Source of the DNA: Eubacteriales bacterium
GTDB taxonomy: Bacteria; Bacillota; Clostridia; Lachnospirales; Lachnospiraceae
NCBI GenBank assembly: GCA_030526265.1
Contig: JAUNDE010000016.1
Span: 1 to 38,978 of the forward strand
Direction: 5' to 3'
Length of the DNA: 38,978 nt
Positions within the stretch are counted from its first letter, which is position 1; every line of letters begins with the position of its first letter. Both the position numbers and the translations under genes were made by a program. The notes below the pieces were generated by a model that did no database searches, was not told the origin of the DNA, and saw only the letters and a program-made list of their open reading frames with translations. Shown one piece after another: positions 1 through 38,978 of the stretch.

Positions 1-70
1 CCAAGCAAGGTGATAGGTAAGAGATGTTAATTTTCTGTATGCAGTTTTGAAGGTATATGTTATATTTTGT
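1..70 (+). other. probable 3' trailer of an upstream rRNA operon
   Basis: No open frame is visible. The segment includes the phrase GCAGTTTTGAAGG, which resembles sequences I recall from the region just after 23S rRNA genes in Firmicutes, and the opening bases resemble the stretch just after a 23S 3' end. A strong hairpin terminator follows at once. I infer that the window begins immediately downstream of an rRNA operon, but the rRNA itself is not inside the window, so this remains a recollection-based call. Confidence 0.35.
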
Positions 71-101
71 AAAATCAGTCAACAGAGGTTGACTGATTTT
101 T
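71..101 (+). terminator. intrinsic terminator of the upstream transcript
   Basis: Thirteen-base arms AAAATCAGTCAAC and GTTGACTGATTTT (71-83 and 88-100) are exactly complementary around an AGAG loop, followed by T residues. It ends whatever transcript enters from the left. Its 3' arm also holds the -35 hexamer of the thrS promoter. Confidence 0.85.
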
Positions 102-118
102 ATATTATGTATTATAAT
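89..118 (+). promoter_or_regulatory. sigma-A promoter of the thrS T-box transcript
   Basis: TTGACT (89-94) and TATAAT (113-118) are separated by 18 bp. Initiation would fall near 125, just before the first T-box stem. The -35 box lies inside the 3' arm of the preceding terminator, a compact arrangement of end and start signals. Confidence 0.75.
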
Positions 119-124
119 AGCGTA

Positions 125-366
125 AAGCGTTGAAGAGACGAGTAGCATATGATGACGGATACAGAGAGAAGAGCAGTTGGTGGAAGCTTTTTGACAGAAC
201 ATATGTGAAGACCAGCTCTGAGTGACTCTAATCCAGTCCGGTGATTCCGTTATCGTCGAATTGAGATTTTCTCAAAAGATTATAATCTGTTGAGAATTTG
301 AACATGGGTGGAACCACGATGAATATCGTCCCTGGTATTGCGAAAGCAATATCAGGGATTTTTTGT
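125..366 (+). promoter_or_regulatory. T-box leader controlling thrS
   Basis: The conserved T-box sequence TGGGTGGAACCACG stands at 305-318, immediately before a terminator hairpin, which is the standard transcription-attenuating layout. The 5' part carries the Stem I signature GAAGAGACGAGTAG (131-144). AGAGC near 170 can pair with GCTCT near 216 in the distal stem. Uncharged tRNA-Thr would stabilise the antiterminator and let polymerase into thrS. Threonine specificity is inferred from the downstream gene. An ACT triplet at 225-227 is a candidate specifier, but I could not fold Stem I well enough by eye to be sure. Confidence 0.9.
330..366 (+). terminator. T-box regulated terminator
   Basis: Arms CCCTGGTATTGC (330-341) and GCAATATCAGGG (346-357) pair over 12 positions with one G-U, around a GAAA loop, followed by ATTTTTTG. 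It sits 11 nt after the T-box sequence, as expected for the competing terminator. Confidence 0.9.
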
Positions 367-553
367 TTTTTAGAAAATCCATTTTCACAGAACAAAAACG
401 ATATTGTGACATCGATGGATTCTTATCTTACACTATGTAAAATATCCAGGATGCGTCAGCGTGTCCTGGTGAGGGATTTCATTCACTCGTATAGATTGTT
501 GATCTGAATTCCCCAATGATAAAAAATATAAGAAAGAGAGAGGAACATTTAAC
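367..553 (+). other. thrS 5' untranslated region after the T-box
   Basis: This 187-nt stretch holds no convincing gene. A hairpin at 446-469 (CCAGGA / TCCTGG, extended inward by weaker pairs) has no following T tract and is not a terminator. The thrS ribosome binding site AGAGAGAGG lies near its end. Confidence 0.5.
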
Positions 554-2524
554 ATGAAAATCACATTAAAAGATGGATCTGTAAAAGAATATGCTGAAGC
601 AAAGTCCGTATTTGAGATCGCTTCTGATATCAGTGCAGGTCTTGCAAGAGCAGCTTGTGCAGGAGAAGTAAATGGTAAGGTTGTTGATTTAAGAACAATA
701 TTAAACGATGACTGTGAACTGAATATTATTACAGCAAACGATCCGGACGGATTACAGGTAATCCGTCATACAGCATCACATGTGCTTGCGCAGGCTGTAA
801 AGAGATTATATCCAAATGCAAAAATTGCAATTGGACCGGCGATCGATTCAGGTTTTTACTATGATTTCGAAGTGGATGAACCATTTTCGAGAGAAGATCT
901 TGATAAGCTTGAAGCTGAGATGAAGAAGATCATCAAAGAAGGACATGAACTGAAACGATTTACACTTCCAAGAGAAGAAGCAATCGCATTTATGAAAGAA
1001 AAAGAAGAGCCTTTCAAAGTAGAACTGATTGAAGATCTTCCGGATGGATCTGAGATCTCGTTCTATGATCAGGGTGAATTCGTAGATCTTTGTGCCGGAC
1101 CACATTTGATGACAACAAAAGGAATCAAAGCTTTCAAATTGATCTCTTCTTCTATGGCATACTGGAGAGGAGATTCAGAGAAAGCGCGCCTTCAGAGAAT
1201 TTATGGTACAGCATTTAATAAGAAGGAAGATTTGAATGCTCATCTCGAGAAACTGGAGGATGCAAAGCGCAGAGATCATAACAGACTTGGACGTGAGATG
1301 GAATTATTTACAACTGTTGATGTGATTGGACAGGGTCTTCCTCTATTCCCTCCAAAAGGAACAAAGATGATCATGAAACTTCAGAGATGGATCGAGGATC
1401 TTGAAGACAAAGAGTGGGGATATGTACGTACAAGAACTCCTCTGATGGCGAAATCAGATCTTTACAAGATTTCCGGACACTGGGATCACTATAAAGATGG
1501 AATGTTTGTACTGGGCGATGAAGAAGTAGATAAAGAAGTATTTGCGCTTCGTCCGATGACATGCCCATTCCAGTACTATGTATATAAAAACACACAGAAA
1601 TCATACCGCGATCTTCCATATCGAATGAGTGAGACATCGACATTGTTCCGTTCGGAAGATTCCGGAGAAATGCATGGTCTTACACGTGTACGTCAGTTTA
1701 CAATTACAGAAGGTCACAATGTCATCCGTCCGGATCAGGCCGAAGAAGAGCTGAAGAACTGTTTCGACCTTGCTTATCATATCCTTTCAACACTTGGATT
1801 GCAGGATGATGTGACATATCGTCTGTCAAAATGGGATCCTGAGAATAAGAAAAAATATCTTGGAGATGACGAATACTGGAATACAACTCAGGAAGCGTTA
1901 AGAGAAGTGCTTCGTGAGAAAAATGTACCATTCGTGGAAGCTGACGGTGAGGCGGCATTCTATGGACCAAAGATTGATATTCAGGCAAAGAATGTGTACG
2001 GCAAGGAAGATACAATGATCACGATCCAGCTTGACTGTGCAATCGCAGAGAACTTCGATATGTACTATATCGATCAGAACGGTGACAAGATCCGTCCTTA
2101 TATCATCCACAGAACTTCTATGGGATGCTATGAGCGTACACTCGCATGGCTGATCGAGAAATATGCAGGCAAGTTCCCGACATGGCTCTGTCCTGAACAG
2201 GTACGTGTACTTCCTATTTCAGAGAAATATGCTGATTATGCATATAAAGTACAGGATGAACTGAAGAAGCACGGTGTGGATGTAACAGTAGATAACCGTT
2301 CTGAGAAGATCGGATTTAAGATTCGTGAGGCAAGACTTGACAAGCTTCCATATATGCTTGTAGTCGGACAGCAGGAAGAAGCTGACGGAACTGTTTCTGT
2401 AAGAAGCAGATTTGAAGGAAATGAAGGAAGCAAGACAATTGCAGAATTTGTTGAAATGATCTGTGAGGAGATCCGTACAAAGGAAATTCGTGTAGAACTT
2501 CCGGAAGAAGAGAAAAGGAGATAA
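554..2524 (+). CDS. thrS: threonyl-tRNA synthetase
   Basis: This cytoplasmic class II synthetase charges tRNA-Thr. At 656 aa it is close to the usual 640. In order it shows an N-terminal TGS domain (about 1-62), an editing domain with H72-x3-H76 and C180/H184 (HTASH and CAGPH), the catalytic core (about 245-540) and a C-terminal anticodon-binding domain. RPMTCP places the expected zinc-ligand cysteine at residue 337. The start has AGAGAGAGG upstream and follows the T-box leader. The next gene begins 4 nt after the stop with no terminator between, so T-box readthrough probably extends into it. The glutamate/arginine-rich tail (about 640-656) is slightly longer than I would expect. Confidence 0.97.
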   Translation: MKITLKDGSVKEYAEAKSVFEIASDISAGLARAACAGEVNGKVVDLRTILNDDCELNIITANDPDGLQVIRHTASHVLAQAVKRLYPNAKIAIGPAIDSGFYYDFEVDEPFSREDLDKLEAEMKKIIKEGHELKRFTLPREEAIAFMKEKEEPFKVELIEDLPDGSEISFYDQGEFVDLCAGPHLMTTKGIKAFKLISSSMAYWRGDSEKARLQRIYGTAFNKKEDLNAHLEKLEDAKRRDHNRLGREMELFTTVDVIGQGLPLFPPKGTKMIMKLQRWIEDLEDKEWGYVRTRTPLMAKSDLYKISGHWDHYKDGMFVLGDEEVDKEVFALRPMTCPFQYYVYKNTQKSYRDLPYRMSETSTLFRSEDSGEMHGLTRVRQFTITEGHNVIRPDQAEEELKNCFDLAYHILSTLGLQDDVTYRLSKWDPENKKKYLGDDEYWNTTQEALREVLREKNVPFVEADGEAAFYGPKIDIQAKNVYGKEDTMITIQLDCAIAENFDMYYIDQNGDKIRPYIIHRTSMGCYERTLAWLIEKYAGKFPTWLCPEQVRVLPISEKYADYAYKVQDELKKHGVDVTVDNRSEKIGFKIREARLDKLPYMLVVGQQEEADGTVSVRSRFEGNEGSKTIAEFVEMICEEIRTKEIRVELPEEEKRR

Positions 2525-2528
2525 TCGG

Positions 2529-5500
2529 ATGTTAAAGACAGTTGTAAAAAAAGGAGATTATCACGATTCCGTTGTTTTGATGCTTTTGACAAATCATCTC
2601 GGCACGATCGATGGTGTGAAAAAAGTATCTGTCATGATGGCGACGCCGGCAAACAAAGATATTTTTAAACAGAGCGGCCTGGATACAGAGGAGTTAAACA
2701 ATGCAGCGGCAAATGATATGGTAGTTGTCGCAGATATCGATGATGATAACCTTTTGGATGTAATCATGAATGAGGCAGAAGATTTCTTCCGGAAACAGTC
2801 TGTATCAAGTGCTTCTGATAAGAAGGCAGAAAGCGTAAAATCATGGGAGAAAGCAATCGAGAAAATGCCGGATGCAAATCTGGCAGTCATTTCAATTCCT
2901 GGCGCTTATGCCGCACTTGAGGCAGAGCGTGCATTGGATGAAGGCATGAATGTGTTCATGTTCAGTGATAATGTTTCTATTGAAGACGAATTGCAATTAA
3001 AGGAAAAGGCTCACCAGAAAGGTCTCGCAGTCATGGGACCTGACTGTGGAACGGGCATCATTCAGGGCGTTCCGATCGCATTTACAAACAAAGTGAATAA
3101 AGGGTCGATTGGAATTATCGGTGCCTCAGGAACCGGTATTCAGGAGCTTACTACAATCATTGACCGATTAGGTGAAGGTGTCACAAATGCGATTGGTATC
3201 GGAGGCCGTGATCTCAATGCAGCCATCGGTGGAATTACGATGATGGATATGATCGATGCAATGGAAGATGACGATTCCGTGAAGGTTGTGATCGTAGTAT
3301 CAAAACCACCTGCAAAAGAAGTGCGTGATAGGATCGCTGCCAGACTTGCAGATTTCAGCAAACCGGTTGTTACATTATTTGTTGGTGAGAAACCGGAGTA
3401 TCATGAAGAGAATCTCTACCATACTTACACACTGGATGAGGCTGCAAGACTTGCAGTAAGTCTTGTGAGAGGTGAAGAGATCGCTGAAGCTTCGGCAGAT
3501 GTGGATGAAGCTGAATTCTACAGGGCAGAAGACAATAAGACGATCAAAGCTTATTATTCAGGCGGAACGCTGGCAAATGAAGCAGCAATGCTGATCAAAG
3601 ATGCGATGAACTGTGAGATCCCACCGGAGGATGTGGAAGGATATATGCTTCAGCTGGATGGTAATATCGTAGTGGATCTTGGAGATGATGCATATACGCA
3701 GGGTAAGCCGCATCCGATGATCGATCCGGCAAAGAGAATTGAATGTATGAAAGAAGCTGTCGATGATGAGTCCACAGGTGTTGTGCTTCTTGATATCATG
3801 CTTGGATATGGCTCTCATGAAGATATGGCGGGAGCACTCCTGCCAACGATCAAAGAACTTCAGGCGAAGGCAGAGAATGCCGGAAGAAAGGTATTCTTTA
3901 TTGCAACGGTCTGTGGAACGAAGAGTGATTATCAGGGATATGATGATGCTGTAAATAAATTAAAAGAAGCCGGAGTGATCGTATGCGAGAACAATAAGCT
4001 TGCATGTCGTACAGCAATCCGCGCGATCGGAAGAGACTTCGCTGAACCAGTGAAGGAGATCCGTCCAAAACATGCCGGGTCTGGAAAGAAGAACACTCCA
4101 TCGGATGCTCTCCGTACGCTGTTGTCTGAGAAACCAAAGATCATCAATGTAGGACTTCAGAGCTTTGCAGAAGTAGTCGAAGAGTTTGGATGTGAAGTCG
4201 TTCAGTTTGACTGGACACCACCGGCAGGCGGAAATGTAGAACTTATGAAAGTGCTCAATTTCCTCCGGAATTATGATGGATTTGACATGGATGAGGCGAA
4301 CCGTGCGGTTGCAGCCAAGATTGTTGCAAGTCAGCCTGTCATCATTGACAATGTCCGTGCAAAAGAAGTCATTCCGGTTATGAATGAAAATGGAGGAAAA
4401 GTGATCCTGCATGCAGGTCCTCCGATCGAGTATAAAGACATGCCGGATCCGATTCAGGGATCCTGCGTGGGAGCTGTATTATTTGAAGAGTGGGCAGATA
4501 ATGAGAAAGATGCAAGAGCACTTCTTGAATCCGGTGCGATTAAGTTCCTTCCGTGCCATCATGCAAACGCGGTTGGCCCAATGGGTGGAATCACATCTCC
4601 GAATATGGCAGTATTTGTTGTAAAGAATGAAACAGATGGAAATGAAGCTTACTGTACAATGAATGAAGGTATCGGTAAAGTTCTTCGTTTTGGTGCATAC
4701 TCAGAAGAAGTTGTAAACAGACTTCGCTGGATGAGAGATATTCTAGGTCCGACTCTCGGAAAAGCGATCCGTGAGCTTGGCGGAATCAGTGTGAATCCAC
4801 TGGTTGCAAAAGCAATTGCCATGGGTGATGAATTCCATCAGAGAAACATTGCTGCATCGCTTACATTTATGAAAGAAGTAGTGCCTGTGATTGCGAAGAT
4901 GGAAATGGATGAAGCTGACAAAGTCAGCGTTCTGAAGTTCCTCGCTGATACAGATCAGTTCTTCCTGAATATTATGATGGCTACAGGAAAGGCAATCATG
5001 GATGGTGCACGTACACTTACAGAAGGTACGATCGTAACAGCGATGTGCAGAAACGGTGTGGAGTTTGGTATCCGTATTGCCGGTATGGGTGATGAGTGGT
5101 TTACAGGTCCTGTCTGTATGCCGCAGGGATTGTTCTTCACCGGATATGATGAAGAGGATGCCTGTCCGGACATGGGTGACAGTGCGATTACGGAGACGGT
5201 TGGTGTCGGCGGAATGGCAATGATCGCAGCACCTGCAGTTACAAGATTCCTTGGCGCAGGCGGATATGAAGATGCGCTTCGCATCAGCAATGAGATGGAA
5301 GAAATCACGATCGACCACAATCCGAACTATATTATTCCGACATGGAATTTCAAAGGTGCCTGTCTTGGTATCGATGCGAGACTGGTTGTTGAAAAACAGA
5401 TTACACCGGTGATTAATACGGGTATCGCACATAAGATCGCAGGATATGGACAGGTTGGTGCAGGTACAGCTCATCCTCCGGTTGAATGTTTCGAAAAAGC

Positions 5501-5540
5501 AATTGTAGCTTATGCGAAGAAGTTGGGATATAAATCATAG
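2529..5540 (+). CDS. fused FdrA/YlbE (AllF-AllG) protein, putative oxamate transcarbamylase
   Basis: This 1003-aa protein joins two families that are separate genes in E. coli. Residues 1 to about 540 match FdrA (AllF), with a succinyl-CoA-synthetase-like core: GPDCGTG at 170-176 and IGASGTGIQE at 197-206. Residues from about 570 to the end match YlbE (DUF1116, AllG), with HAGPP at 628-632, PCHHANAVGPMGG at 675-687 and GDEFHQRN at 766-773. In E. coli AllF, AllG and AllH are reported to form oxamate transcarbamylase, converting oxalurate plus phosphate to oxamate plus carbamoyl phosphate. No AllH (DUF2877) or carbamate kinase is visible here. The gene starts 4 nt after thrS, with its GGAG overlapping the thrS end. 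Domain identity is strong; the reaction is inferred from E. coli and from the pucG and M20 neighbours. YahF/YahG-type paralogues show other substrates are possible. Confidence 0.85.
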   Translation: MLKTVVKKGDYHDSVVLMLLTNHLGTIDGVKKVSVMMATPANKDIFKQSGLDTEELNNAAANDMVVVADIDDDNLLDVIMNEAEDFFRKQSVSSASDKKAESVKSWEKAIEKMPDANLAVISIPGAYAALEAERALDEGMNVFMFSDNVSIEDELQLKEKAHQKGLAVMGPDCGTGIIQGVPIAFTNKVNKGSIGIIGASGTGIQELTTIIDRLGEGVTNAIGIGGRDLNAAIGGITMMDMIDAMEDDDSVKVVIVVSKPPAKEVRDRIAARLADFSKPVVTLFVGEKPEYHEENLYHTYTLDEAARLAVSLVRGEEIAEASADVDEAEFYRAEDNKTIKAYYSGGTLANEAAMLIKDAMNCEIPPEDVEGYMLQLDGNIVVDLGDDAYTQGKPHPMIDPAKRIECMKEAVDDESTGVVLLDIMLGYGSHEDMAGALLPTIKELQAKAENAGRKVFFIATVCGTKSDYQGYDDAVNKLKEAGVIVCENNKLACRTAIRAIGRDFAEPVKEIRPKHAGSGKKNTPSDALRTLLSEKPKIINVGLQSFAEVVEEFGCEVVQFDWTPPAGGNVELMKVLNFLRNYDGFDMDEANRAVAAKIVASQPVIIDNVRAKEVIPVMNENGGKVILHAGPPIEYKDMPDPIQGSCVGAVLFEEWADNEKDARALLESGAIKFLPCHHANAVGPMGGITSPNMAVFVVKNETDGNEAYCTMNEGIGKVLRFGAYSEEVVNRLRWMRDILGPTLGKAIRELGGISVNPLVAKAIAMGDEFHQRNIAASLTFMKEVVPVIAKMEMDEADKVSVLKFLADTDQFFLNIMMATGKAIMDGARTLTEGTIVTAMCRNGVEFGIRIAGMGDEWFTGPVCMPQGLFFTGYDEEDACPDMGDSAITETVGVGGMAMIAAPAVTRFLGAGGYEDALRISNEMEEITIDHNPNYIIPTWNFKGACLGIDARLVVEKQITPVINTGIAHKIAGYGQVGAGTAHPPVECFEKAIVAYAKKLGYKS

Positions 5541-5556
5541 GAGAGGAATGTAGAGG

Positions 5557-7170
5557 ATGATGATACCGGTTACTCCACTTACATGGGGTGCGGCGATTTT
5601 GCCGATTATTGTTTTACTGATATTAATGATCAGGTTCCAATGGGGCGCGACCGAGGCCGCCCCGGTGGGACTTCTGATCACTGTTTTTACCGGCTTTGTT
5701 TTATATAAGGCAAATATCAGACTGATCGCCTCGGAAAGTGCAAAGGGAATCTGGAACGCACTGATCATTTTGCTGATTGTCTGGACAGCAATTCTGATGT
5801 ATCAGGTGAGTGATGAGGCGAAGGCATTTCTGGTCATTCGTAACGGAATGAGAAAATTATTGCCGAATGAGCTTCTCTTAGTACTTGCAATGGGATGGAT
5901 CTTTGAGAGCTTTCTGCAGGGAATCACGGGGTTTGGTGTCCCGGTTGCGGTTGGTGCGCCTCTTTTGATCGGGATCGGAGTAAAGCCGCTCTGGGCTGTG
6001 ATCATTCCTTTGTTTGGACAGGCCTGGGGCAATACATTTGGTACATTAGGCGCAGCCTGGGATTCTCTTGCAATGAGTGCAGGACTTGCCGCAGGAAGCA
6101 GGGAGTACCTTGTAACAGCGCTTTGGACAGCGGCATTTATCTGGTTCTGGAACGTGATCGCAGGTTTGGCGATGTGCTGGTTTTATGGAAAAGCGAAGGC
6201 ATTGAAAAAAGGATTTACAGCGGTTCTGATCTTATCACTGATCCAGGGCGGAGGAGAACTGTTGCTGACGCAGGTCAATACAACTATTTCCTGTTTTGTC
6301 CCTGCCTGTGTGTCTCTGATTGTCATTTTATTCCTTGGACGCCTGAATTGCTATAAAGAGGAATGGTGTATCGAAGAGAGTTCGATCATGAATCGTGCAT
6401 TCACCTCTTCCTCTTTTGACGATGCGCCGGAGGACATGACATTAGTTCAGGCATTCGTGCCGTATTTCCTTTTGTCTGCACTGACACTCGTTGTGCTGGT
6501 CGTTAAGCCGATCAATTTATTTTTGGGGCAGGTGAAATTCGGTCTTGCATTCCCGGAGACTTCTACGGGATATGGATTTGTGAATGCTGCTTCGGATTGC
6601 TTTTCACCACTTGCTCCGTTTACGCATGCAAGTATGTTCCTTTTCTTATCCGCGATCCTTGGACTTTTGTACTATAAGCGCCATGGATGGATCGGAGAAG
6701 GAGGCGTGAAACGAGTGTTTGTAAAATCGGTTTCCATGACGATGCCATCCGGCATCTCTGTCATTGGCCTTGTCATCATGTCCAAGATCATGGACGGAAC
6801 CGGTCAGACAGTTGTTCTTGCGAATGGAATTGCAAATGCACTTGGAAAGGTATATGTGATCCTGGCGCCGTTTGTTGGCCTTCTCGGAACATTTATGACA
6901 GGAAGCAACATGAGTTCCAACATTCTGTTCGGAGGCTTCCAGATGACGACAGCAAAGCTTCTGGGAGTGAACTCAGCACTCGTTCTGGGAGCTCAATCCT
7001 CGGGCGGGGCGATCGGAAGCGCGATCAGTCCGAGCAAGATTATTCTCGGTACAACGACTGCGAATATTCTTGGAAGCGAAGGGGAGGTCATGAAGAAGAT
7101 CATGGCGATCTGCGTGCTTGCTACGGTCGTGATCGGCGCTTTTGCATTTGTGGCAGTTTCATTCATATAA
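5557..7170 (+). CDS. LctP-family (lactate permease-like) transporter
   Basis: This 537-aa hydrophobic protein has roughly 12-14 predicted membrane segments. Family signatures are ITGFGVPVAVGAPLLIG in the first third, GQAWGNTFGTLGAAWDSLA just after, and TGSNMSSNILFGGFQ with AQSSGGAIGSAISPSKII near the C terminus; these are the conserved loops of L-lactate permeases. Its AGAGG site lies about 16 nt after the preceding stop, so it is in the same operon. Family members move small 2-hydroxy or 2-oxo monocarboxylates. Given the neighbours, I infer that it imports a ureido acid or exports oxamate, which resembles pyruvate and lactate. A plain lactate or glycolate transporter remains possible. Confidence 0.88.
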   Translation: MMIPVTPLTWGAAILPIIVLLILMIRFQWGATEAAPVGLLITVFTGFVLYKANIRLIASESAKGIWNALIILLIVWTAILMYQVSDEAKAFLVIRNGMRKLLPNELLLVLAMGWIFESFLQGITGFGVPVAVGAPLLIGIGVKPLWAVIIPLFGQAWGNTFGTLGAAWDSLAMSAGLAAGSREYLVTALWTAAFIWFWNVIAGLAMCWFYGKAKALKKGFTAVLILSLIQGGGELLLTQVNTTISCFVPACVSLIVILFLGRLNCYKEEWCIEESSIMNRAFTSSSFDDAPEDMTLVQAFVPYFLLSALTLVVLVVKPINLFLGQVKFGLAFPETSTGYGFVNAASDCFSPLAPFTHASMFLFLSAILGLLYYKRHGWIGEGGVKRVFVKSVSMTMPSGISVIGLVIMSKIMDGTGQTVVLANGIANALGKVYVILAPFVGLLGTFMTGSNMSSNILFGGFQMTTAKLLGVNSALVLGAQSSGGAIGSAISPSKIILGTTTANILGSEGEVMKKIMAICVLATVVIGAFAFVAVSFI

Positions 7171-7231
7171 AATTGTCAAAGGACAGATGCAGACATTCTG
7201 AACTTGATGAATGTAGGAGAGGATATACAGA

Positions 7232-7423
7232 ATGGGGAAAAATAGTTTTTTTAAAACAAAAGCGGGTGGACTTACAATCGCATTTCTTGTCATCATGGTT
7301 GCTTTTATAATCATTATGGCAGGGCTTGGTACGGGAAATGATATGCTTTGTACAGTCGGATTTGTTCTTATTGTATTTGCAATGTTATATTCCCCTGTGA
7401 AAGTATATATTTTGCGAAAGTAA
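7232..7423 (+). CDS. small two-helix membrane protein, unknown function
   Basis: This 63-aa protein has a basic start (MGKNSFFKTK), two hydrophobic helices (about residues 11-32 and 38-57) and a basic end (VYILRK). A strong TAGGAGAGG site lies about 10 nt before the ATG. It lies between the transporter and the amidohydrolase on the same strand, so it is probably co-transcribed. I do not recognise the family. An accessory role for the transporter is possible but only suggested by position. Confidence 0.65.
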   Translation: MGKNSFFKTKAGGLTIAFLVIMVAFIIIMAGLGTGNDMLCTVGFVLIVFAMLYSPVKVYILRK

Positions 7424-7492
7424 AGCTCTGATTCCTGAAAATCAGAAGCAGACTCAAAACAAAGTTTGAAAGAATTAAGGAGCAGATCAACA

Positions 7493-8734
7493 ATGATCAT
7501 TGAAGAAATAACAGGAAGAATAGCAAGAGATCTGGAATATCTGAAGCGCTTTACAGCCACTCCGGGAAGTGGATGTACACGTCTTCCTTTTACGAAAGAA
7601 GCAAGACAGGCAGTGGATTTCCTGTCAGGCCTTATGCGGGAAGTCGGGCTTGAAGTGAGAGAAGATGCAGCCGGAAATGTCTTTGGTGTCCTGAAAGGAG
7701 AAGATCCGACACTGCCATGTGTTATGATGGGATCTCATTATGATTCCGTGATCCATGGCGGTGATTATGACGGTATTGCAGGTGTCGTCTGTGCGATAGA
7801 AGTAGCAAGACAGCTGAAAGAGAGCGGAGCTGAATTAAAGAAAAATTTTGTTGTCGCAGGATTCTGCGATGAAGAGGGTATGCGGTTTGGAACCGGGTAT
7901 TTCGGATCAGGCGCAATGCTCGGACATCGGGATGTGGAATACTGTAAGAAATTTGCAGATGCAGACGGGATCACAATCTATGATGCAATGAAAGCGTATG
8001 GTCTTGATCCTGAGAAGATCGGGGAGGCCGCCTGGGATGAAGGATCGATCGGATTTTTCCTGGAAGCACACATCGAACAGGGGCCGGTTCTTGATGCGGA
8101 AAAGGTTCAGGTCGGTCTTGTAGATTGTATCGTTGGTATTCAGAGATATATGATCACGGTGCACGGAAGAGCGGATCATGCAGGAACAACTCCGATGGAT
8201 ATGCGGATCGATGCGGTGGAGGCTGCTTCGAAAGTGATCGCCAAAATCCCGGACTGGGCAAGAGAAAAAGCGGATGGAACGGTGGCAACAACCGGATTTG
8301 TCCGTGTGACTCCGGGCGGAATGAATATCGTAGCTGAAAAATGTGAATTCACAGTCGACATCCGTTCGAAGAACAATGACAATATCAATGATATTGCGAG
8401 AAGGATCAGGGCTCAGTTAGACCGTGAGATGAAATATAACGGCGGAAGCTATGAGATGGATACAAAGCTTGTGATCGAGCCGGTATATCTCTGTCAGGAT
8501 ATGTTATCAGTGATGGAAGAGAGCTGTAAAGCACATCATTACAGCTACAGATACCTTCCAAGCGGTGCCGGTCATGATTCGCTGGAAATCGGACAGAGCA
8601 TCCAGGCAGCAATGCTTTTCGTTCCGAGCAAGGATGGCAGAAGCCATTGCCCGGATGAATTTACAAAGTACAGTGATTTTTCAAGAGCAACAGTTATTAT
8701 GACTGAACTTGTGGAAAAATTACTCGGCAAATAG
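7493..8734 (+). CDS. M20 amidohydrolase, probable allantoate amidohydrolase (AllC/PucF type)
   Basis: This 413-aa cytoplasmic metalloenzyme belongs to the branch that hydrolyses N-carbamoyl compounds. Likely metal ligands and conserved residues are H82 and D84 (GSHYDS), D93 (GGDYDG), E127/E128 (DEEG), H193 (HIEQGP), H361 (GAGHDS) and H385 (RSHCPDEF). ADHAGTTPM marks the dimerisation lid. I chose the ATG at 7493 because TTAAGGAG sits 10 nt upstream; the TTG at 7466 has no such site. With pucG and the AllF-AllG fusion nearby, conversion of allantoate to ureidoglycine, CO2 and ammonia is the best guess. N-carbamoyl-amino-acid hydrolase or ureidoglycolate hydrolase activity cannot be excluded by eye. 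Confidence 0.88.
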   Translation: MIIEEITGRIARDLEYLKRFTATPGSGCTRLPFTKEARQAVDFLSGLMREVGLEVREDAAGNVFGVLKGEDPTLPCVMMGSHYDSVIHGGDYDGIAGVVCAIEVARQLKESGAELKKNFVVAGFCDEEGMRFGTGYFGSGAMLGHRDVEYCKKFADADGITIYDAMKAYGLDPEKIGEAAWDEGSIGFFLEAHIEQGPVLDAEKVQVGLVDCIVGIQRYMITVHGRADHAGTTPMDMRIDAVEAASKVIAKIPDWAREKADGTVATTGFVRVTPGGMNIVAEKCEFTVDIRSKNNDNINDIARRIRAQLDREMKYNGGSYEMDTKLVIEPVYLCQDMLSVMEESCKAHHYSYRYLPSGAGHDSLEIGQSIQAAMLFVPSKDGRSHCPDEFTKYSDFSRATVIMTELVEKLLGK

Positions 8735-8775
8735 AATAAAAAGAACGAAGTCGCGGCGACTTCGTTCTTTTTATT
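8735..8775. terminator. bidirectional terminator between convergent genes
   Basis: A perfect 19-bp inverted repeat (8735-8753 and 8757-8775) surrounds a CGG loop. It has an A-rich outer 5' flank and a T-rich outer 3' flank, so it can stop transcription from both sides. It closes the thrS-ureide run and the convergent pucG gene. Confidence 0.92.
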
Positions 8776-8842
8776 GTCATTCTATCTAAAGAATCTTCAG
8801 GTGGCTATTGTAATAGTCTGTATATTCTTAAGAATCCGCTGA

Positions 8843-10066
8843 TTAAGCGTTTTTGTATACTTCAAGAGCTGCTGCAACTGCATCTCCTGCAGGAACTTTC
8901 ACTCCATTTTGAATGAGAACAGCCTCTAATGCACCGAGTGTGAAGAGGATATTTCTCTTCTGGCTTGAGTATCCCATGTTACCGATGCGGATGATCTTTC
9001 CGTCAAGTGGTCCGAAGGATGTGGCAACTTCGATACCGAAGTCATTTAACATCTGTCCGCGGAGTGTTGGTCCGTCAATTCCTTCCGGAATGCAGATCGC
9101 TGTTACAACCGGCATTTTGTGTTTGAGATCACCGAAGATCTCAAGCCCCATTGCCTGAAGTCCTGCGCAGAGTGCTTTGTCATTCAGGATGTGACGTGCA
9201 AAACGTGCTTCCAGGCCTTCTGTGAGGATGCAGCGAAGTGCTTCATGTACAGCATACTGCATGCTTGTAGCTTCTGTATGATGGTTCAGACGACGTGGGC
9301 TCCAGTAATCTTCAAGCTGTCCAAGGTCAAGGTAGTTGCTTGGAATCGGTGGAAGTGTTCCATCGATGTCCGCTGTTGTCCGGATACCTTTTTCCACTTT
9401 CTTTCTTGCATGTACGATCTTCTCGATGTTTTCATTGTAAGTAATGAGTGCAGATCCTGATGGAGCAGAGATACATTTCTGTGTACCTGCGATACATGCA
9501 TCCAGTCCCCATTCATCAACCGGGATATCTACGCCGCCAAGTGTGGCAACACAGTCAACGATCAACAGGGCATCATATTTCTTGCAGAGCTTTCCAAGTT
9601 CATCAAGCGGCTGCATCATAGAAGTAGAAGTCTCTCCGTGAATACATGCAACTGCTTTGTATCCTCCTTTTTTCAGTTCTGCTTCAATTTCTTCCATGTC
9701 GAATACGGTTCCCCATTCTTTTTCAAGAAGTGTGATCTCGGCACCGCATCTCTCCAGAATTTCATTTAACAGATATCCAAATCTTCCGAATGCAGGGATC
9801 AGGACTTTATCTCCAGGGCAGATAGCTCCTGTGAGAACTGTCTCAAGACCGCCTCTTGATGTTGTATCTACAAGGTATGTCTGTTTGTTCTTTGTCTGGA
9901 AGAGCTGACGGCTCATCTCCATTGTCTCTGTCATAAGAGCAGTGAATTCCGGGTCAAACTGTCCTAATATATGTGCAGACATTGCACGAAGTACACGTGG
10001 GTCCGCTTCAACCGGACCAGGTGTCATAAGTGTACGTGGTGATGGATTGATTTCGCTGTAAATCAT
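8843..10066 (-). CDS. pucG: (S)-ureidoglycine-glyoxylate aminotransferase
   Basis: This class V PLP aminotransferase (407 aa from the chosen start) transfers the amino group of ureidoglycine to glyoxylate, giving oxalurate and glycine. It follows the Bacillus PucG sequence closely as I recall it: RTLMTPGPVEADPRVLRAM at the start, GQFDPEFT, IPAFGRFGYLL, EWGTVFD, HGETST, and QLEDYWSPRRLNHHTEAT. The Schiff-base lysine is K197 in GTQKC. Two ATGs compete: the site AAAGGGAG is 3 nt from the ATG at 10072 but 9 nt from the one at 10066, so I prefer the latter. It converges with the M20 enzyme that would supply its substrate. Alanine-glyoxylate aminotransferase is the main alternative. Confidence 0.88.
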   Translation of the reverse strand: MIYSEINPSPRTLMTPGPVEADPRVLRAMSAHILGQFDPEFTALMTETMEMSRQLFQTKNKQTYLVDTTSRGGLETVLTGAICPGDKVLIPAFGRFGYLLNEILERCGAEITLLEKEWGTVFDMEEIEAELKKGGYKAVACIHGETSTSMMQPLDELGKLCKKYDALLIVDCVATLGGVDIPVDEWGLDACIAGTQKCISAPSGSALITYNENIEKIVHARKKVEKGIRTTADIDGTLPPIPSNYLDLGQLEDYWSPRRLNHHTEATSMQYAVHEALRCILTEGLEARFARHILNDKALCAGLQAMGLEIFGDLKHKMPVVTAICIPEGIDGPTLRGQMLNDFGIEVATSFGPLDGKIIRIGNMGYSSQKRNILFTLGALEAVLIQNGVKVPAGDAVAAALEVYKNA

Positions 10067-10110
10067 GATCATTTTCTCCCTTTGTAGTATAAAATAATTT
10101 GAACAAAAAT

Positions 10111-10139
10111 ATTATAAACGCCTGAACTGTAAAATTCAA
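10111..10139 (-). promoter_or_regulatory. promoter of pucG
   Basis: On the minus strand TTGAAT (10139-10134) and TATAAT (10116-10111) are separated by exactly 17 bp. Transcription would start near 10104, about 38 nt before the preferred pucG start. Confidence 0.75.
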
Positions 10140-10150
10140 TAGTTCAGGCG
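10119..10150. repeat. perfect inverted repeat flanking the pucG -35 box
   Basis: CGCCTGAACT (10119-10128) and AGTTCAGGCG (10141-10150) are perfect 10-bp complements 12 bp apart, centres 22 bp apart, about two helical turns. One arm lies in the promoter spacer, the other just upstream of -35. In RNA it could be a weak terminator for the chrA genes, although the following T tract is short and interrupted. In DNA it looks like an operator. Confidence 0.7.
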
Positions 10151-10174
10151 AATGCAATTTTTGATAATCCGTAT

Positions 10175-10732
10175 TTATAGTTTGAACAGGATGCCAAGGA
10201 CCGCTCCGATGACGATCCAGACTAACGGATGGAGCTTTCGGCATCGTTTGTGCTGCATTACCGCAAACAGTGCGAGACAGAGGATAACGCTTAAATAATC
10301 AATGCTTTTCAGATGATGTGCATCTGTGATAGAAAAGGATATCTTGATCAATTCCCACACAGCATAAGCGATCAAAGCGGCGACGGTTGGGCGGATGCCG
10401 TAAAACGCACCCTGAACACGTTTGTCTTCGCTGAAATCTGCAAGAAATTTTGCAATGATCACGATGATAAAAAGAGCCGGAGTGACAAGGCCAAGTGTCG
10501 CGATGACAGCTCCTAAGACCCCGGCGGCATTATATCCGGCATAAGTGGCCATATTGACTCCGACAGGCCCCGGTGTACTCTGACTGATCGCAACCATATT
10601 TGTGAGTTCTCTGACCGTGTACCAGTCATAGGAATTTGCAAGATCCATCAGGAACGGAAGAGTAGCCATTCCGCCTCCGACAGCGAAAAGACCGATTTTG
10701 AAAAATTCAATAAAGAGCCGAAAGAAGATCAT
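10175..10732 (-). CDS. short ChrA-family (CHR domain) transporter, second subunit
   Basis: This 185-aa single CHR-domain membrane protein has about five or six helices. Signatures are FKIGLFAVGGGMATLPFL near the N terminus and STPGPVGVNMATYAGYN about 40 residues later. The start at 10732 follows GGGAGG by 10 nt; the longer open frame upstream only overlaps the preceding chrA. It overlaps that gene by ATGA, indicating translational coupling. Short CHR proteins usually come as pairs, like YwrA/YwrB of Bacillus, that act together. Chromate export is the name-giving function, but the natural substrate here is unknown. Confidence 0.87.
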   Translation of the reverse strand: MIFFRLFIEFFKIGLFAVGGGMATLPFLMDLANSYDWYTVRELTNMVAISQSTPGPVGVNMATYAGYNAAGVLGAVIATLGLVTPALFIIVIIAKFLADFSEDKRVQGAFYGIRPTVAALIAYAVWELIKISFSITDAHHLKSIDYLSVILCLALFAVMQHKRCRKLHPLVWIVIGAVLGILFKL

Positions 10733-11283
10733 GATTTCACGCCCTCCCTTCTTTTCGCTAAAATACCGATACAGGCAGAGGCAATTACGATGGCTGCCAA
10801 TGGGACCGGCGTAAAGCTTGCGATAAGAAAGCCTGCAAGAAAAAGAAATATTCCGAGCCTGTCCTTGATTCCCTTCTTCGCCATTGTGACCACTGTCTGA
10901 AGCATCATTGCACAGACAGCAACGCGGATACCTGCAAATGCGTGCAGAACGACTGGAAGGTCGATAAATCTTCGCAGTACAGAGGCAATGAGGCAAATGA
11001 TCACGATGGAAGGTGAAATCATGCCCAATGTGGAAATGACACCCCCGATAAATCCTTTTTTCTTATATCCGACAAAGGTAGCAGTGTTCACTGCTATGAT
11101 ACCTGGTGTGCATTGTCCGATTGCATACATATCGAGGATCTCTTCCTCTGTTATCCAGTTTTTCGAGTCTACCAGTTCCCGTTTCAGCATTGGCAGCATG
11201 GCGAGACCACCGCCAAAAGTCAGAATTCCGATCTTGAAGAAACTGGTGTACAGTTCCGGTAAGATATTATGATTTTTTTCCAT
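10729..11283 (-). CDS. short ChrA-family (CHR domain) transporter, first subunit
   Basis: This 184-aa membrane protein has one CHR domain: FKIGILTFGGGLAMLPML near the start and QCTPGIIAVNTATFVGYKKKG after it. The chosen start MEKNHNIL comes one nucleotide after the stop of the DUF4364 gene, suggesting coupling by re-initiation. An in-frame ATG at 11313 lies only 3 nt after a strong AGGAGG inside the upstream gene and would add ten residues, so it is an alternative. Its partner gene follows with a 4-nt overlap. Confidence 0.86.
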   Translation of the reverse strand: MEKNHNILPELYTSFFKIGILTFGGGLAMLPMLKRELVDSKNWITEEEILDMYAIGQCTPGIIAVNTATFVGYKKKGFIGGVISTLGMISPSIVIICLIASVLRRFIDLPVVLHAFAGIRVAVCAMMLQTVVTMAKKGIKDRLGIFLFLAGFLIASFTPVPLAAIVIASACIGILAKRREGVKS

Positions 11284-11284
11284 T

Positions 11285-11797
11285 TTATAACAGATGCGAC
11301 ATAATAAGCGCATAAACCTCCTGATTTTTCTTGCGCCAGTTCTCTGCAATCGACTGCGCTTCTGCTTCAGATGGCGCGGTAATGGTGAGATCAATCAAAG
11401 GCAGAGTATTCTCGATTACCTGACAGTGAACAGAATATTCTCCGTTTGTATTTCGATAGTAGTCTGATTTGACAGAGATCTCATTTTTGAGTTCATATTT
11501 TTTTTCATTTAAATACTCATCAATATCCTTTTGAATTGCATGGGATATATTATTTCTGAAATATTGAATCGTAGAAGAGCCGTCTTCCGTCAGATGATAA
11601 ATCGTGCGGTTGTGCGTGGATTCTTCCCTGATGAGACCGGCATCCTGAAGCTCAGAGAGAGCCTGGTGCATCTTGAAAAATGTCGTGTATTCTTTGTCCA
11701 GAATAAATTCTGATATCTGAGATGTAGACATCGGAAAATCGACTTTGTCAAGCATGTACAATATAATTAATTTGTAGAGTGTAAATGGTTCTGCCAT
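11285..11797 (-). CDS. DUF4364 winged-helix protein
   Basis: This 170-aa protein begins with a winged-helix-like region of the kind seen in PadR/MarR regulators (about residues 1-75: TLYKLIILYMLDKVDFPMS, then LSELQDAGLIREE and a wing ending in YHLTEDG). A mixed C-terminal domain follows. AAAGGAG sits 9 nt before the ATG at 11797; earlier in-frame starts lie inside the preceding gene without such a site. The gene overlaps the radical SAM gene by about 31 nt and is 1 nt from chrA. DUF4364 is common in clostridia and its targets are not established to my knowledge. Regulation of its own cluster is a guess. Confidence 0.75.
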   Translation of the reverse strand: MAEPFTLYKLIILYMLDKVDFPMSTSQISEFILDKEYTTFFKMHQALSELQDAGLIREESTHNRTIYHLTEDGSSTIQYFRNNISHAIQKDIDEYLNEKKYELKNEISVKSDYYRNTNGEYSVHCQVIENTLPLIDLTITAPSEAEAQSIAENWRKKNQEVYALIMSHLL

Positions 11798-12732
11798 GTG
11801 CAGATCTCCTTTCCCTGCCATATGTCCTGTTGTTTGAAATATGCCTGCATTCTGTTTAATACCATTCTTTTATTGCCTGTCCATTTGGGCTCGATCAGAA
11901 TGGATTTCGGACCGTCGCCGGTCAGACGGTGTATCACAATGTCCGGCCGCAGATTACAGATGCATTTGCCAAGTAATTCAAAATATTCTTCCATCGTAAA
12001 AATGTGGAAGGGATGGACTGCGTAGTATTCAGAGAGATCTGTATTCTCCAGTATGTGTAATAACTGGAGCTTTACTCCCTGAATATCCTGTGTGTTGAGA
12101 TAGCGGATCGTCTGAAGCATTTTATCGGTATCTTCGCCCGGCAGTCCCAGGATTGTGTGGACGATTACTTCAATATCTATTTCCCGAAGCTTTTTGACAG
12201 CTTCTTCAAATACCGGAAGATCATAACCCCTCCGTATGAAGGAGGCTGTTTCCGGGTGAATCGTCTGAAGACCGAGTTCGACCCAGACAGGAATGACTTT
12301 ACGGATTTCCTTTAACAGGGAGAGAACCTCGAAACTGAGACAGTCAGGACGAGTCGCAATTGAGAGAATTTCTACACCGGGGCAAGCGATTGCTTCCCTA
12401 TATATCCGCTCCAGATAGGAAACAGGGGCGTACGTGTTCGTGTAGGCCTGGAAATAGGCGATAAAATGTTCAGAGTGCTGTTTTTTTGCGATCTGAAGCT
12501 TTCCCTCGTCTAACTGTTTTGAGATGGAGTGCATTTTGTTTCCCGCAAAATCTCCGGATCCTCCTTTGCTGCAGAAAATGCAGCCATTTGTCCCAAGCGT
12601 CCCGTCTCTGTTTGGACAGGTCATTCCTCCGTTCAGAGAAATCTTATAAAGTTTTACTCCGAACCTTTTTTTTAATTCATAATCCAGAGAGTGGTAACGC
12701 TTTTCTCCCCAGTACATTGTATTATAGCTCAT
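11767..12732 (-). CDS. TIGR01212-family radical SAM protein (YtqA/YhcC-like)
   Basis: This 321-aa cytoplasmic protein has the widened cysteine motif of this family: C39 in GGMTCPNRDG, then C51 and C54 in NGCIFC, rather than C-x3-C-x2-C. These would bind the 4Fe-4S cluster that cleaves S-adenosylmethionine. VELGLQTIHPETASFIRRGY and ILGLPGED are conserved downstream radical SAM elements. The reaction is unknown to me; a tRNA modification role is sometimes suggested for relatives. It is the first gene of the minus-strand cluster, with AGGAA before the start, divergent from malic enzyme. Confidence 0.88.
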   Translation of the reverse strand: MSYNTMYWGEKRYHSLDYELKKRFGVKLYKISLNGGMTCPNRDGTLGTNGCIFCSKGGSGDFAGNKMHSISKQLDEGKLQIAKKQHSEHFIAYFQAYTNTYAPVSYLERIYREAIACPGVEILSIATRPDCLSFEVLSLLKEIRKVIPVWVELGLQTIHPETASFIRRGYDLPVFEEAVKKLREIDIEVIVHTILGLPGEDTDKMLQTIRYLNTQDIQGVKLQLLHILENTDLSEYYAVHPFHIFTMEEYFELLGKCICNLRPDIVIHRLTGDGPKSILIEPKWTGNKRMVLNRMQAYFKQQDIWQGKEICTWQNHLHSTN

Positions 12733-12843
12733 TTTATATTCCTGCTTCCATAATCTCTCAACATAATATCATTCTGACAAAGCCAAATCAATATTAAGTA
12801 AGGTTTTTATCAGGAGTACGGCATCTTTAAAATGAAAATATCT

Positions 12844-12872
12844 TTGAATATAGAAAGAATTAGTGATAGAAT
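12844..12872 (+). promoter_or_regulatory. promoter of the malic enzyme gene
   Basis: TTGAAT (12844-12849) and TAGAAT (12867-12872) are 17 bp apart, placing the start of transcription about 37 nt before the ATG at 12916. This also argues against the longer reading frame beginning at 12832. Confidence 0.7.
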
Positions 12873-12915
12873 AAATGAGTATTACTGGATTTGTATGTTT
12901 ATAAGGAGGAAATAT

Positions 12916-14100
12916 ATGGATTACGCAAAAGAGTCTTTGAAATTACACGATGAGTGGAAAGGTAAAATTGAGGTGATTGCAACTGTGCCGGTTGAGACAA
13001 AGGATGATCTGTCTCTGGCATACACACCGGGTGTTGCACAGCCTTGTCTTGAAATACAGAAAAATGTGGAACGCAGCTATGACCTGACAAGAAGACATAA
13101 CATGTGTCTTGTTGTTACAGACGGATCTGCTGTGCTTGGTCTCGGAGATATCGGACCGGAAGCAGGTATGCCTGTGATGGAGGGAAAATGTGTGCTGTTC
13201 AAAGCATTTGGAGATGTTGATGCATTCCCGCTCTGCATTAAGAGCAAAGATGTCGATGAGATCGTGAATACGATCTATTTGATCTCCGGATCTTTTGCGG
13301 GTGTCAATCTCGAGGATATCTCAGCACCAAGATGTTTTGAGATCGAGAGAAAACTGAAAGAGAAATGTGACATTCCGATCTTCCATGATGATCAGCACGG
13401 AACAGCAATCATTACGTTGGCGGGTCTTACAAATGCGCTCAAGGTTGTTGGAAAGAAAAAAGATGAGATCAAAGTTGTAATGAATGGAGCGGGAGCTGCT
13501 GCAATTTCCATTGCAAAACTTCTTTTGAAAGCCGGTGTGAAGGATATTACTCTTTGTGACAGAAATGGTGCCATTTATGAAGGACGAGAAGTCGGTATGA
13601 ATCCTGTCAAAGAAGAAATGGCTAAGATTACAAATCTTGAGAAAAAGCCTGGAACACTTGCTGATATGCTTGTCGGAGCAGATGTATTTATCGGAGTATC
13701 CGCACCTGGAGTTGTCACTACAGATATGGTTCGTACAATGGCAAAAGATGCGATCGTATTTGCATGTGCCAACCCTACTCCTGAGATCTTCCCTGATGAA
13801 GCAAAAGAAGGAGGAGCAAAAGTAGTGGCAACAGGCCGGAGTGATTTCCCAAATCAGATCAATAACGTGCTTGCCTTCCCTGGAATTTTCAGAGGAGCAT
13901 TCGATGTGCGCGCAAAAGATATCAATGATGAGATGAAGCTGGCAGCAGCAAAAGCACTGGCAGATTTCATTCCGGAGGAGGAACTCTCCGCTGATAATAT
14001 CATCCCGCCGGCATTCGCAGAGGGTATTGGAAAAGCAGTTGCAAAGGCAGTTGCAGAAGCTGCGATTAAGACAGGTGTTGCCCGGATCACAAATGAATAA
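12916..14100 (+). CDS. NAD(P)-dependent malic enzyme
   Basis: This 394-aa short bacterial malic enzyme oxidatively decarboxylates malate to pyruvate in the cytoplasm. Visible elements are SLAYTPGVAQPC with the catalytic tyrosine (Y36), VTDGSAVLGLGDIGPEAG, MEGKCVLFKAF with the catalytic lysine (K91), the metal-binding FHDDQHGTA (D158/D159), and a nucleotide-binding GAGAAA at 191-196. TAAGGAGG directly before the ATG at 12916, and the promoter at 12844-12872, fix the start. The choice between NAD and NADP cannot be read with confidence. It stands alone between divergent promoters. Confidence 0.93.
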   Translation: MDYAKESLKLHDEWKGKIEVIATVPVETKDDLSLAYTPGVAQPCLEIQKNVERSYDLTRRHNMCLVVTDGSAVLGLGDIGPEAGMPVMEGKCVLFKAFGDVDAFPLCIKSKDVDEIVNTIYLISGSFAGVNLEDISAPRCFEIERKLKEKCDIPIFHDDQHGTAIITLAGLTNALKVVGKKKDEIKVVMNGAGAAAISIAKLLLKAGVKDITLCDRNGAIYEGREVGMNPVKEEMAKITNLEKKPGTLADMLVGADVFIGVSAPGVVTTDMVRTMAKDAIVFACANPTPEIFPDEAKEGGAKVVATGRSDFPNQINNVLAFPGIFRGAFDVRAKDINDEMKLAAAKALADFIPEEELSADNIIPPAFAEGIGKAVAKAVAEAAIKTGVARITNE

Positions 14101-14112
14101 ACGGAAAGTACT

Positions 14113-14140
14113 TTGCAGAATGAAACTCTTGTAGTATAAT
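14113..14140 (+). promoter_or_regulatory. promoter of rho
   Basis: TTGCAG (14113-14118) and a perfect TATAAT (14135-14140) are 16 bp apart, just after the malic enzyme stop. Transcription would begin around 14147, about 73 nt before the rho start. Confidence 0.6.
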
Positions 14141-14219
14141 ATACAGATGTTTCGAAAAAGTCATTTCAGACTGATTATCCCACAAAAGCAGAGTGAATAA
14201 GAAAGGATTTCTATATTTT

Positions 14220-15542
14220 ATGAGAGCAAAATATGAATCACTTCCTTTGGCAACGCTTCGAGATCTGGCAAAGGCACGAGATATTTCCGGTATCTCAGGT
14301 ATGAAAAAGAGTGAACTGATTGAGCGTATGCTGGAAGAAGACATAAAAGATAAAGAGCGTTCGGCAAACACAGGAGATAAAGAGAAGCAGGATTTGAAAG
14401 AAATAGAGAAACTGGACAGCGGCGAGATCGCGAATGGTATTCTGGAAGTAATGCCGGATGGATATGGCTTTATCCGGTGTGAAAATTTTATGCCAGGTGA
14501 AAATGATGTTTATGTTGCTCCGTCGCAGATTCGAAAGTTTAATCTGAAAACCGGAGATATTCTGGAAGGAAATATGAGGATCAAGACACAGCAGGAAAAA
14601 TTCAGTGCACTTCTTTATCTTACAAAGGTTAACGGAATTCATCCGGCTGTTGCGAGCAGAAGACCAAACTTTGAAGATCTTACACCGATTTTCCCAAATG
14701 AAAGACTTTCCCTTGAAAATGGCAAGACAAGCACTGCTATGAGAATTGTGGATCTGTTGTCACCGATCGGAAAAGGACAGCGTGGTATGATCGTGTCACC
14801 TCCAAAGGCTGGAAAGACGACACTCCTGAAGCAGGTGGCATTGTCTGTCAGGAGAAATAATCCGGAAGTCCATCTTATTATTTTGCTGATCGATGAGAGA
14901 CCGGAAGAAGTCACAGATATTAAGGAGGCAATCGAAGGAAAGAATGTCGAGGTCATCTATTCAACATTTGATGAATTGCCTGAGCATCACAAACGTGTGT
15001 CAGAAATGGTAATCGGACGTGCAAAGAGACTTGTGGAGCATGGAAAAGATGTAATGATCCTGCTTGACAGTATAACGCGACTGGCAAGAGCTTACAATCT
15101 GACTGTTTCTCCATCCGGAAGAACACTCTCCGGCGGTTTGGATCCTGCAGCACTTCATATGCCGAAGAGATTTTTTGGAGCAGCGAGAAATATGAGAGAG
15201 GGCGGAAGCCTTACAATTCTTGCAACAGCACTTGTTGATACCGGAAGCAAGATGGATGATGTTGTATATGAAGAGTTCAAAGGAACAGGAAATATGGAAC
15301 TTGTTCTGGATCGTAAGCTCTCAGAAAAGAGAATGTTCCCGGCGATTGATATTCAAAAATCAGGAACGAGAAGAGAAGACCTGCTTTTATCGGAAGAAGA
15401 GTTAGAGGCTGTATCATCAATGAGACGTGCTCTGAATGGCATGCGAACGGATGAAGCAGTTGAAAATATATTGAATATGTTCTCCAGAACAAAGAACAAT
15501 GAAGAACTCATTCAAATGGTAAAAAAGACAAAATTTATCTAG
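14220..15542 (+). CDS. rho: transcription termination factor Rho
   Basis: This hexameric RNA helicase terminates untranslated transcripts. It is 440 aa from the chosen ATG. It has an N-terminal helical Rho_N domain with LRDLAKAR, a short charged linker, an S1-like RNA-binding domain ([13 protein letters not shown] and [13 protein letters not shown]), then the RecA-like ATPase. That domain shows Walker A KAGKTT (about 196-201), Walker [11 protein letters not shown], and the R-loop region [15 protein letters not shown]. The GTG at 14193 is possible but lacks a site; AAAGG lies 13 nt before the ATG at 14220. It has its own promoter, and its stop codon overlaps the rpmE promoter. Confidence 0.95.
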
Positions 15543-15568
15543 ACAAAGTTCATTTTATTTGATATACT
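15540..15568 (+). promoter_or_regulatory. promoter of rpmE, overlapping the rho stop codon
   Basis: TAGACA (15540-15545) and TATACT (15563-15568) are 17 bp apart. The first three bases of the -35 box are the rho stop codon. The 5' leader to rpmE would be about 65 nt and contains a small TGCAC/GTGCA hairpin near 15600. Confidence 0.6.
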
Positions 15569-15640
15569 TAAACAGCTGTTTAATAAACGAAATTGATTTA
15601 TGCACATAGTGCAGCGAAAATAAAGAAGAGGTGAAACGAA

Positions 15641-15841
15641 ATGAGAGAAGGAATCCATCCAAAATATTATCAGGCAACTGTAACTTGTAACTGTGGAAAT
15701 ACTTTTGTAACAGGATCTACAAATGAAGATATTCACGTGGAAATCTGTTCAAAATGTCATCCATTCTATACAGGACAGCAGAAAGCTACACAGGCTCGTG
15801 GACGTGTTGATAAATTCAACAAGAAATACGGTCTTAAATAA
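15641..15841 (+). CDS. rpmE: 50S ribosomal protein L31, zinc-binding type
   Basis: This 66-aa large-subunit protein keeps the four zinc-binding cysteines, C16, C18, C36 and C39 (CNCGN and [10 protein letters not shown]), so it is the zinc-containing C+ paralogue rather than the zinc-free form. It ends in the usual basic segment [19 protein letters not shown] precedes the ATG. A terminator follows, making it a single-gene unit between rho and the yqhQ-prmC-prfA block. Confidence 0.97.
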
Positions 15842-15854
15842 TCAGGTATATGTT

Positions 15855-15884
15855 GGGTTGAGATCAAAAGTCTCAACCCTTTTT
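15855..15884 (+). terminator. intrinsic terminator after rpmE
   Basis: GGGTTGAGA (15855-15863) and TCTCAACCC (15871-15879) are perfect complements around TCAAAAG, followed by TTTTT. Confidence 0.93.
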
Positions 15885-15952
15885 AAATTATTAAAAATAA
15901 ATGTTCTGTGATCAGTACAGAACGGAGAACTCATATCAGGAGTGAATAGAAA

Positions 15953-16876
15953 ATGAAATCATCAAATATTGGCGGACAGGCTGTAATGGAAGGCATCATG
16001 ATGAAAAATAAGGATGATTATGCCGTTGCAGTGAGAAAACCGGACGGAACCATTGTTGTTGATAAGAAGACATATCGAAATGTGGGCGGAAAGAATCGAA
16101 TTGCGAAGATTCCTTTTTTGCGCGGGATTTTTAATTTTGCCGATTCTATGATCCTCGGTGTTCGCACACTTATGTATTCCGCTTCGTTCTTTGAAGAAGA
16201 GGAAGATAAGGCAAGAACAAAAGAGGAAGCGAAAAAGAAGGAGAAACAGGAGAAATGGATCATGACAGGAACGATGATCTTATCTTTTGTTCTTGCAATT
16301 GGAATCTTTATGATCCTTCCGTATTTTTTGTCGAGCCTTCTGAAAAGATGGGTGCCATCATACATGGTACGTGTTGTGATTGAGGGATTTGTCAGAATTG
16401 GAATCTTTGTTGCATATATCGTGGCAATTTCCAGAATGGAAGACATTCAGAGAACTTTTATGTATCATGGAGCAGAGCATAAATGTATCAATTGTATTGA
16501 GCATGGATTGCCGCTCAACGTCGAAAATGTCAGAAAGAGTTCCAGACAGCACAAAAGATGTGGAACAAGCTTTTTGTTTTTTGTTATGATCATTGGAATC
16601 TGCCTGTTATTTGTTGTTCGTGTAGAATCAGTAGTGATGAGAGTTGTTGTACGAATAGCTCTGCTTCCGGTGATTGCAGGAATTTCATATGAAGTATTAA
16701 AACTGGCAGGAAGAAGTGATCATGTGATCGTAAATCTGCTCAGCAAGCCAGGACTTGCTATTCAGAAGCTGACAACAAAAGAGCCGGATGATGATATGAT
16801 CGAAGTAGCGATCCGGGCGGTTGAGGCTGTATTTGACTGGAAGAAATTTGAAGAAGAAAATTTTTCGGATCGGTAA
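15953..16876 (+). CDS. YqhQ-family DUF1385 membrane protein
   Basis: This 307-aa protein begins with NIGGQAVMEGIMM, the DUF1385 hallmark. It has a charged segment (about 80-102) and several membrane helices (about 104-130, 140-160, 204-222, 225-245). Between them a conserved loop reads YHGAEHKCINCIEHG (171-185), with C203 following; the His, Glu and Cys residues suggest a metal site. The family lies next to rpmE, prmC and prfA in many clostridia, as it does here. Its biochemical function is unknown to me. AGGAGTG precedes the ATG, and prmC follows after 24 nt, so the genes are probably co-transcribed. Confidence 0.88.
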   Translation: MKSSNIGGQAVMEGIMMKNKDDYAVAVRKPDGTIVVDKKTYRNVGGKNRIAKIPFLRGIFNFADSMILGVRTLMYSASFFEEEEDKARTKEEAKKKEKQEKWIMTGTMILSFVLAIGIFMILPYFLSSLLKRWVPSYMVRVVIEGFVRIGIFVAYIVAISRMEDIQRTFMYHGAEHKCINCIEHGLPLNVENVRKSSRQHKRCGTSFLFFVMIIGICLLFVVRVESVVMRVVVRIALLPVIAGISYEVLKLAGRSDHVIVNLLSKPGLAIQKLTTKEPDDDMIEVAIRAVEAVFDWKKFEEENFSDR

Positions 16877-16900
16877 TCTGATACATAGGAGTATTTGAAT

Positions 16901-17767
16901 ATGAACCTGAAAGAAGCTCTGAGTACAGGGGAACAGAGATTAAATGAAGCACAGATCATGGATGCGCGAATTGATGCATGGCTTCTGCTTGAATGGGTTA
17001 CAGGTATTACGAGAGCAAAATATTTTATGGATCCCGGCAGAGAGCTGAGTGAATCTGAGATACATGTTTATGAAGAGGCACTTGCGAAGCGATGCCGGAG
17101 AATACCGCTGCAGCATATTACGGGAGAGCAGGAATTTATGGGGCTTTCCTTTAAGGTAAATGAGAATGTACTGATCCCAAGGCAGGATACAGAATGTCTG
17201 GTTGAACTTGCACTTGAAAAGTATGAGCCGGGGATGCATGTGCTTGATATGTGTACGGGTTCCGGCTGCATTATCATCAGTATGGAAAAGCTTCATCAGA
17301 ATCAGCCCGATCAAGATGCGGGCTTTTCAGGCTGTGATATCTCGGAGGCTGCACTCGAAATTGCAAAAGAAAATGCCAAGATACTTCATTCAAAAGTGTG
17401 TTTTATTCAGAGTGATCTGTTTGAAAAGGTGGAAAAAAGATACGATATGATACTCTCAAATCCGCCTTATATACGTACATCCGTGATTGATGAGCTGGAA
17501 GAAGAAGTGAGATGTCATGACCCGAGGATTGCACTTGACGGGAAAGAAGACGGGCTTTATTTCTATCGAAGAATTATTGAGGAAGCAAGAAATCATCTTG
17601 TGAATGGAGGATGGCTCATGTTTGAGATCGGACATGACCAGAGAGAAGATGTTATGTCTATGATGACAGAATACGGATATGAAGAAATTCATGCACGGAA
17701 AGACCTTGCAGGGCTTGACCGTGTTGTGTTTGGAAGGTATTATATATTAGACGATAGTCTGCGTTAA
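16901..17767 (+). CDS. prmC: peptide chain release factor N5-glutamine methyltransferase
   Basis: PrmC methylates the glutamine of the GGQ motif in release factors, which raises termination efficiency. The 288-aa protein has an N-terminal helical release-factor-binding domain and a Rossmann methyltransferase domain. LDMCTGSGCIIIS is the S-adenosylmethionine loop, and the catalytic NPPY is at residues 187-190. I chose the ATG at 16901 because AGGAG is 9 nt upstream; a TTG two codons earlier is too close. It directly precedes prfA, its substrate's gene. Confidence 0.95.
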   Translation: MNLKEALSTGEQRLNEAQIMDARIDAWLLLEWVTGITRAKYFMDPGRELSESEIHVYEEALAKRCRRIPLQHITGEQEFMGLSFKVNENVLIPRQDTECLVELALEKYEPGMHVLDMCTGSGCIIISMEKLHQNQPDQDAGFSGCDISEAALEIAKENAKILHSKVCFIQSDLFEKVEKRYDMILSNPPYIRTSVIDELEEEVRCHDPRIALDGKEDGLYFYRRIIEEARNHLVNGGWLMFEIGHDQREDVMSMMTEYGYEEIHARKDLAGLDRVVFGRYYILDDSLR

Positions 17768-17827
17768 ATGAAATGATAGATTGAATAAACGGAAATAATG
17801 GATAAGATATAACAGGGAGGAAAAAGA

Positions 17828-18901
17828 ATGTTTGACAAATTAGAGGATTTGCTCATTCGTTTCGAAGAGATATTAAGTGAATTGCAGGAGCCTGATGTTG
17901 TAAATGATCAGAATCGCTTCAGAAAGCTGATGAAAGAACAGAATGATCTGAATCCAATTGTTGAGGCATATAAAGAATATAAATCATGCAAGCAGGCAAT
18001 TGAAGATAGTCTGATGATGCTGGAAGAAGAGTCAGATGAGGAAATGAGAGAGCTTGCAAAAGAAGAATTAAATGAATCAAAGGCAAGAGTGGAAGAGCTT
18101 GAGCAGGAGCTTAAGATATTACTTCTTCCAAAGGATCCTAATGATGACAAGAACGTTATGGTTGAGATCCGTGCAGGTGCTGGCGGAGATGAAGCAGCTC
18201 TTTTTGCGGCGGAGATTTACCGTATGCTTGTGCATTATGCAGAGAGCAGACGATGGAAGACAGAGATGATCTCGCTCAATGAGAACGGAATCGGCGGATT
18301 CAAAGAATGTGTGTTTATGATCAATGGTCAGGGTGCATACTCCCGTTTAAAATATGAAAGTGGAGTACACCGTGTACAGCGTGTTCCGGAGACTGAGAGT
18401 GGAGGACGTATCCATACATCTACCGTTACTGTTGCAATCATGCCGGAAGCGGAGGAAGTGGATGTAGTGATCGATGAAAAAGATATCCGTATCGATGTTA
18501 TGCGTGCATCCGGAAATGGCGGTCAGTGTGTCAATACAACAGACTCTGCGGTTCGACTGACACATTATCCGACTGGTATTGTGATCTATAGCCAGACAGA
18601 AAAATCACAGCTTCAGAACAAAGAAAAGGCATTCCGTCTGCTCCGTTCCAAACTGTACGAACTGGAATTGGAGAAACAGCAGTCAGAGGAAGCTGCTGCA
18701 AGGAGAAGCCAGATCGGAACAGGTGACCGTTCTGAAAAGATCCGTACCTACAACTTCCCACAGGGAAGAGTAACTGATCATAGAATCAAACTCACACTTC
18801 ATAAGCTGGACAGCATCCTGAATGGGGATTTGGATGAAGTGATCGACAGCCTGATCGCCGCTGATCAGGCAGCAAAGCTTGCGAATATGAATGAAGAGTA
18901 A
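17828..18901 (+). CDS. prfA: peptide chain release factor 1
   Basis: RF1 reads UAA and UAG and releases the finished protein. The 357-aa protein has a coiled N-terminal domain (1-105), the codon-recognition region with a PxT-type tripeptide (PET, 187-189) in [14 protein letters not shown], and the peptidyl-tRNA hydrolysis motif GGQ at 231-233. PxT rather than SPF separates it from RF2. AGGGAGGA precedes the ATG. It closes the yqhQ-prmC-prfA run and is followed by a strong terminator. Confidence 0.96.
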
Positions 18902-18907
18902 TGAGAG

Positions 18908-18931
18908 AAAAAGGTCCAGCGGACCTTTTTT
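18908..18931 (+). terminator. intrinsic terminator after prfA
   Basis: AAAAAGGTCC (18908-18917) and GGACCTTTTT (18921-18930) pair perfectly around AGC and run into further T residues, 7 nt after the prfA stop. Confidence 0.93.
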
Positions 18932-18989
18932 GTATCTTGGCTCTGTTTGAAAGAATAAATACCTGGGGAGTAACAAGGGAGAATAACAT

Positions 18990-20969
18990 ATGAAATTCAG
19001 AAAAAGAGTAATGTCTGCCGTGATGATCGTGTTAATGATGTGTGCGTTAAGCGTGAGTTCAGTGCTGGCAGATGATAAAAAAGTGGATCAGAATGATCAG
19101 AACAAAGTGACGATTCTTTTTACTCATGATATGCATTCCAGAATGGAAGAGTATAAAGGGGAAAGCTCCAGAATGATCGGAGGAATCTCGAGGATCAAGA
19201 CAGTGATCGATCAGAAGAAATCAGAGAATCCGGCAACATTTGTGTTCGATGCCGGAGATTTCTCGATGGGTACGCTGTATCAGACTATCTATGAGACAGA
19301 GGCAGCGGAATTAACGCTTTTTGGAAGAATCGGAGTAGACGCGACGACTCTGGGTAATCATGAATTTGATTATCGTTCGGAAGGATTGTCGAATATGCTT
19401 CACAGTGCGGTTCGGAATGCGGAGGAAGATGAGACGATTGTGCTCCCGAAGCTTTTATCTGCAAATATTGACTGGAATAAGAATCAGACAGAAGACAATA
19501 AACTTGTTCAAACTGCTTTTGAGGATTATGGAAGCACAGAATATACCGTGATTGAGCGAGATGGTGTTCGAATTGGTGTGTTTGGCGTTATGGGTGAAGA
19601 TTCTGCCGCGTGTGCTCCCCTCAGTGGAATCGAGTTTGACGGGATCGTAGACGCATCGAAGAGGACTGTAGAAAAGTTAAAAAATGAAAATGTAGATATG
19701 ATCGTATGTCTTTCTCACAGTGGTACGAGTCAGGATCCTGAAAAATCAGAGGATGAAATACTGGCAGAGGAAGTGCCGGAGATTGACGTGATCATCAGTG
19801 GACATTCCCATACGACTCTCAGTGATCCGATCATCTGTGGTGATACTGTGATCGCATCATCAGGATGTTATGGGAAGGCGCTTGGTGAGCTTCAGCTCAT
19901 TCCATCGGAAGATGGAAGATGGACACTATCGGATTACGAGCTGAATGAAATAGACGAGTCAGTGGAGAAAAATGAACAAGTGGAACAGTACCTGAGTGAT
20001 TATCGTGTGAAGATAAACGATGAATATCTTGAGCAGTATGGCTATACAATGGATCAGGTGATCGCAGAAAATGACATTTCATTTACCCAGATTGAAGATA
20101 TAGATAAAGAAATTCATGAAGATTCGCTCGGAAATCTTATTTCAGATTCCTATATTTATGCCGTGAAAAAGGCCGAGGGAGACAATTATGAACCGGTTGA
20201 TGTTGCGATAGTGCCTGTAGGTGTTGTAAGAGATACATTCCAAAAAGGGGAAATCACGGTTTCTGATGTATTCAATGTGAGTGCTCTGGGAATCGGAGCG
20301 GATCGACTGACCGGATATCCACTGGTAAGTGTCTATCTCACCGGTAAGGAATTAAAGACGATTGCGGAGGTGGATGCTTCCATTTCTCCTTTGATGCCGA
20401 CAGCCCAGCTGTTTTCGAGCGGCATGATGTGGGAGTACAATCCAAACAGGCTGATTCTAAACCGGGTGACAGATACAGGACTTGTGCAGGATTACACCGG
20501 TAATGAAGACGAGGTCTCCTATGATCAGACGGAGAAAATCGAGGATTCAAAATTATACCGCGTTGTGTCAGGCCTTTATTCTGCACAGATGCTTGGAGCC
20601 GTAAATGATAAATCAAAAGGAATTCTGTCAATTACTCCAAAGAATAAAGAAGGCGATGCCATAGAAGATTTTGAGCAGTATATCATTCATGATCAGGATG
20701 GAAGCGAAGTGAAAGAGTGGTATGCTCTTGCGGGATATATCGATTCATTCTCAGAAAATAAAGAAGGGATATCGGTGATTCCTGCGCGTTATAGTGCTCT
20801 GGAAGGTAGAAAAGTGTTAAATGATTCGAAGAATCTTATTGATTTACTAAAGAATCCAAACAAAATCGCACAGATTGCATATGCAATTGTTATTGTATTT
20901 GTGATCGTACTTGTTCTGCTGATCCGATTTATCTGGAAGAAAGTAAATCTGAAAAAGAAAAGAGGATAA
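18990..20969 (+). CDS. membrane-anchored 5'-nucleotidase/metallophosphoesterase
   Basis: This 659-aa exported protein has a signal peptide (about 1-28, ending SVLADD). A calcineurin-like metallophosphatase domain follows: THDMHS (45-50), DAGDF (87-91), GNHEFD (122-127), then SHSG and ISGHSHT. A 5'-nucleotidase C-terminal domain spans about 345-590. A final transmembrane helix (about 632-650) is followed by KKVNLKKKRG, so the enzyme is anchored facing outside. UshA/YfkN relatives release nucleosides or phosphate from nucleotides or cyclic nucleotides. A nucleotide-salvage role at the cell surface is likely; the exact substrate is not readable. AAGGGAG precedes the ATG. The next gene starts 8 nt after the stop. 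Confidence 0.9.
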   Translation: MKFRKRVMSAVMIVLMMCALSVSSVLADDKKVDQNDQNKVTILFTHDMHSRMEEYKGESSRMIGGISRIKTVIDQKKSENPATFVFDAGDFSMGTLYQTIYETEAAELTLFGRIGVDATTLGNHEFDYRSEGLSNMLHSAVRNAEEDETIVLPKLLSANIDWNKNQTEDNKLVQTAFEDYGSTEYTVIERDGVRIGVFGVMGEDSAACAPLSGIEFDGIVDASKRTVEKLKNENVDMIVCLSHSGTSQDPEKSEDEILAEEVPEIDVIISGHSHTTLSDPIICGDTVIASSGCYGKALGELQLIPSEDGRWTLSDYELNEIDESVEKNEQVEQYLSDYRVKINDEYLEQYGYTMDQVIAENDISFTQIEDIDKEIHEDSLGNLISDSYIYAVKKAEGDNYEPVDVAIVPVGVVRDTFQKGEITVSDVFNVSALGIGADRLTGYPLVSVYLTGKELKTIAEVDASISPLMPTAQLFSSGMMWEYNPNRLILNRVTDTGLVQDYTGNEDEVSYDQTEKIEDSKLYRVVSGLYSAQMLGAVNDKSKGILSITPKNKEGDAIEDFEQYIIHDQDGSEVKEWYALAGYIDSFSENKEGISVIPARYSALEGRKVLNDSKNLIDLLKNPNKIAQIAYAIVIVFVIVLVLLIRFIWKKVNLKKKRG

Positions 20970-20977
20970 GGGATTGT

Positions 20978-21889
20978 ATGATCGAGATAGAATTTAAAAA
21001 AGCAACTTTGGAAGATCGACCGTTGATTCTGCATTATTTTCATCATTACACAAGCAGAAGCTGTGAGAGGACATTTGCGAATGTTTATCTCTGGGCTAGA
21101 TTTTATAATGTGACATTTGCGATCGTGGAGGAAACACTCGTATTCAGAAGTGAAGAAGATGGTCACTTCTCCTTCACATTTCCGGCGGGTGAGACCGGTC
21201 AGATAAAGAAAGCCATTGATACTCTGACAGCTTATTGTGAAGAACGGAATGTGCCATTCAGTATGTACTGTGTAACTCCGGAGAATTTCGAGGAGCTTGA
21301 AAGGTTATATCCGGGAAGATTTGAGGTCGAATACAATGAAGATGATGCGGATTACGTGTATGAGTCTGAGAAGTTAGCGACTCTTTCCGGGAAAAAGCTG
21401 CACGCAAAAAGAAATCATATCAATAAATTCAAACTGTTGTATGAAGACAGGTGGAGTTATGAGTCGCTCACAAAAGATAATCTGGAAGAATGTTTTCAGA
21501 TGGCACTTAGCTGGAGAAATGAGAACGGGTGTGAGGATGATGAAGAAAAGAATGCAGAGATCTGTGTCACACTGAACTCACTCAGACTGTTTGAAGAACT
21601 GGAACTGGTCGGCGGTGTGCTGAAGGTTGACGGAAAGGTTGTCGCATTTACGATCGGAGAACCAATCTGCAAAGACACTTTTGTTGTTCACATCGAGAAA
21701 GCTTTTGCAGATGTTGAGGGTGCATACACGATGATCAATCAGCAGTTTGTTCAGCATGCCTGCCTGGATTATCCTTATGTGAACAGGGAAGAAGATACCG
21801 GATCGGAAGGACTGCGCAAGGCAAAACGTTCATACAGACCGGTGTTCATGGTACAGAAAGGCTATGTGAAAGAAAAGGAGCATAAGTAA
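20978..21889 (+). CDS. DUF2156 (phosphatidylglycerol lysyltransferase-like GNAT) protein
   Basis: This 303-aa soluble protein has two acyltransferase-like halves, as in the C-terminal catalytic region of MprF and FemX-like enzymes. Recognisable elements are the early SCERTFANVYLWARFYN, the central KLHAKRNHINKFK, and the late EGAYTMINQQFV with DTGSEGLRKAKRSYRP. It lacks the large membrane domain of MprF, so it probably uses a soluble or peripheral acceptor; the substrate is unknown. It starts 8 nt after the nucleotidase gene and abuts hisC with no gap, so all three are likely co-transcribed. Confidence 0.83.
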   Translation: MIEIEFKKATLEDRPLILHYFHHYTSRSCERTFANVYLWARFYNVTFAIVEETLVFRSEEDGHFSFTFPAGETGQIKKAIDTLTAYCEERNVPFSMYCVTPENFEELERLYPGRFEVEYNEDDADYVYESEKLATLSGKKLHAKRNHINKFKLLYEDRWSYESLTKDNLEECFQMALSWRNENGCEDDEEKNAEICVTLNSLRLFEELELVGGVLKVDGKVVAFTIGEPICKDTFVVHIEKAFADVEGAYTMINQQFVQHACLDYPYVNREEDTGSEGLRKAKRSYRPVFMVQKGYVKEKEHK

Positions 21890-22945
21890 ATGAAGGCATT
21901 TGAAAAAAATATTCGAAAAGTAGAACCATATGTACCTGGAGAACAGCCACAGCATAAAGTAATCAAGCTGAATACGAATGAGAACCCGTATCCGCCTGCG
22001 CCAGGCGTTGCGAAGGCAGTGCGGTCTACTGATATTGAAAGAATGAGACTATACCCTGATCCGACATCATCTGCGCTTGTAAAAGAACTTGCGCGTTATT
22101 ACGGAGTAGAAGAAAATCAGGTGTTCGTCGGCGTGGGATCGGATGATGTTTTGTCGATGTGCTTCCTTACATTTTTCAATTCGGAAAAACCGGTTTTCTT
22201 TCCGGATATCACATATTCTTTCTATAAAGTATGGGCAGATCTCTACCGTATTCCATATGAGTGTCAGAAGCTTGATGCCGACTTTCACATTGTAAAGGAA
22301 GATTATTATCAGGAAAACGGCGGGGTGATCTTTCCGAATCCAAATGCACCGACAGCAATCTATGAAGAACTTGATTTTGTGGAAGATATTATTGAGCATA
22401 ATCAGGATGTCATTGTAATCGTTGATGAGGCATATGTGGACTTTGCGGGGAAATCGGCACTTGAGCTTGTAAATAAATATGACAATCTCATCGTGGTACA
22501 GACATTTTCGAAAGCAAGGTCTATGGCAGGAATGCGTATTGGATATGCAATCAGTAATCCGACATTGATCAAATATCTGAACGATGCAAAATACTCCTTT
22601 AATTCCTATACAATGAATCAGACTTCATTGCTCTATGGAGTAGAGGCGGTAAAAGATAAAGAATATTTTGAAGAAACGGTTGCAAAGATCGTGGAGACGA
22701 GAGAATGGGCAAAAGATCAGTTCCGTGAGCTTGGATTTGAGTTTCCTGATTCCAGGGCAAACTTCATTTTTGTCACGCATCCGGATCATGATGCGAAAGA
22801 ACTATTCGAAGCTCTGAAAAAAGCAAATATATATGTCCGTTTCTGGGGAAGCGAGCGTATCGAACAGTATCTGCGTGTTACAATCGGAACAAAAGAAGAA
22901 ATGGAATCATTGTTTGCTTTTTTAAGAGAGTACATGGGCAGATAG
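21890..22945 (+). CDS. hisC: histidinol-phosphate aminotransferase-like class I/II enzyme
   Basis: This 351-aa PLP-dependent enzyme matches HisC in length. It shows KLNTNENPYPP near the N terminus, PNPNAPT (149-155) with the cofactor-contacting asparagine, DEAYVDF, and the Schiff-base lysine K208 in FSKARSMAGMRIGY. HisC makes histidinol phosphate from imidazole-acetol phosphate and glutamate. No other his gene is in the window, so a role in histidine synthesis is likely but not shown by context; related enzymes act on aromatic amino acids. Its ATG follows the preceding stop directly, with AAAGGAG inside that gene. Confidence 0.88.
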   Translation: MKAFEKNIRKVEPYVPGEQPQHKVIKLNTNENPYPPAPGVAKAVRSTDIERMRLYPDPTSSALVKELARYYGVEENQVFVGVGSDDVLSMCFLTFFNSEKPVFFPDITYSFYKVWADLYRIPYECQKLDADFHIVKEDYYQENGGVIFPNPNAPTAIYEELDFVEDIIEHNQDVIVIVDEAYVDFAGKSALELVNKYDNLIVVQTFSKARSMAGMRIGYAISNPTLIKYLNDAKYSFNSYTMNQTSLLYGVEAVKDKEYFEETVAKIVETREWAKDQFRELGFEFPDSRANFIFVTHPDHDAKELFEALKKANIYVRFWGSERIEQYLRVTIGTKEEMESLFAFLREYMGR

Positions 22946-22992
22946 TAATACATTGTAGAATGAAAGATAATATAAAATAAGGAGATTTTTAA

Positions 22993-23505
22993 ATGACAGA
23001 GACACTGGTACAGTCAATTATTCAGGCATTGAGTGGAAACTTTGGGAAAGAGGCAATCGTATTTATCATTTCAATGATCCCTATACTGGAACTTAGAGGA
23101 GCGTTGCTTGTCGCAGGACCGATTCTTGGAGTTCCGGTTGCCAGAGCGATCCCACTTTGTATTGCAGGTAATATTATTCCTGTTCCATTTATCCTGCTTT
23201 TGATCACACCGATCTTTAACTGGTTGAAAAAGACGAAATATTTTCGCCCGCTTGTGACAAAGCTTGAGAATCGTGCGATGAGCAAGAGTGATAAGATTGA
23301 GAAATATGAGTTCTGGGGTCTTGTATTATTTGTAGGAATACCGCTTCCTGGAACAGGAGCATGGACGGGATCTCTGATCGCATCTCTTCTTGGAATCAGA
23401 TTCAAAAAAGCATTTCCGGCTGTTATCATCGGTATTTTTATGGCAACAATCATCATGTGGTTCGTATCATATGTTCTGCTCGGAGGAGTGCAGCTGATCG
23501 GTTAG
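22993..23505 (+). CDS. COG2426 small-multidrug-export-family membrane protein
   Basis: This 170-aa integral membrane protein has about four or five helices. Conserved features are ISMIPILELRGALLVAGPIL in the first helices and FVGIPLPGTGAWTGSLIASL in the middle, the signature of the family named putative small multi-drug export. Experimental support for drug export is weak as far as I know, so function should be treated as unknown. TAAGGAG precedes the ATG. It follows hisC after 47 nt and ends before a strong terminator. Confidence 0.85.
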   Translation: MTETLVQSIIQALSGNFGKEAIVFIISMIPILELRGALLVAGPILGVPVARAIPLCIAGNIIPVPFILLLITPIFNWLKKTKYFRPLVTKLENRAMSKSDKIEKYEFWGLVLFVGIPLPGTGAWTGSLIASLLGIRFKKAFPAVIIGIFMATIIMWFVSYVLLGGVQLIG

Positions 23506-23512
23506 ACTGAGA

Positions 23513-23541
23513 TTGCAAATCTGATATGTGTATGATATAGT
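23513..23541 (+). promoter_or_regulatory. possible promoter just after the COG2426 gene
   Basis: TTGCAA (23513-23518) and TATAGT (23536-23541) are exactly 17 bp apart. No recognised gene follows. A transcript starting near 23548 would meet the hairpin at 23557-23595 almost at once, so this could be fortuitous or could drive a short RNA. Confidence 0.4.
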
Positions 23542-23556
23542 TTATTTGTAACGAAC

Positions 23557-23595
23557 AACAAGGAGGTTCCGCTAAGGGAATCTCCTTGTTCTTTT
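23557..23595 (+). terminator. intrinsic terminator after the 5'-nucleotidase-hisC-COG2426 run
   Basis: AACAAGGAGGTTCC (23557-23570) and GGAATCTCCTTGTT (23577-23590) pair over 14 positions with one G-U, around GCTAAG, followed by CTTTT. Confidence 0.8.
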
Positions 23596-23892
23596 GGAAT
23601 ATTATTTTCAACTCAAATAATCCCTTAAACGCAAATACTCCAGCCGAGAGGAGTGGCCAGAGCATCTGTTTAAAAGGATTCTATTGTATGAATAAAAGGA
23701 TTTCAGTTTCAAAACATGTATGGGGTGTTTTGAAACCGTGCGTCCTGAGACGCCTGTGTTTATTGTTAAATAATTATCTATCGCTTATGACTGTATTCTA
23801 GCATGGTGATCTGAGAAAGTAAATATCAATTTATCACAATAAATTTTTGTTTTTTACAAAAAAATTGTTAAATTTACAACAAAGATGATGCG
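23596..23892 (+). other. gene-poor AT-rich gap with two clear hairpins
   Basis: I recognise no gene here. GTTTCAAAACA (23706-23716) and TGTTTTGAAAC (23726-23736) form a perfect 11-bp stem. GCGTC-CTGA-GACGC (23740-23753) follows four bases later. A smaller CTCC/GGAG pair lies near 23640-23655. A 37-codon open frame starting MNKRISVSKH (ATG at 23688, AAAAGG about 10 nt before) spans the same hairpins. Either a structured small RNA or a small peptide gene is possible; neither is supported strongly. The last part, from about 23820, is plain AT-rich sequence. Confidence 0.4.
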
Positions 23893-23921
23893 TTGACTTG
23901 TGTTTGTTGATAAAGTAAAAT
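23893..23921 (+). promoter_or_regulatory. promoter of murT-gatD
   Basis: TTGACT (23893-23898) and TAAAAT (23916-23921) are 17 bp apart. Transcription would start near 23928, leaving a leader of about 100 nt with no clear structure. Confidence 0.7.
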
Positions 23922-24031
23922 CAAAATATCTTTATTTGTATATATTAACTGGAATAGATGACATCCATGTGATGAAAAAATAAATGTTAGAAAGGGAAAT
24001 CTGATTACATTTTGTGATAATTGGATGATAC

Positions 24032-25423
24032 GTGACAAAAATGAAGATACGAAAAATAATTGCAATTTGTGCTGCAAAATGTGCAGAAAAGGCGAGTGTA
24101 ACAATTTTCCACAGACAGGGAGTAACCTGGGCGGGGAAGATTGCGCTCAAGATATATCCGGATATTTTATCGGAATTGTCAAAACAGATCAAAGAGAATA
24201 TTTTTGTTGTGTGTGGAACCAATGGAAAGACGACAACAAACAACATGCTTTGCGCAGCACTGGAAGCTGAAGGAAAGAAAGTGGTATGTAATCATACCGG
24301 ATCAAATATGCTGAATGGTGTTGTGGCTGCCTTTGTTTTAGCTGCAGGCTGGAATGGGAAACTTCATGCAGACTGTGCATGTATCGAGATCGATGAGGCA
24401 TCGACAAAGAGAGTGTTCCCGTTTTTTAAGCCGGATTATATGGTGCTCACGAATCTGTTTCGTGATCAGCTCGACCGATATGGAGAAATCGATATCACAA
24501 TGAATATATTGAAAGATGTGATGAAGAGTGCGCCGGAGATGAAAGTGATCGTTAATGGAGATGATGCACTGTCTGCTTTTCTAGCAATGGATACAGGCAA
24601 TCCGTATATCACATATGGTATCAGTGAAAAAGTAGTGGATGATAAAGATTCACACGAAATCAGGGAGGGACGCTTTTGTAAAAAATGCGGAGCGCTGCTT
24701 GATTATTCCTATTATCATTACAGTCAGCTTGGAATCTATGCCTGCACAAAATGTGATTTTAAACGTCCGGAGATACAATTTGATGCATCTGAGGTGAATC
24801 TTCGGGATGGGCTGTCATTTGTAGTGAAAGAGCCAGCGATCCTGGAATCTGATGATCAGCTGTCTGAAATCAGAAACAGATTCTCTACCTCATACAAGGG
24901 GCTTTATAATATTTACAATATCCTTGCGGCATACGCTGCTGTAAAGAGTGCAGGATATCAGACAGATCATTTTCAGAAGATGTTAGAGGAGTATAATCCT
25001 GAAAATGGACGAATGGAAGAATTTGAGATTAAAGGCACGAAGATCGTTCTGAATCTTGCAAAGAATCCGGCGGGATTTAATCAAAATATCTCAGCTGTTA
25101 TGCAGGATGAGTTGTTAAAAGATGTGATCATAGTGATCAATGACAATCTTCAGGATGGGACTGATATCTCCTGGTTATGGGATGTTGATTTTGACCGCCT
25201 GAAAAATGCAAATGTCAATGAGGTCGTCGTCAGTGGTATAAGGTGTCAGGATATGAGACTTCGATTGAAATATACAGATATGTATGCAATGCTTGAATCT
25301 GATGTTGAAAAGGCTATCTGTGAAAGAATTGAGAATGGCTGCGGAAATTTATATGTACTGGTCAACTACACAGCATTGTTTAGTACACGAGTTGTTCTGA
25401 AGCGACTGGAGGGAGCAAAATAA
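24032..25423 (+). CDS. murT: lipid II isoglutaminyl synthase, Mur ligase subunit MurT
   Basis: MurT activates the alpha-carboxyl of D-glutamate in lipid II with ATP, and GatD supplies ammonia, giving D-isoglutamine in peptidoglycan. The 463-aa protein has the Mur ligase P-loop GTNGKTTTN (62-70) and IEIDEAS. A four-cysteine zinc ribbon is inserted in the middle domain (C216, C219, C238, C241), and a DUF1727 C-terminal domain mediates GatD contact. The start is uncertain: the GTG at 24032 has GGAT 5 nt before it, while an ATG three codons later is also possible. It overlaps gatD by one base (TAATG). Confidence 0.94.
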   Translation: MTKMKIRKIIAICAAKCAEKASVTIFHRQGVTWAGKIALKIYPDILSELSKQIKENIFVVCGTNGKTTTNNMLCAALEAEGKKVVCNHTGSNMLNGVVAAFVLAAGWNGKLHADCACIEIDEASTKRVFPFFKPDYMVLTNLFRDQLDRYGEIDITMNILKDVMKSAPEMKVIVNGDDALSAFLAMDTGNPYITYGISEKVVDDKDSHEIREGRFCKKCGALLDYSYYHYSQLGIYACTKCDFKRPEIQFDASEVNLRDGLSFVVKEPAILESDDQLSEIRNRFSTSYKGLYNIYNILAAYAAVKSAGYQTDHFQKMLEEYNPENGRMEEFEIKGTKIVLNLAKNPAGFNQNISAVMQDELLKDVIIVINDNLQDGTDISWLWDVDFDRLKNANVNEVVVSGIRCQDMRLRLKYTDMYAMLESDVEKAICERIENGCGNLYVLVNYTALFSTRVVLKRLEGAK

Positions 25424-26163
25424 TGGCTGATACAAAGAAAATTACAATTGGACATTTATATCCGGATCTTTTGAATCTATACGGTGACAGAGGAAATATT
25501 GCGTGCCTGATGAAACGCTGTATGTGGAGAGGGATTGATGCGGAAACGATAGAATATAATCTTGGAGATACGATTGACTTTTCAGAACTTGATATTGTTT
25601 TGCTTGGGGGCGGATCTGACAGAGAGCAGATGATCGTGTGTTCAAAATTACAGGAAATTCAGCCTGATTTTAAGTCATACGTGGAAGATAATGGTGTAGT
25701 AATTGCTGTGTGCGGAGGATATCAGCTGCTTGGTTCCTATTATAAAACAGATGAAGGAGTGATGGAAGGACTGCACCTCGTAGACCTTTATACGGAACAG
25801 GGAGAGGGACGGCTGATCAGCAATATCGTACTTCAGAGTGATCTTGTATCTATGCCGGTCGTTGGTTTTGAAAATCATGGCGGTCGTACATTTATCAATG
25901 GAAATAAACCTTTCGGGAAAGTTCTTTTTGGAAATGGAAATAATGATGAGAGCGGATATGAAGGCGTCGTATATAAAAATGTAATAGGGACATATCTTCA
26001 TGGGCCATTGCTTCCGAAGAATCCGGAAATCTGTGACTGGCTTATAGAAAGGGCTCTTGAGAGAAAGTATGGACAGTGTGACCTTGAACCTTTGGATGAC
26101 CATGAGGAAAATGAGGCTAATCAGTATATATACGAACGATTTGCAGAGCATAAATCCCGTTGA
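25423..26163 (+). CDS. gatD: lipid II isoglutaminyl synthase, glutamine amidotransferase subunit GatD
   Basis: This 246-aa CobQ-type class I glutaminase supplies ammonia to MurT. The nucleophile is C97 in AVCGGYQLLG and the catalytic histidine is H193 in GTYLHGPLLP; NHGGRTF lies between them. It overlaps the murT stop in TAATG, so translation is coupled. Its own stop codon carries the -35 box of the promoter for the next gene. Confidence 0.95.
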   Translation: MADTKKITIGHLYPDLLNLYGDRGNIACLMKRCMWRGIDAETIEYNLGDTIDFSELDIVLLGGGSDREQMIVCSKLQEIQPDFKSYVEDNGVVIAVCGGYQLLGSYYKTDEGVMEGLHLVDLYTEQGEGRLISNIVLQSDLVSMPVVGFENHGGRTFINGNKPFGKVLFGNGNNDESGYEGVVYKNVIGTYLHGPLLPKNPEICDWLIERALERKYGQCDLEPLDDHEENEANQYIYERFAEHKSR

Positions 26164-26188
26164 CAGTAACGTCTAAAAAAACTATAAT
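26160..26188 (+). promoter_or_regulatory. perfect consensus sigma-A promoter overlapping the gatD stop
   Basis: TTGACA (26160-26165) and TATAAT (26183-26188) match consensus at all twelve positions with a 17-bp spacer. The gatD stop codon TGA is part of the -35 box. Transcription would start near 26195, about 37 nt before the unknown gene. Confidence 0.88.
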
Positions 26189-26231
26189 CTAACAAGAGAA
26201 GGAAATGTAAACCGAGAGGATAGATATAGAT

Positions 26232-26687
26232 ATGACAGTGAAAAATGAAGAATTAAGAAGCCGTGTCTGGCGTATTGTTATGACAGGATCAACACTTGTA
26301 ATTGTAGTAATTGCAGTGTTCTTTCTTGTGCGAATGTTTCGGGAGAATCCGATTGAAGGAACATGGAACAGTGAAGACTTTGATATGGTATTGACAGTAA
26401 AAGGAAATAGTTCTATTGAAGTGAAGATTCCAGAGATCCTTGAAGGAGAAGATGTAAAGGTAGAATTGGATTACGCGATCGATAAGGATGAAAAAACACT
26501 CAGTATCAAATTGGATGAAACAAATATGGATTCTATAATCGAGAAGTCAGATGGCACTCTGACAGAAGAGATTGTAACGAGCTGTGTGGGACCGCTCCTA
26601 ACGACATTTGATTACAGTGTAGATGAGGATGAGATGACACTGACAGAACGTGAATACGGTGAACAGTATACCTTTATCAAAGAATAA
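26232..26687 (+). CDS. unknown single-pass membrane protein with extracellular acidic domain
   Basis: This 151-aa protein starts with a short basic cytoplasmic segment and one hydrophobic helix (about 14-34: IVMTGSTLVIVVIAVFFLVR). A beta-rich acidic domain follows, opening IEGTWNSEDFDMVL and ending YGEQYTFIKE; that pattern recalls lipocalin-like or DUF5640-type domains, but I do not recognise it firmly. There is no lipobox cysteine. GAGAGG lies about 11 nt before the ATG. A perfect consensus promoter and a terminator on either side make it a single-gene unit, probably highly transcribed. Confidence 0.8.
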   Translation: MTVKNEELRSRVWRIVMTGSTLVIVVIAVFFLVRMFRENPIEGTWNSEDFDMVLTVKGNSSIEVKIPEILEGEDVKVELDYAIDKDEKTLSIKLDETNMDSIIEKSDGTLTEEIVTSCVGPLLTTFDYSVDEDEMTLTEREYGEQYTFIKE

Positions 26688-26690
26688 AAA

Positions 26691-26741
26691 GAAAACCTTC
26701 TGCGGTAACAGAAAATATCGACACCGTCAGAAGGCTTTTTC
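26691..26741 (+). terminator. intrinsic terminator before polC
   Basis: CCTTCTGCGGT (26696-26706) pairs with ACCGTCAGAAGG (26723-26734) with one bulged base, around a 16-nt loop, followed by CTTTTTCTTTT. It separates the unknown gene from polC. Confidence 0.8.
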
Positions 26742-26769
26742 TTTTGAAGTATTATGCGGGGAGCCAGAA

Positions 26770-29700
26770 ATGAATAAACCTTTTTTTGAAGTATTTCCGA
26801 CTTTAAAAGTAAATAATGAGATGAAATTAATGTTTGACGATGTTGAGGTAGAAAAGGTCTCAACAAATCGTCAGAGAGATTTTCTCAGAATACATATTTT
26901 TTCACGGCATCTGATCGCAAAACAGATGATCTGTTCTGTTGAGAAATTAATCCGAGATCAATTGTTTGCAAAACAGGCGATTCAGATTCAGATCATGGAG
27001 AGCTATATGCTTTCTGAACAGTATACTCCGGAGAATCTGATGAGAGAATACTATGACAGTCTTCTTTTTGAAATTGAGCAGAAAAGCCGGGTAGAATGCA
27101 ATATGTTGAAAACGGCAGCATTTCATTTTGAAAACGGGAATGCTTTGTGCCTGAAACTTGCTGATACGGTTGTCGCTGAAGGGAAAAAAGAATCTCTTGT
27201 ACATACGATCCTTGCAATCTTCGAAGAACGTTTTCATGTACCGATCGATATTCGGGTAGAGTATGAGGAGGTAAAGGAGAGCAAACTGAAATATAATGAT
27301 CTTCGCCTCCAGCAGGAGGTGGATGCAATTCTTGAGAGGAATGAAGAATTGCACAGGGAACGGGATCAGAAAGAACAGATGGAAACAGAAAAAAAGGCGA
27401 AGAAAGATCACAATAACGATTCTGCAAAAGATAATTCATCTCAAAGTGAAGAAAAGAGGCAAAAAGAACAAAATCAGCAAAAGGAGAAAAAGGCCCCGTT
27501 TGCCGAGAAAAAGCGCGAAGGTTCCTATATGCCGCGCAGATCAGATGATCCTAACATGATCTTTGGACGTGATTTTGATGATGCTGCAATTGAACTCAGT
27601 TCTGTCATCGGTGAGATGGGAGAGATTACGATTCGGGGTAAAGTCATCAGTTTTGATACGAGAGAAATCCGCAATGAGAAGACGATCATTATGTTTGCAG
27701 TTACAGATTTTACAGACACGATCATGGTAAAAATGTTTGTCCGCAATGAGCAGCTCCCGACGATTCTTGGGGATGTTAAAAAGGGAGCATTCCTTAAGAT
27801 CAAGGGAGTCACAACGATCGACAAGTTTGATGGAGAGCTCACAATTGGGTCTGTTGCGGGAATTAGAAAAATTCCGGATTTCACAACATCAAGAAAAGAT
27901 ACGTACCCGGAGAAACGTGTGGAGCTTCACTGTCATACAAAAATGAGTGATATGGATGGTGTCTCAGAGGTGCAGGATATTGTAAAACGTGCACACGACT
28001 GGGGACATAAAGCGATTGCGATCACAGACCACGGTGTCGTACAGGCATTTACGGATGCGAATCATTTTATTGAACGTCTGGATAAGGATGATCCGTTCAA
28101 GATCATTTACGGAGTCGAAGCATATCTGGTGGACGATCTGAAGGATGTTGCTGTCAATGAAAAAGGTCAGTCATTGGATGAGTCGTTTGTTGTTTTCGAC
28201 CTTGAGACGACCGGTTTCAGTCCGATTTCAGACAAAATCATCGAGATCGGTGCGGTGAAAGTTGAGCACGGTGAGATCGTGGATCGTTTCAGTACGTTTG
28301 TAAATCCACATATTCCGATTCCATTTAAGATCACTCAGCTTACGGGTATCAGTGATCAGATGGTGATGAATGCACCGGATATTGAACAGATTCTGCCTGA
28401 ATTTTTAACATTTATCGGGGATTCTGTCCTTGTTGCGCACAATGCAGGCTTCGACGTTGGATTTATTGAGCAAAATATGCGTTATCAGGATATGATTCCT
28501 GATTTTACATCAGTAGATACTGTGGCAATGGCAAGGATTCTGCTTCCAACACTGTCGAAATTTAAGCTGAATATTGTTGCAAAAGCATTAAATATATCTC
28601 TTGAAAATCATCATCGCGCAGTGGATGATGCGGGAGCTACCGCAGAAATATTCGTGAAGTTTATTCAGATGTTAAAAGAGAGGGAAATATATGATCTGAA
28701 GGGGTTAAATCAGTTCGGAGCACACAATGCGGACTCGATTCGAAAGCTTCCGTCTTATCATGCGATCATTCTTGCGAGAAATGATATTGGAAGAACAAAC
28801 CTTTATACACTTATATCCAAATCTCATCTGGATTATTTTGGGCGGCAGCCCCGAATCCCGAAAAGCGAGTTTTCCAAATACAGAGAAGGATTGATTTTGG
28901 GAAGTGCATGTGAGGCCGGTGAATTATATCAGGCGATATTAAATGATAAATCAGAAGAGCGAATCTCCAAAATCGTAGATTATTATGACTATCTGGAAGT
29001 ACAGCCTCTTGGAAACAACAAATTCATGATTGCAAGTGACAGGATTTCTAAAGTTCAGAATGAAGAGGATCTGAGAAATATAAATCGTAAGATCATTGAA
29101 CTTGGAGAAAAATTTAATAAGCCGGTTGTCGCAACCTGTGATGTTCATTTCCTTGATCCGGAGGATGAAGTATACAGAAGAATCATCATGGCCGGAAAGG
29201 GTTTTACAGATGCGGATGATCAGGCACCGCTGTATCTTCATACAACGGAGGAAATGTTGGAAGAGTTTGAATATCTGGGATCGGATAAGGCGCATGAGAT
29301 CGTTATTGATAATCCGAATATGATCGCAGACTGGGTAGAGAAAATATCACCTGTTCGTCCGGACAAATGTGCGCCGGTCATTCCGGATTCAGATAAGATG
29401 CTTCGTGAAATCTGCTATAACAAAGCCCATGAGATGTATGGAGAAGAACTTCCACGTGTCGTAGAGGCACGCCTGGAGCGAGAGTTGAATTCAATTATCT
29501 CAAATGGATATGCCGTAATGTATATCATTGCACAGAAGCTTGTATGGAAATCAAACGAAGACGGGTATCTGGTTGGATCACGTGGTTCCGTTGGATCTTC
29601 TTTTGTTGCGACAATGTCCGGTATCACCGAAGTAAATCCGCTCAGTCCGCATTATTACTGTAAAAAATGTCATTACAGTGATTTTGAATCCGAAGAGGTG

Positions 29701-31320
29701 AGAGCATATGCCGGTGGATGCGGAATGGATATGCCGGATAAGAACTGTCCTGTCTGCGGGGAGAAGCTTACGAAAGACGGATTTGATATTCCATTTGAGA
29801 CATTCCTTGGATTCAAAGGGAATAAAGAGCCGGATATTGACCTGAATTTCTCAGGAGACTATCAGAGTAATGCGCATAAGTATACGGAAGTTATCTTTGG
29901 CGATGGTCAGACTTACCGCGCAGGTACGATCGGTACACTTGCTGATAAGACGGCATTTGGATTTGTCAAGAATTATTACGAAGAGAGAAATTCCAGAAAG
30001 AGAACATGTGAGATCGAGCGGATTGTAGGCGGGTGTACGGGAATACGCAGAAGTACCGGGCAGCATCCGGGTGGTATCATCGTGCTTCCGCTCGGGGAGG
30101 ATATTAATTCCTTTACGCCGGTTCAGCACCCTGCAAACGATATGACAACGGATATCGTCACCACACACTTTGATTATCATTCGATTGACCATAATCTGTT
30201 AAAGCTTGACATTCTTGGACACGATGATCCGACGATGATCAAGACACTGGAGGAATATATCAGTTCACCTGCCATGGATAATGAATACAATGAGACCGAT
30301 CATCGCTTTGTTGCAACAGACATTCCGCTTGATGACCCGGATGTTATGGCATTGTTCCAGGGGACGGAAGTACTTGGAATCAAACCATCTGATATCGGCG
30401 GATGTCCGGTAGGATGTATGGGCGTTCCTGAATTTGGAACAGATTTCGTTATCCAGATGGTTGTGGATACGAAACCGAAGACACTGTCAGATCTGATCCG
30501 TATTTCCGGATTGTCGCATGGAACAGATGTGTGGCTCAACAATGCACAGGAGCTCATTCGAAGTGGGAAAGCAACGATCTCAACTGCGATATGTACACGA
30601 GATGATATCATGACATATCTGATCAACAAGGGAATTGAAAGCGAGAGGGCTTTCACGATCATGGAAAGAGTGCGTAAGGGCGCTGTTGCAAAAGGAAAAT
30701 GTAAAGAATGGCCGGAGTTTAAAGAGGATATGGCAGCGCATGATGTTCCGGACTGGTATGTATGGTCATGTGAGCGAATCAAATACATGTTTCCGAAGGC
30801 ACATGCAGCGGCTTACGTTATGATGGCGTACCGCATCGCATACTGTAAGATCAATTATCCACTGGCATATTATGCTGCATATTTTGGGATTCGTGCGGAT
30901 GCATTTTCGTATGAACTCATGTGTCAGGGAAAGGAACGGCTGAATTATTATATTAATGATTATAAGCAGAGATCTAATACATTATCGAAGAAAGAACAGG
31001 ATACATTAAAAGATATGAAGATTGTTCAGGAGATGTATGCCCGAGGATTTGAATTTCTTCCGATTGATTTGTATAAGTCGAAAGCATCCAGATTTGAGAT
31101 TGTAGACGGAAAACTGTTACCGCCATTCTCGAGCATCGATGGAATGGGGGCAATTGCTGCGGAAGCAGTAGAAGCGGCAGCAGCTGACGGACCTTATCTG
31201 TCCAGAGATGATTTCAGACAGAGAACAAAGGTCAGCAAGACTGTTGTTGATCTCATGAATGACATGGGATTATTTGGAGATCTCCCTGAAAGTAATCAGC
31301 TGTCATTGTTTGACCTGTAG
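26770..31320 (+). CDS. polC: DNA polymerase III alpha subunit, Gram-positive PolC type
   Basis: This 1516-aa replicative polymerase has its own proofreading exonuclease. In order it has an N-terminal domain, a charged linker rich in K/E/Q (about 205-255), an OB fold (GEITIRGKVISFD), a PHP domain starting at HCHT (387-390), and a DnaQ-like exonuclease. The exonuclease has D477/E479 (FDLETTGF), D562 (HNAGFD) and HHRAVDD (about 614-620). A cysteine-rich zinc motif follows (CKKC to CPVCG, about 965-1000), then the polymerase core with PDIDLNF (D1022, D1024). I start at ATG 26770, after GGGGAG; the frame open from 26650 runs through the previous gene's end and its terminator. Confidence 0.97.
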   Translation: MNKPFFEVFPTLKVNNEMKLMFDDVEVEKVSTNRQRDFLRIHIFSRHLIAKQMICSVEKLIRDQLFAKQAIQIQIMESYMLSEQYTPENLMREYYDSLLFEIEQKSRVECNMLKTAAFHFENGNALCLKLADTVVAEGKKESLVHTILAIFEERFHVPIDIRVEYEEVKESKLKYNDLRLQQEVDAILERNEELHRERDQKEQMETEKKAKKDHNNDSAKDNSSQSEEKRQKEQNQQKEKKAPFAEKKREGSYMPRRSDDPNMIFGRDFDDAAIELSSVIGEMGEITIRGKVISFDTREIRNEKTIIMFAVTDFTDTIMVKMFVRNEQLPTILGDVKKGAFLKIKGVTTIDKFDGELTIGSVAGIRKIPDFTTSRKDTYPEKRVELHCHTKMSDMDGVSEVQDIVKRAHDWGHKAIAITDHGVVQAFTDANHFIERLDKDDPFKIIYGVEAYLVDDLKDVAVNEKGQSLDESFVVFDLETTGFSPISDKIIEIGAVKVEHGEIVDRFSTFVNPHIPIPFKITQLTGISDQMVMNAPDIEQILPEFLTFIGDSVLVAHNAGFDVGFIEQNMRYQDMIPDFTSVDTVAMARILLPTLSKFKLNIVAKALNISLENHHRAVDDAGATAEIFVKFIQMLKEREIYDLKGLNQFGAHNADSIRKLPSYHAIILARNDIGRTNLYTLISKSHLDYFGRQPRIPKSEFSKYREGLILGSACEAGELYQAILNDKSEERISKIVDYYDYLEVQPLGNNKFMIASDRISKVQNEEDLRNINRKIIELGEKFNKPVVATCDVHFLDPEDEVYRRIIMAGKGFTDADDQAPLYLHTTEEMLEEFEYLGSDKAHEIVIDNPNMIADWVEKISPVRPDKCAPVIPDSDKMLREICYNKAHEMYGEELPRVVEARLERELNSIISNGYAVMYIIAQKLVWKSNEDGYLVGSRGSVGSSFVATMSGITEVNPLSPHYYCKKCHYSDFESEEVRAYAGGCGMDMPDKNCPVCGEKLTKDGFDIPFETFLGFKGNKEPDIDLNFSGDYQSNAHKYTEVIFGDGQTYRAGTIGTLADKTAFGFVKNYYEERNSRKRTCEIERIVGGCTGIRRSTGQHPGGIIVLPLGEDINSFTPVQHPANDMTTDIVTTHFDYHSIDHNLLKLDILGHDDPTMIKTLEEYISSPAMDNEYNETDHRFVATDIPLDDPDVMALFQGTEVLGIKPSDIGGCPVGCMGVPEFGTDFVIQMVVDTKPKTLSDLIRISGLSHGTDVWLNNAQELIRSGKATISTAICTRDDIMTYLINKGIESERAFTIMERVRKGAVAKGKCKEWPEFKEDMAAHDVPDWYVWSCERIKYMFPKAHAAAYVMMAYRIAYCKINYPLAYYAAYFGIRADAFSYELMCQGKERLNYYINDYKQRSNTLSKKEQDTLKDMKIVQEMYARGFEFLPIDLYKSKASRFEIVDGKLLPPFSSIDGMGAIAAEAVEAAAADGPYLSRDDFRQRTKVSKTVVDLMNDMGLFGDLPESNQLSLFDL

Positions 31321-31333
31321 TTTTCACACAAGG

Positions 31334-31362
31334 TATCCCCCTTCCGATCAAGGAAGGGGATA
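31334..31362 (+). other. stem-loop between polC and the EamA gene
   Basis: TATCCCCCTTCC (31334-31345) pairs with GGAAGGGGATA (31352-31362) with one bulged C, around GATCAA. No T tract follows on either strand, so it is not a standard intrinsic terminator; it may protect RNA ends or attenuate readthrough. Confidence 0.6.
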
Positions 31363-31392
31363 AAATAATATCTGTTGGAGGAATAAGAATTT

Positions 31393-32250
31393 ATGAGCCA
31401 AAAAAACAAAGGAATATTATGCATTCTTTGCTCAGCGTTCTGTTTTGCTTTGATGAATATGTTTGTGAGAATGTCCGGAGATCTGCCATCAATTCAAAAG
31501 AGCTTTTTCAGAAATTTTGTAGCGATGATATTTGCTGTTATCATCATGAACAGGAATCAGATTAAATTTGGATGGAAAAAATCGAATTTGAAATATTTTT
31601 TGATTCGATCTGTATTTGGAACGGTTGGAATTCTCTGCAATTTTTATGCAGTAGATCATCTTATGATTTCAGATGCTTCCATGCTCAATAAAATGTCGCC
31701 ATTTTTTGCTGTGATCTTTAGTTATCTGATATTAAAAGAGAAAATCAGGATGCCACAGGCACTTTTTGTAATTGGAGCATTTCTTGGAAGTTTGCTCGTA
31801 ATCAAACCGACGTTTTCAAATATGGATCTGATTCCGTCTCTGATTGGCCTTATGGGTGGATTTGGTGCAGGAGTCGCATACACATATGTTCGTAAGCTGA
31901 CAATGAATGGAGAGAAGGGGGCAGTGATCGTCTGTTTCTTTTCGGGTTTTTCATGCCTGGCTACACTGCCTTTTTTGATACTTAATTATCATCCTATGTC
32001 TTTGATGCAGATAATAATCCTCCTGGCAGCAGGTCTTTCTGCGGCAGGAGGACAATTTTCAATAACGGCGGCGTACAGTTACGCTCCGGCAAGAGAAATA
32101 TCTGTTTATGATTATTCTCAGGTGATTTTTGCTGCGATTCTTGGATTCCTGTTTTTGGGACAGATTCCGGATCTTTTAAGCTGGATCGGATATCTTGTAA
32201 TCTGTTCTATGGCAATTGGAATGTTCTTATACAACAGCCGAGAACGATAA
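31393..32250 (+). CDS. EamA-family (DMT superfamily) transporter
   Basis: This 285-aa integral membrane protein has ten predicted helices made of two repeated EamA units. The first begins GILCILCSAFCFALMNMFVR and includes DASMLNKMSPFFAVIFSYLI and LKEKIRMPQA; the second begins near MGGFGAGVAYTYVRKL. The family exports metabolites such as amino acids or nucleosides, but substrates cannot be read from sequence. GGAGGAATAAG precedes the ATG. Its last 24 bases overlap the end of the convergent J-domain gene. Confidence 0.9.
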   Translation: MSQKNKGILCILCSAFCFALMNMFVRMSGDLPSIQKSFFRNFVAMIFAVIIMNRNQIKFGWKKSNLKYFLIRSVFGTVGILCNFYAVDHLMISDASMLNKMSPFFAVIFSYLILKEKIRMPQALFVIGAFLGSLLVIKPTFSNMDLIPSLIGLMGGFGAGVAYTYVRKLTMNGEKGAVIVCFFSGFSCLATLPFLILNYHPMSLMQIIILLAAGLSAAGGQFSITAAYSYAPAREISVYDYSQVIFAAILGFLFLGQIPDLLSWIGYLVICSMAIGMFLYNSRER

Positions 32251-32925
32251 AAGTGTATCTAAATCTTTCTGGAACTGATTATTTGCGTTTATGATAGAGC
32301 GCTTTTCAGTTCCATTTTTTTTCTGAGCCATGTATCCGTCATACATGGCAAATAACATATCATAAGAATAATCTCTGTTCTGTGTCCACTGAAAAAGTAC
32401 CCAGTTCATTGCGTGAGGGCACCAGTACTGTCTTTGGATTTCGGCAGTTTCAAGTGTAGAGATATGCATAGCAGCTTCTCTGGCAAGCTTGGAAAGCCTT
32501 CCGTCATGTTCAGGGATCTGTTCTTTGTCTTTTCTGATCGGAAGTTTGAATCCTTTGCGCTTTTCAGCATTCCCTTCTGCGATGATGGCAGAACTTTTCT
32601 TAACCAGATCATTTAGTTTGTTTGAAGCTTCCCAGTAAGGTGTGAAATCGGGAGACAATGGTGCGTTTCGCTTCGGACGGGCTCCTTTTCCGCTTCGTAG
32701 AGAGAGAGATTCCAGATGTCTGTCATAACCTCTCCGCTTTTTCGGATCACTTAAGATCCTGTAGGCAAATAAGACGTTCTGAATATATGTAGTTGTGTCA
32801 AAAGTTGTATCCATATTGGAATCCGGATGAAACTTTTTTACCAGGAAATTCTTTGCAGCAACGATCTCTGCTTCTGTGGCAGAAGAAGAGATGCCCAGTA
32901 AATCATAATAAGTGCAATCTTTCAT
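32227..32925 (-). CDS. J-domain protein of unknown role
   Basis: This 232-aa protein starts with a J domain (about 1-70): TYYDLLGISSSATEAEI, the HPD motif at 33-35, and LFAYRILSDPKKRRGYDRH. Such domains stimulate the ATPase of DnaK. The remaining 160 residues are mostly helical and charged, with CPHAMNWVLFQWTQNRDYSYD as a distinctive part. There is no glycine/phenylalanine region or zinc finger, so it is not DnaJ itself but a specialised co-chaperone. GAGGGG lies about 9 nt before the ATG. It converges on the EamA gene and overlaps it by 24 bp. Confidence 0.82.
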   Translation of the reverse strand: MKDCTYYDLLGISSSATEAEIVAAKNFLVKKFHPDSNMDTTFDTTTYIQNVLFAYRILSDPKKRRGYDRHLESLSLRSGKGARPKRNAPLSPDFTPYWEASNKLNDLVKKSSAIIAEGNAEKRKGFKLPIRKDKEQIPEHDGRLSKLAREAAMHISTLETAEIQRQYWCPHAMNWVLFQWTQNRDYSYDMLFAMYDGYMAQKKNGTEKRSIINANNQFQKDLDTLLSFSAVV

Positions 32926-33181
32926 TTTATAATCCCCTCAATATTCTGCACAGGATGTGCAGAGATTGTAATTATTTTCATTCATCTATCATAAACGAGA
33001 ATGACAAGTTCCGCAAGCGGGAACTCTCAGAATAAGTGGCTAAAAAAGACAGGATGTAAAACATCCTGCCTGCTTTTGCATTCCCGCCTAGGGCTTTTAA
33101 ATATCATGATATTCTTTTAAACTGAAAAGATTTATTTTATATATAAAAAGTACTTCCTATGGGTTTTGAATGCGGAATGGA
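32926..33181. other. intergenic region with three small hairpins
   Basis: This 256-bp gap holds three structures. CTGCACA-GGA-TGTGCAG (32946-32962) would form in the leader of the J-domain mRNA, about 20 nt before its start. AGTTCCGC-AA-GCGGGAACT lies near 33008-33025. The cspA terminator is at 33042-33068. I see no gene. The rest is AT-rich. Confidence 0.55.
33042..33068 (-). terminator. intrinsic terminator of the cold-shock gene
   Basis: On the minus strand CAGGATGT-TTT-ACATCCTG (33068-33050) is followed by TCTTTTTT. It lies about 110 nt after the csp stop, with AT-rich sequence between. Confidence 0.85.
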
Positions 33182-33382
33182 TTAACATTTAACAACATTA
33201 ACCGCCTGAGGTCCTTTCGCACCATCTGTCAATTCATATTCAACTGGCTGACCTTCTTCGAGTGATTTAAAACCTTCGCCGGCAATTCCTGAAAAATGTA
33301 CGAATACATCGTTTCCTGCTTCATCAGAAATGAAACCGTAACCTTTTTGGTTATTGAACCACTTAACTGTACCCTTGTTCAT
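33182..33382 (-). CDS. CspA-family cold-shock protein
   Basis: This 66-aa single cold-shock domain protein is an RNA chaperone. RNA-binding motifs are KGYGFI (13-18) and VFVHF (26-30), with GTVKWFNNQ at the start and GPQAVNV at the end. The ATG at 33382 follows GGAGG by 7 nt; the longer frame starting upstream is not supported. The leader from the predicted promoter is about 78 nt and can form TAGGGAA/TTCCCTA near 33426-33442, as is usual for cold-shock leaders. Confidence 0.96.
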
Positions 33383-33466
33383 TGTACAACCTCCATTAAA
33401 ATAAAAAAAAATTACAAACGACATATAGGGAAGTTCCCTATTTTATGTAGTTATTTCGTCTGCTCT

Positions 33467-33495
33467 AGGCTATCATATGATATATGAAAAGTCAA
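33467..33495 (-). promoter_or_regulatory. promoter of the cold-shock gene
   Basis: On the minus strand TTGACT (33495-33490) and TAGCCT (33472-33467) are 17 bp apart, with TG one base before the -10 box, an extended -10 element that compensates for the weak hexamer. Confidence 0.6.
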
Positions 33496-33543
33496 CAAAA
33501 AAACAGACTGAATATGTCAAAATATACAAAAACTTACAAATAC

Positions 33544-33572
33544 TTGACGATGTCATGACCAACGTGTAAAGT
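33544..33572 (+). promoter_or_regulatory. promoter of the ptsI-like gene
   Basis: TTGACG (33544-33549) and TAAAGT (33567-33572) are 17 bp apart, giving a leader of about 24 nt before the ATG at 33603. Confidence 0.65.
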
Positions 33573-33602
33573 AATTATATATGCGAAGAAGAGGAAAAAT
33601 AT

Positions 33603-35228
33603 ATGATTACACTGACAGGAAAAAAGATATCAGAAGGCATTGCAATCGGACGTCTGGCCTTTTATAAAAGAGGAAAAAGAGAAATACGGCGAATCTATGT
33701 TGAGGATTCGAAAAGGGAGGTACTGCGCTTTCAAAAAGCATGTGAAAGAGCCGAACTGGAGATCCGAGAACTATATACATCAATGGTAAAAGAAATTGGT
33801 GAGATCAATGCAGCGATGTTTGAGATGCAGCAGATGATTCTTGATGATTCTGAGTATACCGATGCTGTTAAGAAAATCATCGTTGATCAGCGATTGAATG
33901 CGGAATACGCAGTGAAGGAAGCTACAGAACACTTCCTCGACAAGTATGCTTCCAGAGATGCGAGCTATGTAAGAGGACATGAAGCAGATGTACGAGATGT
34001 GGCATCACGTATTCTTCGCATTCTTGCGCGTGTAAGACTTGGAAAACTCATGATTGACGAACCTCTTATCATGGCATCGAGAGATTTGTACCCAAGTGAG
34101 GCGGCACAGCTTGAAAAGAGTAAAGTGCTTGGCATCGTGACAATGTATGGTTCCATCAATTCGCACACAGCGACGATTACGAGAACAAAGGAAATTCCTT
34201 CTGTCATCGGGCTTGGGGAAGCATTGAAGAAGGAATATGAAGGAAAACTCGTGATCATTGACGGGTTTGAGGGGAAAGTATATATTGAGCCGGATCAGAC
34301 AACGCTTACAAAGCTGCAGGAAAAGAAAAAGAACAGTCGAAGAAATATTGAGACACTGGAGCGCCTGAAGGGAAAAGAGAATGTCACACAGAGCGGACAG
34401 AAGATCGAAGTAAGTGCAAATATCGGATCAAAAGAAGATATTGAGAGTGTACTTAGAAATGACGCGAGCGGAGTCGGATTGTTCCGAAGTGAGTTTATTT
34501 ACAGAGATAACGGAATCAAATTTCCGACAGAAGAGCAGCAGTTCCAGATTTATAAGCTTGCATCAGAGTCCATGGGCGGGAAAAGAATCGTTATCCGGAC
34601 TGCTGATATAGGCGGCGAGAAAGATGTGGAATGTATGGAAGTATCGGGAGAAGTGAATCCGATCATGGGATATCGGGGTATTCGCGTTTCTCTTGATAAG
34701 GAGGAGATGTTCAAAGAACAGCTCAGGGCGATACTCAGAGCTTCAGCTTTCGGCCGGCTGGCGATCATGTTCCCTATGATCAGTTCTATGGAAGAAGCCA
34801 GGGCAGCAAAAGCGATCCTCGAGCAGGTGAAACAGGATCTTCGAAACGAGAAATGCTTATTCGATGAAGAAATTGAAGTTGGAGTTATGATCGAAACACC
34901 TGCAGCAGTGATGATCAGTGGAGAACTTGCAAGAGAGATGGATTTCTTCAGTATCGGAACGAATGATCTCACGCAGTTCACGCTGGCTATGGACCGTTCA
35001 AACAGAAGAATCTCCGGTTACTATAATCCAAAGCATCCTGCACTTCTGAAGATGCTCAGGATCGTGACAAATAATGTGCACCTCGAAGGAAAGAAGATCA
35101 GTATCACCGGCGATCTCGCAGCAGATCTATCGATGACAGATCAGTTTATCAAAATGGGTATTGATGAGCTCTCTGTAGCCCCGAATCAGATCCTTCCTCT
35201 GAGAAAGCATATCCGGGAATTGAAATAG
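33603..35228 (+). CDS. PtsI-like phosphoenolpyruvate-protein phosphotransferase with Cys to Thr change
   Basis: This 541-aa protein resembles Enzyme I, which passes phosphate from PEP to HPr. The phospho-accepting histidine is H188 in NSHTATITRTKEIPSV. The PEP-binding core is well kept: GLFRSEFIYR, PTEEQQF, RTADIGGEKD, NPIMGYRGIR and SIGTNDLTQF. However, the segment usually reading GMCGE(M/L)AGD reads SITGDLAAD, so the general-acid cysteine (E. coli C502) is T502. It is about 35 residues shorter than E. coli EI. No HPr gene is nearby and it is transcribed alone. It may be a diverged paralogue with a regulatory or slower role. Confidence 0.88.
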   Translation: MITLTGKKISEGIAIGRLAFYKRGKREIRRIYVEDSKREVLRFQKACERAELEIRELYTSMVKEIGEINAAMFEMQQMILDDSEYTDAVKKIIVDQRLNAEYAVKEATEHFLDKYASRDASYVRGHEADVRDVASRILRILARVRLGKLMIDEPLIMASRDLYPSEAAQLEKSKVLGIVTMYGSINSHTATITRTKEIPSVIGLGEALKKEYEGKLVIIDGFEGKVYIEPDQTTLTKLQEKKKNSRRNIETLERLKGKENVTQSGQKIEVSANIGSKEDIESVLRNDASGVGLFRSEFIYRDNGIKFPTEEQQFQIYKLASESMGGKRIVIRTADIGGEKDVECMEVSGEVNPIMGYRGIRVSLDKEEMFKEQLRAILRASAFGRLAIMFPMISSMEEARAAKAILEQVKQDLRNEKCLFDEEIEVGVMIETPAAVMISGELAREMDFFSIGTNDLTQFTLAMDRSNRRISGYYNPKHPALLKMLRIVTNNVHLEGKKISITGDLAADLSMTDQFIKMGIDELSVAPNQILPLRKHIRELK

Positions 35229-35249
35229 GAACAGATAATAACAGAGATT

Positions 35250-35300
35250 ATAAAAGTCGTTGCATATTTGATGTGATATCAATATGCAGCGACTTTTATT
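35250..35300. terminator. bidirectional terminator between ptsI-like and cyclo-ligase genes
   Basis: ATAAAAGTCGTTGCATATT (35250-35268) pairs with AATATGCAGCGACTTTTAT (35281-35299) over 19 positions with one G-U; TGAT/ATCA pairs can extend it inward. A-rich and T-rich edges let it work in both directions. Confidence 0.9.
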
Positions 35301-35344
35301 GTCATACATCCCAAAAATCCGCCGATGGGATGTTTTGAAGATCG

Positions 35345-35896
35345 TTAACGGTATATCTTTTTTTCTGAGATTACGATATCGACGGGCAGGTCATGCGATT
35401 CCATGATCACCTGATCCAGCATAAGCTGCTCTCTGCAAAGGGCAGCGGTCACAAAGACTGACTGTGAAAGATAACGGTCATAATAGCCGCCGCCGTGTCC
35501 GAGACGATTCCTGTTCCGATCACAGCTTACACACGGAATGATTCCAAAATCAATGTCTTTCACAGATACACGTACGCAGCTGCTTTTCGGTTCCATAATC
35601 CCATAGAGTCCGCTTTCCAGATCATCAAAAGAATGGATTTCATATAATTCCATGATTCCTTTGCCGATGCACTTTGGAACGGCAATGCGTTTGCCATATT
35701 CCCATGCATGACGTATGATGGGAAGTGTGTCAATCTCTTTTTTCGTGCTGACGTAGCAGAAAATGAAAGAGGCATTTTGATATTCTGACAAAGAAAAAAG
35801 AGTGTCAGCTATCACAATGTCCGATGATTTCTGATATTCTTCGGTCAGCTGTCCGATTCGTCTTTTTATTTCTGTTCGCTGCTGTTTTTTATCCAT
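35345..35896 (-). CDS. 5-formyltetrahydrofolate cyclo-ligase
   Basis: This 183-aa cytoplasmic enzyme uses ATP to convert 5-formyl-THF to 5,10-methenyl-THF, returning a stored folate to one-carbon metabolism. The family signature RLGHGGGYYDRY is at 131-142. The N-terminal KKQQRTEIKRRI and YVSTKKEIDTLPI match the nucleotide and folate pocket. GGCAGGAT precedes the ATG. It converges on the ptsI-like gene and has its own promoter. Confidence 0.93.
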   Translation of the reverse strand: MDKKQQRTEIKRRIGQLTEEYQKSSDIVIADTLFSLSEYQNASFIFCYVSTKKEIDTLPIIRHAWEYGKRIAVPKCIGKGIMELYEIHSFDDLESGLYGIMEPKSSCVRVSVKDIDFGIIPCVSCDRNRNRLGHGGGYYDRYLSQSVFVTAALCREQLMLDQVIMESHDLPVDIVISEKKIYR

Positions 35897-35976
35897 AATG
35901 ATCCTGCCTTATGTGCGTTTCCTTTCAGGTTTTGAGATGTCCTGGCAGGATGAACTGCCGAAACAAATCTGATTTC

Positions 35977-36006
35977 ATTATAGTGGAATCACTTTACGTC
36001 CGTCAA
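35977..36006 (-). promoter_or_regulatory. promoter of the cyclo-ligase gene
   Basis: On the minus strand TTGACG (36006-36001) and TATAAT (35982-35977) are 18 bp apart. The leader of about 74 nt can form a GGCAG/CTGCC hairpin. Confidence 0.65.
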
Positions 36007-36024
36007 TCATGCGATAATCTTTCT

Positions 36025-36618
36025 TTATTTCGCAGCGTTTTCGGCGAATGAGGTATCTACCAGCTTCTCGTATGGCGCACGCTTTGAGAGCTCTCCGGCA
36101 TTGTCCAGAATATCCTGAAGAAGCTCGAAGCTTTTCTTTTCAAAGATCAGATCGTTTTTCCACGTATCCTGTTCGTAATATCTCGTTACAATTGTCTTGA
36201 TCGTGTTTAAATCTGTTTCTGTAAACTGAGGCGCGATAACAGATGCAATTGTTTCCGGTGTGTTGTTCTGAACAAAGTCCATTCCTTTTTGCAGGGCATT
36301 TACAAACGACTGAATCGTGTCTTCATTTTCTTCTATATAGCTCTTCTTTGCTGAGAAAGCAGTGTATGGAACATAACCACTGTCTGTTCCAAGAGAAGCA
36401 ACAACATAGCCCTTGTTTTCAGATTCCAATGCGGTTGCACCTGGCTCGAATTCAATCGTGTAATCGCCCTGACCACCTGAAAAGGCAGCAGCAGTAGAAC
36501 CAAAGTCGATACTCTGGTCGATATTTACTTCGGACGGGTCGATGTTGCTTTCTTTGAGAATGTATTCAAAAACCATCTCCGGCATACCACCTGACTGCCC
36601 TGGAACAATGTAAATATT
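36025..36618 (-). pseudogene. 5'-truncated ABC transporter substrate-binding protein (NMT1/SsuA-like)
   Basis: The frame encodes only the C-terminal part (about 195 residues) of a periplasmic-binding-type protein that normally has about 330. It enters the family in mid-domain at NIYIVPGQSGGMPEMVFEYI (from 36618) and continues through GDYTIEFEPGATALE, GTDSGYVPYTAFSAKKSYI and a normal C-terminal end. There is no signal peptide or lipobox, no ribosome site before the ATG at 36585, and an in-frame TGA at 36645-36643. No permease or ATPase gene is nearby. The family binds sulfonates, taurine or pyrimidine precursors. I read this as the remnant of a deleted transport operon. Confidence 0.8.
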
Positions 36619-36639
36619 ATGATGATGAAGGACTCGGAA

Positions 36640-36668
36640 TTGTCAAAACAGGCGGGGATTGGTATAAT
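36640..36668 (+). promoter_or_regulatory. promoter of the YczE-like gene
   Basis: TTGTCA (36640-36645) and TATAAT (36663-36668) are 17 bp apart. It begins about 20 bp beyond the point where the divergent substrate-binding-protein remnant loses homology. Confidence 0.75.
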
Positions 36669-36703
36669 ATCCCCAGTTGAAAAGAAAGAAGGAGAGATTT
36701 GTG

Positions 36704-37384
36704 ATGAGTAAAAAAGAAATAGTAAAACGTTATATACTATTTATAATAAGCCTTTTTTTTGCAGCACTGGGGGTAGCATTTACAAAACATGCCGAACTGG
36801 GCGTATCACCTATTTCTTCAGTCGCTAACGTGATGAGTTGTAAGTATAGTTCATTCTCTTTGGGAACATGGCTTATTATTTGGAATTGCATTTTGATAGC
36901 AGGACAAATCTTAATACTTCGAAGAAAATTTCAACTAATACAACTGTTACAGGTTCCGCTTTCCTTTTTATTTGGATGGTTTACAGATTTCGGAATGTGG
37001 ATCGTATCCTCTATTCCGGTAAAATCATATCCTGTACGTCTTGTCATGGTAGTTGTCGGAATTGTGATTCTTGGCTTTGGAATTTCTCTTTCTGTTATTG
37101 CCAATGTGATTATGAATTCTGGGGAAGCTCTTGTGAAAGCAGTTTCTGACACAGCGAATAGAGACTTTGGAGAAGTAAAAATTTTCTTTGATATCCTATG
37201 TGTTGTCATGGCTCTCGTTTTCTCGCTTATATTTTTTGATTTTACGATCGTAGGTGTAAGAGAGGGAACGATCATTTCAGCATTGTTTACAGGGGTCATT
37301 GTAAAGTTTTTCAGCAGAAGAATAAAAATGCCGTTGGATGTTATTTTATGTGATAAATCATCTATAGGTGGAAACGCGTGGTAA
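36704..37384 (+). CDS. YczE/YitT-like (DUF6198) integral membrane protein
   Basis: This 226-aa membrane protein has five or six helices. It shows AALGVAFTKHAELGVSPISS near the N terminus, then LSFLFGWFTDFGMWIV and a central GIVILGFGISLSVIANVIMNSGEALVKAVS. I recognise this as the YczE-like family; its function is unknown. GAAGGAG lies 9 nt before the ATG at 36704, so the TTG at 36677 is not the start. It ends without an obvious terminator; a palindrome follows at 37442-37465. Confidence 0.82.
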   Translation: MSKKEIVKRYILFIISLFFAALGVAFTKHAELGVSPISSVANVMSCKYSSFSLGTWLIIWNCILIAGQILILRRKFQLIQLLQVPLSFLFGWFTDFGMWIVSSIPVKSYPVRLVMVVVGIVILGFGISLSVIANVIMNSGEALVKAVSDTANRDFGEVKIFFDILCVVMALVFSLIFFDFTIVGVREGTIISALFTGVIVKFFSRRIKMPLDVILCDKSSIGGNAW

Positions 37385-37441
37385 GTTTGATGAGAAAGCT
37401 ACTGTGTGATTTTACAACTACAAGATGATGAATGAGTTGGT

Positions 37442-37465
37442 TAATCATGCCATATGGCTTGATTA
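37442..37465. repeat. 24-bp near-perfect palindrome
   Basis: TAATCATGCCAT and ATGGCTTGATTA are adjacent and complementary at 11 of 12 positions, with no loop. The dyad form and lack of a T tract suggest a DNA-binding site for a dimeric repressor rather than a terminator. It lies about 70 bp before the putative riboswitch. Confidence 0.6.
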
Positions 37466-37509
37466 TATATGCAGAGATAAAAACGCAATGCACATGAGAA
37501 TATGTGTTA

Positions 37510-37645
37510 GAGCTGGTTGGTAGCCCAGCCGTCCTGTATTATGCAGGGTAAGTAACCTGCCCCTCCGGGTTGTCCATTCTTTGCTCATCAATTACTTGAC
37601 GAATACTGCGACAATGAGCGCAGCAGTGCAAGACAGGAGGGAATA
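37510..37645 (+). promoter_or_regulatory. structured leader of yjdF, probable yjdF-class (azaaromatic-sensing) riboswitch
   Basis: The leader forms GCTGG/CCAGC (37512-37516 with 37525-37529), GCAGG/CCTGC (37543-37547 with 37556-37560), and GCTCAT/ATGAGC (37583-37588 with 37614-37619). TCCTGT at 37532-37537 can pair with ACAGGA at 37633-37638, covering the AGGAGG ribosome site. A competing CTGCG/CGCAG stem (37606-37610 with 37619-37623) shares a base with the previous one. This suits translational control. The class is assigned mainly because yjdF motif RNAs typically precede this gene family; I could not check the consensus. Confidence 0.6.
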
Positions 37646-37647
37646 AT

Positions 37648-38064
37648 ATGGACAATGTAAATGGCAAACTGACAGTGTTTTTTGAAGATCCATTTTGGGT
37701 AGGAGTTTTTGAGTATATTGAAGACGGAAAGCTTTCAGTGGCTAAAGTGACTTTTGGTGCAGAACCAAAGGACTATGAAGTTCAGGAGTATCTTCAGAAA
37801 ATGTATTATGATTTGCAATTTAGTCCGGCTGTGACAACTGTTGTAAAAGAGAACAAAAGAAATCCTAAGAGGATACAGCGTGATGTGAAGAAACAGATGC
37901 AGGAAAATGGTATTGGAACAAAATCACAGCAAGCGCTGAAAATGCAGCAGGAGCAGAACAAACAGGAACGTAAAATAAAACGTCGAGAGCGAAAAGAGGC
38001 GGAAGAAAAACGGATGTTTGAACTGAAACAGCAAAAGAAAAAGGAAAAGCATAAGGGGCATTAA
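37648..38064 (+). CDS. yjdF: YjdF-family (DUF2992) protein
   Basis: This 138-aa protein follows Bacillus YjdF: KLTVFFEDPFWVGVFE at the start, FGAEPKDYEVQEYL, and RNPKRIQRDVKKQMQENG in the middle. A very basic, glutamine-rich helical tail (about 95-138) ends KKKEKHKGH, which suggests nucleic-acid binding. Its biochemical role is unknown. It follows the structured leader, with AGGAGG 7 nt before the ATG, and an MFS gene begins 41 nt after it, so both are probably under the same control. Confidence 0.92.
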   Translation: MDNVNGKLTVFFEDPFWVGVFEYIEDGKLSVAKVTFGAEPKDYEVQEYLQKMYYDLQFSPAVTTVVKENKRNPKRIQRDVKKQMQENGIGTKSQQALKMQQEQNKQERKIKRRERKEAEEKRMFELKQQKKKEKHKGH

Positions 38065-38105
38065 TGCCTCTTGGCTTTTGCCTGAAAAGAGAACAGGAGA
38101 AAAAA

Positions 38106-38978
38106 ATGAGTTTTTTATTAGGTATTATTTATCTTTCATTTATCAGCCTTGGACTTCCCGATGCATTACTTGGTGCGGCATGGCCAAATATGTATCCGGC
38201 ATTTCAGGTTCCGATATCCTGCGCAGGGATAATTTCCATGATTATATCATTCGGAACAATTATTTCCAGCTTACAAAGCGATCGTCTCACAAGAAAATTT
38301 GGAACAGGTAAAGTAACAGCAGTAAGTGTCGGAATCACAGCACTTGCTCTGTGGGGATTTTCCATCAGCCATAGTTTTATTATGTTATGTTTATGGGCAG
38401 TCCCTTACGGTCTCGGTGCAGGAAGTGTAGATGCCTCTTTAAACAATTATGTTGCGCTGCATTATGCCAGCAAGCATATGAGCTGGCTGCATTGTATGTG
38501 GGGAGTTGGAGCAACGCTTGGACCGTATATCATGGGTGCTGTGCTTACTGGCGGTGGTGTATGGAACACGGGATATCGAATAATTTCTGTGCTGCAGATT
38601 GTACTTACTGCGATTCTGATATTCAGCCTTCCGAAGTGGAAAGGACAAAACAGATCATCCGAAGAATCGACCGGTGGAAGGGCACTCTCATTGAAGGAGA
38701 TTGTTGCGATCCCAGGTGCGAAAGCAATCATGGTCTGCTTCTTCTGTTATTGTGCGCTTGAACAGACAACCATGCTCTGGGCAAGCAGCTATCTGAATCT
38801 GGCAAAAGGTGTAGATGCAAAAACAGCTGCTTCATTTGCCGGCATGTTTTGCATCGGCATCACGATCGGTCGTGGAATTAACGGTTTTATTGCCATGAAA
38901 TTGAAGGACAGACAGATGATACGTATGGGACAGGCTATTATTCTGATCGGAATTATAGTGATGGTATTTCCTTTTGGG
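38106..38978 (+). CDS. MFS transporter, cut by the window edge
   Basis: The frame is open from the ATG at 38106 to the last base, giving 291 residues of an incomplete protein of about 400. It has nine or so hydrophobic helices, with LSFISLGLPDALLGAAWP at the start, the loop DRLTRKFG between helices two and three, and GLGAGSVDASLNNYVALHY further on. The sugar- or drug-efflux-like MFS branch is likely. ACAGGAG precedes the start. Position behind the putative yjdF riboswitch suggests efflux of the toxic compound sensed. Confidence 0.9.
   Translation, partial: MSFLLGIIYLSFISLGLPDALLGAAWPNMYPAFQVPISCAGIISMIISFGTIISSLQSDRLTRKFGTGKVTAVSVGITALALWGFSISHSFIMLCLWAVPYGLGAGSVDASLNNYVALHYASKHMSWLHCMWGVGATLGPYIMGAVLTGGGVWNTGYRIISVLQIVLTAILIFSLPKWKGQNRSSEESTGGRALSLKEIVAIPGAKAIMVCFFCYCALEQTTMLWASSYLNLAKGVDAKTAASFAGMFCIGITIGRGINGFIAMKLKDRQMIRMGQAIILIGIIVMVFPFG

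Follow-up and report, generated by a model that had tools for sequence, protein, structure and literature searches.

The stretch of DNA analyzed here (hereafter the window, 38,978 nucleotides) contains a gene cluster that probably contributes to an aminotransferase-dependent route from allantoin to oxamate, with ATP obtained from carbamoyl phosphate, in a gut-type relative of the Lachnospiraceae. In this route, allantoin would be taken up and opened to allantoate by an allantoinase encoded on another contig, the M20 enzyme of the window would hydrolyze allantoate to ureidoglycine, and PucG would transaminate ureidoglycine with an oxo acid, for example glyoxylate, so that oxalurate and an amino acid are formed. 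Together, the AllF-AllG fusion and AllH would then convert oxalurate and phosphate to oxamate and carbamoyl phosphate, from which carbamate kinase would form ATP. The PucG step would take the place of AllE and the NAD-dependent AllD, so that no NADH would be formed at that step. The genes are present in the assembly, PucG and AllG have been placed in trees, and the assembly lacks AllD and any AllE over cut-off; the substrates, the oxo acid used, the order of the reactions and the role of the permease are predicted. The first-pass annotation had read the locus as leading from allantoate through oxalurate to oxamate, and this reading gains support from the pathway genes found in one genome and from the predicted identities of PucG and AllG.

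An open reading frame check of the window confirmed that the AllF-AllG fusion, the M20 amidohydrolase and the PucG-type aminotransferase, which the first-pass annotation had named within 7.5 kb, are all open (Table 1). That annotation had also called the route compact, which is only partly right, because the three genes are clustered but AllH and carbamate kinase are not linked to them here. The 7.5 kb thus hold an incomplete pathway, and AllH, the allantoinase, a permease and carbamate kinase lie on other contigs. The upstream neighbor, presumed from the first-pass call to be thrS, ends four bases before the fusion gene; the fusion gene's ribosome-binding region overlaps this neighbor's stop codon. 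Translation of the M20 gene more likely starts at an in-frame ATG at 7493 than at 7466. At gathering thresholds, no Rfam family matched within the cluster; the only hit in the window was a yjdF riboswitch far from it.

Table 1. Features of the cluster and its upstream neighbor, in window positions.
Feature	Position	Strand	Basis or remark
thrS, threonyl-tRNA synthetase (presumed)	554..2524	+	ORF; neighbor, outside the pathway
AllF-AllG fusion, 1003 aa	2529..5540	+	NF004760, PF06545
LctP-family permease	5557..7170	+	PF02652; missed in the first-pass annotation
Small membrane protein gene, 63 aa	7232..7423	+	conserved ORF; missed in the first-pass annotation
M20 amidohydrolase, 422 aa, proposed allantoate amidohydrolase	7466..8734	+	NF006771
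Terminator-like inverted repeat with T run, between the convergent M20 and pucG genes	8738..8772	.	sequence
Predicted PucG-type ureidoglycine aminotransferase, 409 aa	8843..10072	-	match to 3isl
Putative sigma-70-like pucG promoter, TTGAAT-17-TATAAT	10108..10139	-	by eye; consensus match only

The best solved match of the aminotransferase was B. subtilis PucG (3isl, 522.4 bits), compared with 450.6 bits for 3nnk and 255.6 bits for the best alanine-glyoxylate enzyme. It keeps Gln37 and Asn264 (PucG numbering), two residues that we take to be diagnostic; both are present in all 81 PucG proteins examined, and two alanine-glyoxylate enzymes have His and Tyr instead. In a midpoint-rooted tree built from 35 of the 81 proteins and four solved chains, it fell inside a group of 37 rows with PucG and HpxJ (100/99), the ureidoglycine-glyoxylate aminotransferase (UGXT) group, and 1vjo and 4cbs, both long-branched, were placed outside. 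An alanine-glyoxylate enzyme is ruled out by the tree placement and the two residues. The earlier PucG-type assignment holds, and the protein belongs to the UGXT clade, with UGXT as its predicted activity.

The fusion was identified equally clearly, as its FdrA-type part matches NCBIfam NF004760 (704.6 bits) and its AllG part, in the same frame, matches PF06545 (317.7 bits). In the AllG tree, which took matches covering more than 75% of the query (leaving out, for example, locus L158) and kept 44 of 61 rows once contained duplicates had been removed, the AllG part and E. coli AllG formed one 100/100 clade with YahG apart, which rules out a YahFG-type identity and bears out the AllF-AllG call of the first-pass annotation. 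E. coli AllG is a proven subunit of oxamic transcarbamylase (PMC11326118). An AllG within an open frame of about 1000 amino acids was found in 11 of the 14 AllG-bearing clostridial PucG genomes. The E. coli authors predicted equal numbers of AllF and AllG from SDS-PAGE, which were not seen on western blot (PMC11326118), and a natural AllF-AllG fusion fits the predicted numbers. The third component is not missing, since a profile search of the assembly located AllH (DUF2877) on contig C32 (81.6 bits); AllF, AllG and AllH, the predicted oxamic transcarbamylase set, are thus all encoded. This AllH shares just 27% identity with that of E. coli, though the protein is equally variable among relatives. 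In a comparison of 10 AllH rows, with the Sellimonas row left out, it keeps all 18 invariant columns, and a search by sequence at E up to 1 gave no solved relative.

The M20 protein belongs to the hydantoinase/carbamoylase family (NF006771, 439.2 bits, cut-off 399) and has the motifs found at the metal site of E. coli AllC; these motifs are common to L-carbamoylases too. In the M20 tree it forms its own clade, which is sister to AllC at 75/11, an unsupported node. The first-pass label of AllC/PucF-type M20 therefore stands as to the family and its metal motifs but not as to AllC orthology, and we reject the protein as a proven AllC orthologue. Since the nearness to AllC is unsupported, the allantoate step rests on context, and we propose from genomic context rather than from phylogeny that the protein is an allantoate amidohydrolase. 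Here, we need to consider that it may act on an N-carbamoyl amino acid and that the cluster may serve another carbamoyl compound, with no single allantoate route. This would suit the separate clade and the best solved match, an L-carbamoylase (266.5 bits versus 207.9 for AllC), as well as the presence, in two relatives without the window-type M20, of an M20 that groups with that L-carbamoylase; AllF and AllG paralogues in other contexts also exist, such as YahF and YahG. However, the AllG part lies in the E. coli AllG clade, the allantoinase adjoins AllH, the window-type M20 is found again in clusters that also hold AllB, AllD, AllE and AllFG, and the protein is the only TIGR01879 member over cut-off in the genome, so that we regard this explanation as quite improbable. 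In favor of the allantoate route, a window-type M20 is present in 11 of the 15 clostridial relatives, and the cluster of Faecalicatena contorta, which is without one, contains an AllC homologue at 55%. Against it, a second M20 with a weaker match occurs in several relatives (30-35% identity in G300, G304, G305 and G307). Allantoate remains our proposed substrate.

The first-pass annotation had supposed a carbamate kinase elsewhere in the genome, and allantoinase, DUF2877 (AllH) and carbamate kinase were all found in the assembly. On another contig, AllH is divergent from the allantoinase gene and an NCS1-type permease gene, the latter passing neither of the two allantoin-permease model cut-offs. 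The carbamate kinase, also on another contig and outside the cluster, lies among housekeeping genes; it is below the arcC cut-off but passes NF009007. Profile searches of this assembly, which is 93.27% complete and could therefore be missing genes, gave no match to AllD and at best 20.5 bits to AllE (cut-off 200), so the AllE and AllD pair that would mark an E. coli-type branch was not recognized in it. PucG is therefore the sole recognized step from ureidoglycine to oxalurate in the assembly.

The same result could arise if the organism used the ordinary route of E. coli, through AllE, AllD and AllFGH, with the pair merely missing from the assembly and PucG serving on the side to remove glyoxylate. 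Besides the incompleteness of the assembly, this would agree with the clostridial PucG genomes, 11 of 15 of which have both AllE and AllD over cut-off, adjoining AllF in those mapped. However, the relatives' AllE/AllD site is occupied here by thrS, directly upstream of the fusion gene, and neither gene passes its cut-off in the isolate genome of Anaerostipes sp. MSJ-23 or in two other AllG-bearing clostridial genomes; we consider the ordinary route unlikely. It is very improbable, in our judgment, that the locus is a decaying remnant that has lost AllE, AllD and a cluster kinase and no longer runs the pathway. In relatives, the operon does include one or two kinases along with AllE and AllD, none of which is at the window locus, but the remaining genes are open over their full length, AllH has the 18 invariant columns, a promoter-like site precedes pucG, and the small membrane ORF is under protein-level constraint across clusters.

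In other genomes, AllG (full or part) was found in 16 of 80 PucG loci, each taken with up to 10 kb per side; one of the 16 (L041) has a partial AllG only, at the locus edge. By our estimate, a given gene would turn up by chance in about 0.5% of 20-kb stretches from a 4-Mb genome, and the grouping of PucG and AllG exceeds this. Related genomes keep the genes together, both in the PucG-AllG loci and in the mapped clostridial clusters, and the gene set is therefore not unique to this genome: PucG lies near AllF-AllG in Anaerostipes, other clostridial genomes and several proteobacteria, among them six Granulosicoccaceae loci with the order M20-kinase-PucG-AllG-AllF and another AllG subclade. AllG was sought genome-wide for 50 of the 80 loci, and the count of 11 in 14 given above comes from this search. 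Since 11 of the 15 clostridial relatives have AllE and AllD, PucG may be accessory in those, and the PucG-only route would apply to this genome and a few others rather than to the whole group. Two of these, Anaerostipes sp. MSJ-23 and an uncultured Clostridia genome, have homologues of every step within about 16 kb and 14 kb, respectively, with neither AllD nor AllE over cut-off. Genomes without AllE and AllD offer a clean background for the PucG step.

The LctP-family permease (PF02652, 232.9 bits; TIGR00795, 226.5 bits, below the cut-off of 341) has a 68-79% identical counterpart after the kinase gene in seven mapped relatives. We propose that it is an oxamate exporter or a glycolate/glyoxylate carrier; oxamate resembles lactate and pyruvate and might therefore leave the cell through it. 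In the main texts of the two E. coli papers searched for them, the words export and excret are absent. A small membrane ORF lies between the LctP and M20 genes in the window and in six of seven relatives looked at; the Lachnotalea stretch is without it, and no window-type M20 follows there. No Pfam family was over cut-off for the three sequences checked. Differences pile up at third codon positions (798 versus 426 and 327, summed over 21 non-independent pairs), which shows protein-level constraint on the predicted product across clusters. The putative oxamate route thereby gains a candidate transporter and a small membrane protein that has no name yet.

The first-pass annotation had known each step only separately, in Bacillus or E. 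coli. Among the literature matches listed, subscription papers being outside their scope, we found none that describes clostridial AllFGH fed by PucG, but a 2016 review (PMC5270733) already raises the possibility of a UGXT supplying oxalurate to oxamate transcarbamylase. If the route operates, gut-type anaerobes would have a defined use for oxalurate from PucG-type enzymes, one that yields energy, and animal allantoin might be usable as a source of both nitrogen and ATP. A wider reading is a transamination-driven allantoin fermentation, in which PucG fully replaced AllE and AllD in this genome and a few others, so that allantoate would be converted to oxamate and carbamoyl phosphate without forming NADH, with a gain of one ATP and one amino group placed directly into an amino acid. 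In this reading, LctP and its membrane partner of 63-75 amino acids would form a dedicated oxamate exporter, and proteobacteria, whose AllG belongs to a different subclade, would have evolved the coupling of UGXT to the transcarbamylase independently. As a whole it is conceivable but doubtful.

When the predicted route is compared with known systems, it shares the AllB, AllFGH and carbamate kinase steps and the AllG clade with the E. coli ALL oxamate branch (AllB, AllC, AllE, AllD, AllFGH and AllK). It differs in that there is no AllD and no AllE over cut-off, transamination of ureidoglycine to oxalurate being predicted instead, in that AllF and AllG are fused, and in that the M20 protein is a candidate AllC counterpart whose orthology the tree does not support. 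With the B. subtilis Puc pathway it shares PucG, the closest solved aminotransferase (522 bits); we know of no oxamate transcarbamylase step in that pathway, and a profile search of the B. subtilis control genome gave no AllG or AllH match. The Klebsiella HPX pathway (HpxK, HpxJ, HpxXY and HpxW) is similar in having an M20 enzyme beside HpxJ, a UGXT; this M20 enzyme would be HpxK, and HpxXY the oxalurate step. One report calls hpxY an oxalurate amidohydrolase (PMC12625717), and carbamoyl phosphate would therefore not be formed there. K. pneumoniae is described as being without allFGH (PMC11326118); from the PucG loci and the whole-genome AllG search, K. grimontii has both HpxJ and an AllG. In the Rubrobacter ureidoglycine carbamoyltransferase route (PMC4016543), the enzyme differs in acting on allantoate and resembling aspartate transcarbamylase, but carbamoyl phosphate likewise comes from a ureide and a kinase gene is adjacent. 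The enzymes and partial routes are already known, and a Bacillus-type aminotransferase joined to an E. coli-type complex is a variant of them; the locus is thus well supported as a predicted variant of known ureide pathways.

When we ranked the solved relatives of the window's aminotransferase, PucG (3isl) came first with 522.4 bits, followed by HpxJ (3nnk, 450.6 bits) and an alanine-glyoxylate enzyme (255.6 bits). In a 39-row tree the protein falls in the ureidoglycine-glyoxylate aminotransferase (UGXT) group with a support of 100/99, in agreement with the PucG-type assignment of the first-pass annotation, and it forms one group with 15 clostridial PucG proteins (100/100) adjoining B. subtilis PucG (87/83). 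Gln37 and Asn264 (PucG numbering), the diagnostic residues, are kept in all 81 proteins compared (the window's and those of 80 related loci), and both alanine-glyoxylate enzymes have His and Tyr instead. Judged by sequence, the protein is thus a predicted UGXT.

The AllG part of the AllF-AllG fusion lies with E. coli AllG in an 18-row clade (100/100) of a 44-row tree, and the E. coli paralogue YahG is placed elsewhere. Of 295 genomes in the order, 13 have AllG of any kind, the own genome included; one of these, a fragment with stops (L025), was left off the tree, and 2 of the 12 order-search loci on it (Sellimonas and genome G264) are inside the E. coli AllG clade. Clostridial AllF/AllG paralogues outside this clade occur at the loci L028, L029 and L031-L038, and several are closest to YahF/YahG. 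As in the window, AllG is part of an open frame of 1002-1019 aa in 11 of the 14 AllG-bearing clostridial PucG genomes, and the AllG frames of the 17 other AllG-bearing genomes have 419-646 aa. E. coli AllFGH is reported to be an oxamic transcarbamylase, and equal numbers of AllF and AllG were predicted from SDS-PAGE, although western blot did not show this (PMC11326118); the fusion agrees with that prediction.

The window comprises bases 1-38978 of a 42034-base contig in an assembly of 2.23 Mb (completeness 93.27%, contamination 2.77%) from a Lachnospiraceae-type anaerobe. On the + strand, thrS is followed by the fusion gene, an LctP-family permease, a small membrane protein and an M20 amidohydrolase, and 3' of the latter a terminator-like repeat precedes pucG, which lies on the - strand and has a separate promoter-like site. 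The thrS stop codon is overlapped by the fusion gene's ribosome-binding region, and thrS was seen in none of the other stretches mapped.

Features of the locus and of its surroundings in the window
Feature	Coordinates	Strand	Remark
AllF-AllG fusion	2529-5540	+	
LctP-family permease	5557-7170	+	
Small membrane protein	7232-7423	+	conserved ORF beside LctP permease, no known family
M20 amidohydrolase	7466-8734	+	
pucG	8843-10072	-	
Two adjoining chromate-transporter-type genes	10175-11394	-	upstream of pucG, same strand
Azaaromatic (yjdF) riboswitch	37467-37593	+	74.3 bits, gathering score 45

For the M20 protein, the NCBIfam subfamily call is allantoate amidohydrolase (439.2 bits, cut-off 399), and the general hydantoinase/carbamoylase model is also passed (376.9, cut-off 204). 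Its best solved match is an L-carbamoylase, the AllC-site motifs that it keeps are common to L-carbamoylases too, and in a 28-row tree its type forms an own clade whose place beside AllC is almost unsupported (75/11). The argument that the window M20 acts on allantoate is positional: no other TIGR01879 protein of the own genome exceeds the cut-off, M20 proteins of this type (46-80% identity) occur in 11 of the 15 clostridial PucG genomes, and the cluster of Faecalicatena contorta, one of the four genomes without the type, contains a 55% AllC homologue. On the other side, the M20 proteins of Hespellia and Lachnotalea, which also lack the type, group with the L-carbamoylase, the fourth such genome (L047) gives only a partial 34% match, and four of the 11 genomes that have the type possess a second, weaker M20 (30-35%). 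The Merdimonas copy has one stop within its range.

With E values up to 0.001 allowed, AllD gave no match in the own assembly, which is 93.27% complete, and AllE gave one of only 20.5 bits (cut-off 200). AllD and AllE are over their cut-offs in the same 11 of the 15 clostridial PucG genomes; neither reaches it in Anaerostipes sp. MSJ-23, a Ruminococcus MAG (also without AllG), an uncultured Clostridia genome and a Bacillota MAG. The order in Sellimonas, Merdimonas and Cricetibacter is allE-allD-allFG-kinase-LctP-M20, which Lachnotalea shares as far as LctP and from which F. contorta differs. The window equals the allE-to-M20 operon minus allE, allD and the kinase gene. A single Anaerostipes contig (2406-18480) carries PucG, AllH, two AllB/NCS1 pairs, AllFG, kinase, LctP and M20, and AllE and AllD gave no match in this stretch. 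Its allantoinase-permease pairs are in tandem (L152:4889-10436), and both allantoinases pass the TIGR03178 cut-off.

The allantoinase, DUF2877 protein (AllH) and carbamate kinase sought elsewhere in the genome were all present, on two other contigs. On C32, AllH (PF11392, 81.6 bits, cut-off 25) is divergent from the allantoinase (TIGR03178, 383.7 bits, cut-off 357.9; NF004839, 384.8 vs 631), which is followed by an NCS1-family permease that scores too low to pass the NCS1 and allantoin-permease models. An alignment of 10 AllH rows, including the own and E. coli proteins, has 18 invariant columns. In Sellimonas caecigallum (L155) the match to an allantoinase copy is split into two pieces that overlap, and a stop lies within the range matched by AllH (7299-8465, 10245-11135), which suggests decay or sequencing error. 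The carbamate kinase on C107 lies beside housekeeping genes, is below the arcC cut-off (323.5 bits, 358) and passes NF009007 (315.9 vs 266); it shares 47-50% identity with ten clostridial cluster kinases and 39% with an eleventh (translated frame 738 aa). At L039:15769-17753 and at L040:15771-17783, the allantoin cluster has tandem carbamate kinase genes with 75-76% mutual identity.

Seven mapped relatives have an LctP-type permease (68-79% identity) after the kinase, and the uncultured Clostridia cluster has a 36% homologue. Between LctP and M20, the window and six relatives have a membrane-protein ORF of 63-75 aa, which is very likely a real gene, since differences are most frequent at third codon positions (798 vs 426 and 327, totals of 21 non-independent pairs). 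LctP proteins carry substrates of the lactate and pyruvate kind, to which oxamate is analogous, and one may reasonably guess that the permease exports oxamate with the small protein as its partner; alternatively, LctP may take up glyoxylate or glycolate for PucG.

That related genomes keep these genes together was borne out when genome contigs were scanned for PucG. Of 157 confirmed relatives 80 were retained; among these, 15 clostridial loci have 79-88% identity before a drop to 56% or less, and AllG is in the locus in 16 (6 clostridial, 10 proteobacterial). Six Granulosicoccaceae loci read M20-kinase-PucG-AllG-AllF, in most of them followed by a weak AllH match, and enterobacterial loci mostly have just an M20 gene adjoining PucG. 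A whole-genome AllG search, covering 50 of the 80 loci, was positive in 31 of 50 genomes, including 14 of the 15 clostridial ones. Of the 17 non-clostridial positives, AllE is over the cut-off in six, one of them also with AllD, leaving 11 with neither; an unrecognised AllD is possible, since all 17 have weaker AllD-family matches. Three enterobacteria among the 11 are not countable as the same route because their AllG is YahG-type.

Based on these observations, we suggest that M20 would convert allantoate to ureidoglycine, PucG would convert ureidoglycine and an oxo acid to oxalurate and an amino acid, AllFGH would cleave oxalurate with phosphate to oxamate and carbamoyl phosphate, and the kinase would form ATP from the latter and ADP. 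Compared with AllE plus AllD, the PucG step would make no NADH and release no ammonia. Among the literature matches listed, we found no description of this clustered combination in clostridia. A 2025 paper has nitrifiers with allFGHK but without the upstream genes (PMC12625717), a 2023 paper regards PucG, characterised in B. subtilis and not in E. coli, as one connection from ureidoglycine to the recycling of amino acids (PMC10163214), and a 2016 review considers that the oxamate of Streptococcus allantoicus may come via oxalurate, formed either by a ureidoglycine aminotransferase as in B. subtilis or in the E. coli way (PMC5270733).
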